Origin: Planctomycetota bacterium
Lineage (GTDB): Bacteria; Planctomycetota; Planctomycetia; Pirellulales; PNKZ01
Direction: 5' to 3'
Assembly: GCA_018242585.1 (NCBI GenBank)
Contig: JAFEBQ010000008.1
Location: 57,494 to 121,493 of the forward strand
DNA length: 64,000 bases
Part shown: positions 1-64,000 of the stretch, piece after piece
Numbering within the stretch: the first letter of the stretch is position 1
Layout: each line of letters starts with the position of its first letter
The notes under the pieces: generated by a model
What the model was told of the DNA's origin: nothing
What the model saw: only the letters and a program-made list of their open reading frames with translations
Database searches by the model: none
Program-made: the position numbers and the translations under genes

Positions 1-1232
1 GCGTCGTCCACCACGATGCCGATGGCCAGCACCAGGCCGAACAACGTCAAGTTGTTCAGGCTGAAACCAGCGACCGCCATGGCCGCGAAGGTGCCGATAA
101 TCGCCACGGGGACGGCGATCAGCGGAATGATCGCGGCCCGCCAGCCTTGCAAGAAGACCAACACCACGAGCGCGACCAGGATCACCGCGTCGCGGAGGGC
201 CTTGAAGACTTCTTGGACGCTCTCACGAATAAAGGGCGTCGTGTCGTAGCCGATCTCGGCGACCAGACCTTCGGGAAAATCCGCTGACAACTCCTGAATC
301 TTGCTCTTCACCAGATCGGCCGTGTGCAGCGCGTTGGCGTCGGGCAACTGAAAAATCGCAATGCCGACGGTCGGTTTGCCATCGAAGCGGTTGTTGACGT
401 CTTCGCTCCGCGCACCGAGCACCACGCGGCCAATGTCGCGGATGCGAACCAGTTGTCCTTGGTGCGTGGCGCGGACGATCACGTCCTCGAACTGCTCGAC
501 TTCGCTCAGGCGGCCAATCGTGTCGAGGGGCACCTGCCGTTTTTGCCCCACGTCGGTCGGCGGCTGGCCGATCTGGCCCGCGGCGACCTGCATGTTCTGT
601 TCGCGCAGCGCGTGCGTGACATCGGCCGCGGTCAGATTGCGAACCGCCAGCTTGTCGGGATCGAGCCAGATGCGAGCGCTGTAATCGCGCTGGCCAAACA
701 CCAGCACTTCGCTGATGCCGGGCAAACGAGCCAGTTCGTCCTTGATCCGCAGCACCGCGTAGTTGCTCAGGTACAACTGGTCGTAGCGGCCAATCGGGGA
801 ATTCAGGCTGACGGTCAGGAGAATATCGGGTGAGCGCTTCTTGGTGATCACGCCGGTGGCGCGAACCACGTCGGGCAAATTGGGCATGGCCAGGCTGACC
901 CGGTTTTGCACCAGCACCTGGGCCAGGTCCAAATCGACGCCCAGCTTGAACGTGATGGTCAGCGTGTACGAGCCGTCGCTGGTGCTCTGGGAGTTCATGT
1001 ACAACATGTCCTCGACGCCGTTGACCTGCTGCTCGATGGGCGCGGCCACGGTTTGGGCGACGACCTGGGCCGTGGCGCCGGGATAGTTGCAGTCGACTTG
1101 CACCGTCGGCGGCGCGACCGGTGGATACTGAGCGATCGACAACGAGAAAAACGCGATTCCACCGGTCAACGTGATGACGATCGACAGCACCGCCGCGAAG
1201 ATCGGCCGATCGATAAAGAACCGCGAGAACAT
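1..1232 (-). CDS. RND multidrug efflux pump, inner-membrane subunit (N-terminal part; continues beyond the left edge)
   Basis: Inner-membrane proton antiporter of the HAE-1 RND class (AcrB/MexB type), expected to export drugs or other amphiphiles with the adaptor encoded just upstream. The 410 visible residues start MFSRFFIDRPIF, followed by the first membrane helix (about residues 10-30). Porter-domain motifs follow, including QVNGVEDMLYMNS, SEVLVFGQRDYSARIWLDP and ALREQNMQVAAGQIG. The visible part ends in GIVVDDA within the predicted fourth helix. Residues D409 and D410 fall where AcrB has the proton-relay pair D407/D408. The frame is open to the window edge, so roughly the last 600 residues are missing. 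The start ATG lies 90 bases after the adaptor stop, so the two genes form one operon. No strong Shine-Dalgarno is visible; the spacer is mostly repeat sequence. Confidence 0.95.
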   Translation of the reverse strand, partial: MFSRFFIDRPIFAAVLSIVITLTGGIAFFSLSIAQYPPVAPPTVQVDCNYPGATAQVVAQTVAAPIEQQVNGVEDMLYMNSQSTSDGSYTLTITFKLGVDLDLAQVLVQNRVSLAMPNLPDVVRATGVITKKRSPDILLTVSLNSPIGRYDQLYLSNYAVLRIKDELARLPGISEVLVFGQRDYSARIWLDPDKLAVRNLTAADVTHALREQNMQVAAGQIGQPPTDVGQKRQVPLDTIGRLSEVEQFEDVIVRATHQGQLVRIRDIGRVVLGARSEDVNNRFDGKPTVGIAIFQLPDANALHTADLVKSKIQELSADFPEGLVAEIGYDTTPFIRESVQEVFKALRDAVILVALVVLVFLQGWRAAIIPLIAVPVAIIGTFAAMAVAGFSLNNLTLFGLVLAIGIVVDD

Positions 1233-1248
1233 GGGGTGCGCCGAAGAA

Positions 1249-1275
1249 GTTGCTAGTTGCGGGTTGCTAGTGAGG
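1249..1275. repeat. Intergenic 'ctagcaac/gttgctag' repeat, copy 1
   Basis: Tandem variants of gttgctag fill part of the adaptor-pump spacer. The same unit recurs at 7486-7520, 7597-7631 (inverted) and 10649-10677. All copies are outside known genes or touch only a gene end. Confidence 0.7.
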
Positions 1276-1311
1276 AAAGAAACTCAACGGCAAAGCAGTT
1301 GCGGCATTCAT

Positions 1312-1346
1312 CTCCCTAGCCCCTAATCCCTCGTCCCTAGCCCCTC
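1312..1346. repeat. 'ggggctaggg' repeat over the adaptor stop codon
   Basis: Three reverse-strand units of about 10 bases (cctagcccct) span the last codons and stop of the adaptor gene and encode its EEGLG tail. A sister copy at 3521-3547 does the same at the end of the tetR gene. Confidence 0.65.
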
Positions 1347-2555
1347 TTCCGATTTTGCTTCCGAGGTGTTCTCGGCGGGCGCGATCGTGTCGGGGGCGGC
1401 GACTTTCGAGGCCAGGCCGGCTTTCTTCTCGTCGAGCCATTTGGGAACGACCTTCACGCCGGGGCGGACGCGCTGCAACCCGGTCACGACCACGCGCTCG
1501 CCCGGCTCGAGGCCTTCCTGAATCACGCGCATGCCCGCCGTCAGAAACCCGGTCTGCACGCGGCGATAGGAAATCTCGTCTTTTTCGTTGACCACGTACA
1601 GAAACCGCTGTCCTTGATCGGTCCCCAGCGATTCTTCGTGAACCAGCAGCGCTTGCTGTGGCGTGGTCACGGGAATCCGCAAGCGCAGAAACATGCCCGG
1701 CGCCAGCAGCAGGTCTTTGTTCTCGATTACGGCCCGCACGCGTAAGGTGCCCGTGCCGGCCTCGATCTGGTTGTCAAAAAAGTCAATCGTGCCTTCGAGC
1801 GAGAAGTCGTCCTCGTCGGCCAACGCCAGATTGACGTGGGTTTTGCCGTCCGCGGAGACCGGGAGCTTGCCGTCCAGGATCAACCGCCGCAGCCGCAAGG
1901 CGGTTCGTTCGTCGATGTCGAAATAGGCGTAAATCGGATGGGTCGAGACGATCACCACCAGCGGCGTCTCGTCGGCCTTGACCAGATCGCCCGGGTCAAC
2001 CAACCGGCTACTGATGCGACCAGTAAGCGGCGATGTGATGATACAGAAGCCTAGATTCTGCTGGGCGAGTTTGAGCGTCGCATTTGCTGCCGCCAGTGAC
2101 GCAGCGGCCTCGGCGCGATCGAAGCGCGCCTGGTCGTATTCTTGATCGGTGATAGTGCGATTCTGCCAGAGCTTGGTCACGCGCTCTTCGTGGCGCTCCA
2201 ACCGTTCGAGTCGGGCCTTGTTTTGCTCAACGGAGGCCAACGCGCCGTCGACGGTCGCCTGGAAAGTGCGCGGGTCGATTTCGAACAGCGGCGCGCCGGC
2301 CAGCACGTCGGTCCCGTCGCGAAATTTCACCGCGTCCAGATAGCCAGTGACCCGAGAGTGGATCTCGACCGTGGAAACCGCCTTGGTCCGGCCGGTGAAC
2401 TTTTCGTACTCGGTCACGACCTGCTCGGTCGGCGCGGCGACGATCACCTCGGGCGTTTTCGGCTCGACGATTTTCTGGACCTTGCGCTGGCAGCCGGCCA
2501 CAGCCGCCACAAGCAGGCACAGACCAACCAGTTTCCGAAGCAGGCAAGGCGACAT
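1323..2555 (-). CDS. RND efflux periplasmic adaptor (membrane fusion lipoprotein)
   Basis: HlyD/AcrA-type membrane fusion protein of 410 residues that bridges the RND pump to an outer-membrane channel. The start at 2555 is chosen because it gives a lipoprotein signal peptide, MSPCLLRKLVGLCLLVAAVAGC, with lipobox VAGC and C22 as the lipidated residue. Next come the barrel-sandwich part (TGYLDAVKFRDGTDVLAGAPLFEIDPR), a helical hairpin rich in E, R and Q (about 95-155), the second half-lipoyl motif (LGFCIITSPLTGRISSRLVDPGDLV) and beta domains ending ERVVVTGLQRVRPGVKV. The open frame continues 71 codons upstream to 2768, but that extension is Arg/Pro-rich and would bury the signal peptide. The pump follows in the same operon. 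The last residues come from an intergenic repeat. Confidence 0.93.
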   Translation of the reverse strand: MSPCLLRKLVGLCLLVAAVAGCQRKVQKIVEPKTPEVIVAAPTEQVVTEYEKFTGRTKAVSTVEIHSRVTGYLDAVKFRDGTDVLAGAPLFEIDPRTFQATVDGALASVEQNKARLERLERHEERVTKLWQNRTITDQEYDQARFDRAEAAASLAAANATLKLAQQNLGFCIITSPLTGRISSRLVDPGDLVKADETPLVVIVSTHPIYAYFDIDERTALRLRRLILDGKLPVSADGKTHVNLALADEDDFSLEGTIDFFDNQIEAGTGTLRVRAVIENKDLLLAPGMFLRLRIPVTTPQQALLVHEESLGTDQGQRFLYVVNEKDEISYRRVQTGFLTAGMRVIQEGLEPGERVVVTGLQRVRPGVKVVPKWLDEKKAGLASKVAAPDTIAPAENTSEAKSEEGLGTRD

Positions 2556-2635
2556 GAGCGATCCAAAGTGACGATGCGGGGCGAGCAATGGCGTGGTTGG
2601 ACCAACGTACGGCAGTCGAGCAACATGCATGCGGG

Positions 2636-2659
2636 TGGGGGCCACGGTGGGAATCGAAC
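2636..2659 (-). other. Isolated tRNA 3'-end fragment (His-like T-loop to CCA), possible att-site remnant
   Basis: On the minus strand this stretch reads as the end of a tRNA gene: T-loop GTTCGATT, T-stem 3' strand CCCAC, acceptor 3' strand CGTGGCC, a C at the discriminator position (typical of tRNA-His) and CCA. The 5' T-stem strand does not pair (CCGAG instead of GTGGG), and no D-arm, anticodon arm or 5' acceptor precedes it, so this is a fragment and not a tRNA gene. Short 3'-tRNA duplicates are the usual scar of integrase-mediated insertion. No tRNA-His gene is present in the window for comparison, so chance cannot be excluded. Confidence 0.4.
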
Positions 2660-2779
2660 TCGGGCAATCGCGTCCGCCTGGCTTACGCCACGGCTGGCAA
2701 GTCTTGCCGTCCTGGCTTGGGTCGTCAGTGACTTGGACACCAAATCGCCGGCGGGGTTCGTCAGCCATCGTCTGGCTAG

Positions 2780-2808
2780 GGATAAGTATTGACTGACCGG
2801 TCAGTCAA
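2780..2808 (-). promoter_or_regulatory. Predicted promoter of the RND efflux operon
   Basis: Reading leftward, TTGACT (2808-2803) could be the -35 box and TTATCC (2785-2780) a weak -10 box, 17 bases apart. The -35 and most of the spacer lie inside the palindromic operator, so a bound repressor would block RNA polymerase. Confidence 0.5.
2789..2808. promoter_or_regulatory. 20-bp perfect palindrome, probable TetR-family operator
   Basis: TTGACTGACCGGTCAGTCAA is its own reverse complement over all 20 bases. It lies 97 bases upstream of the tetR start and between the divergent tetR and efflux genes. TetR-family repressors of efflux operons usually bind such palindromes in the shared intergenic region, often controlling their own gene too. 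Binding by the adjacent TetR is inferred from position. Confidence 0.8.
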
Positions 2809-2905
2809 ATGCAAGACTAGGGATATTGATTGGGGCAATTTGTGATGTTTCACCCAGAACGGTCTGGCACCCAAAGCCCGACTTCTTGGGGGCAGGTTAA
2901 GTCCT

Positions 2906-3544
2906 ATGGCAACCAAACGCGGTCTGGAAACCACCGAGACGACCCAGCGGCGCGAAGCCCGACGACAGTTCATTATTGAAACCGCCGCCAAGCTCTTCGC
3001 CGAGGCCGGTTACGCCGATTGTGAAATGGACCGGGTGGCGGCGGCCTGTGGCGTGGCCAAGGGGACGCTCTACTTGTACTTCCCGGGTAAGCAAGAGTTG
3101 TTCTTCGCGGCGGTCGACCTGGGGATGCATCAGATGCAGGCCGCGCTCCGCGCCGCTTATGAGAGCGCGACCGACCCGTTCAAGCAAATCGTCAAGAGTA
3201 TCGGCGCGTACCTGGTCTTCTTTGAAGAGCATCCCCACTACGTCGAGCTTTTGATCCAGGAACGAGCGATCTTCAAGGACCGCAAGCGCTCGACCTACTT
3301 TGAACACCGCGACGAGCATCGCGGCCGTTGGCGCGATCACTGGCTGCGGATGATCGCCGAAGGGCGCGTGCGCGACGATCTGCCCGTCGAGCGGATCATG
3401 GACACGATCGGCAGCCTGCTCTACGGCACGATGTTCACCAACCACTTCATCGGCCGCTCGGTGCCGCGCGAAGAACAACAGCACGCGATCGTGGAAGTAA
3501 TGCTGCGCGGGCTGCTAAAAGAGGGGCTAGGGGCTAGGGGCTAG
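2906..3544 (+). CDS. TetR/AcrR family transcriptional repressor
   Basis: A 212-residue regulator. The N-terminal helix-turn-helix is clear: RRQFIIETAAKLFAEAGYADCEMDRVAAACGVAKGTLYLYFPGKQELF (about residues 22-70), with the family hallmark GTLYLYF in the recognition helix. The rest (about 75-205) is the all-helical ligand-binding and dimerisation domain. It is divergent from an RND pump and adaptor, and a perfect palindrome lies between them, so it most likely represses the efflux operon until a ligand binds. The final residues (EGLGARG) are encoded by an intergenic repeat that has taken over the end of the gene. The inducing ligand cannot be told from the sequence. Confidence 0.93.
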   Translation: MATKRGLETTETTQRREARRQFIIETAAKLFAEAGYADCEMDRVAAACGVAKGTLYLYFPGKQELFFAAVDLGMHQMQAALRAAYESATDPFKQIVKSIGAYLVFFEEHPHYVELLIQERAIFKDRKRSTYFEHRDEHRGRWRDHWLRMIAEGRVRDDLPVERIMDTIGSLLYGTMFTNHFIGRSVPREEQQHAIVEVMLRGLLKEGLGARG

Positions 3545-3547
3545 GGA
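3521..3547. repeat. 'ggggctaggg' repeat over the tetR stop codon
   Basis: Tandem ggggctag units start inside tetR and run past its stop. They are the same family, in the opposite orientation, as 1312-1346 at the end of the adaptor gene. The two copies bracket the efflux/tetR block. Confidence 0.65.
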
Positions 3548-3600
3548 ACGACGGCGTTGCCGAGAGGGCGTTTCGTGCTTTTCCGTCCCCTGCCCTCTCC

Positions 3601-3645
3601 CCGCTCCGTGCCAACCTCCGTGTCGCGGTGCCTCCGTGGCGAATC
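3601..3645. repeat. 'cctccgtg' intergenic repeat between convergent genes
   Basis: Degenerate tandem units of cctccgtg/ctccgtgg end two bases before the stop of the convergent SMP-30 gene. Related stretches occur at 60076-60262 and 63047-63087. Confidence 0.6.
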
Positions 3646-3646
3646 C

Positions 3647-4579
3647 TCACCCGCCGGGAAAGACATGCCCACGCACGGCCATCGGCACCGTGTAGATCGA
3701 CTTGCGGGCTGTGACGTATAGCGTCTTCCCCTCGGGCCCGGCGAAGGTCACGTTGGCCGGCACTTCGGGGATGGCGATGATGCCCAGCGCCTCGCCCGTC
3801 GGGCTGAAGACCTGCAAGCCGAGACCCGAGGTGATGTACAGATTGCCGCGTTCGTCAACCGTTAGTCCATCTCCCCCCTTGCCCGACTGACCGGCGGGCT
3901 GCTTCAACGTGCAGTGTACGCGCCCCGGCCCGAGTTTGCCCGGCTCGGTGACTGGATAGGCCATCATCTCAGCTTGACCGCTCGGCACGACGTATAGAGT
4001 CTTCTCATCGGGCGACAAGATCACGCCGTTCGGCGCCTTTAGGTCATCGACCAGCCGCGATACCTTGCCGGCCGGGTCGACGTAGTAAACCGCAGTTACT
4101 TTCTGCGGCAGTTCGCCGGTGCGGCCAAAGTGCGGGTCGGTGAAGTAGACGCCTCCCGCGCGATCGACCACCAGATCGTTCGGCGCGTTGAACGGCTGGC
4201 CTTGATACTCGCTGGCCAGCACCCGCAGCGGCTTGCCATCGAGCGGCATCGCCACGATTCGCCCCAGCATTTCACAGCCGAGCAGCTCGTTGCGACCGTT
4301 GACCATCAGGCCGTTCGTCTTGCTCGATTCCTCGCGGAAGGTCGACAGCTTTCCCTGGGCATCGATCTTGTGAATGCGCTGCGCCGGGATGTCGGTAAAG
4401 TAGACGTTGCCGGCGCGATCGGCGGCCGGCCCTTCGGTGAATTGAAAGTCACCGAATAACTTCGTCACCGGCCCGACCGGCCCCAAGCCAGCGATCGACT
4501 CAGGAGCGTCGGCGGCGAACGCCGCCGAACCGATGCCAACGCTCAATACGACGGCAGCCCAAAGTTTGCAAGCTTTCAT
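3647..4579 (-). CDS. SMP-30/gluconolactonase/LRE family protein, secreted
   Basis: A 310-residue six-bladed beta-propeller lactonase-like protein. The start at 4579 gives a Sec signal peptide, MKACKLWAAVVLSVGIGSAAFAADAPE, with cleavage likely after AFA-A, and has GGAG upstream; the frame extends further but only through repeat sequence. Family motifs include FTEGPAADRAGNVYFTDIPAQRIHKID, SKTNGLMVNGRNELLGCE, NAPNDLVVDRAGGVYFTDPHFG, DDLKAPNGVILSPDEKTLYV and GDGLTVDERGNLYITSGLGLQVFSP. These carry the Glu, Asn and Asp residues that bind the catalytic metal in gluconolactonase and SMP-30. The substrate is probably a sugar lactone, but this is not determined by the sequence. It is downstream of, and co-directional with, the GH10-like gene. 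Confidence 0.9.
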   Translation of the reverse strand: MKACKLWAAVVLSVGIGSAAFAADAPESIAGLGPVGPVTKLFGDFQFTEGPAADRAGNVYFTDIPAQRIHKIDAQGKLSTFREESSKTNGLMVNGRNELLGCEMLGRIVAMPLDGKPLRVLASEYQGQPFNAPNDLVVDRAGGVYFTDPHFGRTGELPQKVTAVYYVDPAGKVSRLVDDLKAPNGVILSPDEKTLYVVPSGQAEMMAYPVTEPGKLGPGRVHCTLKQPAGQSGKGGDGLTVDERGNLYITSGLGLQVFSPTGEALGIIAIPEVPANVTFAGPEGKTLYVTARKSIYTVPMAVRGHVFPGG

Positions 4580-4615
4580 GAGGGTCGTTCTCCACGGAAT
4601 ATGCTGGGGCCAGTT

Positions 4616-4713
4616 GTCCGTGGTCAGTGGTCCGTGGCACTCAAAACCTTGCGTCGCCTGAGACGCGGAGCATTCCACAACTGGCCACTGACAACGGGCG
4701 ACTGACCACGGAC
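4616..4713. repeat. Inverted repeat 'gtccgtggtcagt' (spacer between GH10-like and SMP-30 genes)
   Basis: Perfect 13-base arms GTCCGTGGTCAGT (4616-4628) and ACTGACCACGGAC (4701-4713) enclose further partial copies. A single copy of the same unit lies at about 10596-10610, at the edge of the RAYT remnant. Confidence 0.7.
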
Positions 4714-4714
4714 A

Positions 4715-6199
4715 TCAAAGAAATCGCTTCTTGTACTGCCCCAGGACCGTGAAGACCGGCTTGGCCACGCCGGCGCTGTCGAACAGCCCGGCATGGCTGT
4801 ACTCGTGAAACTCGGCGTCGCTCAACTGGCTCCAGGTGATGGACTGGATGAACGGCTTGGCCAGCAGCAGGGGCATCACCTGCTTGATCCAGTTGGCCTG
4901 TTGCTCGGGAGTCCAGAAATGATCGACCGGCAAGGGGAGCGAGCTGTTCCGCGCCTTGGGGTCAGGCTGATCGCTCGACGGCGAGGAGATCGTCACGTGC
5001 AACGGCAAGCCCAGGCAGCTCCAAATGTCCAGTTCGCGACTCAGTTCCAGCCGGTCGCGCGGCGCCGTGCCATGGGGATGAAAACCCCAACCCAGTTCCA
5101 GCCCCACACCGCTCATCTGCAAGCCGCAACGAACTAGCGTGTCGGCAAAGTGCAGCGGCGAGAGCTCGAACTCACCTTCCCGCAGGTATTCGCCCCACGG
5201 CTGGTCAAAGCGGACGATGACCGGTGTGACCGGATCGATCTGCCGCGTGATCTCGATGGCGCGCACGGCCAGTTGCAGCATCTGCTCTTCGTGCAGCGAC
5301 AAGACCTTGCCGCCGTTCACGCGCGCGGCACACTGCCACATCGAGACGCGCCCCCGATACCGTGTGACCACGCGCTTGACGTGTTCGCTCATCATCCCCA
5401 GCAGCGCGTCGAAGTCCCCTTCCCACAACAGCAGCCAATCGGGCAGCCCGCGCGCGTCGAGCCGCAACAGCGGCCCGCTGACGGCGCGGACGTTGTGCTC
5501 CTCGCACCAGGCGACCTGCTGATCCGGTACACTCCAGTCATACTGGCCTTCGATGCGCTCGATCTCGCTCCACAACATCGACATGGTCAACGAATTGAAC
5601 GACGAATAAATCTGATCGAGCGCCGTGGGGCTGAGGATGCGGTGACCGATCTGCACGCCGAGCCAGGCGGGAATCTTGGGCGCTTGCCTCAGGCGCTGAG
5701 TCAGCACCTGTTCGACATAGGCGTCCATCAACAGATCCCCAGCCTCCATCCCCTTCTCCAGCGCCAAGCGCGCCGCGGCCGCCGCCTGGACGGGCTGCTC
5801 GGGGTTGACCACCGCCTGCGAAAAGTGGCGGAGCGCTTCGGCCAGAACCGTATCAACGGTCGGCGGCACCACCAGCCCCAACACCTGCCACTCAGCCAAC
5901 TGGTTACGCACCGAGTTCAGGCGTCCGCGAGCCAGCTCGACTTCGAGCGAATAGGGCTTCTCGCGCTGCATCAGCGTGGCGGTCGACAACGTCAACTCGC
6001 CGCGCCCGTTCAGGCAGATCGGAATGTGGACTCGCCCCGACTCGCTGGTCCCCCGGTCAATGATCAACAAACCATTGGCCAACTGGGTCCGGCTGGGCCA
6101 GGGTATCTGGTCGAAGCCGGTCAGGTAGGTGCGCTCGGCTTGCTGCGCCGTCAGCGGCGTCGCTGAATCAACTTGCAGGCGCATCACAGCCGGCGGCAT
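4715..6199 (-). CDS. GH10-like TIM-barrel protein lacking both catalytic glutamates
   Basis: 494 residues. The N-terminal 170 residues resemble a carbohydrate-binding or linker region. The C-terminal 320 resemble glycoside hydrolase family 10 (xylanase): FNSLTMSMLWSEIERIEGQYDW matches the GH10 strand NxxxxWxxIExxxGxYdW, and RVVTRYRGRVSMWQ matches the strand that normally ends in WDVVNE. Here that motif is WQCAAR, putting R293 at the acid/base Glu. The usual TELD nucleophile strand reads HVTISS, putting I404 at the nucleophile. Xylanase activity by the standard retaining mechanism is therefore unlikely; a binding role is more likely. No signal peptide is evident. M6 (6184) is an alternative start. 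Confidence 0.7.
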   Translation of the reverse strand: MPPAVMRLQVDSATPLTAQQAERTYLTGFDQIPWPSRTQLANGLLIIDRGTSESGRVHIPICLNGRGELTLSTATLMQREKPYSLEVELARGRLNSVRNQLAEWQVLGLVVPPTVDTVLAEALRHFSQAVVNPEQPVQAAAAARLALEKGMEAGDLLMDAYVEQVLTQRLRQAPKIPAWLGVQIGHRILSPTALDQIYSSFNSLTMSMLWSEIERIEGQYDWSVPDQQVAWCEEHNVRAVSGPLLRLDARGLPDWLLLWEGDFDALLGMMSEHVKRVVTRYRGRVSMWQCAARVNGGKVLSLHEEQMLQLAVRAIEITRQIDPVTPVIVRFDQPWGEYLREGEFELSPLHFADTLVRCGLQMSGVGLELGWGFHPHGTAPRDRLELSRELDIWSCLGLPLHVTISSPSSDQPDPKARNSSLPLPVDHFWTPEQQANWIKQVMPLLLAKPFIQSITWSQLSDAEFHEYSHAGLFDSAGVAKPVFTVLGQYKKRFL

Positions 6200-6603
6200 G
6201 GAACCAACCTTCGCCCGGAGATGTCGACACTACCAGGCCGACGCACCCTGCGCCGCCTGTACCGCTTCGAGGCGTCCAAGTCGCCGCTACGCCGACGCCC
6301 CTAGCGCCAGCGGCCCATCGACCTGCCAGGCGACGGGCGTCATCACCGAAGAACCGGACGATTGGATCGCAAATCTAAGCCGAGCGCGAGTCTAAACCAC
6401 CCCCGCCCGAGCGGCAAGCTGCACCGGCTGAATATGGGGTTGCCCGCTGCGCCAGCGGCGGCTCACGGCCTCGGCGCGGAAGCGCCCAGCCGCGCCTGTT
6501 GCGCTCGGACGGCGCAGGTATACTACCGGCTCTGTTTTCCATGATTCGCGTGCCAACCACCATTTTCCGGCCACGCCACCCGGCGCGGCCATGGACAGCC
6601 GCC
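6200..6603. other. Non-coding gap between divergent GH10-like gene and purC
   Basis: GC-rich stretch. Both strands were read and no convincing coding frame was found. The only supportable signal is the candidate purC promoter at 6497-6524. Confidence 0.5.
6497..6524 (+). promoter_or_regulatory. Candidate purC promoter
   Basis: TATACT (6519-6524) matches the -10 consensus at five of six bases. TGTTGC about 16 bases upstream could be a weak -35. This would give a leader of roughly 70 bases before the purC ATG at 6604. Confidence 0.4.
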
Positions 6604-7485
6604 ATGACCCAAGCCGTTGTTGAAACCAATTTGTCCCACTGGCCCGTCCGCCGCGGCAAGGTGCGCGATGTTTACGATCTGGGGGACCGGCTGCTGATCG
6701 TGGCCACCGACCGAATCAGCGCGTTCGACTATATTTTGCCCAATGGCATCCCCGACAAAGGGCGAATTCTGACCCAGTTGAGCGTGTTCTGGTTCGAGCT
6801 GCTCGGCGAGCCCCACCACCTGATTACCGCCGACGTCGACCAGATGCACCTACCTGGGGGGATCGACCGAGCGCCGCTCCGCGGCCGCACGATTCTGGTG
6901 CGCAAGACCCAGGTGGTGCCGGTCGAGTGCGTGGTGCGTGGCTATCTGGCCGGCTCGGGGCTCAAGGAATATCGCGCCCGGCGAACCGTCTGCCAGATTC
7001 CGCTGCCCGAGGGACTGGAAGAAAGCAGCCAACTGCCGGGACCAATCTTCACCCCCGCCACCAAGGCCGAGACGGGGCACGACGAAAACATTGCGTTCGA
7101 CACGATGGTCGAATACGTCGGACTGGAACTGAGCGAGGAGCTGCGACGACGGAGTCTGGAGGTCTATGCCCGCGGCTCGGCCTATGCTCGGCAGCGCGGC
7201 ATCATCATCGCCGACACCAAGTTCGAATGGGGGCAAATCGACGGCCGAGTGATCCTGATCGACGAGGCGCTGACGCCCGACAGCTCGCGATTTTGGCCCG
7301 CCAGCGAATACCGCCCGGGGCACAGCCAGCCCTCGTTCGACAAGCAGTTCGTCCGCGACTGGCTTGAACAGAGCGGTTGGGACAAGCAAAGCCCGCCGCC
7401 AGAACTTCCCGAAGCAGTCACCGCCGGCACACGGAAGAAATACGTCGAAGCGTTTGAACGACTGACGGGCAGGAAGTTTGAGTAG
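6604..7485 (+). CDS. purC: Phosphoribosylaminoimidazole-succinocarboxamide synthase (SAICAR synthetase)
   Basis: Joins CAIR and aspartate using ATP to make SAICAR in de novo purine synthesis; cytosolic. The 293 residues match the usual length. Family motifs: RRGKVRDVYDLGDRLLIVATDRISAFDYILPNGIPDKG (nucleotide-binding start), LVRKTQVVPVECVVRGYLAGSG, ATKAETGHDENI, IIIADTKFEWG and LIDEALTPDSSRFW. The start MTQAVVETNL at 6604 fits the family; the frame runs 35 codons further upstream but encodes Pro/Arg-rich sequence and crosses the likely promoter. It is followed in the same direction by aroC after a 245-base repeat-containing spacer. Confidence 0.97.
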   Translation: MTQAVVETNLSHWPVRRGKVRDVYDLGDRLLIVATDRISAFDYILPNGIPDKGRILTQLSVFWFELLGEPHHLITADVDQMHLPGGIDRAPLRGRTILVRKTQVVPVECVVRGYLAGSGLKEYRARRTVCQIPLPEGLEESSQLPGPIFTPATKAETGHDENIAFDTMVEYVGLELSEELRRRSLEVYARGSAYARQRGIIIADTKFEWGQIDGRVILIDEALTPDSSRFWPASEYRPGHSQPSFDKQFVRDWLEQSGWDKQSPPPELPEAVTAGTRKKYVEAFERLTGRKFE

Positions 7486-7631
7486 CAGTTGCTGGTTGCT
7501 AGTTCCTAGTTGCTAGTGGGAAGGCAGGTAAGCCGCAAGCGTCGTGCGTTCACATCTCCCAATAGCATGCCCGCAGTTGTACTTCCCGCCTTTATCTAGC
7601 AACTAGCAACCCGCAACTAGCAACTTCCCCC
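7486..7631. repeat. Inverted pair of 'gttgctag/ctagcaac' repeats between purC and aroC
   Basis: The left block (to 7520) holds units of gttgctagt; the right block (7597-7631) holds their reverse complement, ctagcaac. The pair could fold into a long stem in the purC transcript 3' end. Same family as 1249-1275 and 10649-10677. Confidence 0.7.
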
Positions 7632-7730
7632 TCCATCTACTGCCCTAGGCCCGTTGGGGCTGGCTGGGTAAAATCGATCGGTTCGCGCACCCGGTGCGCA
7701 CCTACGGTTCCTATCTCAGGCTAGCTCAAC

Positions 7731-8870
7731 ATGTTGCGTTACTGGACGGCGGGCGAGTCGCACGGCAAGGCTCTGGTGGCCTTGGTCGATGGCTTTCCGG
7801 CCGGCGTGCCACTCGACACCGCCGAAATCAACACGGAACTTCGCCGCCGACAAGGCGGTTATGGCCGCGGCGGCCGGCAACGCATCGAAACCGACGAAGT
7901 CGACGTGCTGAGCGGCGTCTGGCACAACGAAACCTTGGGCAGCCCCATCGCCTTGATGGTCGTCAATCGGGACTACAAGCTCGAACGGCTGGGCGACTTG
8001 GAACGCCCGCGACCGGGTCACGGCGATCTGACTGGCTCGATCAAATACCTGGGCTCGATCCGCCCGGTGCTCGAACGGGCCAGCGCCCGCGAAACGACCG
8101 TTCGCGTGGCGGCCGGTGCGCTGGCCAAGCAGTTGCTGGCGCAGTTCGGCATCTCGTGCTTTGGTTACACGTTGGAACTCGGCGGCATTCACGTCGAGCC
8201 GCGCGCTGGCACGCTGGCCGAACAGAAAGCCTGGCGCGACAGTAGCGAAATCTACGCGCTCGACCCAGCGCGCGATGATGAAGTCAAAGCCCTGATCGAC
8301 CAGACGGGCAAAGACGGCGACACGCTCGGTGGCATCCTGGAAGTGCGCGTCGAAGGGCTGCCGTTTGGGCTGGGCACGCATGCCCAGTGGGACCGGAAGC
8401 TCGATGGCCGGCTGGCCCAAGCCGTGATGGCCGTCCAGGCGATCAAAGGTGTCGAGATCGGCCTGGGCTTCGAGGCCGCCCGACGGCCTGGCTCACAGGT
8501 GCATGATCCAATTCATTACGATGCCTCGCAGGCCGCGTCGCCCAACCTGGGCTACGTGCGGCCGACGAACAACGCCGGCGGGCTCGAAGCGGGCATGACC
8601 AACGGCCAGCCGCTGGTGATTCGCGCCGCCAAGAAGCCAATCAGCACCTTGCGCAAGGCGCTCGAATCGATCAACCTGAAAACCAAAGCCCCCGAGTCGG
8701 CCAATTACGAGCGGAGCGACGTCTGTGCCGTGCCGGCGGCCGGGGTGATCTTGGAAAACGTGGTGGCGTTCGAGATTGCCGCGGCGCTGATCGACAAGTT
8801 CGGCGGCGACAGCCTGGTCGAAATGAAGGCCCGCTATCAACTGTTCCTAGACATGGCCCGGCGGAAATAG
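7731..8870 (+). CDS. aroC: Chorismate synthase
   Basis: Last enzyme of the shikimate pathway: converts EPSP to chorismate with reduced FMN as cofactor. 379 residues. Signatures: N-terminal MLRYWTAGESHGKALVALVDGFPAG, the nucleotide region RRRQGGYGRGGRQRIETDEVDVLSG, GHGDLTGSIKY, RASARETTVRVAAGALAKQLL, and the C-terminal NNAGGLEAGMTNGQPLVIRAAKKPIST. The conserved GESHG and RASARET motifs are intact. The start ATG is 10 bases after a short A/G-poor stretch and no strong Shine-Dalgarno is visible; no better start exists. The gene for the unknown membrane-anchored protein follows after 55 bases. Confidence 0.97.
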   Translation: MLRYWTAGESHGKALVALVDGFPAGVPLDTAEINTELRRRQGGYGRGGRQRIETDEVDVLSGVWHNETLGSPIALMVVNRDYKLERLGDLERPRPGHGDLTGSIKYLGSIRPVLERASARETTVRVAAGALAKQLLAQFGISCFGYTLELGGIHVEPRAGTLAEQKAWRDSSEIYALDPARDDEVKALIDQTGKDGDTLGGILEVRVEGLPFGLGTHAQWDRKLDGRLAQAVMAVQAIKGVEIGLGFEAARRPGSQVHDPIHYDASQAASPNLGYVRPTNNAGGLEAGMTNGQPLVIRAAKKPISTLRKALESINLKTKAPESANYERSDVCAVPAAGVILENVVAFEIAAALIDKFGGDSLVEMKARYQLFLDMARRK

Positions 8871-8925
8871 TCGTATGCCGGCGCAGGATGCGCTTGGCTG
8901 ACCTGTATTTCACGGATGAACTGAC

Positions 8926-10230
8926 ATGCGGCTGCACGAACTATCGCGACGCCAGTTGTATCGCGCGGCGTTCGTCGTGTTCTGCCTGGTCCCCACCGTG
9001 CTGGTGCTGGCGTGGGGCATCGGCCGACGCCTGCCGGGCACCGTTACGGCCGAGCAACAAACGCTGGCCACGCTGCTCGGCATGCCCGTGACCTTGGTCG
9101 ATGTCAGCTATCCGCGCCCCGGGGCGACGCTGTATCACGGCCTGGAGCTGCACGACGTCGAGACCGGCGCGTTGGTACTTCGCTGTCCGACGCTGGAGGT
9201 CATTGATACCGGCGCGCAGCACGTCGTCCGCACGGGCCCGATCGAAATCGACGCCGCTCACGCCAGCCAGTTGTGGCAACTTTTGGAGCGCCGCCTGCGT
9301 CAGCCGCCCGCCAGCGCGCCGGCGGTTCGGTTACTCGCTGGCCACGTCACGTGGCGCAACGCCCAGACTGAACAGACCTTCACCGATGTGTCGGGACTGC
9401 TGCACCCGGCGGCCAATGGCAACGAAGCGGAACTGAGCTTCCGGCTGGCCGGCGAACAGATGCCCGAGCCCATCGCGTTGCACGTGGCGCGGCGATTGTC
9501 GGGCGGTCGGCCGACCTCGCGATTCAGTCTGCGAACCGGCAGCACGCCGCTGCCCGCCACGGTGTTCGCGCCGTTGATCGACGCCAGCGGTTGGCTGGGC
9601 ACGCGTTGTCGCTTTCACGGCTGGCTGTGGCTCGACGAAGCGGCCGACGGTTGGCACGGCGAGCTGTCCGGCCGCCTTTCGCAACTCGACCTCGACGCGC
9701 TCGTTTCGCAACATTTTCCGCACAGCCTTTCCGCGTCGGCCGACGTGGTGATCGAGCGCGCCCGCTGGGAAAACAGCCGGCTGATCGAAGCGGTCGGCAC
9801 GGTACAAGCTGGGCCGGGCGTGGTGAGCCGCGGCCTGGTTCACGCGGGCATCGCGGCCCTGCACTTGGGGCACGAGCCGGCGCCGGTGATCAGCGGCAAG
9901 ATGCTGCCGTTCGAGCGTTTGGCGTTCGACTTCGCGGTTGACGCGTCAGGCGTGAAGTTGGTGGGCCGCGCCGCCGGAGACAGCCCAGGAGGCGTCTTGA
10001 CCGGGCGGTTGGAGCAAGGCCCGCTGGTCAATCTTTGGCAGGCCCCGAAGGAAACGCAGTCGATCGCGGCACTGCTGCAAACCCTGGTGCCGGTCAGCCA
10101 ACTGCAAGTGTCGGCCACGCGCGAAACCGACTTGCTCCTGCGCCACCTGCCCGCCCCGCAACTCGTCGCGCCGCCGAACGCCAAGGCCACCGAACCGAGT
10201 GCGCACTTGCGGTTGAATGGCGTCAAGTAG
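8926..10230 (+). CDS. Unknown membrane-anchored protein, AsmA-like architecture
   Basis: 434 residues, not recognised as a named family. One N-terminal membrane helix (about 13-32, YRAAFVVFCLVPTVLVLAWGI) is followed by a long predicted beta-rich extracytoplasmic region. Repeating phrases such as PGATLYHGLELHDVETGALVLRCPTLEV and VRLLAGHVTWRNAQTEQTFTDVSG, in which short strands describe layers, recall AsmA/DUF748-type proteins of the envelope. No catalytic motif is visible. It is co-directional with aroC, 55 bases downstream, so it may be co-transcribed, but nothing connects the functions. A conserved Planctomycetota envelope protein is the most cautious reading. Confidence 0.7.
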   Translation: MRLHELSRRQLYRAAFVVFCLVPTVLVLAWGIGRRLPGTVTAEQQTLATLLGMPVTLVDVSYPRPGATLYHGLELHDVETGALVLRCPTLEVIDTGAQHVVRTGPIEIDAAHASQLWQLLERRLRQPPASAPAVRLLAGHVTWRNAQTEQTFTDVSGLLHPAANGNEAELSFRLAGEQMPEPIALHVARRLSGGRPTSRFSLRTGSTPLPATVFAPLIDASGWLGTRCRFHGWLWLDEAADGWHGELSGRLSQLDLDALVSQHFPHSLSASADVVIERARWENSRLIEAVGTVQAGPGVVSRGLVHAGIAALHLGHEPAPVISGKMLPFERLAFDFAVDASGVKLVGRAAGDSPGGVLTGRLEQGPLVNLWQAPKETQSIAALLQTLVPVSQLQVSATRETDLLLRHLPAPQLVAPPNAKATEPSAHLRLNGVK

Positions 10231-10248
10231 CGCGACCTGTTTTCAATT

Positions 10249-10295
10249 GGGTGGCCCAGCCGCTCGTCGGCTGGGTCGCGCAAGCGACAAGAAAA
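10249..10295 (+). repeat. Two-hairpin intergenic element, copy 3
   Basis: GGGTGGCC, then a stem CAGCCG/CGGCTG with a 5-base loop, then a second stem GTCGC/GCGAC and the tail aagaaa. Copies at 46714-46760 (reverse) and 46786-46833 share flanks and tail but have different, still complementary, stems. It sits just after the stop of the upstream gene at a convergent junction. Confidence 0.75.
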
Positions 10296-10420
10296 ATGAA
10301 AGGCTTTCAACGTGCGTAGAATGACCTGGAAAGCCGCTTGCGGCAAAGCTTCTTCTTGTTGCTACGCAATCCGACCGACAAGCGGCCGGGCCATTCTGTT
10401 TCGATTCTTTACAGGTCAGG

Positions 10421-10590
10421 CTAGGTCAGCGTGACGCCTACGTCCACTTGTTCGGCATACCAGCGGGCGGAACTCCAACGCCATGCCACCGCCTCAGCAA
10501 CCAACCCAGCGCGCACCGGGTTCATGTGCATATAGTTCAACTTCTCTTCGAGCTTTTCCCGCGTGACAACATTGAACGAATAGTAGCAGG
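10421..10590 (-). pseudogene. REP-associated tyrosine transposase (RAYT, IS200-like), C-terminal remnant
   Basis: About 55 codons on the minus strand read [29 protein letters not shown] and WRWSSARWY, ending in a stop at 10421-10423. This is the C-terminal part of the Y1 transposase-like RAYT family (typical motif YMHxNPVRRGLVxxPxDWxWSS). The N-terminal two thirds, with the HUH and catalytic Tyr regions, is absent; upstream the frame runs into a 'gtccgtggtcagt' repeat. RAYT proteins process REP-type palindromes in other bacteria. This copy is inactive, but it shows that such an element was once here. Confidence 0.8.
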
Positions 10591-10648
10591 AGGGCAACTG
10601 ACCACGGACAGTTGCGACTTAGATGTGACGATGACGCCCTCCGCCCCT

Positions 10649-10677
10649 CACTAGCAACTAGCCGCTAGCAACTTCCT
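10649..10677. repeat. 'ctagcaac' repeat at the fabF 3' end
   Basis: Units of ctagcaact reach the last base pairs of fabF. Same family as 1249-1275 and 7486-7631. Confidence 0.65.
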
Positions 10678-11914
10678 ATCGCAACGTCCCGATGATGATC
10701 GAACCGTTATGGCCGCCGAAGCCAAAGCTGTTTGACATGGCCACGTTGAACTTACGCGGCTTTGGCTGCTTGGGAGTGTAATCGAGGTCGCACTTCGGAT
10801 CGGGCGTGTCGAGATTGATGGTTGGGGGAATCACCTCGTCGCGCAGCGCCAGAGCCGAGAAGATCAACTCCACGCCGCCGCTCGCGCCCAGCAAGTGACC
10901 GAGCTGGCTCTTGGTGCTCGAGATGCTGACCTGGTGCGCCCAGCCGCCGAACACCGTCTTGATGGCCGCCGTCTCGGCCGCGTCACCCAGCGGCGTGCTC
11001 GTGCCGTGGGCGTTGATGTAGCCGATTTCCTCGGGGCTCATCCGCGCGTCGCGCAGCGCCAGGGTCATCGCCTTGGCCGCGCCGATGCCATGCTCGTCGG
11101 GCTGGGTGATATGCCCGGCGTCGGCGCTAGCGCCGTAGCCCAGCACCTCGGCATAGATCTTCGCGCCGCGGCGCTTGGCGTGTTCCAATTCTTCGAACAC
11201 CAGCAGCCCGGCCCCCTCACTCAACACAAAGCCATCGCGGTCGGCGTCGAACGGCCGGCTGGCCCGTTGTGGGTCGTCGTTGCGCTCGCTGAGGGCCCGC
11301 ATGTTGGCGAACCCGGCAATGCCCATTGGCGTGAGCGCCGCTTCGGTGCCGCCGGTGACCATGATGTCGGCGTCGTCGTACTGAATGGCCTTGTAGGCGT
11401 CACCCATCGCGTTCGTCGCGCTGGCACAGGCCGTGGCCACGGCGGCGTTCGGGCCGCGCAAGCCATACTGGATCGAAACGTGACCGCTGGCCGCGTTGAC
11501 CATCAGCTTGGGAATGGTGAAGGCCGAGACCTTGTCCGGCCCTTTTTCTAGCAGGCGGCCGTGCTGGCATTCGATTTCGTTCAGTCCGCCAATGCCCGAG
11601 CCCAAGATCACGCCACAGCGAAACGGCTCTTCCTTCGTGAAGTCGAGGCCTGAATCCTTGACGGCGTCGATGCCAGCGACCATCGCAAATTGCGTAAAGC
11701 GATCGACCCGCTTGGCGTCCTTCGGGCTGACATACCCGTCGGTCGTCCAATTCGGGACTTCACCGGCAAAACGAACCCGATGGCCGGTAATATCGAAGAT
11801 GGTGATAGGCCGGATGCCGCTTTCGCCGCGCAGAATGCGCTGCCAGAGGTCTTCCACTCGACAGCTCAGCGACGTGACCGCGCCTAGGCCGGTGACGACG
11901 ACGCGCCGTTTCAT
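10676..11914 (-). CDS. fabF: 3-oxoacyl-[acyl-carrier-protein] synthase II
   Basis: Condensing enzyme of type II fatty-acid synthesis: extends acyl-ACP with malonyl-ACP. 412 residues, the normal length. It begins [24 protein letters not shown]. The catalytic triad is complete: Cys in [17 protein letters not shown], His in [14 protein letters not shown] and His in [15 protein letters not shown]. The C-terminal glycine-rich NSFGFGGHN loop is present. Its ATG overlaps the acpP stop (ATGA), so it is translationally coupled to its carrier protein. It is the last gene of the rpmF-fabD-fabG-acpP-fabF series, and the end is trimmed by an intergenic repeat. Confidence 0.97.
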
Positions 11915-12162
11915 TTCGATCCGTTAGCTGCTTGGGCCTTTTCGATGAAGTCAATCGCCTGGCCGACCGTTTGAATCTTCTCGGCCGAGTCGTCCGGAAT
12001 GTTGATGTCGAACTCTTCTTCCAGCTCCATCACCAGTTCGACCGTGTCGAGGCTATCGGCGCCCAGATCGTTGACAAACGACGTCTCGGGCGTGACCTGT
12101 TCCTTGTTCACACCCAACTGCTCGGCGACGATGTTGATTACGCGTTCTTTGACCGTGGCCAC
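11911..12162 (-). CDS. acpP: Acyl carrier protein
   Basis: 83-residue acidic helical protein carrying growing acyl chains on a 4'-phosphopantetheine. The attachment Ser lies in [18 protein letters not shown], the canonical DSL motif. The C-terminal tail is AANGSK. The stop overlaps the fabF start by four bases. A separate promoter is predicted 200 bases upstream, in line with the high expression usually needed for ACP. Confidence 0.97.
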
Positions 12163-12361
12163 CGTGACGGCCTCCTGGTAGTTGAAAGGACAGTGTTCGT
12201 ATTTAAACAGCGTTCGTGTTTAGACAGCGACTGTAGTTAGACAGGGCTCGTGAAAAGATCGGGTATCTAGCAAAGCTTGTTGCGATCCCGACTCGTGCGC
12301 GCGGCTCGTTCCGAAACGCGCACCGCACACCGACTGCCTGTAACGACCTAACTCTTACGAA

Positions 12362-12389
12362 ACTAAAGGGTTCTTGCTTGAAGCGTCAA
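12362..12389 (-). promoter_or_regulatory. Predicted acpP-fabF promoter
   Basis: Reading leftward, TTGACG (12389-12384) is a near-consensus -35 and TTTAGT (12367-12362) a fair -10, with a 16-base spacer. It lies in the 378-base gap between fabG and acpP, which otherwise holds only degenerate short repeats of the type 'tttagacagcg' (about 12205-12245) and no gene. Confidence 0.5.
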
Positions 12390-12540
12390 GATATACCGGG
12401 TTTTGCCGGGTGTGTAAATACGGGGCTAGCGGCTTTTCCACAGGATTTTCCGGCACTTGGCCGAGACTTTGGCACGCCAGTTCTGGCGGTCGCGTTTCGC
12501 CTCGCAACATGCGCCTCCTAACCACTTGTTACCTGCCGCG

Positions 12541-13311
12541 TTAAGCTGTCATACCCCCGTCGATCGTCAACACCTGGCCGGTGATATAGCTGGCGGCTCG
12601 ACTGGCCAAGAACGTCACGCCCGCAGCCACGTCGGCGATGGTGCCGATCCGCTTGGCCGGAATGCGCGTCTTGACCTCGGTCATGATCGAGTCCCCCAGG
12701 GCCGCGGTCATCTCGCTTTCGATGAAGCCCGGAGCCACCGCATTCACGGTAACCTTGCGCCCGGCCAACTCACGGGCGACGGTCTGAGTAAAGCCGATCA
12801 GACCCGCCTTCGACGCCGAATAGTTGCACTGGCCCGGGTTCCCCATCAGGCCCGAGACGCTCGAGATGTTGATGATCCGCCCGTAGCGCTGCTGCATCAT
12901 CGGCCGCGTGGCGGCCCGCGTGAACAGGAACGCCCCGCGCAGGTTCGTGGCGATCACCTCGTCCCACTGCTCGTCGCTCATCCGCGGGATCAACGTGTCG
13001 CGAGTAATGCCGGCATTGTTCACCAGGATGTCCAACCGGCCCCACTTCTCGGCAATCGAATCAACCAACTGGTTGACGCTGTCCGAGCTGCTGACGTCAC
13101 AGACGAACGGCTCGGCCTGGCCACCAGCGGCGGTGATTTCGTCGACGGTCTCTTTCAGCTTGTTGACGTCGCGGGCCACACAGGCCACGCGCGCGCCACA
13201 ACGGGCCAAGGCCACGGCAATGCCACGGCCGATGCCGCGCGACGCCCCCGTGACCAGCGCCACCTGGCCCGAGAGATCGACACTGATTTGATCCGCTGGA
13301 ACTTCCGCCAT
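12541..13311 (-). CDS. fabG: 3-oxoacyl-[acyl-carrier-protein] reductase
   Basis: NADPH-dependent short-chain dehydrogenase that reduces 3-oxoacyl-ACP. 256 residues. Motifs: cofactor-binding TGASRGIGRGIA (about 20-31), DILVNNAGITRD, catalytic Ser in IINISSVSGLMGNPGQ, and YSASKAGLIG with the catalytic Tyr and Lys. The C-terminus ITGQVLTIDGGMTA is typical of FabG. A 10-residue N-terminal extension precedes the Rossmann fold. It is downstream of fabD (96-base gap with a short hairpin, CCCAGGG/CCCTGGG near 13350-13371) and upstream of acpP, which supports the fatty-acid role over other SDR functions. Confidence 0.95.
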   Translation of the reverse strand: MAEVPADQISVDLSGQVALVTGASRGIGRGIAVALARCGARVACVARDVNKLKETVDEITAAGGQAEPFVCDVSSSDSVNQLVDSIAEKWGRLDILVNNAGITRDTLIPRMSDEQWDEVIATNLRGAFLFTRAATRPMMQQRYGRIINISSVSGLMGNPGQCNYSASKAGLIGFTQTVARELAGRKVTVNAVAPGFIESEMTAALGDSIMTEVKTRIPAKRIGTIADVAAGVTFLASRAASYITGQVLTIDGGMTA

Positions 13312-13407
13312 GTTTCACCCGTTGAATATCGTTGTTGGTCTAAGAAAGCCCAGGGATAGCTACCCCTGGGTCGAAGCAGGAAATACGCTGCCCTTGCGGG
13401 CGCGTCC

Positions 13408-14316
13408 CTATTCCAGCACGCCTTCGCACTTGGTCGAGCGGTCGATCCGCTTGAGCAGCCCTCGCAACACGCGCCCCGGCCCCACCTCGTAGAATGTTGT
13501 ATAGCCCTGCCCCAGCAGATAGCGCAGCGACGCTTCCCACTGCACGGGGCTGACCACTTGCCGGACCAGCAACTGCCGAATCTCGGCGGGATCGGTGTGC
13601 GGCTTGCCATCGACGTTCGAGATGACCGGAATCCGCGGCGCCTCGATCTTGGTTGCGGCCACCGCCGCGGTCAAGCGCTCGACGGCTGGCTGCATGATCG
13701 GCGTGTGAAACGCGCCGGCCACGGCCAGCGAAATGGTTTTCATGGCGCCGGCGGCGTTGGCCAACTCGGCCATGCGTGTACAGGCGGCTTTCGATCCCGA
13801 GACGACGATATTGCCGGGGCAAAGCAGATTCGCCACCTGCAATACATCCTCCTGACGCGCTTCGTCGCACAGACCCTGCACCTTGTCCAGGTCCAGTCCC
13901 AGGATGCTGACCATGCCACTGGGAATGGCGTCGGCGGCGTCTTGCATGGCGCGGCCGCGCTCTTGCACCAGTCGCAAGCCCGCGTCGAAATCAATCGCGT
14001 CGGCAAAGACCAGCGCCGAATATTCGCCCAGGCTGAGACCCGCGGTGGCTTCGACGGCCGCAACGACATCGGCCTTGTCGCGCCTTAACAGTTCGAGCGC
14101 CGCCAGACTGGTGACGAACAAAGCGGGCTGGCTATGGACGGTCGAATCGAGTTGCTCGACCGGGCCCTCGAAACAGATCTTGGCCAGGTCATAGCCCAGC
14201 ACTTGATTCGCGCGGTCAAACAACTCGCGCGCGGCCGGCAACGACGCCGACAACTCGGCCCCCATGCCGACGGCCTGAGCCCCTTGCCCTGGGAACAGAA
14301 AAGCGGTGCGACTCAA
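13408..14316 (-). CDS. fabD: Malonyl-CoA:ACP transacylase
   Basis: Transfers malonyl from CoA to ACP to prime fatty-acid elongation. 302 residues. N-terminal AFLFPGQGAQAVGMG, the active-site Ser in GLSLGEYSALVFADAI (GxSLGE), VSGSKAACTRM, and the catalytic His in VAGAFHTPIMQPA. Full length. It starts 15 bases after the rpmF stop, a common gene pair in bacteria, and is followed by fabG. Confidence 0.96.
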   Translation of the reverse strand: MSRTAFLFPGQGAQAVGMGAELSASLPAARELFDRANQVLGYDLAKICFEGPVEQLDSTVHSQPALFVTSLAALELLRRDKADVVAAVEATAGLSLGEYSALVFADAIDFDAGLRLVQERGRAMQDAADAIPSGMVSILGLDLDKVQGLCDEARQEDVLQVANLLCPGNIVVSGSKAACTRMAELANAAGAMKTISLAVAGAFHTPIMQPAVERLTAAVAATKIEAPRIPVISNVDGKPHTDPAEIRQLLVRQVVSPVQWEASLRYLLGQGYTTFYEVGPGRVLRGLLKRIDRSTKCEGVLE

Positions 14317-14331
14317 GGGGTCACCGCTTCC

Positions 14332-14511
14332 TTACTCGGCCGTTTCGACCACGGGACGGCCCATGTAGTGGCCGCAGTTCGGGCAAACGACGTGGGTCGG
14401 CACGGCCGTGCTGCACTTGGAGCAGTAATGTAACTGCTTGGGAACCTTGAAATCGTGAGCACGCCGGCTGCCGGTGCGGGCGTTCGATTGACGGCGCTTG
14501 GGAACGGCCAT
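14332..14511 (-). CDS. rpmF: 50S ribosomal protein L32
   Basis: 59-residue ribosomal protein of the large subunit. It begins MAVPKRRQSNARTGSRRAH, the invariant L32 start. Four cysteines (C30, C33, C43, C46 in CSKCS and CPNCG) form a zinc ribbon, the zinc-binding (C+) version of L32. A GGTGATTTC-like stretch precedes the ATG. It heads the fatty-acid series, directly upstream of fabD, as in many bacteria where rpmF and fab genes are co-transcribed. Confidence 0.95.
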   Translation of the reverse strand: MAVPKRRQSNARTGSRRAHDFKVPKQLHYCSKCSTAVPTHVVCPNCGHYMGRPVVETAE

Positions 14512-14589
14512 GAAATCACCAGGGAACGGACAGAATAAGGACTGTTGGTTTGCGGAAGCCCTGCATCGTAAGGGAGTCGCGCCGGGTCG

Positions 14590-14946
14590 TCAAGCGGGTG
14601 GCGGCCCGGCCGCAACCTGAATCAGCGATTGAGTTATCGTCACCGCGACCAGATGTACCAGGACGATCATCGGGACGGCAATCGTGACCCGAACTGCGGC
14701 GGCCAAGCCGCCATAGCAGCCGTAAAGCAGCGGCAACCCCATCAAGATCGCCGGCTTGAACAGACCGCTGGCAATGTTCGCTCCCAACAGCCCCGCCGGC
14801 AGCAACACCGGCCCACAAATCCACGGCGTCTCTCTCCGCCCCAGCCGCTGACCGTCGTCGGCCAGCACGTAGCACGCCAGTAACAGGCCCACGATGGCTC
14901 CCAGAAACCCGGCGCGCGTTGGATTGATGACGGGAGTGCTTGGCAT
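14590..14946 (-). CDS. Small integral membrane protein, unknown
   Basis: 118 residues with three to four hydrophobic segments: GFLGAIVGLLLACYVLA, ICGPVLLPAGLLGANIASGLF, ILMGLPLLYGCYGGLAAAV and VTIAVPMIVLVHLVAVTI. No family was recognised. It lies 78 bases upstream of rpmF in the same direction, so it may head that transcript. A real gene is likely because the hydrophobic pattern covers the whole length; the function is unknown. Confidence 0.65.
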   Translation of the reverse strand: MPSTPVINPTRAGFLGAIVGLLLACYVLADDGQRLGRRETPWICGPVLLPAGLLGANIASGLFKPAILMGLPLLYGCYGGLAAAVRVTIAVPMIVLVHLVAVTITQSLIQVAAGPPPA

Positions 14947-15101
14947 GCTGTCATCTTAGCGTCCGAAAGCCCGTGCTGGCCAATCAAAGCCTCGTCGCTA
15001 GCACGCCCGACCCTGGTTACTGCTCTTGGTCGGGTGGCCCCGGTGCGGTATCTTTCGGCCCCGCAATTGTTTAGGTGCCGCTTCCCAAGGAGGGGAAACG
15101 C

Positions 15102-16976
15102 ATGTCGATCAACGCGCGCTTCTGGCTGAGCATTGGACTTTGCTCAGTAGTCAGCCTCATCGTGCTGCTGAATGTTCGCCGGCATCTGTTGGAGCAAACG
15201 GCCCATCAGCCAGCGCCGACCGCGAGCCCGGCGGCCCGCTTCGATTTCTCAAGCACGCGCAATAACACGACGCCGCGCGACCCGGCCGCGAAGTCGCACG
15301 ACGCGACGATCGGCGACAAGACAACCGTCGAGCAAACCTACGCCGCGCCGTACGCGGCGCTGAGCAACGATCCTGCATCGCCGCGCACCGTCACCTACTC
15401 GCCAACGACGGCCACGCCGACCGCCGCCACCGCGACGACCACCTGGCCTGCCAACTCTTATTCGTCGAATACCTATCCGTCCAACACCTGGCCCGCCACG
15501 ACGAGCACGGCGACGAACACGTATGGTTCGCCGTACGCGCACCACGGCCAGCCCGACTATCGCTCGACCGATACGGGTAACTCGCCGTATATGAACGCAT
15601 CGGCGAGCACCGCCGGTTCCGCGACTCAGGTAAGCCCGTCGAACAACAGCACGCCGTTCGCCCCCGGCGCGACGTTGCCGGCCAACAACTGGTCGACGAC
15701 ACCTGCGACGCCCGTCTATGCCAACGTGCCCGGCTCACCGACTACCCCTACGACGAATGGCCCCGGCACGGTGACGCCTTTCGCGAGTGGCACGACCAAC
15801 TCGGGCAACGACCCTGTCTGGAGCGGCGTGCCGCCGGCCGACATGCAGGTGATCAACCAGCCGATCACCTTGCCGCCGCCACCGGGCGAAGTCGCGCCGA
15901 CGACCGTGTCACCCTACGTTCCTGGCGCCGCCTCGACGTATTCGACCACGACGGTCCCGGCCCAACCCACGGCAAGCGTGCCGGGCACAACGAGCCCCGT
16001 GATGCCGCCGCTGGTTACGACGACGCCAATCGCCAGCAGTTCGCCCTATGGCACATCACCCAACGGCGCGACGACCTCTACCGTTGGCAATAATTCGGTC
16101 ACCGCCACGCCAGCGGTCGTGCCTGGACCGGTCGCCGCGTCGGCCGTTTCGTCGACCACGACGCCCGACACGATCACGATCGCGTCGTTCAACATTCAAG
16201 TGTTCGGCGAGTCGAAGCTGGCCAAGCCGGCCGTGATGGACACGTTGGCCAAGGTGGCGCGGCGGTTCGACGTGATCGCGATTCAAGAAGTGCGATCCAA
16301 GGAAGACGACGTCATCCCGCGCTTCTTGCAACAGATCAACGCCACCGGTGCCGCCTACGATGCCGTGGTCGGCCCGCGACTGGGGCGCACGAACAGCAAA
16401 GAGCAGTATGCCGTGATCTACAACACGGCGCGGATCGAGCTGACCACGGGCTCGGTCTATACGGTGCCAGACCCAAACGATCGAATTCAGCGTGAACCGA
16501 TGGTGGCGAACTTCCGCGTGCGCGGGCCGCCGGCGGCGCAGGCCTTCACGTTCTCGCTGGTCGACATTCACACCACGCCCGACGATGTCAACAACGAACT
16601 CGACGCCTTGGCCGACGTGTACGTCGGCGTGCAGCGCAATGGCAGCGGCGAAGACGACATCATTCTGCTCGGCGACTTGAACGCCGACGAATACCACCTG
16701 GGCCGACTCGGCACACTGCCGAACATCACTCACGTGATCACGGGCCGGCCGACCAACACGCGACAGAACCAGCAGTACGACAACATGCTGTTCGACGGCG
16801 TGGCCACGCGCGAGTACCAAGGGCAAGCCGGCGTGTTGAACCTGATGCAGGAATACAACCTGACGTTCAACGACGCGCTGGCCGTGTCGGACCACTTCCC
16901 CATCTGGGCAGTATTCAGCGCGTACGAAGCGCCCCCGGTCGGCCCCCTAGCCACCCGCCCCGCGCAGCAACAATAG
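15102..16976 (+). CDS. Membrane-anchored or secreted DNase I-like endonuclease/exonuclease/phosphatase with Thr/Pro/Ser-rich stalk
   Basis: 624 residues. The start at 15102 follows a good Shine-Dalgarno (AAGGAGG) and gives one membrane helix (about 8-24, [19 protein letters not shown]). Residues about 30-355 are a low-complexity Thr/Ser/Pro/Ala stalk. The C-terminal 270 residues are an endonuclease/exonuclease/phosphatase domain: [25 protein letters not shown] (metal-binding Glu), [27 protein letters not shown] (catalytic GDLN) and [14 protein letters not shown] (catalytic SDH). The domain matches DNase I-like nucleases, so extracellular DNA degradation or phosphodiester cleavage is plausible; the true substrate is open. 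Divergent from 14590-14946. Confidence 0.88.
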
Positions 16977-16993
16977 CCATCGTGCCACTCGCC

Positions 16994-17416
16994 ATGAAAC
17001 GCACGCAGAAATCCGCCAAGAGCGCCACCAAGCAGGCTGCGAAGAAGAAGCCAGCCGCACGCCCTCGCCCGGCGGCTGACAAAGCTGATGGCGAAAGCGC
17101 CGTGCTGACCACGATCGCGGCGATGCCGACGGCGGATCGCGTGCTCGGCGAGCGGTTGCACGCGCTGGTCAAAGCCGCCGCGCCGGCCCTGGCGCCGCGG
17201 CTTTGGTACGGGATGCCCGCCTGGGCCAAGGACGGCAAGGTCGTCTGCTTCTTCCAGAGCGCCCAGAAGTTCAAGACCCGCTACGCGACGCTCGGCTTCA
17301 TGCACGAAGCGAAGCTCGACGACGGCACGATGTGGCCCACCGCCTTCGCCCTGGTCCAGTGGACCTCCGCCGCCGAAACCAAAATCACCGCGCTGGTCAA
17401 GAAAGCCGTGGGGTAA
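16994..17416 (+). CDS. DUF1801-like (YdhG-type) domain protein
   Basis: 140 residues from ATG 16994. The first 35 are Lys/Ala-rich and basic ([21 protein letters not shown]), then the compact domain follows: [54 protein letters not shown]. This WYGMPAW...[16 protein letters not shown] pattern is that of DUF1801/YdhG-like proteins. Some relatives are annotated as iron chaperones, but the biochemical role is not established. It starts 17 bases after the nuclease gene, so the two are probably co-transcribed. Confidence 0.8.
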
Positions 17417-17470
17417 GAGCGGAGGAAGTCGCCAGACTTGGCGCGAAAGTTTTTGCCGGCGCAGGCGTGA

Positions 17471-17491
17471 CCCTCATCCGGCCTATCGGCC
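17471..17491 (+). repeat. Left part of a split 'ccctcatccggc' palindromic repeat
   Basis: ccctcatccggcctatcggcc is the first half of the repeat found intact at 62911-62960. Its second half resumes at 17695 after the MITE-like insertion. Confidence 0.75.
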
Positions 17492-17691
17492 CAATACTGT
17501 TCGGTACGATTTTTGTAGAGGCACTAGGAACAGCGAGCGAAAAGACTGGGCAAGACAAGACAAAGGTTGTCTACGCTTCGTTTCACTTCGCCAAACCTCC
17601 CCATTTACTTGCATTCACAACACCGCCATCGGATTACCATTTCAAGTGAGTGTGCGCTCGCTTCAAGCAGATTTTGTGCCGAACAGTATTG
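17492..17691. mobile_element. 200-bp MITE-like insertion
   Basis: The left terminus CAATACTGTTCGGTAC (17492-17507) and the right terminus (17676-17691) are inverted repeats matching at 15 of 16 bases. No coding frame lies between them. The element splits a palindromic intergenic repeat that exists uninterrupted elsewhere in the window. tcggcc occurs on both sides (17486-17491 and 17695-17700), suggesting a target-site duplication of about 6 bases with three extra bases beyond the right terminus. It is non-autonomous; no matching transposase is in the window. Confidence 0.75.
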
Positions 17692-17694
17692 CCT

Positions 17695-17722
17695 TCGGCC
17701 ACCTTCTCCCGGAGGGAGAAGG
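17695..17722 (+). repeat. Right part of the split palindromic repeat
   Basis: tcggccaccttctcccgg then agggagaagg: the hairpin-forming half (CCTTCTCCC/GGGAGAAGG) of the 'ccctcatccggc...ccttctcccgg' family. The following ttgatggtgcgctgcttgc resembles the flank of copy 18281-18323. Confidence 0.7.
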
Positions 17723-17828
17723 GTTGATGGTGCGCTGCTTGCGATTGTGAACTCGCGGGATCGCAAGCGTTCACAGCCTGGGCTCTGTCAGGAGCGCGAG
17801 TAGATGAACCCTCGCGCGACGCTGCGCT

Positions 17829-17882
17829 CACCCTTCTCCTCCCGGGAGAAGGTGGCGGCGCTAGCCGCCGGATGAGGGTCTT
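17829..17882 (-). repeat. 'ccctcatccggc...ccttctcccgg' repeat, reverse copy at the DUF559 3' end
   Basis: Reverse orientation of the family, with an extra ggcggcgctagccgcc stem. It overlaps the end of the DUF559 gene and encodes its last residues (RPSSGG). Together with 18281-18323 it forms inverted flanks around that gene. Confidence 0.7.
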
Positions 17883-18253
17883 GGTAGCTCGTCAGGCCTT
17901 CGACCACAAGCGAGCAGAATTCCTTCCAAGACAGAATCAAGCTCTTGAAGCACGTCGTCATTCGCGATGCGCAGCTCACGAATACCTTTTGCTTCAACCG
18001 CCACGGTGCGCTGCTGGTCGTACTCGGCACGACCAACGTGGCTATCGCCATCCAACTCGATGGCAAGTCGCGATTCGTGGCAATAAAAGTCGATGAAGTA
18101 CGGGCCGATGGCGAACTGGCGACGGAACTTCAAGCCGCCGAGTTGGCCGCGGCGCAAATGGCTCCACAACAATCGTTCGGGTATTGTCGCTTCGCGACGT
18201 AGCCGACGAGCGCGCGATTGCTGTTCTGCCGATAACGGCTTGCGACCTGGCAT
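17861..18253 (-). CDS. DUF559-domain endonuclease-like protein
   Basis: 130 residues of the DUF559 family, which has a PD-(D/E)XK/very-short-patch-repair-like fold. Key phrases: RARRLRREATIPERLLWSHLRRGQLGGLKFRRQFAIGPYFIDFYCHESRLAIELDGDSHVGRAEYDQQRTVAVEAKGI. DFYC, IELDGDSH and the later NDDV match the conserved core (D-F-x-C, ELDG-x-H). Nuclease activity is inferred from the fold; cellular roles in the family are poorly known. Inverted copies of a palindromic repeat bracket the gene, and the C-terminus is encoded within one of them. Confidence 0.85.
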   Translation of the reverse strand: MPGRKPLSAEQQSRARRLRREATIPERLLWSHLRRGQLGGLKFRRQFAIGPYFIDFYCHESRLAIELDGDSHVGRAEYDQQRTVAVEAKGIRELRIANDDVLQELDSVLEGILLACGRRPDELPRPSSGG

Positions 18254-18280
18254 GATCGCTCCACAAATGCGAAGACCCTC

Positions 18281-18323
18281 ATCCGGCCTTCGGCCACCTT
18301 CTCCCGGAAGGAGAAGGGCTGAT
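18281..18323 (+). repeat. 'ccctcatccggc...ccttctcccgg' repeat, copy upstream of the DUF559 gene
   Basis: Intact copy with the CCTTCTCCCGG/AAGGAGAAGG hairpin. It is inverted relative to 17829-17882 and direct relative to the split copy. Confidence 0.7.
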
Positions 18324-18393
18324 GCAGCATCGCTCGCGATTGTAACTATTAGCTCAGCGCCGGGAAATCATCGACACGTACCCAGCCCGCACT

Positions 18394-18693
18394 CTACGGC
18401 TTGCCGAGGGATTCACGCTCGCGCATTTGCGCGTCCCAGAAGCGGTATTGAGGATCGCCGTGACGGAACGCGAACACGGCGTCGGGCAGCTTCTGGCCAT
18501 CGCGCGAGCGCGACGGCACACGCACCACGACGGCCCCGTCGGCCCGGCGCTCCAGCTGCCACGAATCGTTGTTCATCATCGTCATACGAGACTCGGCATC
18601 CTCGGCGACCCACTCTTTGCCAATCACAAGGGGGTCGCCACCACAACGCAAGGTCCATTGACCTTCCGCTTCTATTCTCTCTGGATTCGCCAA
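18394..18693 (-). CDS. Hypothetical protein downstream of ogt
   Basis: 99 residues if it starts at TTG 18693; there is no ATG in the first third. It is hydrophilic with no signal peptide or membrane segment, and phrases like SWQLERRADGAVVVRVPSRSRDG suggest alternating strands. It begins 18 bases after the ogt stop on the same strand, so it could be the second gene of that transcript. Not recognised. The unusual start codon and short length leave doubt. Confidence 0.4.
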   Translation of the reverse strand: MANPERIEAEGQWTLRCGGDPLVIGKEWVAEDAESRMTMMNNDSWQLERRADGAVVVRVPSRSRDGQKLPDAVFAFRHGDPQYRFWDAQMRERESLGKP

Positions 18694-18711
18694 TCAATTC
18701 CAGGCCGGTTT

Positions 18712-19320
18712 TTAGCTCCGCTTTCGCCCTGGTTTGCCAGCGTTTTCCAGCGCCAACAGCCGGCTTTTCACGGCCACGCCGTCGGCCATGGAATAGCCCC
18801 CCAACTTGCCGCCGCTGGCCACCACTCGATGGCACGGCACGATGATCGCAATGCGGTTGCTCGACATCACGCTGCCGACCGCGCGTGCCGCGCCGGCCGA
18901 GCCAGCGGCCTGGGCCAAATCCCCATAGCTCAGCACCTGTCCCGGCGCGATGCGGCGACACTGTTCGATCACGGCTTGGGCAAACGGCGTGCTGCGCGGC
19001 TCGGCCAGTTCGACGTCGAGAAAGTCATCACGCTTGCCCGTGGCGTAGGCCTGCAAGCGTTTGATCAAGCGTGCCGTCTTGCCGCGCGGCTCGTCCCCCG
19101 ACGGATCAATGTTCAAGTACACGATCGCTTCGCGCCAACTCGCATAGCCGAACGAGGCGCGGCGCACGGCGTCGCCAACCATTTCCAAGGCGAACCAGCC
19201 CAACTCGCTGGGAAAGACGAACCCGACCGCCTCGCGCGCCGGCGCGGCAGGCGCATTTGACACTGCTGCTCTCGAACGCGAACAAGCGCGCCGCGTACAC
19301 TTCGAAGCCGAACGTGGCAT
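18712..19320 (-). CDS. ogt: Methylated-DNA--[protein]-cysteine S-methyltransferase
   Basis: Suicide repair protein that takes the methyl group from O6-methylguanine (or O4-methylthymine) onto its own Cys. 202 residues from ATG 19320; the frame extends upstream only into a hairpin repeat. The active site IIVPCHRVVASGGKLGGYS carries the acceptor Cys in PCHRV. The DNA-binding part contains CRRIAPGQVLSYGDLAQAAGSAGAARAVGSVMSSN, with the arginine finger in ARAVGSVM. The N-terminal ribonuclease-like half is recognisable but divergent. It lies downstream of gltD on the same strand, separated by hairpins. Confidence 0.93.
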   Translation of the reverse strand: MPRSASKCTRRACSRSRAAVSNAPAAPAREAVGFVFPSELGWFALEMVGDAVRRASFGYASWREAIVYLNIDPSGDEPRGKTARLIKRLQAYATGKRDDFLDVELAEPRSTPFAQAVIEQCRRIAPGQVLSYGDLAQAAGSAGAARAVGSVMSSNRIAIIVPCHRVVASGGKLGGYSMADGVAVKSRLLALENAGKPGRKRS

Positions 19321-19385
19321 GGCGTGACGAATCCTTACGGGGCATCCAATCGAGCGATCTTCTAGAGCAAAGTTCTGCCACGCTT

Positions 19386-19436
19386 CCAAGCCGGCGGCTT
19401 CGCCGCCTTGGATCGGCGACTGAGTCGCCGGCTTGG
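19386..19436. repeat. Nested hairpin element between gltD and ogt
   Basis: Outer arms CCAAGCCGGCG (19386-19396) and CGCCGGCTTGG (19426-19436) are perfectly complementary. Inside are two alternative small stems, GGCGGC/GCCGCC and GGCGAC/GTCGCC. It lies after the gltD stop and may end gltBD transcription or protect its 3' end. Confidence 0.65.
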
Positions 19437-19455
19437 CAGATGCGATGACGCCACT

Positions 19456-20949
19456 CTAGCGCCAGGCAAACTCGCCGGCCGCGGCGCTGGGCAGGTGCGT
19501 GACCCCCATCAGGTACTTGTCGACCGCTCGCGCGGCCTCGCGACCTTCGTGAATGGCCCACACCACCAGCGATTGTCCACGACGCATATCGCCGGCGGCG
19601 AACACGCCATCGACGTTGGTCATGTAGTGTGAGTTGCACTTGATGTTGCCGCGCGGGTCGAGTTCCAGGCCCAAATCGGCAATCGCCCCGCGCTTCTCGG
19701 GACCGACAAAGCCCATCGCCAGCAGCACCAGTTGGCAAGGCCACGACTTGACCGAGCCTGGCACCTCACGGAACTGCTGCTTGCCTGACTCGTCGGTGTA
19801 CCATTCGATGATCGCGGTCACCAACTCGGCCACGTTGCCGTGGGCGTCGGCCTTGAACTCCTTGGTCAACACGCTGAAGTGCCGGTCGCACCCTTCTTCG
19901 TGCGACGAGCTGGTCCGCAACATCATCGTCCAGTACGGCCACGGCGAGTTGACCGGCCGATCGGCCGCGCGGGGGAAGTGACCCAAATCGGGGGGCTGGG
20001 GCAGCAACTCGAACTGGGTGACGCTCTTCGCCCGTTGCCGGTTCGACGTGCCGGTACAGTCGCTGCCGGTGTCGCCACCGCCGATGATGATTACGTCTTT
20101 GCCCGCGGCGCTGAGCGCCACGTTGGCGTCGATTTCGTCCCCTTGGTTCCGCTTGTTCTGTTGCGGCAGGAACTCCATCGCGAAGTGGACGCCCTTCAGG
20201 TTGCGGCCCGGAATCGGCAGATCGCGCGGCGCGGTCGAGCCGCCGCACAACAGCAGCGCGTCGTAATTGTTTTTCAGGTCGCTGGCCGCGACGTTCACGC
20301 CGACGTTCGAGTTGCAACGGAACTCGACCCCTTCGGCTTCCATCTGCTTGATGCGGCGCCAGACGCGCCCTTTGTCGAGTTTGAAATCGGGAATGCCGTA
20401 CATCAGCAACCCACCCGGCCGATCCGAGCGCTCGAACACCGTGACCTGGTGTCCGGCGCGGTTCAGTTGTTGCGCCGCGGCCAGCCCTGCCGGGCCGCTG
20501 CCGACGATGGCGACTCGCTTGCCGGTTCGCGTCGCTGGCGGCTCGGGCTGGATCCAGCCCTCGTCAAAGCCGCGATCGGCAATCGACATTTCGATTTCCT
20601 TGATCGCGACCGGGTCTTCATTGATACCCAGCACGCAGGCCGCCTCGCACGGGGCGGGACAAACGCGGCCGGTGAACTCGGGAAAGTTGTTCGTCGCGTG
20701 CAGTCGTTCGAGCGCCGTCCGCCACTGGCCACGGAACACCAGATCGTTGAAGTCGGGGATGATGTTCCCCAACGGGCAACCGGTGTGACAAAACGGCACG
20801 CCACAGTCCATGCACCGGGCGCCTTGCTTGCGCAGCTCGGCCTCGGGCAGAACCTGCATGAACTCCTGGTAGTGCAACACGCGCTCGGCCGGCGGCTGGT
20901 TGCCGTGGTGAGCGCGAGTAAATTTCATAAAGCCACGAACATCACCCAT
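19456..20949 (-). CDS. gltD: Glutamate synthase (NADPH) small subunit
   Basis: FAD/Fe-S subunit that passes electrons from NADPH to GltB for glutamate synthesis from glutamine and 2-oxoglutarate. 497 residues. Cys clusters [17 protein letters not shown] and [13 protein letters not shown] bind two Fe-S centres; [14 protein letters not shown] is the FAD site; [11 protein letters not shown] is the NADPH site; [18 protein letters not shown] is the second FAD motif. Its ATG overlaps the end of gltB by eight bases, so translation of the two subunits is coupled. Confidence 0.97.
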
Positions 20950-23900
20950 GGACGGCTCCTTCGAGCGCAGCGGCCTTGGCCGCTTGCTCCTTTTTCATTT
21001 CCGCCAAAGCGCGCTTGTAATCGACCGGCATCACTTTGACAAACTTGTCTTTCAGTTGTTCCCAGTTGTCGAGCACGTACTGGCCGCGCGCGCTCTTGGT
21101 GTATTCCACGTGCCGGCCGATGAGCTTCAGCACGCGTTGGCGATCTTCCGGCTGGCTGAGGTCTTCGAGTTCGACCATTTCGCGATTGACCAAGGTCGGG
21201 AACTTGCCCGACTCGTTCAGCACGTAGGCGATGCCACCGCTCATGCCGGCCGCGAAGTTGCGACCTGTCTCACCCAGAATCACCGCCACGCCACCAGTCA
21301 TGTATTCACAGCCGTGGTCGCCGACACCTTCGACCACCGCCTCGGCGCCGCTGTTGCGAACGCAGAACCGCTCGCCGGCCACGCCGCGGATGTAGACTTC
21401 GCCATCTGTCGCGCCGTACAGCACCACATTGCCGGCGATGATGTTGTCCTCGGCCAAGAACTTGGCATCGCGATCCGGGTAGATGATGACCTTGCCCCCG
21501 GACAGACCTTTGCCCAGGTAGTCGTTCACGTCCCCTTCCACGCGGCAGGTCACGCCATGAACGCCAAAGGCCATGATGCTCTGTCCCGCGGTACCGCGGA
21601 AGTTGAGCTGAATGGTGTCCTCGGGCAGTCCACGAGCGCCGTACCGCTTGGTGACTTCGCTAGACAAAATGGTGCCGACCGTGCGATTCACATTGCGAAT
21701 CGGCAAGTCGAGCGTCACCGGCCGCGCGTCCTCGAGCGCCTCCGCGCACTTGGGCAACAGTACCTTGATGTCGAGCGATTCGTCGATGCCGTGATCTTGC
21801 GGCTGGCAGCAGTACGTTTTGACATAAGGCAGCGCCTCGGGCTTGTACAACAGCTTGGTCAGATCGAGCCCACGGGCCTTGTAATGGTCGATGGCCTTGC
21901 GGCTTTCGAGCATATCGACGCGGCCGACCATTTCATTGATCGTGCGGAAGCCGAGCTGCGCCATGATCTCGCGCAGCCCCTCGGCGACCAGGAAGAAGTA
22001 GTTGACCACGTGCTCGGGCTTGCCGGCGAACTTGGCCCGCAGCGCTGGATCCTGCGTAGCGATACCGACCGGGCAGGTGTTCAGATGACACTTGCGCATC
22101 ATGATGCAACCAATCGTCACCAGCGCGCCGGTGGCGATGCCCCACTCTTCGGCCCCCAGGAGCGCGGCCACGGCCACATCGCGCGGCGTGCGCAACAAAC
22201 CGTCGGTCTGCACGACGATCCGGCTGCGCAGGTCGTTGCGCACGAGCACCTGGTGCGTCTCGGCCACGCCCAGTTCCCAGGGAATGCCCGCGTGCTTGAT
22301 CGAGGTTTGCGGGCTAGCCCCGGTGCCACCTTCGTAGCCCGAGATCAGCACCACGTCGGCTTTGCCCTTCGACACGCCAGCCGCGACGGTGCCCACGCCG
22401 TATTCCGACACCAGCTTGACGCTGATTCGCGCGTGACGATTCGAGTTCTTCAAATCGTGGATCAATTGGGCCAGGTCTTCGATCGAGTAAATGTCGTGGT
22501 GGGGCGGCGGCGAGATCAGGCCCACGCCCGGCGTACTGTGACGCACGCGCGCGATTTCCTTGTCGACCTTGGCGCCCGGCAACTGGCCACCTTCGCCCGG
22601 CTTGGCCCCTTGGGCCATCTTGATCTGCAGCTCCTGAGCGCTGACCAGGTATTCGCTGGTCACGCCAAAGCGACCGCTGGCCACTTGCTTGATGGCGCTG
22701 TTCTTGCTGTCACCGTTGGTGAGCGGAATGTAACGGGCTTCGTCCTCGCCACCTTCGCCGGTGTTGCTCTTGCCACCCAGCCGATTCATGGCAACGGCCA
22801 GCGTCTCGTGGGCTTCCTTCGAGATCGAGCCGTATGACATCGCCCCGGTGGCGAATCGCTTGACGATCTCCTTGGCCGGTTCGACTTCATCCAACGGCAC
22901 CGGATGGGCCGACTTCTTGAAGTCCAACAGCCCGCGCAGGGTCAGCAACTGACGCTCTTGCTTGTCGATCAGCTCGCAGAACTTCTTGAACTCCTCGCGG
23001 CTGTTCAAGCGGGTCGAGTGTTGCAGCTTGGCCACGACCTCGGGGTTCATGATGTGGGCTTCGCCCTTGCGGCGCCAGGCATACTGTCCACCGACGTCCA
23101 AGTCGAGCACACTGGGGATCCGATTGCGCGGCCAGGCCCATTCGTGCCAGCGCAGCGCCTCGGCCGCCACGGTCTCGACGCCAATGCCTTCGATGCGCGT
23201 GGCGGTCCAGGTGAAATATTCGTCGACCAAGGCCTGGTTCAAGCCAACTGCTTCGAAGATCTGCGCGCCGCGGTAGCTTTGCTGGGTCGAGATGCCCATC
23301 TTGGACATGATCTTCAGCAAGCCCTTGTTGACGGCCTTGATGTAGTTCTTCTCGAGTTTCTCGACCGTGAGCTTGTCGTCGAAATAGTTCTGGGCCTTCA
23401 TCTCGGCCAAGGTGCAGAACGCCAGGTAAGGATTCACCGCGCCGGCGCCGTAACCGGTCAGCAAGGCGAAATGGTGTACTTCGCGCGGCTCGCCACTTTC
23501 GACAATCAGGCCACAGTGCGTACGCGAGGCTTCACGAATCAGATGATGATGCACGCCGCTGGTGGCCAGTAGCGCCGGAATCGGCACCCAATGCTCGTCG
23601 ACGCCGCGATCGGACAGAATAAGCAACGTCACGCCGTCGGCGATCGCCTGCGAGGCTTCGGCCCGCAGGGCGTCCAATCGGCGGCGCATGCCGTCGGCCC
23701 CTTCGCCGCGGCGGAACAGGGTCGACAACGTCCGCGACTTGAAGCCTGGGCGGTCGAGCGTCTTGATCTTGCGCAGCTCGGCATTGGTGATGATCGGCGT
23801 GTCCAACCGCAACAGCCGGCATTGCTGGGCCGACTCGTCGAGCAGGTTCCCCTCCGAGCCAATCGTGGTGATCAGCGAGGTCACGATCTCTTCGCGAATC

Positions 23901-25591
23901 GCATCCAGCGGCGGATTGGTGACCTGGGCGAACAATTGCTTGAAGTAGCTGTACAACGGCTGCGGCCGATCGCTCAGCACCGCCAGCGGCGTATCGTTCC
24001 CCATCGAGCCGATCGGCTCGGCGCCGTCGCTGGCCATGGGAACGAGGATCACGCGCAAGTCTTCCAGCGTGTAACCGAACGCGCGCTGCAGCGGTAACAG
24101 TTCGTCGGCCGTCGGCAGGGCGTACACGTGGCCGTTGTCGTGCGCGCTATGGTCGTGCGCGCCGGCGCGCTCGTGACCGTTCGCGTGACCATTGGTCGCC
24201 ACGGCCGGCGGCTCGGGCAGGTCGGACAGCTTCAACTGGTGTTCATTGAGCCACTGGCGATACGGGTGCCGCACCGCCAACTCGTTCTTGATCTCGTCGT
24301 CTCGGACGATCCGCCCCTTGGTCGTGTCGACCAGGAACATGCGCCCGGGGCGCAGGCGGCCCTTGCTCTTGATCTGGCTGGCCGGAATCTCGAGCACGCC
24401 AGCTTCCGACGCCATGATCACCAGACCGTCGGTCGTTTCCCAATAGCGGCTGGGACGCAGGCCGTTGCGGTCGAGCGTGGCGCCGATGACCGTGCCGTCG
24501 GTAAAGGCGATCGAAGCCGGCCCGTCCCAGGGCTCCATCAAGCAGGCGTTGTATTCGTAGTAGGCCTTCTTCTCGTCCGACATCGTCTCGTGCCCGTCCC
24601 ACGGTTCGGGGATGAGCATGCTGACGGCATGCGGCAGCGAGCGGCCGGTGAGAACCAGCAATTCAAGCACGTTGTCCAGCGTGGCCGAGTCGCTCGAATG
24701 GGGCGTGCAAATCTCGCCGATCTTGGCCAGGTCGGGCCCATAGACATCGCTGGCCAGCATGTGCTGCCGCGCGTGCATCCAATTGCGATTGCCGCGCAGC
24801 GTGTTGATTTCGCCGTTGTGGGCCAGGAAGCGGAACGGATGGGCCAGATCCCAGGTCGGGAAGGTGTTCGTGCTGTAACGCTGATGCACCAGCGCCAGGG
24901 CCGTCTGGTATCGATCGTCCAACAGGTCGGGAAAGAACTTGTCAACCTTGTCGGCCAGCATCAGGCCTTTGTAAATGATGACCTTCGACGACAGGCTGGG
25001 AACGTAGAAGAACTTCTTCTGCCGCAACATGCCGCGGTCGACGTCCAGTTCGAGCCGCTCGCGAATGACGAACAGCTTCCAATCGAACAAGTGGGACGGC
25101 GTCTTGGCGCCGCGCGCCACGAACGCCTGCATGATCATCGGCTCGACTTCCTTGCCCACGTAGCCGATATGGTCATTATTGATCGGCGGCTCGCGCCAAC
25201 CGAGGAACTGCTGTCCTTCTTCGGCGGTCAGCTCTTCGAACCGGCGCATCACGTAGCGGCGTTCTTCTTCCTCGCGCGGCAAGAACAACAAGCCCGTTCC
25301 ATATTCGCCCGGCGCAGGCAACGTAAAGCCGGCGTCCTTGGCGATTGCCGCGTAAAACTCGTGCGGAATCTGGGTCAGGATGCCCGAGCCATCGCCGGTC
25401 AGCGGGTCGCAACCGCATGCGCCGCGATGCACCAGGTTCTCCAGAATCTGCAACCCCGAGCGCACGATCGAGTGGCTTTTGCGGCCGTGCATGTCGACGA
25501 TGAAGCCGACACCGCAGGCGTCCTTCTCCATGGCCGGGTCGTACAGGCTGCCGTCGCCGCCAGTGTGCTTCTTGAAAATCTCGCTCATCAT
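20942..25591 (-). CDS. gltB: Glutamate synthase (NADPH) large subunit
   Basis: About 1550 residues, the normal size. The start [12 protein letters not shown] at 25591 is preferred; the frame reaches a GTG at 25657, but that lead has no family character. Domains in order: class II glutamine amidotransferase with the nucleophile Cys in EKDACGVGF exposed after propeptide cleavage; a central domain; the FMN-binding synthase domain ([44 protein letters not shown]); the 3Fe-4S motif [17 protein letters not shown]; and the GXGXG beta-helix C-terminal domain. A Gly/His-rich insertion ([24 protein letters not shown]) interrupts the central region. Paired with gltD; a LysR gene lies directly upstream. 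Confidence 0.97.
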
Positions 25592-25746
25592 CGCACCGTC
25601 GTCATTCTTAAAACTGTTCGTGGCCCGAGTCGTCGGCATCCGTGTGGGGGTCCGCACGATCGTGAGTGGGTCAGGCCGAACGCCTTGCTAAAAAGTGTGC
25701 CAATTCATGGCGCCGAGACCACCCGAGTCGTCGGCGTCAGCCTGAA

Positions 25747-26820
25747 CTAACTCGAAGAACCGGCCGGTTCGAAGCGGTGTTTGCCGCCGCGCCGGCCTGG
25801 CTGACTGGCCGCCTGGGCCGCGTCAGCCTGGTCATGGTGACTGGCCCCTGCGGGAACCGGCGACTCGGCGGCAGGTTTACCATTGGGCGAGTCGCCCGCG
25901 GCCGAGCCGGCGTCGATTTCGCCGCCGACGTGCCCCCCTTCGCGCAGCAGCAACTCGATAAACCGCTCGGCCGTGCTCGACAATTCCTTGCCGCGGCGAT
26001 GGATGATCCCCAACGGCCGCACCAGTTCGTCCGTGTCCAACGGCACCGCCACCAAGGTGCCAGCCTGGACTTCGCGCTGCACGGTCGGTTCGGGCAATAG
26101 CCCAATGCCAGCGTCGATTTCGATGGCCCGCTTGATGGTCTCGATGTTGTCGAATTCCATCACGACCTGGACTTCGACGCGATGCTGGTTCAACACCCGG
26201 TCGATTTCATTGCGAATGGTCAAGTCGCGGTCAAAGCCGATCATTCGTTCGCGGTCGAGTTGCCCCAGGCTGACGTGCTTGGCCCCGGCGAGTCGATGCC
26301 CTGGGGCGACGACGAGCACCATCGGCTCTTCGCGCCATTGAATCGCCTGCAACGTGCGTGAAGGCTTCGGATAGCTGATCAATCCCAGGTCGGCGACGTC
26401 GTCTTCAATGCTTTGATAGACGCGATTCGGGTGCAGGTATTCGAGCCGGACATTCGCCTTGGGATGCTGCGTGAGAAATTCCTGCAAGTACCGGTTCATG
26501 TGGTGCAGGCCGACCGAATAGATCGACGCCACGCGCACGCGCCCCACCACGTCCTGGTGCAAGGTGCGCACGCGGTCTTCGAGCGCGAAATATCGCTCGA
26601 CGACCCCACGACACCCTTCGTAATACTCTTCTCCTTCCGGAGTGAGCACGAACGGGCGCTTCGATCGATCAATCAGCTTGACCCCCAAGCTTTGTTCAAG
26701 CTGGTGGACGACCTGACTGGCGCCGGATTGCGAGATGTCGTTTTCGTCGGCCGCGCGCGAAAAGCTGCGCTGCCGCACGACATCGCAAAAGATCTTCAAA
26801 GCTCGCAGTTGGATAGCCAT
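25747..26820 (-). CDS. LysR family transcriptional regulator (possible gltBD regulator)
   Basis: 357 residues. The N-terminal winged HTH is clear: LRALKIFCDVVRQRSFSRAADENDISQSGASQVVHQLEQSLGVKLIDRSKRPFVLTPEGEEYY. The substrate-binding domain follows to about residue 295 (GLISYPKPSRTL, GLLPEPTVQREV). The last 60 residues are an unusual Gly/Ala/Pro/His-rich tail (GDSPNGKPAAESPVPAGASHHDQ) with no family counterpart known to me. It lies 155 bases upstream of gltB on the same strand. A LysR protein, GltC, activates gltAB in Bacillus, so control of gltBD here is a reasonable inference. An inverted repeat upstream could be its own operator. Confidence 0.9.
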   Translation of the reverse strand: MAIQLRALKIFCDVVRQRSFSRAADENDISQSGASQVVHQLEQSLGVKLIDRSKRPFVLTPEGEEYYEGCRGVVERYFALEDRVRTLHQDVVGRVRVASIYSVGLHHMNRYLQEFLTQHPKANVRLEYLHPNRVYQSIEDDVADLGLISYPKPSRTLQAIQWREEPMVLVVAPGHRLAGAKHVSLGQLDRERMIGFDRDLTIRNEIDRVLNQHRVEVQVVMEFDNIETIKRAIEIDAGIGLLPEPTVQREVQAGTLVAVPLDTDELVRPLGIIHRRGKELSSTAERFIELLLREGGHVGGEIDAGSAAGDSPNGKPAAESPVPAGASHHDQADAAQAASQPGRRGGKHRFEPAGSSS

Positions 26821-26852
26821 GTCCGGAATGAGGATTTCAAATAGGAAGTCTG

Positions 26853-26887
26853 ACTAATATTCGACTAAAGCATGACATGGTATTAGT
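26853..26887. promoter_or_regulatory. Inverted repeat upstream of the lysR start (candidate LysR operator)
   Basis: ACTAATA (26853-26859) and TATTAGT (26881-26887) are perfectly complementary, in an AT-rich patch 33-67 bases before the lysR ATG. LysR proteins commonly bind such dyads (T-N11-A) near their own start and repress themselves. Confidence 0.4.
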
Positions 26888-26925
26888 AACTTTGTACCAC
26901 GTCAAACGGAATTGGAGATTTCATA

Positions 26926-26970
26926 ATGCAGACTCTAGGCAGCTTGCGGCGTAAAGCCCGCGGCAAATAG
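26926..26970 (+). CDS. Possible 14-residue basic peptide ORF
   Basis: ATG at 26926 follows GGAG with a 9-base spacer and encodes MQTLGSLRRKARGK, then TAG. It lies in the 472-base gap between the divergent lysR and glycosyltransferase genes. The ribosome-binding site makes it notable, but a 14-codon frame can occur by chance. The rest of the gap (26971-27292) holds a 12-base palindrome CTTGCTAGCAAG at 27087 and nothing else I can identify. Confidence 0.25.
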   Translation: MQTLGSLRRKARGK

Positions 26971-27292
26971 CGTAAATTCCTATCGAAAAAGGCTTTCTGA
27001 CACCCCGCCATCCCTCGTTGGTGGCCCGGGATGCTAGCTGGCCCTTGGGGATAAGCTGTAGACCACCTGTCGAAGCCGCCCGTTTGCTTGCTAGCAAGTC
27101 AAATCCTCAGCTGGTTGTAAACCTGCTAGCAGCAAGGCGGAATTGACTCGTGCCAGCCGGTTCGCTTAAATACGCCCCCTTAGTCTCCCCCCACGAGAGG
27201 GCGCCCGGCAAGCGGGACGCAACCGTCGGTTGCCAATCGATGCGTTCAGCGGGGGAAGAGGACCGCCGTGATGGAACGCGGCGGAGCTGCTT

Positions 27293-29056
27293 ATGGTGCT
27301 GAAGATCGCCTCGACATTGAACCTGGAACGGCTCACGCCTGCGCGCGAGTTACCGTACTTGCTAGGTGAGGCATCAGCGCCGGCCCCCTCCTGGTCGCGC
27401 GCGGAAATCGGCTGGGTCGCGTTGCTCGCGACTCTCGCGCTGGTGCTACGTTTGGCGCTGGCCACCAAGATCGACGTCGTTTGCGCCGACGGCATCTTAT
27501 ACATCCAGCTTGCCGAAGCCTGGGAGCAAGGGAATCGTGCTCCGGCCTTGATGACCCTGGGCTGGAACGTGTACCCGATGGTGCTGAGCTGGCTGCATCG
27601 TGCAGGCTTGGAATGGTCCCTGGCCGGCAAGGTGTGGGGCATTGCCACGGCGGTGACCGCGATCTTGCCGCTGTACTGCTGGTTGCGTTGGCAGTTCGAT
27701 CGTCGCGTGGCGGCCGTGGCCGTGCTGTTGTACGCCACGCACCCCAAGCTGATTGAATGGTCCCCCGAATTGATGCGCGACTCCACGTTTTGGATGTTCG
27801 CCACGACCAGCGTCTATCTGGCTTGGCGCGCGGCGTGTACCGGGCGCGCGTGGAACTTTGCGTTGTTGGCCGGGGCGCTGTTCCTGGCGCAGCATACGCG
27901 ATTTGAAGGCTGGTTCCTGTTCGCGCCGGCGCTGCTGTGGGTCGTCTATCGAGCGTGGGATGCGCCGGCCGCGCGCCGGGCCATGTTGCGCGGCATGGCA
28001 ACCCTGTTCGCCGTGCAGGTCGCACTGTTCGTGCTGTTGAATAGCACCGTGCTGGCCGGACACTCGCAGTCGCGGTGGGTCGAATTCCAGCGGCTGGCCT
28101 ACGTGCCGCATTTGTTCGATCATCTGCTTTACGGCAAACTGGCCGACCAGCCCACGGCCCAAGCCACCGCCGCGCCGACGTCAGCTAACGGGGCCACCCC
28201 TACCGTGCCGGCCACCGAACCAGCAACGCCCCTCGCTCCGCAACCGAACATCCTGGTCAAAGCCAGCCAACCGCTCGACTGGTCGCCGGAATCGCTGTCG
28301 TTCGGCAAATTGTCCTGGATTTTCGTTCACACCATGCGGCGGGGACTCGACGCGGCGTTTTCGCTGCTGATGTTCGCCGGGCTGTGGAAATGGCGACACA
28401 TCTGGCTGCGCCGCGATAACCAGGCGCCGTGCGTGGCCGCGCTGCTGGTCACGGCCGGCGCGATCGTCCACCTGCACCGGGCCGGCGAGAGCAGCAGCCG
28501 GTACTCGCTGTTGATCGTGATTCTAGCCAGTCCCTTCGCGGCCTTGGCGCTGATGAGCCTGGCTGCCACGTTCGCACGCGCGGCCGATTACCTGGGCGGC
28601 AGCTTGCGCGGCGCGCGGCTGGCTTATTTTGGCACGATCGCCACGGTCCTCTGCTTTGGCTTCTGCTCGGCCATGCATGGCGACGATCTGGGTCGGCATC
28701 GCTCGGCCGAACTGGGGCGTTGGCTGAAACAGACACTTGGCAAGCAATATGTTCTGAACTGCGAAAGCGATACCATTGCACTGCATTACTCGGGCTGGCG
28801 ATCGGAAAAGCTTCCACGGATGGAGAGCATCGACACCATTGGTCAGATTCTCCAACACACCGCCGCCAACTGCATCGCGATTACCCCGCGCCGGCTCAAT
28901 CCTTCGGCGTTGAACGCCGTGATGCGTGCCGCGGAGCAGGCCGGTTTTCATCCGCTCGACGAGCACGATCGCCCGGCGGCGCTGCGCGACAACCCGATGG
29001 TCATCCTGATGCGTCAGCCGCTTACGGCCAAGCGGGTCGAGACTTCGCCTCGATAG
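27293..29056 (+). CDS. GT39-like polytopic membrane glycosyltransferase (PMT/ArnT superfamily)
   Basis: 587 residues with about ten hydrophobic segments and hydrophilic loops. The first extracytoplasmic loop has KIDVVCADGILYIQLAEAW, where the D in ADGxxY matches the catalytic acidic position of lipid-linked-sugar transferases (DGxxY motif). Later segments (GKVWGIATAVTAILPLYCWLRW, VAVLLYATHPKLIEWSPELMRDSTFWMF) fit the GT39/ArnT layout. A Pro/Thr/Ala-rich extracytoplasmic stretch (residues ~285-325) is followed by more helices and a C-terminal soluble part. It probably uses a polyprenyl-phosphate sugar donor; the acceptor is unknown. Followed convergently by an FkbM methyltransferase. Confidence 0.75.
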   Translation: MVLKIASTLNLERLTPARELPYLLGEASAPAPSWSRAEIGWVALLATLALVLRLALATKIDVVCADGILYIQLAEAWEQGNRAPALMTLGWNVYPMVLSWLHRAGLEWSLAGKVWGIATAVTAILPLYCWLRWQFDRRVAAVAVLLYATHPKLIEWSPELMRDSTFWMFATTSVYLAWRAACTGRAWNFALLAGALFLAQHTRFEGWFLFAPALLWVVYRAWDAPAARRAMLRGMATLFAVQVALFVLLNSTVLAGHSQSRWVEFQRLAYVPHLFDHLLYGKLADQPTAQATAAPTSANGATPTVPATEPATPLAPQPNILVKASQPLDWSPESLSFGKLSWIFVHTMRRGLDAAFSLLMFAGLWKWRHIWLRRDNQAPCVAALLVTAGAIVHLHRAGESSSRYSLLIVILASPFAALALMSLAATFARAADYLGGSLRGARLAYFGTIATVLCFGFCSAMHGDDLGRHRSAELGRWLKQTLGKQYVLNCESDTIALHYSGWRSEKLPRMESIDTIGQILQHTAANCIAITPRRLNPSALNAVMRAAEQAGFHPLDEHDRPAALRDNPMVILMRQPLTAKRVETSPR

Positions 29057-29121
29057 CTTTCAACGAGCCCCACGGAACACCCTGCCGTCGGCTTGCATGA
29101 GGCGCATTCAGCACCGCACGC

Positions 29122-30015
29122 CTACGCGGCCAGCCGGCCGAGATTGGCGCGCGAGCCTGGCACGCAGAGCACGTTCTGAAACCGGCCCAGGCTAGCCGCC
29201 GTCAACGTCGAAAGGCGGCCGCCGCGCTTGATCTTCTGGAACCGATAGCCCAACGGCTCGAGCAGTTCGAGAATCTCGCGCGCCTGATAGCCAGCCATTT
29301 CGCACGTGCCGGCTTGCACCTCAATGATCAGCCAGGGCCGGTACGTTTCGAGCGTCCGTCGCGATCCCTGCAGCGCCGAAAGCTCGGCGCCTTCAATGTC
29401 CAGCTTGATCATGTCGACGCGCGACAGTCCGCGCCGGGCGACAAACTCGTCGATGGTCGTCAATTGAACCTGCTGGGATGACTCTTCGGTTTCGCAATGC
29501 TTGAACAACGAGCCGGTCCCCAGATTCTTTTCGCCGACCGTATCGCTCGTCGTGTCGGCGTACATCGCGGCCACGCCACTCCGCGCCGCCAAGCCCAGGG
29601 GCACCGCTTCGATCGGCAAGCCTGGATTGAGGGCCAGATTCTCGCGCAGCAACCCCAGGATTTCGTGCATGGGCTCGAAGGCAAAGACCTGCCCCTTGCG
29701 TCCCACGCGTTTGCCCAGAGCCAAGGACACTTCGCCGATGTTGGCGCCCACGTCGAGCGCCAACATGCCCGGCTTGAGAAGTTGGTCGAACACTGGCAGC
29801 ATGTGCCGGTTGTAGCCGCCATACCAGAAGATATCGCCGCCAATATGATCGTTGATGGCTACCTTCATCTTTAGGTTGCCATCGACATCGGTCAGCGTGA
29901 CGAGCTCGTCCTGGCGCCGATACAGTCCGCGCAGCCGCGCCGCCAGCGATCGTGTGAGCGGAATGTCACGCAAACGACGGGTCAAGAATCGCAAGATCGA
30001 GCGAGCGGCTGGCAT
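29122..30015 (-). CDS. FkbM family SAM-dependent methyltransferase
   Basis: 297 residues. FkbM core: MLALDVGANIGEVSLALGKRVGRKGQVFAFEP (SAM-binding GANxGE and acidic FEP), ENLALNPGL, then VDMIKLDIEGAELSALQGSRRTLETYRPWLIIEVQ, the family's KLDIEGxE motif. FkbM proteins O-methylate sugars or small molecules; here, next to a membrane glycosyltransferase, glycan decoration is plausible but not shown. The N-terminus is basic (SILRFLTRRLRDIPLTRSLAARLRGLYRRQ). Convergent with the glycosyltransferase, with only 65 bases between stops. Confidence 0.88.
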   Translation of the reverse strand: MPAARSILRFLTRRLRDIPLTRSLAARLRGLYRRQDELVTLTDVDGNLKMKVAINDHIGGDIFWYGGYNRHMLPVFDQLLKPGMLALDVGANIGEVSLALGKRVGRKGQVFAFEPMHEILGLLRENLALNPGLPIEAVPLGLAARSGVAAMYADTTSDTVGEKNLGTGSLFKHCETEESSQQVQLTTIDEFVARRGLSRVDMIKLDIEGAELSALQGSRRTLETYRPWLIIEVQAGTCEMAGYQAREILELLEPLGYRFQKIKRGGRLSTLTAASLGRFQNVLCVPGSRANLGRLAA

Positions 30016-30265
30016 CTTTAGTCACCCCAGGCATTCGGAAGCAAGCGCCGCGCAAGTCGGTGCCGCCATGGCGCAGAGCGTCTCTGCGATCGACACGCAG
30101 AATAGCCGAAACGGCGAACACCGCATGAGGCCACTTTGATGCGGCGCGAGCCCCGCGGCCGCTAGCATTGCTGGCGGCTGGTGACCCAAAGATCTCGTCA
30201 ATCGCGCGGGTGTCGTTCGCGAAAGCGCCAACTCCGGCCCAAGCCAAACGCCGTGACGGTCCAGA

Positions 30266-31624
30266 CTAGGGCTGCTTGGGCGCTACGGCCGCCGGCTTGG
30301 TTTCGGCCGGCTTCGTCTCCGCCGGCTTGTCACCGGCAGCCTTGGGCGTGTCGGGCGTCTTTGCCGCCTCGGGGGCCTTACTTGCTTCGGGCTTTTTGGT
30401 CTCGGCGGCCGGCCGCGACGGATCGGAGGTCTTGGTTGGCTCGTAAGGATGGCTCCGTTTGCGCAGCACCTTGGCGCTGACGATCTTGTCGGGCGCGGGC
30501 AGTTTGGCGTTGGGCGTGTGCGGGCTCGGTTCGCGCCGCGTCAGTTGCGACACCACGTCCATCCCTTCGACGACACGGCCAAACGCGGTGTGCAGACCAT
30601 CGAGCGGCTTGGTGCGCGTGAAGGTGATAAAGAACTGCGAGCCGCCGGTGTCTTTGCCGGCGTGGGCCATGCTGAGCGTGCCGCGATAGTGCGGCCGGCG
30701 GTCGGGACGGCCGGTCTCGCACAGAATCTGGTAGCCCGGCCCACCGGTTCCGTCCCCCTTGGGATCGCCGCCTTGCGCCACAAAACCGCCGATCACCCGA
30801 TGGAACGAAAGGCCGTTATAAAAGCCCTTGTCGACCAGCGCGATAAAGTTACCGACGGTCTGCGGCGCCTGATCCTCGTACAACTCAATCACCACGCGAC
30901 CTTTGCTAGTGATCAATTCGACGCGCGGCAACGTGTCGGTCTTGGCTTCCAGGTCGCGCAGTCCGCGCTCGACTTCCCATTGCTTCTTGGCGGCTGGAAT
31001 GTCGACCAACAAATCGCGATCCGAGCTGTCGAGCAAGCCCGACGCTTCCGACACCTTGAGATAACGCTCGGCCAGATCAAAGTCCGCCAGGTGATAAGCC
31101 GCCGTGCCCGCCAGGGTGTACAGCCGCGGGTTCGGCGACTTGACGTCGATCATCGCCTGGGCCGCGGTCAGGGCGCGCTCGTAGCGGTCGTTCTTCAAGT
31201 AACGCACCGCCAGCGACGTGAGGTAATCGCCCGCCTCGACGTTTTCTCCCTTGGTCTCGCGAAACACTTCGGTGGCCGACGCGAGAATCTTGGTGTCAAG
31301 CTCGTCGGCCTGGCGAACCGTATCGTCGAACTTCTTGCGAATCGGCGCGCGATCAGCCGGCGGCGTGCTCTTGTAGTCGATTTGCAGTTGCCCAAGCTGC
31401 TGCTTCAGCTTTTGCCATTGGGCAATTAGCTCTTCGAGTTGCTTCTCGTGGGCCGATTTTTCCTTCGGCGCGGGTGCCGCAGCAGGGACGGCGGCGGGCG
31501 CTGCCGGAACCGCAGCAGGAGCGACGACCGGAGGTGTCGCGGGCTTGGCCGCCGGCTCGTCGGCCCGGGCAGCCAGCGCCACGAACATCAGGCTGGCCAG
31601 CAAAACAGTGATCCTGGGGAACAT
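30266..31624 (-). CDS. Secreted peptidyl-prolyl cis-trans isomerase, cyclophilin type
   Basis: 452 residues. The start at 31624, after AAGGAG, gives a signal peptide [23 protein letters not shown]. Then an Ala/Pro linker, a helical region rich in Lys/Gln/Leu (about 50-190, [25 protein letters not shown]) with TPR-like features, and the cyclophilin domain (about 225-385): [73 protein letters not shown]. The catalytic FHRV, GSQFFI and HTAFG are present. The C-terminal 65 residues are a Pro/Ala/Lys-rich tail ([16 protein letters not shown]). Probably folds envelope or periplasmic proteins. Divergent from rsmD. Confidence 0.93.
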
Positions 31625-31744
31625 TATTCGCTCCTTCGTTATGTTAAGATGGCCGCTTCGCAAGTCGGCCGCTGCTATTGAATTGAAACTGATTCTCTAT
31701 CAACCCCACTGGTCGACGCCCATCGCCAGTCAGCTAAAACACCC

Positions 31745-32407
31745 ATGAAACGATCGCGTCCAACCTCGCCCACGTCGCGCCGCTCGCCAGCGAAAGGTGA
31801 CGACAGCCCCAACGTCGACAGCCCGCCGCGGATTATCGGCGGCGAACTGCGTGGGAAGCGTCTCTGTTATAGCGGAGATTTGCGGACGCGCCCCATGAAA
31901 GATCGGGTCCGCGAAGCGGTTTTTAACCTTCTCGGCCTAACTGTCAAGGGTCGGCACGCCTTGGACTTGTTCGCGGGCACCGGCGCCTTGGGCTTCGAGG
32001 CCCTGAGTCGCGGCGCGGCACGCGCCACCTTTTTCGAGCAGCACTTTCCCACGGCCGATTTGATCGGCCGCTCGGCCGAGGCGCTGGGCGTGCTGGCACA
32101 GTGCCAGGTGCTGCCAGCCAACACGTTCATCCAGTTCCGCCGAGCCGAGCCGATTCCCAACATCACCGACCCTGCCCAGCCCTGGGTGGTATTCGTGTCG
32201 CCACCGTATGCGTTCTACGTCGAACGCGAAGCCGAGATGCTCACCTTGCTGAACACCGTGATCGAACGCGCGCCGCCAGGATCGATGGTGGTGGTCGAGG
32301 CGGACAAGCAGTTCGATTTCGCCAAGCTGCCCGACGCCGACCACTGGAACATACGCGACTATTCGCCAGCGATTGTCGGCCTGTGGCCAGCCAAAACGCG
32401 CGAATGA
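31745..32407 (+). CDS. rsmD: 16S rRNA (guanine966-N2)-methyltransferase RsmD family
   Basis: 220 residues. Family start RIIGGELRGKRLCYSGDLRTRPMKDRVREAVFNLLG, SAM motif ALDLFAGTGALGFEALSRGA and FFEQ. The usual catalytic DPPY reads VSPPYAF here, a D-to-S change. RsmD acts on G966 of 16S rRNA in the assembling 30S subunit. The altered first residue of the DPPY motif is odd, but the Pro-Pro-Tyr and the flanks are intact. The basic N-terminal 25 residues (KRSRPTSPTSRRSPAKGDD) are a species-specific extension. Divergent from the cyclophilin gene, 120 bases apart. Confidence 0.9.
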   Translation: MKRSRPTSPTSRRSPAKGDDSPNVDSPPRIIGGELRGKRLCYSGDLRTRPMKDRVREAVFNLLGLTVKGRHALDLFAGTGALGFEALSRGAARATFFEQHFPTADLIGRSAEALGVLAQCQVLPANTFIQFRRAEPIPNITDPAQPWVVFVSPPYAFYVEREAEMLTLLNTVIERAPPGSMVVVEADKQFDFAKLPDADHWNIRDYSPAIVGLWPAKTRE

Positions 32408-32454
32408 AATAGCGACTTCGTAAAGCCCTTGATTGACCGTGAAGCGAGGCTTCC

Positions 32455-32829
32455 ATGGACATCCGCCAGCTCGACGCCGTGCCGGCCTTTACCACCAAGG
32501 ACGGCTCGGAAATCCGCGAATTGCTGGCCTATCGCAACTCGTGCATCGCCAAGCAGAGCCTGGCCGAAGCCCGGGTGCCGCCAGGGGGGACCACCACGTT
32601 GCACTACCACCCGGTGACCGAGGAGATCTATTACATCCTCGCTGGCGAGGGGCAGATGCGCCTGGCCGACGAGCTGCGCACGGTGGGGCCCGGCGATGCC
32701 ATCGCCATTCCGCCGGGCATGATTCATCAGATATCCAACACCGGCGACGAGACGCTCGCGCTGCTCTGCTGCTGCGTGCCGGCCTACGAGCACCACGACA
32801 CCGTGTTGGTCGACGCATCGAACGGCTAG
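32455..32829 (+). CDS. Cupin-domain protein
   Basis: 124 residues forming one double-stranded beta-helix. Motif 1: TTLHYHPVTEEIYYILAGEGQMRL, with metal-binding His-His-Glu. Motif 2: GPGDAIAIPPGMIHQISNTGDE, with the fourth ligand His. A mononuclear-metal cupin; substrate unknown. Small single cupins include mannose-6-phosphate isomerase-like and dioxygenase-like proteins, and the sequence does not decide between them. It begins 47 bases after rsmD and ends with a probable terminator. Confidence 0.9.
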   Translation: MDIRQLDAVPAFTTKDGSEIRELLAYRNSCIAKQSLAEARVPPGGTTTLHYHPVTEEIYYILAGEGQMRLADELRTVGPGDAIAIPPGMIHQISNTGDETLALLCCCVPAYEHHDTVLVDASNG

Positions 32830-32871
32830 CGTTGGCATGCTAGCAACGCTGTGCTGTGCTAGCACGTTTTT
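32828..32871 (+). terminator. Probable terminator after the cupin gene
   Basis: Stem AGCGTTG (32828-32834)/CAACGCT (32844-32850), then GTGCTAGCAC and a run of five T's (32867-32871). It starts in the cupin stop codon and lies before the next gene's preferred start. Confidence 0.45.
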
Positions 32872-32995
32872 GTCGACGGCGCTACTTCTTTCGCAGCCGT
32901 TCTTCTTTACCCAGGCGGCCCGGCTGGTCGATAGATCACGAGTACCTCTCGTTCCCGGCCGCATCTTTTCTCGACGGTCAGTCGAGAAACAAATT

Positions 32996-35668
32996 ATGAG
33001 CCGTGATCGCGCGCCAGCACTACCTTGGTTACCCATCGTCGGATTGGGGGCGCTCTTCTTGAGCGCCTTGGCCAATCGCGACCCCGGTGTCCTTACGCGC
33101 CGTGAGTCCGCGACCGGCGCCCTCGCGCCCAAAGTATCTACCGCGGCGGTCAAGACCGCGATTGCCGCGCGGGGACGACCGGCGAACGCCGAAGCTCTGG
33201 TGACGCGCGAAACCAGCCAGGTCGTCGTCGAGGCAATCGTACTTGCGCCCGAGCCGAAGATCACTGGGCCAATTAACACGGCGCCGATGATTGCTCCGCC
33301 GCCGGCCGACGCCGCGCCGATCGTCGATCCGTTCCTGATCGGCATGATCGAGCCTGCCACGACTGCGCCGGCCGTTGCGGCATCCCCGGCGGTGGTGAGC
33401 CTGGCGTCGCAGGACGTGCTGTCACCGATCGAGCCGCCGACCCCAGCCCAGACAGTAACACCAGCGATTGCGCCAACCGAACCGTCGCCACCCGCTGTCG
33501 AACCACAGGGAGAAGTGAAGCTCGCCCTGGTGCCGGCCCGGACGCCCAATGCCATGCCCGCGCCGGAAGCGGCCAAGAAAGAAACGACCAGCCCCCAGCG
33601 TCCCGGTGCGCCGGCGCTGACGGCCGCGCCGATTCACACTGGCTGGTGGCCCGTGCCGACCGAGCTAATCGAGCACCTGGATCGGCTCGACACCTACCCC
33701 GAGTGCCGCGCCTGGTCCGAGCAAGTTCGCCGCCGCGTCAACGCCCTGGTGGCCACCAACGATCCCCACGCCCTGCAAGTGAACGAGTTGCTCGACGAGT
33801 TGGAAGAGCTGGCCGGGCAACTGAACGTGATTCTTCCCCAGATGCCCGAGCAGCCTGGCACGGTGGCGCTGCGCCGCGGTGGCGTGGCGCTGATGCGCCG
33901 GCTCGACGTCTGGCAACAGATCCCGCACCTGGCCGCGGCCAGCAAGATCGAAACGGCGGCCGCCCCCGAAAGTCTGGAAGAGTTCGCGATCGCGCTCAAC
34001 GAGATCGAAAAGCTGCCCGACGACGCCATCGGCGGCAGCGAGGTCCGCAATCAATTGCTGCTGGGCCGGCTGCGCGAGCTGACCCAGCGTCCGAACCGCG
34101 ACGAACCTGCCCGGCATCGCGTGGCGGCGACCGTGCTCAGTCGGCTCGATCGGTTGGGTGTTTCGTCGCGGACCATGCCGAACGACGGCAAGCGGCACCC
34201 GTTGATCGCGCTGCACGCCGGCCTGCGTCACTGGGTCAATCGCCCCGTCGACACCCAACAGATGCTCAACCATCTCGAGGAGTTCGAGCGATCGGGCTTG
34301 CCCAGCGATGCTCGCGTGGTGGCCGACGACTATCACCGGTTGTGCTGGGCCAGCGGCGCCAGCGAGCAACAGTTGGCCACGGCCATGGCCACGCACTATC
34401 GCAACGCCAATCTGCGAATTTCGATTTCGGCCGATCTGCTGAACCGGATGATCATTCCCCAGGCGCCGCGAGAGCAGCGTTTGAACGAAGTGGTGCTGGG
34501 CCGTCCCACGACCGGCCACAGCACGACCTGGACCGATGTCAAAGTCCGGCTGGTGCCCGACCTGCAACGCGTGCGAATGAACTTCGAGGCTCACGGTCGG
34601 ATTTCGGCCGACACGGTGACCAAGGCCACCATGGTCCGCGTCCATAGCCACAGCGACTCGATGTTCAAGGCCACCAAGGAACTGCAGATCGACCACGACG
34701 GGATGCGGACCTTGCCCACGCAGACCTCGGCCGAAACCTATCCTCAGTTTCAAGGGGCCGAGACCGACGTCGACGCGGTGCCGCTATTCGGGCCGCTGCT
34801 GCAAACCCTGGCTGAGTCACAATTCGATAGCCAGCAAGCCAAGGTCCGCGGCGAATCGGCTCGCAAGATCGCCCGCCGCGTGTGCGATGAAATGGACACC
34901 GAACTGGCAACCCGCGTCGACCGGCTGACCGGGGCGGTGCGGGCCAGCATGCTCGATTCGCTGCACCAATTGGAGTTGAGCCCCGAACTGATCGACGCCC
35001 AGACCAGCGCCGACCGAATTGCGATGCGCGTCCGAGTGTCGGGCGATCATCAACTGGCCGGTCATGGTCCGCGTCCCCGCGCGCCGGGGGACAGTCTGGC
35101 CAGCGTGCAGATTCACCAGTCGCTGTTGAACAACATCTGCGACCAGTTGCACTGGGAAGGCAAGACGTACAGTCTGCCCGAGCTGCGCGCCGACATCACC
35201 AAGCGATTCGGCAAGCGATTCAACGTGGTCTCGGCCGACGAGCACCAAGAGCTGCAAATCACCTTCGCCCAGGAAGACCCGGTGCGGATTCAATGCCGCG
35301 ACGGGATCATCGAGTTCAGCATGGCCATCGACCGGCTCAAGCTGCACAAGGATTCGTGGCGCAACTTCGTGGTCAAGGTTCGCTATCAGCCCGACTTGTC
35401 CGGGGACCAAGGTCGCCTGGAACGAGAAGGCACGATACAATTGGTCGGCCAGGGGCTGGGGCCGCGGGCGCAGATCACCTTGCGCACGATCTTCAGCAAG
35501 GCCTTCTCGCCGGCCAAGCAGGTGCCGATACTGCCGGCGGCGTTTGCCGAGCGACCAGGTCTGGCCGACTTGCGCGTGACGCAATTCGAGATTCGCGACG
35601 AATGGATCGGGCTGGCCTTGAACACACCCGAGCGAATCGCCCAGCGCAACCAGTTTCAGCTCAAGTAA
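32996..35668 (+). CDS. Large unknown envelope protein with Pro/Ala-rich stalk
   Basis: 890 residues from ATG 32996; the frame could start at 32837, but that lies inside the terminator of the preceding gene. One N-terminal membrane helix (WLPIVGLGALFLSALA), then about 210 residues rich in Pro/Ala/Val/Thr, then a long helical region (LIEHLDRLDTYPECRAWSEQVRRRVNAL, LNELLDELEELAGQL) and a beta-rich C-terminal half (TWTDVKVRLVPDLQRVRMNFEAHGRISADTV; VVKVRYQPDLSGDQGRLEREGTIQLVGQGLGPRAQITLRTIFSKAF). Not recognised as a named family; a Planctomycetota-type cell-envelope protein is the likely class. Followed 13 bases later by a VTT-domain gene, probably in one operon. Confidence 0.8.
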   Translation: MSRDRAPALPWLPIVGLGALFLSALANRDPGVLTRRESATGALAPKVSTAAVKTAIAARGRPANAEALVTRETSQVVVEAIVLAPEPKITGPINTAPMIAPPPADAAPIVDPFLIGMIEPATTAPAVAASPAVVSLASQDVLSPIEPPTPAQTVTPAIAPTEPSPPAVEPQGEVKLALVPARTPNAMPAPEAAKKETTSPQRPGAPALTAAPIHTGWWPVPTELIEHLDRLDTYPECRAWSEQVRRRVNALVATNDPHALQVNELLDELEELAGQLNVILPQMPEQPGTVALRRGGVALMRRLDVWQQIPHLAAASKIETAAAPESLEEFAIALNEIEKLPDDAIGGSEVRNQLLLGRLRELTQRPNRDEPARHRVAATVLSRLDRLGVSSRTMPNDGKRHPLIALHAGLRHWVNRPVDTQQMLNHLEEFERSGLPSDARVVADDYHRLCWASGASEQQLATAMATHYRNANLRISISADLLNRMIIPQAPREQRLNEVVLGRPTTGHSTTWTDVKVRLVPDLQRVRMNFEAHGRISADTVTKATMVRVHSHSDSMFKATKELQIDHDGMRTLPTQTSAETYPQFQGAETDVDAVPLFGPLLQTLAESQFDSQQAKVRGESARKIARRVCDEMDTELATRVDRLTGAVRASMLDSLHQLELSPELIDAQTSADRIAMRVRVSGDHQLAGHGPRPRAPGDSLASVQIHQSLLNNICDQLHWEGKTYSLPELRADITKRFGKRFNVVSADEHQELQITFAQEDPVRIQCRDGIIEFSMAIDRLKLHKDSWRNFVVKVRYQPDLSGDQGRLEREGTIQLVGQGLGPRAQITLRTIFSKAFSPAKQVPILPAAFAERPGLADLRVTQFEIRDEWIGLALNTPERIAQRNQFQLK

Positions 35669-35681
35669 GCGAAATCAGCGC

Positions 35682-36350
35682 ATGACTGTTCACGGCCCAC
35701 TGCTACGCTGGACCGTGACGATCGTTGTGGTGCTGCTGATCCCCATCGTCCCGCTCATCGGACTGGGGCACGCCTTTGAAGACCAGATCACCGACTGGGT
35801 GACCGAGACCGTCTCGCCGCCGGCGTTCGCCGGGCTGCTTATTGGCACGCTGGTGGCCGATGTGTTCCTGCCGGTGCCGTCGAGCGTGGTCTGCACGCTG
35901 GCCGGAGCGAGGCTCGGCTTTTGGACCGGCGCGGGGGCGGCCTGGCTGGGAATGAACCTAGGCTCGCTGGGAAGTTTTCTGTTGGCCCGTTGGCTGGGGC
36001 GCAAGATCGTGCGGCGCTGGACCTCGGCCGACGATCTGGCGCGGATGGAAGAGCTGGTCCACCGGCGCGGCGCATTGGTGATCGTGCTGACGCGCGGCTT
36101 GCCGGTGCTGTCCGAAGCGGCGGTGCTGTTGTTGGGGTCGATGCACCTGGCCTGGCGGACGTTTCTGCCGGCGGTGCTGCTGAGCAACCTGGGGCTGGCG
36201 TCGGCTTACGCCCTGCTGGGCTGGCTGGCCTATGAGGAACATCAACTACCGGCCGCGATCGCGGCATCGATCGCCTTGCCGCTGTTGGCGACGTGGCTGA
36301 TGCGCCAGCGGTGGAAGGCTTCGCGCGTGAATCAGTCCCTCGACGCCTAA
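35682..36350 (+). CDS. VTT-domain (DedA/TVP38-like) membrane protein
   Basis: 222 residues with about six hydrophobic segments. The central SNARE-associated/VTT signature is visible: GLLIGTLVADVFLPVPSSVVCTLAGARLGFWTGAGAAWLGMNLGSLGSFLLARWLGRKIVRRW and RRGALVIVLTRGLPVLSEAAVLLLGSMHLAWRTFLPAVLLSNLGLASAYALLGW. The G-x-x-G and R-x-x-P features of the family are present. DedA/TVP38 proteins affect membrane homeostasis, and some flip lipids or transport undecaprenyl phosphate. It is the last gene of a plus-strand run, ending in paired hairpin repeats at a convergent junction. Confidence 0.85.
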   Translation: MTVHGPLLRWTVTIVVVLLIPIVPLIGLGHAFEDQITDWVTETVSPPAFAGLLIGTLVADVFLPVPSSVVCTLAGARLGFWTGAGAAWLGMNLGSLGSFLLARWLGRKIVRRWTSADDLARMEELVHRRGALVIVLTRGLPVLSEAAVLLLGSMHLAWRTFLPAVLLSNLGLASAYALLGWLAYEEHQLPAAIAASIALPLLATWLMRQRWKASRVNQSLDA

Positions 36351-36364
36351 CCAAATCCCACGGC

Positions 36365-36510
36365 GTGAAGCAACCCTTCTCCCGCCGGGAGAAGGTGGCC
36401 GAAGGCCGGATGAGGGTCAACTCCCCAGGCTGTACACATGACCAGATCGACGCGGAACCCTCACCCGGCGGCTTGCGCCGCCACCCTCTCCCGGAGGGAG
36501 AGGGGTTCGA
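36365..36510. repeat. Inverted pair of 'cccttctcccgg/ccctctcccgg' hairpin repeats
   Basis: Copy D (36365-36417, reverse) and copy E (36459-36510, forward) of the ccctcaycc-ggc family face each other between convergent genes. Each has a stem of 9-10 bp (CCCTCTCCC/GGGAGAGGG). Could act as a bidirectional terminator. Confidence 0.75.
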
Positions 36511-36523
36511 TGCGAGGCTCGCT

Positions 36524-37840
36524 CTACGCGAACAACTCTCTGATCACGCGCCCGCTGTTGGCGATTTTCATCGGGCGGTTGTTCTTGCTGGTGAAGGTCG
36601 TTTCCAGCGAGATGCCCAGCGACTTCAGGACCGAGGCCATCAGGTCTTGCGACGTGTAAGGATCGCCCTCGACCGCGGTGCCATCGACGTTGGTCTTGCC
36701 AACCACTTCGCCGCTGCGGAAGCCGCCGCCGCCGACCACGACGCTCCAACTACGGGCCCAGTGGTCGCGACCGCCGCGGCCGTTGATGCGCGGCGTGCGG
36801 CCGAAGTCGCCCATCCAAATGACGACGGTGTCTTTCCACATGCCACGCTGGTTCAGGTCTTCGACCAGGGCGCTCATCGCCTGGTCCATCACCGGCAACC
36901 GGTCCTTCAGCTTGGAGAAGACGTCTTGGTGATCGTCCCAGCCGCCGAAATCAACTTCGACGAACGGGACACCCGCTTCGACCAGCCGGCGCGCCATCAA
37001 ACAGCCCTTGCCAAAGGCGGCGTTGCGACGATTGCCGCCGCCACCTCCGCCGCCCCCGCTTCCCCCAGCGCCGTAGCGTTCCAGCACGGCCGCCGGTTCG
37101 CTGTTCACCTTGAAGGCCGAAAGCTGCTGGCTCGTCATCAGGTTGACCGTGCTTTGCAGCACTTTGCCGTGCTCGACGGCGGCCTCGCCACGATCCTGGC
37201 CGGCGAACGAGCGTTCAAGCGTGCCGAGGGCCTGCATCCGCTGGGTCAGGCGGCCCGTGTCGAGCGAAGTTTTCAAGTTCCGCACGTCGCCGTTGCTGTC
37301 GACCACCAACGGCGCGAAGCTCATTCCCAAAAAGCCGGGGCCAATGCTCGCGCCGCCAATCGAGATGAACGGCGGCACGTCGAGCGAGCCGGCGTGGCCA
37401 GCCAACTCGTGGGCGATGACGGCGCCGTAACTGGGATGCTCGATGTTCGGGTTCGGCACGTAGCCGGTGTGCATGTAATAGCGCCCCCGCTGGTGATCGG
37501 CCTCGCGGGTGCTCATCGAGCGGACAATCGACAGATGGTGCATCTGCTTGGCCAGCAGCGGCAGATGCTCGGAAATCTGTCCGCCGCCCGACGTGCTGAT
37601 GGGCTTGAACTGGCCGCCGGTCGGCTGGCCGGGCTTCAAGTCCCAGATGTCGATCGTGGCCGGACCACCTTCCATGAACAGCAGGATGGCGGCCTTGTGA
37701 TGGCGGCGCATGTCGGCCGCGCCGGCGCGCAGGGCGTCGATGAACCAATGGGCCACCGGGGCGGTCAACATGGTGGCCGTCGACAGGTGCGACATGAAGT
37801 GCCGGCGCGACATCCCCTCGGGCGTGCGAAGCTCAGTCAT
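36524..37840 (-). CDS. DUF1501 family protein
   Basis: 438 residues with a sulfatase/alkaline-phosphatase-like fold. The N-terminus MTELRTPEGMSRRHFMSHLSTATMLTAPVAHWFIDALRA has a twin-arginine motif (SRRHFMSHL), implying folded export. Core phrases: KAAILLFMEGGPATIDIWDLKPGQPTGGQFKPISTSGGGQISEHLPLLAKQMHHLSIVRSMSTREADHQRGRYYMHTGY and VWMGDFGRTPRINGRGGRDHW. A glycine-rich run (YGAGGSGGGGGGGGNRR) sits in the middle. DUF1501 proteins are typical of Planctomycetota and are usually encoded with DUF1549/DUF1553 partners, as here (next gene upstream). Catalytic function unknown. Confidence 0.92.
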   Translation of the reverse strand: MTELRTPEGMSRRHFMSHLSTATMLTAPVAHWFIDALRAGAADMRRHHKAAILLFMEGGPATIDIWDLKPGQPTGGQFKPISTSGGGQISEHLPLLAKQMHHLSIVRSMSTREADHQRGRYYMHTGYVPNPNIEHPSYGAVIAHELAGHAGSLDVPPFISIGGASIGPGFLGMSFAPLVVDSNGDVRNLKTSLDTGRLTQRMQALGTLERSFAGQDRGEAAVEHGKVLQSTVNLMTSQQLSAFKVNSEPAAVLERYGAGGSGGGGGGGGNRRNAAFGKGCLMARRLVEAGVPFVEVDFGGWDDHQDVFSKLKDRLPVMDQAMSALVEDLNQRGMWKDTVVIWMGDFGRTPRINGRGGRDHWARSWSVVVGGGGFRSGEVVGKTNVDGTAVEGDPYTSQDLMASVLKSLGISLETTFTSKNNRPMKIANSGRVIRELFA

Positions 37841-37859
37841 TGAATTGCTCCCTTCTCCT

Positions 37860-37985
37860 CAGTTCTCCCTCGTCCTGCGCGGGCGAGGGTCGGGGCGAGC
37901 GGGCGAAGCTTGTTGCCGCTTCGACCCCTCACCCGGTTCGCTACGCGAACCACCCTCTCCCACAAGGGGCGAGGGTTGTATGTGC
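37860..37985. repeat. Complex hairpin repeat between the DUF1501 and DUF1549 genes
   Basis: Degenerate ctccctcgtcctgcgcgggcgaggg and ccctcacccggttcg...accctctccc units form several stems, including GGTTCGC/GCGAACC. Member of the ccctctcccgg family within a tandem gene pair. Confidence 0.6.
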
Positions 37986-37994
37986 TCAACACTG

Positions 37995-39890
37995 TTAATG
38001 AATGAAAATAAACTCGTTGCAGTTCAGCAGAGCCCACAACAGGTCCTGATAGCCGTCCAACTTGTCGCGCCTCGTACCCAATAGCGACCGAGCCATGGCG
38101 GCGTCGGCCTGGGTCGGCTTGCGACCCAGCGAGGCCAGAAACAGCAAGTCGACCGCTTCGTGCTCGCTGGCTCCAGCCGCCAGTCGGCGCAGGAAAGAAT
38201 CGCGGCCGATCGAGATCGTTTGCTCGATCATGTCGCCGTTCATCATCATCAACGTCTGTGGAATCGTACCGTTGAACGTGGTGGCGTCTTCGCCGTCGGC
38301 GTTGCCAAACGTCAGGGTGAACTGCCGCAGCACGTTCTGCTTGCGATCCTGCTTTTCCTCGTATGTGCCAGGGCGCTTGTGCTCGTTGGTGATCACGACC
38401 AGCGAATCGTATAACTGCTCGGCTTGCATCTGGCGCAGGTAGAAGTGGCTGAACCGGGGCCGTTCGCCGAGCGCCGGGTCGTCTTTCTTGTTGTCGGCCG
38501 TCATCTTGCTCGACAAGCCATAGGCTTCGCTCAGGCAAATCCAGCGAATCAACCGCTTCAGGTCATGCCCCTGGGCGGCAAACTCGTGACCCAATCGTTC
38601 GAGCAACTCGGGATGCGACGGCTGGTTGTGCGGGCCGAAATCATCGACCGGCTTGGTAAAGCCGTAGCCGAGGAAGTGCCCCCACATCCGGTTGACGATC
38701 GCCTTGCCCAGGTAGTCACTCTTAACGATCAGTCGGGCCAACTCGGTTCGCCGGTCGACGTCCTTGATGTAGCCGCTGGTCGGCAAGCGCGTGCCATCGA
38801 TGAACATCGGGTAGGCGACCTGCAGCGTGCCGTTGCGAAGCTCGAAATAGATTTCGGCGTCGCGGGGCGTGGAGCCCTCGCCCTTGAAGTCCTCGTTCTT
38901 GAGCCGGGCGTATTGAATGTCGCGCCCGTTGCGTTCGACCGCCGAGCGTGTCTGGCGGAAAAAGGCGTTCAGGCTCCAGAACTGTTCTTGCTTCCAATCG
39001 TTGAACGGATGGTTGTGGCACTGGGTGCATTGCACCTGAAGGCCCAGGAAGAACTTCGCCGTCTTGGCCGTCGCTTCGATGTCGTTCTCTTGCAGCTTGC
39101 CGATCAGAAAGTTCGTCGCGCCGTTATAGTCGGGCGAGCCCGGCGACGTGGTGCCGGTGGCCGAGACCATCTCACTGACCATCGTGTCCCACGGCTTGTT
39201 AGCCAGGAACGAGCGGCGCAGATACTGCTGCATCCCTTCGCGGCTGGTCGGATCGCGGCGATTGGGGCGGGCCGGCGGGCGACCGATCAGCAGATTGGTC
39301 CAAATGGTCGTCCAGTTCGCCGCATAGTCCTCGCTGTACTCTTCGGATTCGAGCAACCGGTTCAGCAGCGCGATCTTCTTAGTTGTCGGCGCTTCAAGCG
39401 AAAACTGACGAATCTCTTCGACCGTGGGAACGCGGCCGAGAACATCCAGGTAGACGCGCCGACACCACTCGTTGTCGGTGGCCTTGCCCGAGGGCTTCAG
39501 TTCGCTTCCCGCCCAGCCAGCCCTGATTTGCTCGTCGATGAAGGCGACAAGCTCTTCGTCCCGAATGCCGCTCGAGGAGACCGCGCTCCAATTCTTGATG
39601 GTCCTGGGGCCGGAGGCAGTGGCCAACGTCGGCGGCAGCTTCTTAGGCGCGTCGTTCTTGGCGGCGACGTTGCTCTTGCCGGACGCATTGTTCTTCGTGC
39701 CGGAGTTGTTCTTGGCGGCGGCCGCAGCCAGCTTTTGCCGGGCGCTCATCTTCTTCCCAGCGGTGGGAGGATCGGCGGCCGTGGCGACGTTCGTGAAGAC
39801 CGCCACGATCGCGACCTGCAGCCCGACCACCGCAGCCCAGGTTGCCAGGCTGCGAGCCCTAACGAATCGATCCAGGGTGTTTCCGCCCAT
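37995..39890 (-). CDS. DUF1549/DUF1553 domain protein
   Basis: 631 residues from ATG 39890, chosen because GGAGG lies 8 bases upstream. A membrane/signal segment (about 15-38, ATWAAVVGLQVAIVAVFTNVATAA) is followed by a low-complexity Ala/Lys/Asn linker, then DUF1549 (DEQIRAGWAGSELKPSGKATDNEWCRRVYLDVLGRVPTVEEI) with LGLQVQCTQCHNHPFNDWKQEQFW, a CxxCH sequence, then DUF1553 (GKAIVNRMWGHFLGYGFTKPVDDFGPHNQPSHPELLERLGHEFAAQGHDLKRLIRWICLSEAYGLSS). The N-terminal cytochrome-like PSCyt1 domain often fused in this family is absent. Paired with DUF1501; function unknown, perhaps surface polymer handling. Confidence 0.92.
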   Translation of the reverse strand: MGGNTLDRFVRARSLATWAAVVGLQVAIVAVFTNVATAADPPTAGKKMSARQKLAAAAAKNNSGTKNNASGKSNVAAKNDAPKKLPPTLATASGPRTIKNWSAVSSSGIRDEELVAFIDEQIRAGWAGSELKPSGKATDNEWCRRVYLDVLGRVPTVEEIRQFSLEAPTTKKIALLNRLLESEEYSEDYAANWTTIWTNLLIGRPPARPNRRDPTSREGMQQYLRRSFLANKPWDTMVSEMVSATGTTSPGSPDYNGATNFLIGKLQENDIEATAKTAKFFLGLQVQCTQCHNHPFNDWKQEQFWSLNAFFRQTRSAVERNGRDIQYARLKNEDFKGEGSTPRDAEIYFELRNGTLQVAYPMFIDGTRLPTSGYIKDVDRRTELARLIVKSDYLGKAIVNRMWGHFLGYGFTKPVDDFGPHNQPSHPELLERLGHEFAAQGHDLKRLIRWICLSEAYGLSSKMTADNKKDDPALGERPRFSHFYLRQMQAEQLYDSLVVITNEHKRPGTYEEKQDRKQNVLRQFTLTFGNADGEDATTFNGTIPQTLMMMNGDMIEQTISIGRDSFLRRLAAGASEHEAVDLLFLASLGRKPTQADAAMARSLLGTRRDKLDGYQDLLWALLNCNEFIFIH

Positions 39891-40223
39891 TACGTGCCTC
39901 CGCCTCAAAGGCTTGCTCTGCTCCGACCGCGCGTACTCTGCCTTACGTCAATTGAACCCGTTTCGTGCGCTAAAGTCTTGCCAATTAAGAAAATGTAAGT
40001 CGTCCCACCCGCCGGGCAAGGAAGATTACAGGCCAAATCGTCCCCAGCTTTTCTTAAGACATAGGCGCAGTCCTCCCTGGGCCTGCTGGTAGAAAACGAG
40101 AACTGGCCCAGGTTGTCTACAGCAACCAGATTCGATCGCCGCTGCACGGCTCAGGTCGGTATATCCGGCATGGCGTAACGCTAGGAGACTTGCCTCTGAA
40201 CTGTTCCCAAAACTGCAAAGCTT

Positions 40224-40324
40224 GGGTGGCACGTCCCAAGCGCAGCGCAGGGCGTGGGGAATTGCCCAAAGAATTGCGGAGATAGTACCTGCTTCCCCAC
40301 GCCCGAAGGACGGGCGTGCCACCC
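40224..40324. repeat. Inverted pair of 'gggtggcacg...gggcgtggggaa' repeats
   Basis: The left copy (40224-40262) and right copy (40293-40324, reverse) share gggtggcac at the outer end and ggcgtgggga at the inner. The right copy has a clean CGCCC/GGGCG hairpin. Lies in the 473-base gap between the DUF1549 start and the GYF_2 gene; the rest of that gap shows no gene. Confidence 0.7.
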
Positions 40325-40363
40325 AGGCGCTAGAACCTCAAGAGAATCGCAATACAGACGAGG

Positions 40364-40855
40364 CTAACGCCCTTGGTTCAGATAGATCATCAACCCGGCC
40401 ACACCGACGATGATCAGACCAATTAGCACCATCGCGACCATCAGCACCGGCTTGAGCCAGGCCGGCGGTCCCTCGGGCGCGGCGGCGTACAATACGACCG
40501 GGGCATCGACCGCCCCGGCGCGGGCGTTGGGTTGCGCGACGGCAGGCATTGGCGCACCTTTCGGCGAACCAGGTTTGCCGGGGAACTCAATGCGCGTGCC
40601 TGCGGCGCGCTCTTGCCAGTGATCGCTACTGGCCCAGGTGGTTTCGCCCAGGATCACGTCATCGTCCGCTTTGACAAAGCCCCCCAGCAAGCCGGGCACG
40701 TCTTTGGCCAAGCGCCACGGGCCGTCGTGGCCATGCCGGACTTGGTCGTCGGCACCGAGCGCGCCGGTCTGGACGAGTTCGCGCAGCCCGTGGCCGTCCA
40801 ATGGCCCGATCTCTTCACCGGCAATCGCGCAAAACCAAGGCCCGTCGTCCATCAA
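40364..40855 (-). CDS. GYF_2 (DUF4339) domain protein with C-terminal membrane helix
   Basis: 163 residues. The N-terminal GYF_2 domain (about 5-55) has WFCAIAGEEIGPLDGHGLRELVQTGALGADDQVRHGHDGPWRLAKDVPGL, matching the W-Y-...-G-P-...-G-x-L...-D-x-V-...-W pattern. A Pro/Ala linker leads to one C-terminal helix (WLKPVLMVAMVLIGLIIVGVAGLMIYL). Cytoplasmic domain tethered to the membrane by its tail. The function of the domain in Planctomycetota is unknown; GYF domains usually bind proline-rich peptides. Confidence 0.85.
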   Translation of the reverse strand: MMDDGPWFCAIAGEEIGPLDGHGLRELVQTGALGADDQVRHGHDGPWRLAKDVPGLLGGFVKADDDVILGETTWASSDHWQERAAGTRIEFPGKPGSPKGAPMPAVAQPNARAGAVDAPVVLYAAAPEGPPAWLKPVLMVAMVLIGLIIVGVAGLMIYLNQGR

Positions 40856-40887
40856 CCCTGCCCTTGTGGCACCCGCAGAAAAACCAA

Positions 40888-41063
40888 TTGAACCGCAAAG
40901 ACGCGAAGGTCGCAGAGTAAATACAAGAGAACATTTGAATTGCAGAGGACGCTGAGAGGCGCAGAGAAGAATTGTTCGCTATCCTCTTTCTCCGCGTAAC
41001 TCTGCGCCCTCCGCGATTCAATTTTCGATATTTCCTTTGCGTTCTTTGCGTCTTTGCGGTGAA
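40888..41063. repeat. Long-hairpin 'aaccgcaaag' element, copy a
   Basis: About 176 bases. Outer arms ttgaaccgcaaagacgcg and ctttgcgtctttgcggtgaa, and inner arms gaattgcagaggacgc and ctctgcgccctccgcgattc, are imperfectly complementary, so the whole unit can fold into one long stem. Copies b (41931-42102) and c (55794-55966) have the same plan. Confidence 0.75.
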
Positions 41064-41082
41064 AAAATACTTGTCGACAAAA

Positions 41083-41805
41083 CTACAGTTCGCGAATCCA
41101 GATATTTCGGTATCGTACCGGGTTGCCGTGGTTCTGCAGCGAGATGTGTCCCGTCGGGTCGTGCGGTTCGTACTCGGGGGGCTTGTGCCAGGCGGTCGAA
41201 CCCAGAATTTCGGCATGGTTCTGCACCACCACGCCGTTGTGCAGCACGGTGACAGCGCCCGGCTTCAGCAACTTGCCGTCCAGGTCGAACCGCGGCGTGG
41301 TGAACAAAATGTCATAGGTCTGCCACTCGCCCGGCTTGCGACAGGCGTTGACCAGCGGCGGCCACTGCTTGTACAGCGCGCCGGCCTGGCCATCGAAGTA
41401 GGTCGTGTTTCCGTACGAGTCGAGAATCTGAATCTCGTACTTGTCCATAAAGAAGATGCCGCTGTTGCCGCGCCCTTGCCCTTCGCCTTTCACTTCGGCC
41501 GGGGCCGCCCATTCGAGGTGGACCTGGCAATCGCCAAAGGCTTGCTTGGTGCGGATACTGGTGTCCTTCACGGTGGCGACGCCGTCAGCGACCAGCCACT
41601 TGTCGCCGCCGTCCCAGGCTGACAAGTCCTTGCCGCCGAACAGCACAATAGCGTCCGACGGAGGCGCGGTCCCATCGCCCGGCGTCACCAACCGGGGCTC
41701 GGGCCAGATTTTGCCGCTCTTGTATTCCTGGGCCCACATGCCGACAGCCACGCCGGCCACGGCGCAGAGAACAAACACCAACGACGCACGACGCGCGAAA
41801 GACAT
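41083..41805 (-). CDS. DUF1080 (3-keto-disaccharide hydrolase-like) family protein, secreted
   Basis: 240 residues from ATG 41805. Signal peptide/anchor [25 protein letters not shown]. The DUF1080 fold is a concanavalin-like beta-jelly roll: [124 protein letters not shown], ending with [16 protein letters not shown]. Some characterised members cleave 3-keto-glucosides; the substrate here is unknown. Common in Planctomycetota. Flanked on both sides by long-hairpin repeats. Confidence 0.92.
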
Positions 41806-41930
41806 AGGCGGGGCTCTCCAACTCGAGAAGGTCAATTGAAGCGGTGCGCCATTATTGGCTGGCCGACACAGGCTTGGCAAATGACGAATGACGAAATCAA
41901 TTCGACCACGACGCCGGAGAGATCAGGGAT

Positions 41931-42102
41931 TTGAACCGCAAAGGCGCAAAGGACGCAAAGAACTGCAAAAGAAAATTTGAATCGCAGAGGGCGCGGGGGC
42001 TCGCGGAGGCGGGAAACCGTGGAAATCTCTCTCTCTGCGCTTCACCGTGTCCTCTGCGTTTCAATCCTCATCCTTTGCGATCTTTGCGCCTTTGCGGTTC
42101 AA
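41931..42102. repeat. Long-hairpin 'aaccgcaaag' element, copy b
   Basis: Same layout as copy a, with outer arms aaccgcaaaggcgcaaag and ctttgcgcctttgcggtt, inner arms gaatcgcagagggcgcgg and tgtcctctgcgtttca. It fills most of the 355-base gap between the DUF1080 and DUF1570 genes. Confidence 0.75.
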
Positions 42103-42160
42103 TTCCCTATTCTTTCCGACGTCGTGTCGTCGTGGTCGGCCTTCTTTCGTCATTCGGGCT

Positions 42161-43636
42161 TTACCGCGGTAGCGCTTCGATGAACGCTCGGTATTGCCGG
42201 TCGAGTTCTTCGTAGCCAACGCCCGTAGCTTCGCGCAGGGTGATCGTCGTGTCGCGGCCGGTGTAGATGGCAATCATGTAATCGACCAGCGCGTCCCGGT
42301 AGCGGCCGCCGCCAGAGTGCATCAGGAAATGAGTCAGGCCGGCCGACTGGCTATAAAGTTGCGGCAGGTTCGCGTGCCGCTGGAATGGCTCGCGCCCCAT
42401 CGCCGTCAGTTCGGCCAGCGGCACATAAAACTGGTTGCCGCGCAGCCGATGCTCGGCGTCGACCAGCCGCTGTGAATCGCGCCCGCCGACGGTCAGGTAG
42501 CCGTCGTGCTCGGTCAGCGATTCCAGGTAGCAAGCGACCCCTTCGACGATCCAAAAGTTCGCCCCCTCGCCGACCGTGGCGCGCGAATGGCGCCATTCCG
42601 AAAACAACTGGTGCGTCGCCTCGTGGATCATGGCCGTGTCGTCGGTCGGCTCGTCCGGCGCGGCGCTGTAGAAAAAGCTCCGCCGCGCTTCCGCGCGGTA
42701 ATAACCCGTCGAACGCGAGATGTTCGGCTCGTCCTTGACCAGCGCGGCATTGTATTCGTCCCGGGTGCGATAGAGCGACACGTCGGCGCGCCGCGGCGGG
42801 CCCAACTTGACCGGCCCACCCGCGAGCCAGCGCGCCACATCCGCTTCGGACGCGTAGTAGAGCACGAACAATTGCCGCCAGCCGCGGTACAACTCTTCGA
42901 GCCGCCGCGCGACGCGGGCCCCTTCGGCCAGGCTGGAGTTCGTCCGAATCGCGAAATGTTCGGTGACCACGTTCCAACCGCTGGCAATGTCGCGCGACAG
43001 TCGGGCGTCTTCCTCGGCGCTGACCCAACGCCCACGGTTGAAACGCTCGCCTCGCTCGTAACGCGGCAATCGATCGCGCAGCAGCCAGCCGAAGCGATCG
43101 TCCCAGACTTGCTTGCCGGCGGCTTTGTCGACCTCGTACGGCGTGAGCCAGGCGTCCCCTTCGCGGACGTAACCCAGAATGCGCCGCGCCGCGGCGTGAT
43201 CGGGATCCTCGCGCAAGGCTAGATGAACCAGTTCATACGCGGTGGTCGCCTGTCGCTCGGCCGCGGCGGCTTGGGCCAGCTTGAATAGCTCGCTCGCCTG
43301 TTGCTGCCGCAACGCGCTGAACCGCGCAAAGGAATCACGCTGAGCCGCCGTAGCGTCGGCCGGCAACGCCTCGCGCGTCGCGGGGATCAATGGGATGACG
43401 ATCTTCAGCGGATCGCTCGGCAGCGCCCAGCGCCGGACGCGCTTGGCCTCTGGCTTGAGTCTTTGTTCGTCGCACCACTCGGCCAGCCTGTCGAGCGCTT
43501 GCCGGTAGCTGGCGCTAAGTTCCTGGCGCTGCTCCGCGACTTTCGACGACCCGATCGGCGCAGCCTGAACATCCAACGCCAACAACAGCGCCAATGCAAG
43601 CCATACGATAGCGCCAAGCCGCGTCACGCTGAACAT
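42161..43636 (-). CDS. DUF1570 family protein, putative zinc metallopeptidase
   Basis: 491 residues from ATG 43636. Signal peptide FSVTRLGAIVWLALALLLALDVQAAPIG. A helical N-terminal part has TPR-like spacing (EASELFKLAQAAAAERQATTAYELVHLALREDPDHAAARRILGYV). The DUF1570 domain includes RRLEELYRGWRQLFVLYY and TAMIHEATHQLFSEWRHSRATVGEGANFWIVEGVACYLESL. HEATH is an HExxH zinc site and VEGVACYLESL carries a downstream Glu, a gluzincin arrangement, so a protease is a fair inference, though DUF1570 function is not established to my knowledge. Preceded by a strong inverted repeat. Confidence 0.85.
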   Translation of the reverse strand: MFSVTRLGAIVWLALALLLALDVQAAPIGSSKVAEQRQELSASYRQALDRLAEWCDEQRLKPEAKRVRRWALPSDPLKIVIPLIPATREALPADATAAQRDSFARFSALRQQQASELFKLAQAAAAERQATTAYELVHLALREDPDHAAARRILGYVREGDAWLTPYEVDKAAGKQVWDDRFGWLLRDRLPRYERGERFNRGRWVSAEEDARLSRDIASGWNVVTEHFAIRTNSSLAEGARVARRLEELYRGWRQLFVLYYASEADVARWLAGGPVKLGPPRRADVSLYRTRDEYNAALVKDEPNISRSTGYYRAEARRSFFYSAAPDEPTDDTAMIHEATHQLFSEWRHSRATVGEGANFWIVEGVACYLESLTEHDGYLTVGGRDSQRLVDAEHRLRGNQFYVPLAELTAMGREPFQRHANLPQLYSQSAGLTHFLMHSGGGRYRDALVDYMIAIYTGRDTTITLREATGVGYEELDRQYRAFIEALPR

Positions 43637-43670
43637 CTTCACCCAAGGTTCCACTTGCCATCAAGTCATC

Positions 43671-43754
43671 GGGTGCCATGCTCAAGTCCCCAAGGCTCGA
43701 GCATGCCAGTACCAGCTTCGCATGCTCAAGTCTGCTGACTTGAGCATGGCACCC
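43671..43754. repeat. 17-bp perfect inverted repeat with nested hairpins upstream of the DUF1570 gene
   Basis: GGGTGCCATGCTCAAGT (43671-43687) and its exact complement (43738-43754) enclose two smaller related stems built on catgctc/gagcatg. Follows the terminator of the next minus-strand gene. Confidence 0.75.
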
Positions 43755-43822
43755 TAAAGCTGCACGTGAGAATGGTTCCGTTTCAGTATACCTTGCGGTA
43801 AAAAACGCCTTGAAACGCGCAT

Positions 43823-43852
43823 AAAAAAGCCCAGGGGCGCCCCCCTGAGCTT
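43823..43852 (-). terminator. Rho-independent terminator of the TIM-barrel gene
   Basis: On the minus strand GCTCAGGGG/CCCCTGGGC forms a GC-rich stem followed by six T's. It lies about 50 bases after the stop of the gene at 43900-44898. Confidence 0.8.
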
Positions 43853-43899
43853 GGATGCTGGCCAATCGCGATAAGTTTCCGGTCGCGCGAAGCGGGCGA

Positions 43900-44898
43900 C
43901 TATTTCTTCTCGAACGCGGCGTCGAACGCCAACTTACTCGGCACGAAGTCCAACTTCTTGACGAACTCGGCCGCTTCGCGGGCGCCGGCTTCGCGGTCCA
44001 TGCCCGAGTCTTCCCATTCGACCGACAGCGGGCCCTGGTAGTTGACCTGGTTCAGGGCGCGAATGATCTCCTCGAAGTTCACGCCGCCGCGCCCCGGCGA
44101 GCGGAAGTCCCAGCCGCGCCGCGGATCGCCAAAGTTGATATGGCTGGCCAGGATGCCAGTCCGCCCGTTGAGCGTGACAATGGCGTCCTTGACGTGCATG
44201 TGATAAATGCGATCCGGGAAAGCGCGGATGAACTCGACCGGGTCGACCCCTTGCCAAATCAGGTGGCTGGGATCGAAGTTGAAGCCAAACTCCTCGCGGT
44301 AGTCGAGCGCCTTGAGCGCCGCTTCGGCCGAGTACAAGTCGAACGCGATCTCGGTCGGGTGGACTTCCAGCGCGAACTTCACGCCACACTCGGCGAACAC
44401 GTCGAGAATCGGGTTCCAGCGCTCGGCGAACTGCTTATAGCCGTCGTCGATCATCTTTTGCGGCACCGGCGGGAACGAATAGAGCAAGTGCCAAATGCTC
44501 GACCCGGTAAAGCCGTTGACCACGCCAATGCCCAGCTTCTGGGCCGCCCGGGCCGTGGCCTTCATTTCCTCGGCGGCGCGCTGATTCACGCCGGCCGGCT
44601 TGCCGTCGCCCCAGACGTGCGGCGGCAGGATCGACTTGTGACGCTCGTCGATCACGTCGCACACGGCCTGACCGACCAGGTGATTGCTGATGGCAAACAC
44701 TTGCAGATCGTGACGTTCCAGCAGATCGCGCTTGGCGGCGCAGTAGCCGCTGTCCTTCAGCGCCTGGCCCACGTCGAAGTGGTCGCCCCAGCAAGCCAGT
44801 TCGATTCCCTGATAACCGAACTCGGCCGCTTTCCGAGCCAGGTCGGCCAACTTCATATCGGCCCATTGGCCCGTGAACAGCGTTACCGGTCGCGACAT
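43900..44898 (-). CDS. Sugar phosphate isomerase/epimerase-like TIM-barrel protein
   Basis: 332 residues from ATG 44898 (GGAG upstream). AP-endonuclease-2/xylose-isomerase-like TIM barrel: [63 protein letters not shown] (metal Glu), [40 protein letters not shown] (FDPSH, HxHxKD) and [11 protein letters not shown] (catalytic Glu). The conserved Glu, Asp, His and Glu that bind the divalent metal all appear present. Such proteins are numerous in Planctomycetota; the sugar substrate cannot be told. No signal peptide. Confidence 0.9.
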
Positions 44899-45108
44899 AG
44901 TCTCGTGTCTCCAGGTGCGTGACAAAGCGATGCAGCACACGGCCGCTGAATCGCGGCTGGCCCCCGTGGTTTTTGCATGAGTCTGGTTATTGTGCCATAA
45001 TCCGGCGCGGCCGCAACGCGCGACCCCAATTTGTCAGACGTGGCAAACCTTGCGGATTTTTTAGCCTCTACCGCCAGGGAGTTCGCGGCCCGGAAGGAGC
45101 CGGCAGCC

Positions 45109-46164
45109 ATGCGCACTTGCTTGAGTTCAATCGTCCCAGTGGCCGGCTGGCTCGCACTGGCGACCTGTTTCGCGCTGGCAGCGCCGTCCGTGGCCGCCGA
45201 GCCGCGCGTCGAAATGGTGCTGGGGACCGAGCCTGGCTTCCCCGCCACGGGTCTGCGCAACTGGTTCACCTTGCTCACCGAGTTGAAGGTTGACAATCTA
45301 CAAATCCGCGGCGCGGCGGCCACCGACAAGATCGAGATCGTCACCCGGGGGCCCGCCAACGCCACGATCTATGTGGTCCACGGCCGGTTGACCGGCGGGA
45401 ACCAGTTGATCGTCCCCGGCGCGCGCTTCGGCAGCGGCGATCGCAACGGCATTCGCAACTGGCTCGAACAACTCAAAAAGGAAGGAGCCGACCGCGCCGC
45501 CGGCGCGCCGCGCGAGTCGTTCGGGCTGACGCCCCAACTACGGGCGCTGGTCGAAGGAGACTTGTCCCGGCCGGTCGATATCTCGACCGCTGATCAGCCG
45601 ACCAAGGCGATCGTGGAACGACTGGCCACGCGGCTGGCTTACCCGCTGTTGGCCGATCCGGCGGCTCGTGCCGCGCTGGCCGAAGCCGACCCGGTGGCCG
45701 ACGAGCTAAAGGGCGTGTCGATCGGCACCACGGTTGCCGCCCTGGCGCGAACCGCGGGCTACGCCGTCGTGCCACGAACCGGCTCGCAAGGAAAGCCCGA
45801 GTATTTGCTGACGCCGCTGGCGTCGACCAAGGAAAGCTGGCCGGTCGGCTGGACACCGGCCCACAAGGACGGGGAAATCGTCCCCGGCATTGTCGAGGTC
45901 ATCAACGTCGAAATCGAAGACACGCCCGTCGCCGAAATTGTCGAAGTGGTCACCGAGCGGTTGAAGCTGCCGGTGATTTACGATCGAGCAATCATGAAGC
46001 GGCAGCGACTCGACCCGACCCGGGCGAAGGCCTCGTTCCCGGCGGGCAAGTCGATGTACGCGATCGTGCTCCGCCGCGCGATGTTCAAAGCCAGTTTGAC
46101 CTACGAGATGCGGCTCGACGATTCGGGGAAGCCGTTCTTGTGGATCACGAGCGTGAATCCTTAG
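45109..46164 (+). CDS. Secreted unknown protein with C-terminal STN/secretin-like repeat
   Basis: 351 residues from ATG 45109, after GGAAGGAG. Signal peptide MRTCLSSIVPVAGWLALATCFALAAPSVAAEPR. Middle part with alternating strands (LQIRGAAATDKIEIVTRGPANATIYVVHGRL). The C-terminal 90 residues (VEVINVEIEDTPVAEIVEVVTERLKLPVIYDRAIMKRQRLDPTRAKASFPAGKSMYAIVLRRAMFKASLTYEMRLDDSGKPFLWITS) look like an STN/secretin-N-type module as found in many Planctomycetota proteins. Its role is unknown. Followed 28 bases later by the PYR-domain gene, so they may share a transcript. Confidence 0.75.
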   Translation: MRTCLSSIVPVAGWLALATCFALAAPSVAAEPRVEMVLGTEPGFPATGLRNWFTLLTELKVDNLQIRGAAATDKIEIVTRGPANATIYVVHGRLTGGNQLIVPGARFGSGDRNGIRNWLEQLKKEGADRAAGAPRESFGLTPQLRALVEGDLSRPVDISTADQPTKAIVERLATRLAYPLLADPAARAALAEADPVADELKGVSIGTTVAALARTAGYAVVPRTGSQGKPEYLLTPLASTKESWPVGWTPAHKDGEIVPGIVEVINVEIEDTPVAEIVEVVTERLKLPVIYDRAIMKRQRLDPTRAKASFPAGKSMYAIVLRRAMFKASLTYEMRLDDSGKPFLWITSVNP

Positions 46165-46192
46165 CACCGTAACTCTCAAAGCCACATTTGCC

Positions 46193-46675
46193 ATGATCGC
46201 TGGTCACGATATTGCCGCCGCGCTGGTTGAATTGGGCGTCACCGACGTGGTCTGGTTGCCCGACTCGATGCTCGGCACCTGGGAAGCGGCGTTCAGTGGG
46301 CACGACCGGTTGCGCTTGCTGCGCGTTTGCCGCGAAGGCGAAGCCTGGGTGCTGGCGGCCGGGCTGTACCTGGGGGGCCGCGAGCCGGTGGTCATCATGC
46401 AGACGACCGGCATGTTCGACTCGGGCGATGCGCTGCGCAACGTCTATTACGACATGCAGCTTCCGCTGTTCGCCATGATCGGCTACCGCAGCTTCTTGCT
46501 GCCCGGCTCGACCGACAGCGCCCGGCAGTACGCCGAGCCGATTCTCGACGCCTGGGGGCTCGACTATTTGCTGTTGGGCGAGCCCGCCGACCTGGAACAA
46601 TTGAAGCGTCACCGCCAAGCCTGCCGCGCCGAGAACAAACCCTGCGTGGTGCTGCTGCCCGAAGGGCGTGGCTAG
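46193..46675 (+). CDS. Stand-alone TPP-enzyme PYR domain (phosphonopyruvate/sulfopyruvate decarboxylase alpha-like)
   Basis: 160 residues matching only the pyrimidine-binding (PYR) half of a thiamine diphosphate decarboxylase: DIAAALVELGVTDVVWLPDSMLG, RVCREGEAWVLAAGLYLGGREPVVIMQTTGMFDSGDALRN, MIGYRSFLLPGSTDSARQYAEPILDAWGL. The Glu in CREGEAW corresponds to the residue that activates the TPP aminopyrimidine. The PP half (as in ComE or the C-terminus of phosphonopyruvate decarboxylase) is not encoded nearby, so it must pair with a distant partner or work differently. The start ATG has no strong Shine-Dalgarno. Confidence 0.8.
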   Translation: MIAGHDIAAALVELGVTDVVWLPDSMLGTWEAAFSGHDRLRLLRVCREGEAWVLAAGLYLGGREPVVIMQTTGMFDSGDALRNVYYDMQLPLFAMIGYRSFLLPGSTDSARQYAEPILDAWGLDYLLLGEPADLEQLKRHRQACRAENKPCVVLLPEGRG

Positions 46676-46713
46676 GCGCTGCCCATCAAAGGGCTCGATC
46701 CGTGTCCATCGAG

Positions 46714-46833
46714 TTTCTTGTGGCTGCGCCACCCTGGTTGCGAGGCAACCAGGGCCACCCGAATGTGTGCCAATGCTTAAGCGCTGGGTGGCCTCGGTTG
46801 CAAAGCAACCGAGGTCGCGTCAGCGACAAGAAA
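46714..46833. repeat. Inverted pair of two-hairpin elements (copies 1 and 2)
   Basis: Copy 1 (46714-46760, reverse) and copy 2 (46786-46833, forward) share GGGTGGCC, a variable stem with 5-base loop, a second small stem and the tail caagaaa. The stem sequences differ but each pairs perfectly: CTGGTTG/CAACCAG and TCGGTTG/CAACCGA; second stems GTGGC/GCCAC and GTCGC/GCGAC. They lie between convergent genes. Confidence 0.85.
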
Positions 46834-46902
46834 CCATTGTTGTGCGCTCTCGAAGACCCACTGCTGCCGAAGGAAAACGCGCCTTTGCTCTTCGCGATTG
46901 CG

Positions 46903-48042
46903 TTAGCGTGCCGCTTCAAAGCTCGTCAACAGTTCGGTCACGCGCTGTTGGAACCGCTCGGGGCCGAAGGCGTCGAGCATCGCCTGGCGCAGGGCGTCGG
47001 GCCGATAGACCAACGGATGCGGGTGAGTTCTCTGGAGCAGTTGGACCGACGCCTCCGCAATGGCCGAGACATCGTGCGGATCGACCAACACGCCCAGTTC
47101 GCCCTGCTTCAAGGCGTCAACCGAGCCGTCCTGGTTTCCGGCCAGCACCGGCTTGCCGGAAGCCATTGCTTCGAGGAATACAATGCCGAAGCCTTCGCCG
47201 TTGCTGGGCATGGCAAACACATCGGCCAACCGGTAGTAATCGGCCAGTTCGGTGTCGGGAATGAAGCCGGTGAACGTCACGCAATCGGTCACCTTCAATT
47301 CGGCGGCCAGCCGCTCGAGTCGCCCACGCTCGGGTCCGCGGCCGCCGATGATGTAACGCACCCCGGGCACCGCCTGGCGAATGGCGGGCAGCGCGCGAAG
47401 CACCTGGTCATTGCCCTTGTACCGTTCGGTCTCGACCAGCCGGGCAATGGTCAACAACACCGGCTGGTCCGGCCGCAAGCCATGCCGGCGGAGCAGAAAC
47501 TCGGGCTTGGGGCCGAGTTGGAATTGCTCGGCCGCCAGCGTGTTGGGCAACTCGGTGATTCGCGATTGCTCAAACGGCAACTGGGTCAGCAGCCGCTGGC
47601 GCGTCACGCTGCTGACCGGCAACACCCGATCAGCGTTCAGCAGCGCCGGCCCCACGCGATCGCCGTTCAACTTCCAGACTTCAACCCCGTGAGCGACAAT
47701 CCAATAAGGAATCCCTAGCCGGCGTTTCAACAGCGCCGCCAACGGCGAGAAGTTCGCGTGTACCGAAATGATCAAGTCGGGCCGCTCGCGCAGCGCCAGC
47801 CAAGACGCCAACCCTGCAAATGCCGTGGTGCGCAAGGCCACGGGATAACCACCGGCCGTATGAAAACTGATCGAGCCGCGCTGGGCCGCGCCCCTTTCGA
47901 CGGGATCATTCTTGATGATCACGCGCGTCTGGCGCACTTGGCCGCATCCCTCCAGCGCCCGCAACAGGCACGCCGAGAACCGTTGGATGCCGCCGGCCGG
48001 GCCGGGCAAGTTTGGCAACCAAACGTGAAGCGTTTCAAGCAT
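46903..48042 (-). CDS. Glycosyltransferase family 4 (GT-B)
   Basis: 379 residues from ATG 48042. GT-B fold with two Rossmann halves: the N-terminal acceptor half has LPNLPGPAGGIQRFSACLLRALEG and IVAHGVEVWKLNGDRVGPALLNADRVLPVSSVTRQRLL. The C-terminal donor half has PVLLTIARLVETERYKGNDQVLRALPAIRQAVPGVRYIIGGRGPERGRLERLAAELKVTDCVTFTGFIPDTELADYYRLADVFAMPSNGEGFGIVFLEAMASGKPVLAGNQDGSVDAL. The GEGFGIVFLEAMA motif carries the EX7E pattern of GT4. Transfers a sugar from a nucleotide donor, probably in polysaccharide or glycolipid synthesis. No polysaccharide cluster surrounds it. Confidence 0.93.
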   Translation of the reverse strand: MLETLHVWLPNLPGPAGGIQRFSACLLRALEGCGQVRQTRVIIKNDPVERGAAQRGSISFHTAGGYPVALRTTAFAGLASWLALRERPDLIISVHANFSPLAALLKRRLGIPYWIVAHGVEVWKLNGDRVGPALLNADRVLPVSSVTRQRLLTQLPFEQSRITELPNTLAAEQFQLGPKPEFLLRRHGLRPDQPVLLTIARLVETERYKGNDQVLRALPAIRQAVPGVRYIIGGRGPERGRLERLAAELKVTDCVTFTGFIPDTELADYYRLADVFAMPSNGEGFGIVFLEAMASGKPVLAGNQDGSVDALKQGELGVLVDPHDVSAIAEASVQLLQRTHPHPLVYRPDALRQAMLDAFGPERFQQRVTELLTSFEAAR

Positions 48043-48446
48043 GGGGAGGTGCGGCAACGAGTTGCCTCGCGCCAAAAGAAAATCGCGTTGCGCCCCGACC
48101 GCCTAGGCGACGGATGAGGCGATAAAATTCCGTGAAGCTGTTCCTGACGCGAGGTGACTCCCGCGAAGCACGTCGCGCCACTTGGGGTGGGATACTAAAC
48201 TGAGAACCAGACACCGTGCGCAGCCTGGAAGAAGTTCGCCCGCCGACTCATGTCGACCGCGAACGCCCCCGCCCAGATGACCTCTGCGCCCGATGCCCCG
48301 GACATGACCACGCTAAGCCCTGACAGCACGCCGACATACCATTTGCGGGCGCGCGTACAGGTCATATCCGGTTTCATCTTAAACTACGCCATTCTGTCAG
48401 CAAGCTAAATCAAACTACGACAATTTGTCGCACCATACTCGAAGAC
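48043..48446. other. Gap between GT4 and vWA genes
   Basis: About 400 bases. A 60-codon minus-strand frame at 48195-48377 (MKPDMTCTRARKWYVGVLSGL...) has one hydrophobic stretch, but no ribosome-binding site was confirmed and the sequence matches nothing I know, so it is not called. No repeat family member was recognised. Confidence 0.4.
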
Positions 48447-50705
48447 TCACACCAGCCCCCACCGCTTTCGTAGATACCACTCGGCGCTGAACATGGCGAC
48501 AAACGCCAAAATCACCCACGGCTTGTCGTACTGAGTGGTCTTCGTCTGCTTTTCCATCTGCGACTCGTCAATCGTCTGGCGCAGGTCACGGAGCAACTCG
48601 GGCAACTGCTCGGGGGCTACCACCCGGCCGGGAGTCAGCTTGGCCAGACTGCGCAGCAGTGCGGTATCGGCCGCTGGGTTGTCCATCTCGAGATCGTTCT
48701 GATAGACGAGAAATCGCGCCTCGGCCGTGCCAAGCACCGTCGTGCCGCGCTGCGCGGTCACGTGCAGCACGTAATCGCCGGCCTGATCCGTCTCGGCGAA
48801 CGTGCCGATCGTCTGGTCCTGTTGACGGCGCAGTTGAGCGCGCGAGGTCTGCTCGTTCGGCTTGCGCACATCGACGACAAAGCTCGCGTCGGGAACTTCC
48901 TGCCCTTCGTTCGACAAGGCAGTGACAACGAACTCCACGCGGCTCCCCGGCGCAAAGCGGCGCTGATCCAGCCGGATCAGCACACGCCCTTCGGCTTCTT
49001 CCTTGCGGGCCAGCCACAGAATCGACTGTCGCCAGAAGCGGCGATGCTCCGCGCTGGACTCCGACATGGCCCAATGCCAGGTCGAATCCCCTGCAAAGGC
49101 CAACACCCGGCCCGCGCCAAAGTCCTTGGCCACCAACAGCGGGTTCCCTTCGCTAGATTCGGCCAGCACAATGCCGCCGGTCTTGATCCCCCGAAACCGG
49201 TTCGCTCCTTCGAGCGGCGGCAACTTGCGCCAGGCTTCGTCGTTCTGGCTGGTGGGGGCGAGCATCATCAAACTTTGCGTCCGGCCGATCCGCGTCGGCT
49301 GCATCGTTTGCGGCTTGTTCCAGTGCAAGTCCTCGCGCAACGGCTCGTCGAAGTTCTGGCGTTCCAGGCGGTCGATCACCACCGGCAAGGCGTCGGCCAG
49401 CGGCGTCCGTCCCCAGCCACCGGCGCCAAAGCTATGAAAACCGCCGAGCATCATCAGCCCCGCGCCGCGTTCGATGGCGGTCCCCAGCCGGCGCAGCTCG
49501 CCGGGCTCGAACGCCATGCTGTCGATGTCGCCCAGGATATAGACGTCGTAGCGCCCCGGCTGGAACTTGTCGATCAAGTCCGCGGGGCGCGTCTCGGGAC
49601 GCTGCGCATCGATGCGCAGATAGTCAGTCTTGATGTTCGGCGAGGTGTCGAGGACGCGGCGGATGAATTTCTGCTCAACCCGCGCTGTCCCTTCGATGTA
49701 CAAGACGTTGACGCCGCCAGAAAGGACCGTGACGAACGTGCTCAGCTCGTTGTTCGTGGTCAGCAACTCGCCGGGCTGCTGGGGCACGCGTAAGGTGAGC
49801 TTGAACTCGCCGGCGCGCTCGGGCACGTAGTCGAAATCGACCGGCCACGATTGACCGTCACTGGGGCGATTGAGGGACGTCGCGCCGACAGGCGACATCG
49901 TGTTCAGCGCCGTCTCGAACAGCAACTGGCAGGGGACCGGCTGATTGGCGTAGCCATCGATGCGGATCGTGCCCGTGACAGGCAACTCGTTCTTCACATA
50001 GACCGTCGAAGGAACCACGAGCGACTGCACCGCCACGTCGCGGCGTTGCCCCGGGCCTCGATCCTGCCCCAACGGCACCACGTACAGCCCGCAGCCCAGA
50101 TCCCCCAGCCGGCGCGCCGACCCTTGCGGCGCGACATCGTTCGGCGACACGGCGCGCTGAGCGCCGTCGCTCATCAGAATCACCCCTGTCAACCGCTGGC
50201 TGGCGTGTTGCCGCAATACTTCTTGCAGCGCCGCCCCGATCGCCGTCTGAGAACCGTCGGGCTTTTCTCCCAGACCGATCTTTCCCTTGTCGACCGTCAA
50301 GGGATGCAGCTCGGAGTCAAAGCTGTACGCCTTGACCTGCACCGTCTCGTCGAACGAAGCGATCTCGGCGGCCGCGCCGTCCAGGGCGTTGCGCTCGGCC
50401 GTCCAGCGACTTAGGCCGCCGGCCATGTCGTCGACCTGCATGCTGCGCGAGCGATCGGCCAGAATCACCACCGTTGAGGCGTGCTTGACCTTGGTGGTGT
50501 GTACGCGCGCCGGCCGCGCCATCGTCCACAAGGCGACGGCAATGGCCCCCAATCGCAACACGATCAGCAGCCGCCGGCGGTTGGTCGATAGCTTGCGGCT
50601 GCTGGGACCGATGAACAGCAACAACACCAGCACGGCCGCGGCGGCCAATAGCCCCCACCAGCCGCCAACCGGCGATGCCGTCCAACTTTGCAACCACTCG
50701 ACCAT
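48447..50705 (-). CDS. vWA and GATase1-like membrane protein (BatA/B-type operon member)
   Basis: 752 residues. Two N-terminal helices (WWGLLAAAAVLVLLLFIGPSS and LLIVLRLGAIAVALWTMARPA), then a von Willebrand A domain with an intact metal-ion site DRSRSM (DxSxS) and TGVILMSDGAQRA. A class I glutamine-amidotransferase-like domain without a catalytic Cys follows (VLYIEGTARVEQKFIRRVLDT, MMLGGFHSFGAGGWGRTPLADALPVVID). A beta-rich segment and a C-terminal helix (PWVILAFVAMFSAEWYLRKRW) end the protein. Similar proteins accompany MoxR ATPases and DUF58 in Bacteroidota and Planctomycetota; a protein-quality or envelope-assembly role is suspected. Pairs with the next gene, 35 bases upstream. Confidence 0.85.
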   Translation of the reverse strand: MVEWLQSWTASPVGGWWGLLAAAAVLVLLLFIGPSSRKLSTNRRRLLIVLRLGAIAVALWTMARPARVHTTKVKHASTVVILADRSRSMQVDDMAGGLSRWTAERNALDGAAAEIASFDETVQVKAYSFDSELHPLTVDKGKIGLGEKPDGSQTAIGAALQEVLRQHASQRLTGVILMSDGAQRAVSPNDVAPQGSARRLGDLGCGLYVVPLGQDRGPGQRRDVAVQSLVVPSTVYVKNELPVTGTIRIDGYANQPVPCQLLFETALNTMSPVGATSLNRPSDGQSWPVDFDYVPERAGEFKLTLRVPQQPGELLTTNNELSTFVTVLSGGVNVLYIEGTARVEQKFIRRVLDTSPNIKTDYLRIDAQRPETRPADLIDKFQPGRYDVYILGDIDSMAFEPGELRRLGTAIERGAGLMMLGGFHSFGAGGWGRTPLADALPVVIDRLERQNFDEPLREDLHWNKPQTMQPTRIGRTQSLMMLAPTSQNDEAWRKLPPLEGANRFRGIKTGGIVLAESSEGNPLLVAKDFGAGRVLAFAGDSTWHWAMSESSAEHRRFWRQSILWLARKEEAEGRVLIRLDQRRFAPGSRVEFVVTALSNEGQEVPDASFVVDVRKPNEQTSRAQLRRQQDQTIGTFAETDQAGDYVLHVTAQRGTTVLGTAEARFLVYQNDLEMDNPAADTALLRSLAKLTPGRVVAPEQLPELLRDLRQTIDESQMEKQTKTTQYDKPWVILAFVAMFSAEWYLRKRWGLV

Positions 50706-50740
50706 CGAACGTCACTTTGCGTTGAAACAAACTGCTGGCG

Positions 50741-52906
50741 TCAGGCCGCCTTGTCGGGCACTTCGCGATAGAACCGATTGGCGGTCAGATATTCAAACCC
50801 CATCGCCAGACACAGCGCCAGGATGATGTACGGAAACCATTCGCGACCGACCCGGTTGCTCGACACCACCCGATCGACTTGAATCCGATCGCGGGCCAAC
50901 TGGAACTTGAAGTCGCCAAACACCTGGGCCAACTCATCTTTGTCGACTCGCGCCAGTTGCGTGGCGTCGGCCGGCAAGTTGGCGCTGAACCCGAGATGGA
51001 CGCGATCTTTCTCGCCGCCGGCGTCGATCCGATAGTTGCCGGGATCCTCGGTTCGCGGGATCACCAGCGTTGACTCGTCGGGCGCCACGCGCTCTCCCTC
51101 GCCCGAGCGATCGGGCCGGCTCAACAGGTACGTCGGCCGGCGCTCATCGGGTTCGAGCTGAATCACGGCCGGCTGCCCCGCCTGGTAATTGAACGAACGC
51201 TCCGAGTTCCCCACCAGATACAGCGTCATTTGGTCGACCAACATCACGAACGGCCAGGGTTCGAAGCCGGTCGGCAACATGTTCCAGCGCTCGGCGTCGG
51301 CCGTGCCGGGGGCTTCGCTGATCGGCGTGTCCAACAGCAAAACGCGGCCGCGGCCGATCGGCCGTTCGACCAGCGCCGGCAAGCCATCGGAATAGCGGGC
51401 CACGACCGCCATCGCGCTGGCCGCCTCGCCCAGGGTCCAATGCCGGTAAATTGGAAAGTTGTCCCAGGCGATATTCCCGCGCAGCGGCACGAACCGGGCC
51501 AGCGCCGGGTGATCGCTCTCGTCGGCCGGCAGATACAAGTCGCCGTTGGGATGCCGGGCCAGGAAGCCGAGCGCCGCCGGCAGCACCTCGCGCGCGGCCG
51601 CGCTGTTGAACGACGCCAGCGGTTGCGCGCCCGGGCCGGCGCACACCGCCAGCCCGCCGCCACCTTGCACAAACGAACCAAGCTGCTGCCAGACCGCGTC
51701 GGGCAGCGGCGACGGGTCGAGCAAGTAGACAGCCGCGTATTGATCCAACGGCACGCCGCTCAGTTGGCCGTAGCCTTGAATGTCGCAAGTGAACTTCGCG
51801 CGGCCGGCGCGGCGATACTCCTCGGGAGCGATTGCCTTGGCCAGGTAGCTCGCCTGGCGATGGCGCGGCTCGGGCGCGACGATCAACACCCGCCACGCCG
51901 GGCGCACCACGACGGTGAAGTAACGCGAGTCGTCGGCCGTCAGCCCGTCACCGCCCAATACCTTAACCATTCCCTGATTCACTCCCTCGTCCAAACCTGA
52001 CAGCGAGAACGAGACCGCCACCGAGCCGTCGGCCTGGGCGTCGACCAACGCCTCGTCGCGCTTTTGCAACTGGCCAGCGCGATCGACCAGGTACGATTCG
52101 ACCGTCCGCTGTCCGCCGGGGCCGACCGCCAACAGCTCGGTGCCGATCGACAGGCTACTGCCGCGCGAGACCGTCTCGGCCGACAACTTGAGCGGACCCA
52201 GGCCAAAGTTGTGCGGCTTCTCGACACCGACGTCGATCAGGTACAACCCCGTGACGTCGGCATCCTTCAGGGCTTTGCCCAACTCGCTTTCGGCCGAGGA
52301 TTTCCACGCCGACCGCGCCAGATCGGTGAGGACGTAAATCTCTTTGGGCAGTTCGCTGGTCTTGAGCAGCCGACAGGCCGGCGCGATTTGCTTCCAGAGA
52401 GGCTGGCCGACTTCGTCGATCTTTAATCGTTCGACATAGTGTGCCGCCGACGAGCGGTCGACCTGAAACGCCGAAGCGGTGCTGGCGCTGTCGATGACCG
52501 CCACCTGGCTGTCCTCGGGCAACTGTCCCAACAGCCAGTCAGCCGTCTCGCGCGCCACGTCAAGCCGGGACTTGTTCTCGTAGCGGTAGTCCATGTGCGG
52601 CAGCGTGTCGATCAAGAGCGCCACCGCCACCGGGCCGTCCCCCTTGCCCGACAGTCCCGGCACATTCTGCGACGTGGGGCGCGCCAGGGCCAGGGCGATC
52701 AACACGATCACCGCCATTCGCAGCAGCAACAGCAGCAAGTTGCGCAGGCGCATTTGCCGCCGGTTGGCGTTGTGCCGGGCGCGGACGAATCTCAGAGCCG
52801 GAAACTCGAGCACCTTGGGGCGCGGGCGCATGAGCAGGTGGAAGATCACCGGCACTGCGGCCAGTGCGGCGCCGCTCATCAACCAAGGGTTCAACAGTTC
52901 AGGCAT
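50741..52906 (-). CDS. BatA N-terminal/vWA membrane protein
   Basis: 721 residues from ATG 52906; the frame extends 52 codons upstream, but the BatA signature begins here: MPELLNPWLMSGAALAAVPVIFHLLMRPRPKVLEFPALRFVR. A second helix is NLLLLLLRMAVIVLIALALARP. The vWA-like domain (VAVALLIDTLPHMDYRYENKSRLDVAR) has a degraded metal site, DTLPHM instead of DxSxS. A GATase-like part and beta region follow, then a C-terminal helix (WFPYIILALCLAMGFEYLTANRF). First gene of the pair with the vWA/GATase protein. The MoxR ATPase and DUF58 genes that normally belong to this operon are not upstream. Confidence 0.88.
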   Translation of the reverse strand: MPELLNPWLMSGAALAAVPVIFHLLMRPRPKVLEFPALRFVRARHNANRRQMRLRNLLLLLLRMAVIVLIALALARPTSQNVPGLSGKGDGPVAVALLIDTLPHMDYRYENKSRLDVARETADWLLGQLPEDSQVAVIDSASTASAFQVDRSSAAHYVERLKIDEVGQPLWKQIAPACRLLKTSELPKEIYVLTDLARSAWKSSAESELGKALKDADVTGLYLIDVGVEKPHNFGLGPLKLSAETVSRGSSLSIGTELLAVGPGGQRTVESYLVDRAGQLQKRDEALVDAQADGSVAVSFSLSGLDEGVNQGMVKVLGGDGLTADDSRYFTVVVRPAWRVLIVAPEPRHRQASYLAKAIAPEEYRRAGRAKFTCDIQGYGQLSGVPLDQYAAVYLLDPSPLPDAVWQQLGSFVQGGGGLAVCAGPGAQPLASFNSAAAREVLPAALGFLARHPNGDLYLPADESDHPALARFVPLRGNIAWDNFPIYRHWTLGEAASAMAVVARYSDGLPALVERPIGRGRVLLLDTPISEAPGTADAERWNMLPTGFEPWPFVMLVDQMTLYLVGNSERSFNYQAGQPAVIQLEPDERRPTYLLSRPDRSGEGERVAPDESTLVIPRTEDPGNYRIDAGGEKDRVHLGFSANLPADATQLARVDKDELAQVFGDFKFQLARDRIQVDRVVSSNRVGREWFPYIILALCLAMGFEYLTANRFYREVPDKAA

Positions 52907-53153
52907 GACCGGTCGTTGAAACTCACGCGGGTAGCCATCGGGTGGCGCGTCGATCAATCGATCGCACGCCACGCCGACACGTCGGGGACGCCGCCGAGCG
53001 ATAGCTGGCGGTGTCCAGAACTCCATTGTAGCGGAACGGGCGCAAACTCGCCCCTGGCGCAAACCGGCGTGAATCGTTGCGGGTTCTTAACGGCGCAAGG
53101 CATTTCGGCCGCGCGGTGACGCGCCGTTGCTACGCACGCAAGCGAGGGGCGGT

Positions 53154-54014
53154 TCAGCCCTTCTTCAGCGCGACCACCCGGTGGAAGTGCAACTGCACCT
53201 CGCGATCGACCACCCGACGCACCCCTTCGACCAGGCAGCGCGGCTCGTTGTCTTCCTGGCCGAGCCGAATGATGTCGTCTAGCGCCATGCCGTGCGGCAC
53301 GGTGAAGGTCGACTGGTAGATGATCTGATTCCCAGCGTCGAGGTCGGGAACGATAAAGTGGCACGTCGCGCCGTAGGTCAGCATCCGGCTGGCGTAGGCC
53401 TCGTGATAAGGGCGCATGCCCGGGAAGCTGGGCAACAGGCCGTGGTGCAAGTTGATGATCCGGCCGCCGGCGTATTTCCAACACGCGCTCGGCGCGAGCA
53501 CCCGCATGTAGCGAGCCAGAATGATGTAGTCGACGTCATACTCGTCACAGATCGCCATCAGCCGTTCGTCGTCAACCTTGCCGGTGTCGTCGCCAACCTG
53601 ATGCCAGTCGACACCGAACTGCTCGGCCAGGTTGCGACAGTTCGGACGGTTGCCGAGCATGACCGCTGCGTCGGCCCGAATCTGCCCGTCGCGAATCCCC
53701 CGCAGCAGCGCCAAGGCCGGCTCGGGGCGATAGGTCGTGCAGATGGCCAACCGAGGCCGCGCGGCACGCCGCTCGGGGGACCAGACCCGAACCGACAAGC
53801 CGGTCGTCTTAGCCACCTCGGCCATGGCTCCTTGCAGATCGTCGAACCGCTCGGGGGCCAGCTCGATGCGCGACAACATGGCGAACAAGCAATCGTCGTC
53901 GTGATCGTACATCTGGATTTCGGCGATATTGGCCCCCTGACCCGTCACGTAGTGAATGATCGGGTCGGCCAGGCCCCGGTTGTCGGGCCCCACGGCGGTA
54001 ATCACAACTTGCAT
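53154..54014 (-). CDS. purU: Formyltetrahydrofolate deformylase
   Basis: Hydrolyses 10-formyl-THF to formate and THF, supplying formate for PurT and balancing one-carbon pools. 286 residues. The N-terminal ACT domain (QVVITAVGPDNRGLADPIIHYVTGQGANIAEIQMYDHDDDCLFAMLSRIEL) senses glycine/methionine in known PurU. The C-terminal formyltransferase-like domain has DYIILARYMRVL, RIINLHHGLLPSFPGMRPYHEAY (Asn and His of the catalytic N-H-D) and VPDLDAGNQIIYQ (catalytic Asp in DxD). The usual INIHHSFLPSF is INLHHGLLPSF. Minus strand; divergent from the pectate-lyase-like gene. Confidence 0.95.
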   Translation of the reverse strand: MQVVITAVGPDNRGLADPIIHYVTGQGANIAEIQMYDHDDDCLFAMLSRIELAPERFDDLQGAMAEVAKTTGLSVRVWSPERRAARPRLAICTTYRPEPALALLRGIRDGQIRADAAVMLGNRPNCRNLAEQFGVDWHQVGDDTGKVDDERLMAICDEYDVDYIILARYMRVLAPSACWKYAGGRIINLHHGLLPSFPGMRPYHEAYASRMLTYGATCHFIVPDLDAGNQIIYQSTFTVPHGMALDDIIRLGQEDNEPRCLVEGVRRVVDREVQLHFHRVVALKKG

Positions 54015-54132
54015 GGCAAACTCATGACGGAGCGAGAGTGTGTGAGATTGGTAAGTTTAGCACGCGGCTTGGTGATGGCATCCCCGGCAAGGCGTTAATC
54101 GCGAACGGCCAACGACTTGCATTCTCTGGTAG

Positions 54133-54231
54133 GGTGCTCTGCGAGCACCACATTTTCCCGACGCCGAATCGACCGCTGCGTGCCATTGTTCCCGTCCGGC
54201 AACGCGGAAATCACGGTGCCCACAGGGCACC
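54133..54231. repeat. Inverted pair of covarying 'gggtgc' hairpins
   Basis: GGTGCTC-tgc-GAGCACC (54133-54149) and GGTGCC-CACAG-GGCACC (54215-54231) are reverse-oriented relatives; flanks align (gtag/cgttg before, catttt/gtgattt after) and the changed stem base pair stays complementary. In the 305-base gap between the purU and pectate-lyase starts; nothing else was recognised in that gap. Confidence 0.65.
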
Positions 54232-54319
54232 CAACGGGCATCCCCAGATGCAATCCGCTTGTTGGTGGGCTAACTTGGACACTGGTTCTGGCCCAGCGTT
54301 CCTTTCGGCGGAAAATTCG

Positions 54320-55771
54320 ATGCGATACTTCTTACTGTGTGGCGTGACGTTCTTGATGTTGTTCGCGGGGAGCGCACACGCCGAAGACGTGGTCACCCCC
54401 GAGCAGGCGCGCGAGACCCTGCGCCGCGCGGTCGATTACTTCACGACCAAGGTTGCCACCGAAGGAGGTTACGCCTGGCGCTACACCGCCGACCTGAAAC
54501 AGCGCGAAGGGGAACGGGCCGCGACCAATGACATGATCTGGATCCAGCCCCCCGGCACGCCGAGCGTCGGGCTGGCCTACCTGAACGTCTATCAACAGAC
54601 GCGCGACAAGCACTATCTGGAGTGCGCCCGGCAAACGGCCACGGCGCTCGTCAAAGGACAGCTCACGAGCGGCGGTTGGGATTACTCGATCAGCTTCGAC
54701 ATACCGAGCCGTGAAAAGATCGCGTACCGCAAGCCACCGCACGCTCCGCGCGACGCGGCCAAGGCCGCCAACGTCACCACGCTGGACGATGACAACACCC
54801 AATCGGCCGTTAGGCTGCTGATGCGCGTGGACCAGGCGCTCGAATCCAAGGACGAAGCGATTCACGAGGCGTCGCTGTACGCGCTGGACAAGCTGGTCGA
54901 AGTCCAATATCCGAACGGCGCCTGGCCGCAACGATTTAGCGCGCCCCCCGAGCGAGAGAAGTTTCCGGTCGTCGCCGCGTCGTTCCCCCAGGAATGGTCG
55001 CGCACCTTCCCGAATGTGAAGTACAACAGCTTCTACACGTTCAACGACAACGCGATGGGGGACATGATCGAGGTGATGCTCGAAGCGGGCCTCGTCTACC
55101 AGTCGAGCAAGTACACCGACGCGGCCAAACATTGTGGCGACTTTATGATTCTGGCCCAATTGCCCGAGCCGCAACCCGCCTGGGCCCAGCAATACGACGC
55201 CGAAATGCACCCAGCTTGGGCCCGCAAGTTCGAGCCGCCGTCAGTCACCGGCGGTGAGTCGCAATCGGTGATCGAAAGCCTGATGCTGTTGTACGAGGCG
55301 TCGGGCGAGGAGAAGTTCCTGAAGCCGATCGGCCGGGCGCTCGACTACCTGGACAAGTCGCGATTGCCCGACGGGCGGCTGGCCCGGTTCTATGAATTCG
55401 GCACGAACCGGCCGATGTACTTTACCAAGGAATACGAACTGACGTACGACAACAGCGACATGCCGACCCACTACGCGTTCATCGTTCCGTCGCGTGTCGA
55501 ACGGCTCCGGCCGCTGTACGAGAAGCTGCTGAAGAACGGCCCCCCCAAGTCATCGGTCATGTCGCAACTGCGCCGCAGGCCGAGCAAGGTGAATCCGTCC
55601 CTGGCGGGCATCGCTCGCGCCGCGGTCACCGCGATTGACAGCCAGGGGCGCTGGCTGGAACCAGCCAAAACTAAGACGCTGAAGGTTTCGGAAACCGAGC
55701 CGTTGATCTCGACGGCAACATTCATCCGCAACATCGAAGCGCTCGCCGCCGTAGCCGCGTCGGGCAAGTGA
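54320..55771 (+). CDS. Pectate lyase-like (PL10-type) secreted protein
   Basis: 483 residues from ATG 54320. Signal peptide MRYFLLCGVTFLMLFAGSAHAEDV. The (alpha/alpha)-toroid pattern matches pectate lyase family 10 homologues: TPEQARETLRRAVDYFTTKVATEGGYAWRYTADLKQREGE, TTLDDDNTQSAVRLLMRVDQAL, YPNGAWPQRF, NSFYTFNDNAMGDMIEVMLEAGL and TDAAKHCGDFMILAQLPEPQPAWAQQYDAEMHPAWARKFEPPSVTGGESQSVIESLM. NGAWPQ and TFNDNA are the recognisable family motifs; the catalytic Arg/Asp set was not verified. Probably acts on plant or algal uronic-acid polymers outside the cell. Divergent from purU. Confidence 0.88.
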   Translation: MRYFLLCGVTFLMLFAGSAHAEDVVTPEQARETLRRAVDYFTTKVATEGGYAWRYTADLKQREGERAATNDMIWIQPPGTPSVGLAYLNVYQQTRDKHYLECARQTATALVKGQLTSGGWDYSISFDIPSREKIAYRKPPHAPRDAAKAANVTTLDDDNTQSAVRLLMRVDQALESKDEAIHEASLYALDKLVEVQYPNGAWPQRFSAPPEREKFPVVAASFPQEWSRTFPNVKYNSFYTFNDNAMGDMIEVMLEAGLVYQSSKYTDAAKHCGDFMILAQLPEPQPAWAQQYDAEMHPAWARKFEPPSVTGGESQSVIESLMLLYEASGEEKFLKPIGRALDYLDKSRLPDGRLARFYEFGTNRPMYFTKEYELTYDNSDMPTHYAFIVPSRVERLRPLYEKLLKNGPPKSSVMSQLRRRPSKVNPSLAGIARAAVTAIDSQGRWLEPAKTKTLKVSETEPLISTATFIRNIEALAAVAASGK

Positions 55772-55793
55772 GTTCTTCCTCAAGAAGAACGAG

Positions 55794-55966
55794 TTCACCG
55801 CCAAGACGCAAAGGGCGCGAAGGGAAGACAAAAGGCAGTTTGAATCGCAGAGGACGCAGAGTTTCGCAGAGAGTAATCACTCAATCATTATTTCTCCGCG
55901 CCGCTCTGCGTCCTCTGCGTTTAACTCCCCGCATTTCTTAGCGATCTTTGCGTCTTTGCGGTTCAA
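55794..55966. repeat. Long-hairpin 'aaccgcaaag' element, copy c
   Basis: Same plan as 40888-41063 and 41931-42102: outer arms caccgccaagacgcaaag and ctttgcgtctttgcggtt, inner gaatcgcagaggacgc and gcgtcctctgcgttt. At a convergent junction. Confidence 0.75.
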
Positions 55967-55990
55967 TTCCCTCTTGCTGGGATAAAACGG

Positions 55991-57325
55991 TCAGATGCCG
56001 AATTGCCGTAGCACCAGGTAGCACACGTCGGTGTCGGCCAGGCTGCGGCCGGCGACTACGCCCCGTTCTGAAGTGAGCAGCATGCCGCGCTGCGCATCGT
56101 CCAGCGCCGGCGCGCCGTGTGAACCTTTGATCAAGTTCGCGTCGAGCGGAATGCTCTTCGTAGCCGGGTCGAAATGCAACTCCACCGGGTCGTAGCCCGG
56201 CTTGCGGTGAATGTCGACCGTGCGGGCAAACTTCGGCGCTCGCGCGTCGTCGAGCCAGTAGTAATACGCCTGCCACGAATTGGGCTGCGACACCAGCACC
56301 ACTTCGCCCGAGCGGGGATGGTCTAGTTCATAGCGCGCCAGATCTTCGCCGGTCAGTGTCTCGGCAACTCCCTCGTGGCCGCGAAACAGATCGACCACGC
56401 GCCCCACGTCGGCCGCGTTCGGCACAAAGACGTGCGAGAACTGATGATCCACCAGCGCCCAGGCCCGGCTGCCGGCGAAGTCGATCACCTCTCCGCTGTC
56501 AGAGCTGCCCCCCTCGGCTTCGCGCACGGCCAGCAAGCCCGCCTGACGCAACACGCGATTCGGATACGTCACATGATTGACCGGCGTGATCGTGTACTCG
56601 CTTGCCACCAGCCACAATGGCTCGGGCGAGCCATAGGCCGCGCGCACACCCACCACCAGCCGGCCGATCGTCTCGTCAAGCTCGCCGAGTGCGCGTCGCG
56701 CGGCTTCGCTATCGGGGCCGAGCTTTTGCGCCGCGTAGTCCAGGTGGGGCAAATAGATGTAGAAGAACTGTGGCCGATACTCGGCGGCCGCCACGACGGC
56801 CGAGTCGACGATCCAGGCCGTCGACTTGATATTGGCCAGCGGCCCCCAAAAGTGCATCAGCGGAAAATGTCCCAGCCGGTCGCGCAGCGTGCCGTACATC
56901 TCGGTCGGCTTGGTGTAGCACCACAACGACTCGCTACCGTCCGGATTGTGAATCGGCGCGGGCGTGCAAATGTAATCGGTGCCGGCACCCTTGCTGTGCA
57001 GGGGAAACCAGACCGCCGATCGGATCGCCGGGTTGTGCTGGTGAAGCTGATCCCAAATCTGCGGCCGCTCGATGCACTGGTTCCAGGCGGTCCACATTTC
57101 GACTTCGCGCTTGTCGCGATAGTAGAAGCCGTTGGCCACCACGCCATGCTCGCGGGGCGTAACTCCCGTGGTCATGTTGGCTTGCACCGGGCAGGTGACG
57201 GCCGGAAAGCTGGGGACCAGCGAGGCCATGTCGCCGCGCTCGGTCAACGCGCGCAAGTTGGGCATCGCGGCCAAGTCGCCGGCACGCAAGCCGGGGACCG
57301 AAAGCAGAATCACCGTATCGGGCAT
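55991..57325 (-). CDS. EboF-like nucleotide pyrophosphatase/phosphodiesterase (alkaline phosphatase superfamily)
   Basis: 444 residues. Phosphodiesterase core: [80 protein letters not shown] and [36 protein letters not shown] carries the catalytic Thr; PHLDY, HQFSHVF and GSHG supply metal ligands. The spacing GL-x-P-N-L-x-A-L, FPAVTC-x-VQA, EHG-x-V-x-NG and YYRD-x-x-EV matches EboF of ebo clusters as I recall it. The first metal Asp is replaced (SVPGL). No signal peptide. Last minus-strand member of the ebo-like region. Confidence 0.85.
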
Positions 57326-57524
57326 CGGTTAGTTTCTCGCGGAAAGGGTTGCCAAACCTGTCAACACGGGTAAGCTAGCTGGACATTGACGGTCACCAGG
57401 GCTTTTCACCCCCGGCTTTTGCGAACCGCGCAGGGCCGCTACTGGCCGTCGCCAGACGATCCAGCCGCCGGTCCATTATGGGGTTGGCCGCGCGATCGTC
57501 CAACCCGCTGAAGGAGGAACTTTG

Positions 57525-57761
57525 ATGAAGCGTCTGTTGATGTTGGCCGCAATGTTGGTGGTTTTGAGCATCGGTACGACGGCCATGGCTGGCTGGCGTC
57601 ACCGCGCGGTGGTGGTGGCCCCGTGCTACAACTGTGCCCCCGTGGTCGCTTACGCGCCGGTGGTCACGTACAGGCCGGTCGTCGTCGCCCCGTACTACTA
57701 TCCTGGCGTGATGGTCTATCGCGCTCCGGTCCTGGGACCGCGCTTCTACTACGGCTGGTGA
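57525..57761 (+). CDS. Small secreted Tyr/Val/Pro-rich protein
   Basis: 78 residues from ATG 57525, with a strong Shine-Dalgarno AAGGAGG (57511-57517). Signal peptide MKRLLMLAAMLVVLSIGTTAMAG, then a short mature region of repeating YAPVV, YRPVV and APYYYPGV units with one CYNC. The 5' leader has a GGGTTGG/CCAACCC hairpin (about 57481-57506). Such small secreted peptides are common in Planctomycetota; function unknown. The only plus-strand gene inside the ebo-like region, convergent with the UbiA gene. Confidence 0.75.
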   Translation: MKRLLMLAAMLVVLSIGTTAMAGWRHRAVVVAPCYNCAPVVAYAPVVTYRPVVVAPYYYPGVMVYRAPVLGPRFYYGW

Positions 57762-57814
57762 TGGTCAAAAAACCAATCTCGCCACACCATCGGCGCGCAG
57801 TTAGGTGCGGCGAG

Positions 57815-57985
57815 CGATAAACACTCCTCCCTTTCAGGGAGGGGCGGGGGAAGGGTAAAGTCCTTGTGAGCCAAACGACTTTGCGCCCAGTGCGCGTCCC
57901 AGTTATGCATTGCCGCTCGGCCAGCGACGTTCTCACCCTCACCCGCTCGCTGCGCTCGCGACCTCTCCCTTAAAGGGAGAGGTGT
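57815..57985 (+). repeat. 171-bp composite repeat, copy 1 (right flank, 3' side of the ubiA-like gene)
   Basis: Begins cgataaacactcctcccttt, ends gacctctccc...gggagaggtgt. A core of about 65 bases (gccaaacgactttgcgcccag...) lies between two hairpin termini. Nearly the same sequence, same orientation, is at 58937-59108. Confidence 0.85.
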
Positions 57986-58007
57986 AGGAGCTCGCCTTTG
58001 GCGAATC

Positions 58008-58913
58008 TTACGTCGAGTAAACCCAGCGGCCCAGGAGCATGGCCGGCGGCAGCAGCGCGAGCAGAAACATCGCCTGCGGCCCAATCGCGCCGAGCGCCGC
58101 CGCCGCGTCGATCACGATCAGCGACATGATCGCGTGCTTGACCGCTCGCTGGACATTCTCGGGGGCCGGCTCGCCCACGGCGCGAAACGTCCGCAGCGCG
58201 ATTGGCAGCGACAACGCCACCCACAGCAAGCTCCACATGACGGGCCCCTGTCGGGCGGCGAACCATTCGCGCTGTGTCGCGGTACAGACGGTGCCAATGC
58301 CGGCCATCATCACCAGCGTGGCCAGCGCCAGCTGGGTCCGGTTGCTGGTCTCGGCTTCGGTCCGCGCGAACCAGGTGATGCCGGCCACGTAGACCCCCAG
58401 CCCCAGCGCCACTCGAAAGTGGAGCGGCGCCCAACCATCGGCGGCCACGCTCGCGCCAAGCATCACATTCAGCGCGCGGCAAGTTCCCATCGCCACCGGT
58501 CCCAGCGGCGTCGACTTGAGCCAGGCGTCATAGGCCACGATCGCCGCCGCCAGCGCCCCGGCCGCGATCAACGTATTGGTCGCCACGGGCTGGCGCAGCG
58601 CCGCCGACCCGAAAGCGCAGCCCAAGCCGGCCGACATCAATCCCCAGCCCAAGGCGCGGGCCGTGGCCAGGCTGATCCGCCCGCTCGGCAAGGGGCGCTC
58701 GGGGCGCTCGACCTGATCGACCTCGAAATCGTAAACGTCGTTCAACACCATGCCGGCCAGATAGAACGCGGCCGAGCCGGCGATCAACAGCAACCATGCC
58801 GACCGGTTCTCGTACCAGCCGCCAGTCAGCAAGCCCCCCATGATCACATCGGCCAACGCGGTGAACACGTTGGGCACACGCAACAACTGGGCATAAGCTT
58901 TGACGCGGTCCAT
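58008..58913 (-). CDS. EboC-like UbiA family prenyltransferase
   Basis: 301 residues from ATG 58913 (MDRVKAYAQLLRVPNVFTALADVIMGGLLTGG). About nine membrane helices. The first Asp-rich motif is intact: GMVLNDVYDFEVDQVERPERPLPSG (NDxxDxxxD). The second is reduced: VAYDAWLKSTPLGPVAMGTCRALNVMLG lacks a second DxxxD pair. Sequence and context fit EboC of ebo clusters; prenylation of an aromatic or other acceptor is the family reaction, but the substrate is unknown. The gene is flanked on both sides by a 171-bp direct repeat. Confidence 0.88.
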   Translation of the reverse strand: MDRVKAYAQLLRVPNVFTALADVIMGGLLTGGWYENRSAWLLLIAGSAAFYLAGMVLNDVYDFEVDQVERPERPLPSGRISLATARALGWGLMSAGLGCAFGSAALRQPVATNTLIAAGALAAAIVAYDAWLKSTPLGPVAMGTCRALNVMLGASVAADGWAPLHFRVALGLGVYVAGITWFARTEAETSNRTQLALATLVMMAGIGTVCTATQREWFAARQGPVMWSLLWVALSLPIALRTFRAVGEPAPENVQRAVKHAIMSLIVIDAAAALGAIGPQAMFLLALLPPAMLLGRWVYST

Positions 58914-58936
58914 CGTCACCATCTCAACACAATCAC

Positions 58937-59108
58937 CGATAAACACCCCTCCCTGCCAGGGCGGGGCTGGGGGAGGGTAGAGACGTTGCGAGCCAAACGA
59001 CTTTGCGCCCAGAGCGCGTCCCAGTTGTGCATTGCCACCCGGCCTGCGACGTTTTCACCCTCACCCGCTTCGCTGCGCTCGCGACCTCTCCCATCGAGGG
59101 AGAGGTGT
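58937..59108 (+). repeat. 172-bp composite repeat, copy 2 (5' side of the ubiA-like gene)
   Basis: Direct partner of 57815-57985, with the same start (cgataaacac), the same core, and the same end (ggtgt), differing at scattered positions and in the terminal hairpins. It ends 14 bases before the next stop codon. Confidence 0.85.
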
Positions 59109-59122
59109 TCTTGCCGTTGGCT

Positions 59123-59986
59123 TTACTTCTTCGATGGAATGCCCACCCGCTTCATAGCCGCGGTGATGTAGTTGTACGCCTCGCGGGCGGCGGCGTCGGG
59201 ATCGTCGACGTACGGGTACAGTTCGATCGTCACGAAGCCGGTGTAATTCGTTTTAGCAATCGCGGCCAGCGTGGCGTCGAAATCGATCGCGCCGCGTCCC
59301 GGCACCATATGCTGATGGACGCGCGTCGCGGCAATGTCCTCGAAGTGATAATGCCGCGTGTGGGGCGCCATCTGCTCGACCCAATCTTGCGGGTCCTCGC
59401 CGACACAGTAGGCGTGGCCAATATCGAAGTTCAAGCCCACGGCGGGCGAGTCGATGCGCGCGGCGAACTCCAAATACTGGTCGAACCGTTCGATCATTAG
59501 CCCTGGTTCCGGCTCGATCAGCAGACTCACTCCGACCTGCTCGGCCACCTCGACGCAAGGCATCAGCTCTTCATAGAAGACATTGGCCGCGTCGTGCCAC
59601 GACTGCCCCGGTTCGAGCGGCCCGCCCGGTTCGGTTTGCAGACACTTGGCGCCGATCTCGGCGGCCAGGCGCAGCGCTCGCTTCACATGCTCGCGACGGA
59701 TGGCCCGATAGTGCGGATCGGGCTCGATCCACGACGGATGCCAGTAAGGCTGCCGCGGGTCGGCCACCGCGTTCATCATGAAGCCGTTGACGTTCGAGAC
59801 TTGCAGCTTGTGCTGTGCCAGCGCGCTGCGAATGGCGGCACGCCGCTCGGGCAACAACCCGGCCGGCCAGGCGTGGGGGACGTCGGCCAGCACCTCGATG
59901 CCGACGTAACCGATCGAAGCGATCCGGGCGATCGTCTCCTCGATCGAGAAGTTCATGTAGGCGTTGGAGCTAAAGGCGAGTTGCAT
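59123..59986 (-). CDS. Sugar phosphate isomerase/epimerase-like TIM-barrel protein
   Basis: 287 residues. Xylose-isomerase-like TIM barrel: LAFSSNAYMNFSIEETIARIASIGYVGIEVLADVPHAWP, LAAEIGAKCLQTEPGG, VAEQVGVSLLIEPEPGLMIERFDQY (metal Glu), SPAVGLNFDIGHAYCVGED (FDxGHA), RHYHFEDIA, HQHMVPGRGAIDF and GFVTIELYPY (Glu). The conserved metal ligands are present, so it should be active as an isomerase, epimerase or endonuclease-like enzyme. Its place between the ABC-2 permease and UbiA genes suggests a step in the ebo-like pathway; it is shorter than and unlike EboE as I recall it. Confidence 0.88.
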   Translation of the reverse strand: MQLAFSSNAYMNFSIEETIARIASIGYVGIEVLADVPHAWPAGLLPERRAAIRSALAQHKLQVSNVNGFMMNAVADPRQPYWHPSWIEPDPHYRAIRREHVKRALRLAAEIGAKCLQTEPGGPLEPGQSWHDAANVFYEELMPCVEVAEQVGVSLLIEPEPGLMIERFDQYLEFAARIDSPAVGLNFDIGHAYCVGEDPQDWVEQMAPHTRHYHFEDIAATRVHQHMVPGRGAIDFDATLAAIAKTNYTGFVTIELYPYVDDPDAAAREAYNYITAAMKRVGIPSKK

Positions 59987-60075
59987 GCGATGATCCTGGC
60001 TCGAATGGGAACACGCGCGGCGGGCCAGCGCGGTCTGGTATCATAGTCACTCGGCCTGGGGGTTCGCTACCGCGG

Positions 60076-60262
60076 GGACCAACCACGGAGACACAGAGAC
60101 ATGGAGAGATGCACGGAGCAGATAAACGAGAATGACCAATGCCCAAATCCCAATGACCAAGATGAGGTTATGCACTACCTTGGTCATTGGAACTTGGACA
60201 TTGGTGCTTGGCGATAGCCACCCCTGCTTCCCCTCCGTGCCCAACTCCGTGACTCCGTGGCT
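60076..60262. repeat. Composite of 'cacggag' and 'ccaatgaccaag' inverted repeats
   Basis: accacggagacacagagac at the left and ctccgtgcccaactccgtgactccgtgg at the right are complementary repeat tracts. Between them CCAATGACCAAG (60150-60161) pairs exactly with CTTGGTCATTGG (60179-60190). Fills most of the 284-base gap after the ABC-2 permease stop. Confidence 0.65.
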
Positions 60263-60270
60263 AACCCCCC

Positions 60271-61128
60271 TCAGCTACTCGCGCTGCGGTAGCTGTTCAG
60301 CGCCCAGAGGAACAGCCGGCGCGTGACCAGCAGGCTGACCACCGCGATGCCCACGGCGTAGGCGGCCAGCCAGCTTTGTTGGCGCTCGAGCGGCCAGGCC
60401 AGCGCCCGGGCCGGCACGTTCACCACGACCAGAATCGGCACGACGAACGTGAATGTCCAGCGCAGCGGTTCGCCGACCGGCCCGCGATAGATCTCCATCG
60501 GGTAGCGCGAAAAGTTGGTGATGTAGAACCAGAAGTCGTACAGGTTCTCGTTCCGCCCCATCCAAACGCTGAGGCTCGACATCAGCACCATCACGGCGTA
60601 AAAGATCGCCACGCCGCACAGCACATAAATCGGATACAGCAACCACTGAGCCGGGCCGAGCGGCACGTCGAGTTGCACGACCGACCAGCCCAGCAGCGCC
60701 ACGCCGAACAAGAAATTGCCGAGCGCCGACCACTCGACCTTTTGCAACGACACCAGGAATTGTGTATCGATCGGCTTCAACAGCGCGAAGTCCAGGTTGC
60801 CCGTGCGGATCAGGTCGCTGAACTCGCTCAGGTTCGGCATGAAGAACGTCTGTACCAGGCTGTTGATGATCAGCGACGTGGCGATGAACGTGTAGAACTC
60901 GTATTCGCCCCAGCCGGTCTGGTTGCCGATCGAAGGAGTGAATTGAAACACCAGCTTGTAAAAGCCGAGCTGCATCGCCATCCAGGTCAACGACGTGAAC
61001 GTATCGAGCAGAAAGTTCCCGCGAAACATCATCGCCCGGACCAGACTGTTGCGCAAGAACGTCCGGAACACACCCCAGTAACTGGGACGGACTTCGCGAG
61101 CGTCGGTGATGGGAGACGTTTCTTGCAT
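60271..61128 (-). CDS. ABC-2 type transporter permease (second subunit)
   Basis: 285 residues from ATG 61128, 4 bases after the stop of the preceding permease; the frame also allows a TTG at 61143. About six membrane segments, including FRGNFLLDTFTSLTWMAMQLGFYKLVF, WLLYPIYVLCGVAIFYAVMVLMSSLSVW and WTFTFVVPILVVVNVPARALAW. NSLVQTFFMPNLSEFSDLIRTGNLDFALLKPID and FPRYPMEIYRG-like WFYITNFSRYPMEIYRG fit the COG3694/DUF990 permease family. Its partner is the gene before it; no ABC ATPase is encoded in the window. Confidence 0.9.
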   Translation of the reverse strand: MQETSPITDAREVRPSYWGVFRTFLRNSLVRAMMFRGNFLLDTFTSLTWMAMQLGFYKLVFQFTPSIGNQTGWGEYEFYTFIATSLIINSLVQTFFMPNLSEFSDLIRTGNLDFALLKPIDTQFLVSLQKVEWSALGNFLFGVALLGWSVVQLDVPLGPAQWLLYPIYVLCGVAIFYAVMVLMSSLSVWMGRNENLYDFWFYITNFSRYPMEIYRGPVGEPLRWTFTFVVPILVVVNVPARALAWPLERQQSWLAAYAVGIAVVSLLVTRRLFLWALNSYRSASS

Positions 61129-61132
61129 TATT

Positions 61133-61956
<824 letters not shown>

Positions 61957-61957
<1 letters not shown>

Positions 61958-62775
61958 CAGGCTTCGGCTCGCGGGGTGAAGTTGAAGTTCCGGCTTTGCC
62001 GGAAGAACTCGATGGGGTTCTCGTAGACCACGCGGCGGATCAGCGACTCGGGATGTCCGCGGCGACGCATCTCGAGGATGAAGTCCGGCACGGCCGTTGG
62101 TTTCGAGGGGCCCCAGTCGCCGGCCGAGTTGACCAGCAGCTTTTCCGGGCCGTACATCTCGACCATGTCGACGGCCCGCTGGGGCGTACACTTGCTGACT
62201 GGGTACAAGGTCATGCCAGCCCAGAAACCCGCGTCCTTCACCGCCTTGATGGTGTGCTCCTCGACATGATCGACCAGTACCCGCTGACGCTCCAGTCGGC
62301 GATCGTCGCACAGCATGTCGAGAATCATCTTCGTGCCCCGGAACTTGTCTTCCAGGTGGGGCGTGTGAATCAGGATCAGCTCGTTGGTCTTGGCCGCCAG
62401 GTCCAAGTGTTCGAGGAACACGATCGACTCGTTGCGCGTGTTCTTGTTCAGTCCGATCTCGCCAATACCCAGCACGCCGGGACGATTGAGGAACTCGGGA
62501 ATCATCGCGATCACTTCGCGCGACAGCTTGACGTTCTCGGCTTCCTTGGCGTTGATGCACAGCCAGGTGAAATGTTGCAGCCCGTACCAGCCGGCCCGCT
62601 TGGGCTCGAACTCGGTCAGTTGCCGGAAATAGTCGCGAAAGCCGTCAACGCTGCCCCGGTCGAAACCTGCCCAGAAGGCGGGCTCGCTCATGGCGACGCA
62701 GCCCATCTTGGCCAACGTCTCGTAGTCGTCGGTCACGCGCGAGACCATGTGAATATGCGGGTCGATGTAGTCCAT
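61957..62775 (-). CDS. EboB-like TatD family metal-dependent hydrolase
   Basis: 272 residues. TIM-barrel amidohydrolase: MDYIDPHIHMVSRVTDDYETLAKMGCVAMSEPAFWAGFDRGSVDGFRDYF with metal His7 and His9, GVLGIGEIGLNKNTRNE (Glu), ELILIHTPHLEDKFRGTKMILDML (His), RVLVDHVEEHTI and EKLLVNSAGDWGPSKPTAVP (Asp). MxSRxTDDYExMAxxGxVAxxEPAFWxG and the DWG-x-S motif are those of EboB in ebo clusters, as I recall. The enzymatic reaction is not known. Its stop overlaps the start of an ABC-2 permease, so hydrolase and transporter are translationally coupled. Confidence 0.9.
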
Positions 62776-62819
62776 AGCGGCTGATCGGCTTGAATGACAA
62801 TGACTCTGTGGACAATATC

Positions 62820-62960
62820 AAACCCTTCTCCTCCCGGGAGAAGGTGGTGAGCGCAGCGAACCGGATGAGGGTCAACTACGTCGATGCGTTGACAATGAAG
62901 ATTGAAACGGCACCCTCATCCGGCCTATCGGCCACCTTCTCCCGGAGGGAGAAGGGCTGC
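62820..62960. repeat. Inverted pair of 'ccctcatccgg...ccttctcccgg' hairpin repeats
   Basis: The reverse copy (62820-62874) and forward copy (62911-62960) face each other. The forward copy is the intact version of the one split by the insertion at 17492-17691. Between the hypothetical gene at 63091 and the TatD start. Confidence 0.75.
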
Positions 62961-63046
62961 TTCAAGCCACGTGATGAGCGCAGCGCACAACTCGCGTAAA
63001 GTGCTTCCTCTTTCTCCCGATCCCCTTCCCCCCTGCTTCCTCTCTC

Positions 63047-63087
63047 CCCTCCGTGCAAACCTCCGCGTCTCCGTGCCTCCGTGGCGA
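63047..63087. repeat. 'cctccgtg' intergenic repeat
   Basis: cctccgcgtctccgtgcctccgtgg tract ending four bases before the stop of the next minus-strand gene. Same family as 3601-3645. Confidence 0.6.
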
Positions 63088-63090
63088 GCT

Positions 63091-63360
63091 CTATTTCCGC
63101 CCGGAGTCGACATCCATCTTGGTGCGCCACTCGGCATCGAATCCCAGCGAAAATATCTGTTGCACGCGCTCGGCACGCATCGGCTCGCGGGCTTGCAACT
63201 CGGCCAGGCCACGCGCGATCCGCGGCATGCGCTCGTCGCCGGGGAGCGCCCCGGCGGCTCGGTCCAGCCGGTCGAGCGCCGCGGCCAGTTCCAGGATCTT
63301 GGCCCGGATTTCCAGAAACTCGCGGTTCAGCAAATCGGTCTTCGAGGTCGCGGCAGCCAT
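63091..63360 (-). CDS. Small helical protein, unknown
   Basis: 89 residues from ATG 63360; the longer frame to 63495 adds 45 residues with no conservation-like features. Two amphipathic helices, rich in Leu/Glu/Arg (SKTDLLNREFLEIRAKILELAAALDRLDRA and IARGLAELQAREPMRAERVQQIF). Not recognised. Could be a cytoplasmic coiled-coil protein. The 261 bases beyond it (63361-63621) to the divergent gene hold nothing I can name. Confidence 0.6.
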   Translation of the reverse strand: MAAATSKTDLLNREFLEIRAKILELAAALDRLDRAAGALPGDERMPRIARGLAELQAREPMRAERVQQIFSLGFDAEWRTKMDVDSGRK

Positions 63361-63621
63361 AGTTTCCGCTCGTACAGGGAAGGACAAATGCCGGGAGTCA
63401 CCGACCGGACCAAGGCTTTCTATCTCGCTCGGCCCATCGGTCGTACGTGTTATACCGGTTATTCCAGCTCCAGTTTCGGCGGGTCGGCCCAACAAATCAA
63501 GTCAGACCCGTTTCCGCCAGCCATCTCCGGTAGTTTCACCCCAGCACTCCGGGGCGTGACCTAGCTTTGATCGGGCAGAATTTGAAATTGCGCGAGGAGC
63601 GCTGGGCGAGCGCTTAAGCAC

Positions 63622-64000
63622 GTGAAGGCGGGCCTTTCCAAAACATTCGAGTTTCTGTCACAGACAGAAAACGAAGCGGCGGTCGATCTGCTGCTGCGGG
63701 CGCTCGAGTCGCCGACACAGCACATCCAACATGCCGCTCTGCGCGCTTTGCTCGAACGGCGGTCGGTCGCGGGCCAGTTGTACCTGGTCCGACGCTGGCA
63801 CACGTTGCCCGTCGATTGGCTAACCATTCTGGACGAGCATCGCGGCCGTATGACCCAGGCGCTGCGCGACGCCGTCCTCGACGCCGACCCCCAGGTTTGT
63901 GACAACGGCTGCCAGGCCGCGCTGCGGTTCCGCGAGTACGATCTGATCCCCACCCTGCTCAACGCCGCTGACGAGCCGGCCAACCCCAACGCCGATCGCT
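63622..64000 (+). CDS. Possible helical-repeat protein, 5' part (runs off the right edge)
   Basis: 126 codons visible from GTG 63622; in-frame stop upstream at 63583. KAGLSKTFEFLSQTENEAAVDLLLRALESPTQHIQHAALRALLERRSVAGQLYLVRRWHTL resembles HEAT-type paired helices (LLLRALES...IQHAALRALL). The first half, with a hydrophobic pattern, supports a real gene. GAGGAG lies about 22 bases upstream, which is far for a ribosome-binding site, so the start is uncertain. Gene function unknown. Confidence 0.6.
   Translation, partial: MKAGLSKTFEFLSQTENEAAVDLLLRALESPTQHIQHAALRALLERRSVAGQLYLVRRWHTLPVDWLTILDEHRGRMTQALRDAVLDADPQVCDNGCQAALRFREYDLIPTLLNAADEPANPNADR

Follow-up and report, generated by a model that had tools for sequence, protein, structure and literature searches.

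GTAG- and GTGG-tagged REPs, REPtrons, and BIMEs are known, with Planctomycetes and Verrucomicrobia among their named hosts (PMC3733652); GTAG repeats have been reported in Planctomycetes (R. baltica) and, together with GTGG, in Verrucomicrobia (O. terrae) (PMC3733652, PMC6006769, PMC8266576). The repeats described here resemble the GTAG-tagged REP/REPtron systems of these papers in having GTRG immediately before a stem of 8 bp or more that pairs throughout, an intergenic location, inverted dimers with non-identical partners, and a RAYT gene flanked by the same repeats. Descriptions of GTAG-tagged REPs give a single hairpin, with or without a bulge, whereas here a second, separate GNA/GNNA hairpin and a conserved CAAGARR tail are present. 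Adding a second mini-hairpin, itself ultra-stable, to the known RAYT REP design is unusual and goes beyond the published REP rule (PMC6006769). The novelty of the two-hairpin design is limited by the double palindromic TIRs of TIRYTs and the double inverted repeats of Pseudomonas, which, in the part of the description drawn on here (PMC3733652), also place two adjacent palindromes at the ends of a tyrosine transposase gene. They are described there as REP units plus unrelated stem-loops, or as TIRs, and were compared by this text description, so that an overlap in sequence is possible. Insertion sequences of the IS200/IS605 family (IS608, ISDra2) share with our system the HuH/Y1 fold and hairpins recognised as single-stranded DNA.

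The DNA analysed here (the window) is a stretch of 64,000 nucleotides from a Planctomycetota genome of 5.57 Mb in 56 contigs. It holds copies of one unit, composed of a foot (GGGTRG), hairpin 1, hairpin 2, and a tail (CAAGARR). With a probability of roughly 0.9, we read these units as REP/REPIN elements that belong to a RAYT system and have two hairpins, because they form inverted pairs and flank RAYT genes in this genome and in others.

An earlier note had placed three copies in the window (Table 1). Their positions stand except for the end of the third, which lies at 10294 and not at 10295, and a fourth, decayed copy had been overlooked. The unit pattern matched twice in the window and not at all in 100 shuffles. 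Stem 1 pairs in all three copies, as had been noted, and is longer than was claimed; instead of the sequences first given, it consists of CCCTGGTTGC/GCAACCAGGG and CCTCGGTTGC/GCAACCGAGG in the first two copies, each with 10 bp and a 3-nt loop, and of CCCAGCCG/CGGCTGGG in the third, with 8 bp and a 5-nt loop. The CC that had been assigned to a shared 5' part, GGGTGGCC, belongs to the paired stem, the foot being GGGTGG. The pairing of stem 2 was seen correctly and its extent was not: the stems are TGGC/GCCA or TCGC/GCGA, 4 bp, rather than GTGGC/GCCAC or GTCGC/GCGAC. Stem 2 directly abuts stem 1, and the CAAGAAA tail, which had been recognised, comes next. Stem 1 lengths of 8–10 bp and loops of 3–5 nt in the window agree with the published REP stem rule, which asks for 7–20 fully paired nt and a loop of 2–5 nt, and the foot agrees with the GTAG/GTGG rule, which places it 0–2 nt 5' of the hairpin (PMC6006769).

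Table 1. Repeat copies and adjoining features in the window, with the coordinates of their parts.
Feature	Position	Strand	Foot	Hairpin 1	Hairpin 2	Tail	Full sequence	Score or remark
Right-end-type REP copy	46714..46760	-	GGGTGG, 46760-46755	46754-46732	TGGC-GCA-GCCA, 46731-46721	CAAGAAA, 46720-46714	GGGTGG-CCCTGGTTGC-CTC-GCAACCAGGG-TGGC-GCA-GCCA-CAAGAAA	71 bits, E 6.5e-18
Left-end-type REP copy	46786..46833	+	46786-46791	46792-46814	TCGC-GTCA-GCGA, 46815-46826	CAAGAAA, 46827-46833	GGGTGG-CCTCGGTTGC-AAA-GCAACCGAGG-TCGC-GTCA-GCGA-CAAGAAA	68.8 bits, E 2.7e-17
Spacer between inward-facing feet	46761..46785	.						25 nt; L035 upstream spacer 25-26 nt, sequence diverged
Sub-terminal sequence past right-end tail	46699..46713	-					CTCGATGGACACGGA	Common to both right-type L035 copies (alignment)
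Sub-terminal sequence past left-end tail	46834..46873	+					CCATTGTTGTGCG...CTGCCGAAGG	Common to L035 upstream region (alignment)
GCCG-subfamily REP copy	10249..10294	+	10249-10254	10255-10275	TCGC-GCAA-GCGA, 10276-10287	10288-10294	GGGTGG-CCCAGCCG-CTCGT-CGGCTGGG-TCGC-GCAA-GCGA-CAAGAAA	45 bits, E 1.5e-10
Decayed partner REP, TTGC type	10352..10396	-				CAAGAAG		Covariance model 26.5 bits, E 2.6e-05

The first two copies form an inverted pair, as had been stated, in a rare arrangement: the GGGTGG feet point inward, 25 nt apart. Both copies have counterparts at a RAYT gene of the same genome (C27:272175, L035), which carries a feet-inward pair upstream, with stems as in the window, and a further right-type copy downstream. 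Specifically, the copy at 46714–46760 is of identical type to the right-type copies flanking this gene, and the copy at 46786–46833 to the left copy upstream of it. The suggested kinship with REP/BIME elements was thus borne out by a REP-associated transposase gene flanked by the identical pair. The window pair aligns to the L035 upstream region from about 46699 to 46873 (about 170 bp), extending past the repeats themselves. No transposase gene follows the window pair at 46714–46833; on the gene map, the next gene beyond the left-end sub-terminal sequence ends at 46903 and is not a RAYT. Judging by the alignment, we propose that this pair may represent the right-end/left-end junction found upstream of L035, as a relic or copy that has no RAYT. 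In this it differs from REPINs and BIMEs, since it is feet-inward and matches a RAYT upstream junction rather than a REPIN. At the other locus, the covariance model finds the decayed copy, and the GCCG-subfamily copy is therefore half of an inverted pair, a feet-outward REPIN at 10249–10396 (L009).

Further copies proved numerous, and their stems pair. The strict pattern of hairpin 2 plus tail matched 194 times genome-wide, against 13 in a backward control, and the genome-wide covariance-model search proposed in the earlier note returned at least 147 matches at E < 1e-6. The model (R1) was built from copies of the same length, as MAFFT placed the stem gap wrongly when stem lengths were mixed. 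In about 130 sampled stretches of the genome around known copies, we found 182 distinct copies and none in reversed sequence; overall, the genome carries about 180–190. Among the sampled copies, hairpin 1 occurs in 95 different sequences and hairpin 2 in 50. GGGTGG or GGGTAG stands directly 5' of stem 1 in 170 of the 182 copies, and GGATGG in nine. Foot and tail variants are linked within this genome, GGGTAG going with CAAGAGG and GGGTGG with CAAGAAA. The linkage is absent across species, and we do not claim guide/cleavage-site covariation from it.

Location and orientation, which the earlier note had proposed to count, were also consistent among the copies. None of 110 clusters lies within a gene (105 intergenic, five at stretch edges), where 72% of random positions fall in genes on the simple codon-usage map used for this count. 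Among two-copy clusters, 67 of 70 are REPINs, with GTRG feet outward and tails inward; the feet-inward ones number two in the sample, the window pair and the pair beside L035. The orientation preference of copies relative to genes is weak, and we do not claim one. As in known REPINs and BIMEs, two inverted REPs travel as a unit: the CAGGTG subfamily contributes 24 REPINs of 152–156 bp with a mean identity of 86%, while their 100-bp flanks are 20–27% identical. A search of a plasmid collection gave no match. Four features had lain outside the view of the earlier note: the transposase, the partner copy that starts at 10352, the fact that ordinary pairs are oriented the other way round, and the motif in the hairpin 2 loop.

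Feet-outward inverted pairs, with a fixed length in one subfamily, are also what classical MITE ends moved by a DDE transposase could look like. The remaining evidence makes that origin scarcely credible: none of 68 REPIN pairs has a target duplication of at least 4 bp, the ends are local hairpins with stems that differ from end to end instead of long inverted repeats, and the flanked gene is a Y1/HuH RAYT. The REPIN organisation without target duplication fits copying by a HuH enzyme and argues against a DDE transposase. Of the two explanations the earlier note had offered, the one in which copying preserves the structure is upheld.

The genome contains ten Y1_Tnp genes, and three of them (L035, L036, L037) are its only strong RAYT relatives. 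The three genes are HuH, Y1, single-copy, and diverged (51–60% identical), and each is flanked by, or adjoins, units, L036 and L037 carrying units with their own hairpin 1 types. All three proteins score 105–111 bits with NF047646 (REP-associated tyrosine transposase; cut-off 80) and contain the HuH motif PDHVH and the tyrosine motif YMHxNP. Across 42 relatives, H61, V62, and H63 are invariant and Y132 is nearly so. The combination DHVH / WQ / YMHxNP exactly equals none of the consensus sets listed for TnpA-Y1 subclasses 2.2–2.8 (PMC6006769). The predicted structure matches E. coli TnpA-REP (4er8) best (Z 17.5, rmsd 2.2, 143 residues aligned), in agreement with the sequence, which is also closest to this protein. 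Kinship with Thg1, suggested by fold matches with Z about 10, was rejected, and these matches are read as a common fold only.

The presence of a Y1_Tnp family gene between the ends, with a catalytic fold in common, could also point to active IS200/IS605 insertion sequences, with the units as their ordinary left and right ends. We consider this extremely unlikely. The ends here carry a GTRG foot and are inverted rather than direct; the proteins fall below the cut-off of the IS200 model itself and above that of the REP-transposase model; the predicted structure compares less well with IS608 (Z 12.7) than with TnpA-REP; and three single, diverged RAYT genes face ends in about 190 copies.

Two observations concern individual Y1_Tnp loci. 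The left unit of L037 (1360–1410) has a 6-bp hairpin 2, TTCGTC-GCA-GACGAA, compared with the TCGC/TTGC stems of the dispersed copies. At L038 (G000:C21:14324-14563), a Y1_Tnp/RAYT-like domain lies in frame within a 1263-codon open frame that resembles a type I restriction R subunit or a helicase, and repeated DAASSR peptides adjoin the domain. For the GCCG and CAGGTG/CGATGG subfamilies, both abundant, the assembly contains no cognate RAYT. In another planctomycete MAG (L117), a RAYT has CCCAGCCG ends, and the GCCG and CAGGTG/CGATGG copies, including the window REPIN at 10249–10396, may therefore be orphans of a lost transposase.

Covariation in both stems, as the earlier note had claimed, is strong. 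In 133 distinct aligned copies from other species, both sides changed together in 13 of 14 pairs, with a covariation score of 0.611, against 0.161 in shuffles and at most 0.04 with slid partners; the score is partly helped by alignment to the model, and a small MAFFT seed alignment agrees with it. In the genome itself and across the phylum, the changes are almost wholly Watson-Crick. Among 1688 stem 1 pairs of the genome, 1658 are Watson-Crick, 12 G-T, and 18 mismatched; the corresponding numbers for stem 2 are 763, 4, and 2. As G-T is about as rare as other mismatches, it enjoys no special tolerance.

The loop of hairpin 2 follows the form cGNAg or cGNNAg in 165 of 176 copies of the genome, 26 of 28 from relatives in the order, and 69 of 84 from named species, compared with 222 of 5021 background hairpins (4.4%). 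GNA/GNNA loops on G-C stems are extraordinarily stable DNA mini-hairpins (Hirao and co-workers; PMC4686876). Hairpin 2 shares its C-G closing pair and GNA/GNNA loop with the DNA mini-hairpins of Hirao and Yoshizawa (cited in PMC4686876), d(GCGNAGC) and d(GCGNNAGC), which are known from synthetic DNA and as components of aptamers. Position 3 of the tetraloops is a pyrimidine in 25 of 31 cases in the genome and in 7 of 7 from named species, which runs against the RNA GNRA rule and fits the DNA GNNA rule. From the lack of G-T tolerance, the DNA-stable loops, and the pyrimidine-3 tetraloops, we infer that both hairpins are single-stranded DNA structures.

Covariation of this strength would ordinarily bring to mind a structured RNA, either an sRNA or a 3' mRNA stabiliser or terminator, whose folding left the compensatory changes. 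The units are indeed intergenic and often lie closely downstream of stop codons, and CTTG-type hairpin 1 loops would be stable in RNA too. Nevertheless, an RNA origin is very unlikely: an Rfam search of the window gave no match above the gathering score, the U/T run of a terminator is absent after the stem, G-U is as rare as other mismatches, the tetraloops prefer a pyrimidine where GNRA has a purine, and the association with a DNA-acting HuH transposase is conserved. We argue that the strong covariation reflects DNA structure, and it cautions against calling RNA from covariation alone.

The two hairpins of the single-stranded DNA reading behave differently with respect to the protein. The distance between hairpin 1 arms correlates with RAYT protein distance (Mantel r 0.46 left and 0.52 right, 0 of 2000 permutations being as high), a correlation that may partly reflect shared descent, whereas the corresponding values for hairpin 2 arms are 0.14 and -0.04. 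Hairpin 1 is also common to both ends of an element, with an edit distance of 0.16 between left and right compared with 0.44 between elements; for hairpin 2 the distances are 0.32 and 0.39. In tracking the RAYT and being common to both ends, hairpin 1 behaves as a recognition site should, and these sequence comparisons suggest that it gives the cognate RAYT its specificity. Identical hairpin 1 arms occur at both ends in one REPIN only of 68, and the inner parts agree.

The same hairpin 2 stem is found at both ends in none of the 68 REPINs of this genome, where 17 would be expected; this difference may mark left from right. By duplex and MFE values, end-to-end pairing of the DNA has a mean of -32.7 kcal/mol for native REPINs; identical ends would bring it to -71.5 kcal/mol, while the local folds amount to -25.7 kcal/mol. 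Native REPINs still gain from end-to-end pairing, and the end difference therefore weakens it without abolishing it. The loop motif and the pattern of stems make hairpin 2 a candidate for a stable cap free of sequence constraint, a role that we put forward tentatively. In an equally tentative picture of the whole, these units could form a REP class of their own, with a bipartite single-stranded DNA substrate in which hairpin 1 is the handle that the RAYT reads and hairpin 2 is a GNA/GNNA clamp beside the tail, its stem swapped between the ends so that they are told apart and pair less. If true, a transposase would here be exploiting the d(GCGNAGC) motif in nature; the literature search for the GNA/GNNA mini-hairpin as a transposase substrate found no such link.

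In the mechanism that we propose, both hairpins would fold once the strand becomes single-stranded. The RAYT would bind the GTRG foot and hairpin 1, the latter setting specificity, and its tyrosine would cut beside the unit, so that REPs and REPINs move and the target is not duplicated. As a cap, hairpin 2 would fix the fold on the 3' side and the position of the conserved tail, and differing hairpin 2 stems would weaken pairing between the ends. Homology makes mobilisation of the REPs by the RAYT on single-stranded DNA probable. No precise empty site was found, the neighbouring genus g4 being searched, and we therefore infer movement from the dispersed near-identical copies. In G006, the gene downstream of L074 was found repeat-free, and the intergenic DNA is unalignable, so that no junction is readable.

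The outer ends of the 68 REPINs show a weak preference for C/A at position -3 and for T at position -1 relative to the GGGT foot, possibly a cleavage or target preference. About half of the CAGGTG REPINs lie within further conserved flanks, TAGAGCAGTTCTCAGAACACTGTCGCGT ... AGACGCTAGAACGTGGTGAGACCCGCTCTA (L001, L004, L013, L015, L027, L029, L045, L054). These flanks look like an outer imperfect inverted repeat, so that the CAGGTG REPINs may be nested in a larger element of about 210 bp.

The unit is present in 22 of 44 genera among the sampled relatives. Among 199 genomes of the phylum, the unit occurs in 10, a close RAYT in 14, and both in 7, compared with about 0.7 expected. A scan of GTDB genomes for the RAYT yielded 53 loci, mostly in Planctomycetota, with some in Desulfarculales and one in a verrucomicrobial MAG. 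Two-hairpin units occur at 0.83 per kb within 700 bp of a RAYT gene, compared with 0.085 per kb elsewhere. At the RAYT loci of other species, left and right units are inverted with a conserved CAAGAGG-like tail, and the RAYTs of all three groups have GGGTRG-HP1-HP2-CAAGARR ends in which the stems differ. Variants with altered parts keep the same design, for example tandem G.A mismatches in hairpin 2 (L108, L136, L140). Planctomycetota and the groups beyond thus provide a natural experiment in which hairpin 1 varies with the protein and hairpin 2 does not. To our knowledge, the RAYT-REP systems studied in vitro are single-hairpin ones only. Because hairpin 1 tracks the protein while hairpin 2 keeps one loop motif, a small protein (171 aa for the L035 RAYT) and short oligonucleotides would allow the roles of foot, specificity stem, and cap to be tested one by one.

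Two of the other loci differ in the arrangement of their units. In Planctomycetes bacterium Pan216 (CP036279.1, L126), units of the same orientation with a period of about 62 nt lie on both sides of the RAYT gene as a tandem REP array. At L099, the RAYT gene has feet-inward pairs, almost spacer-free, on either side; the rare feet-inward arrangement may therefore be a hallmark of RAYT neighbourhoods.
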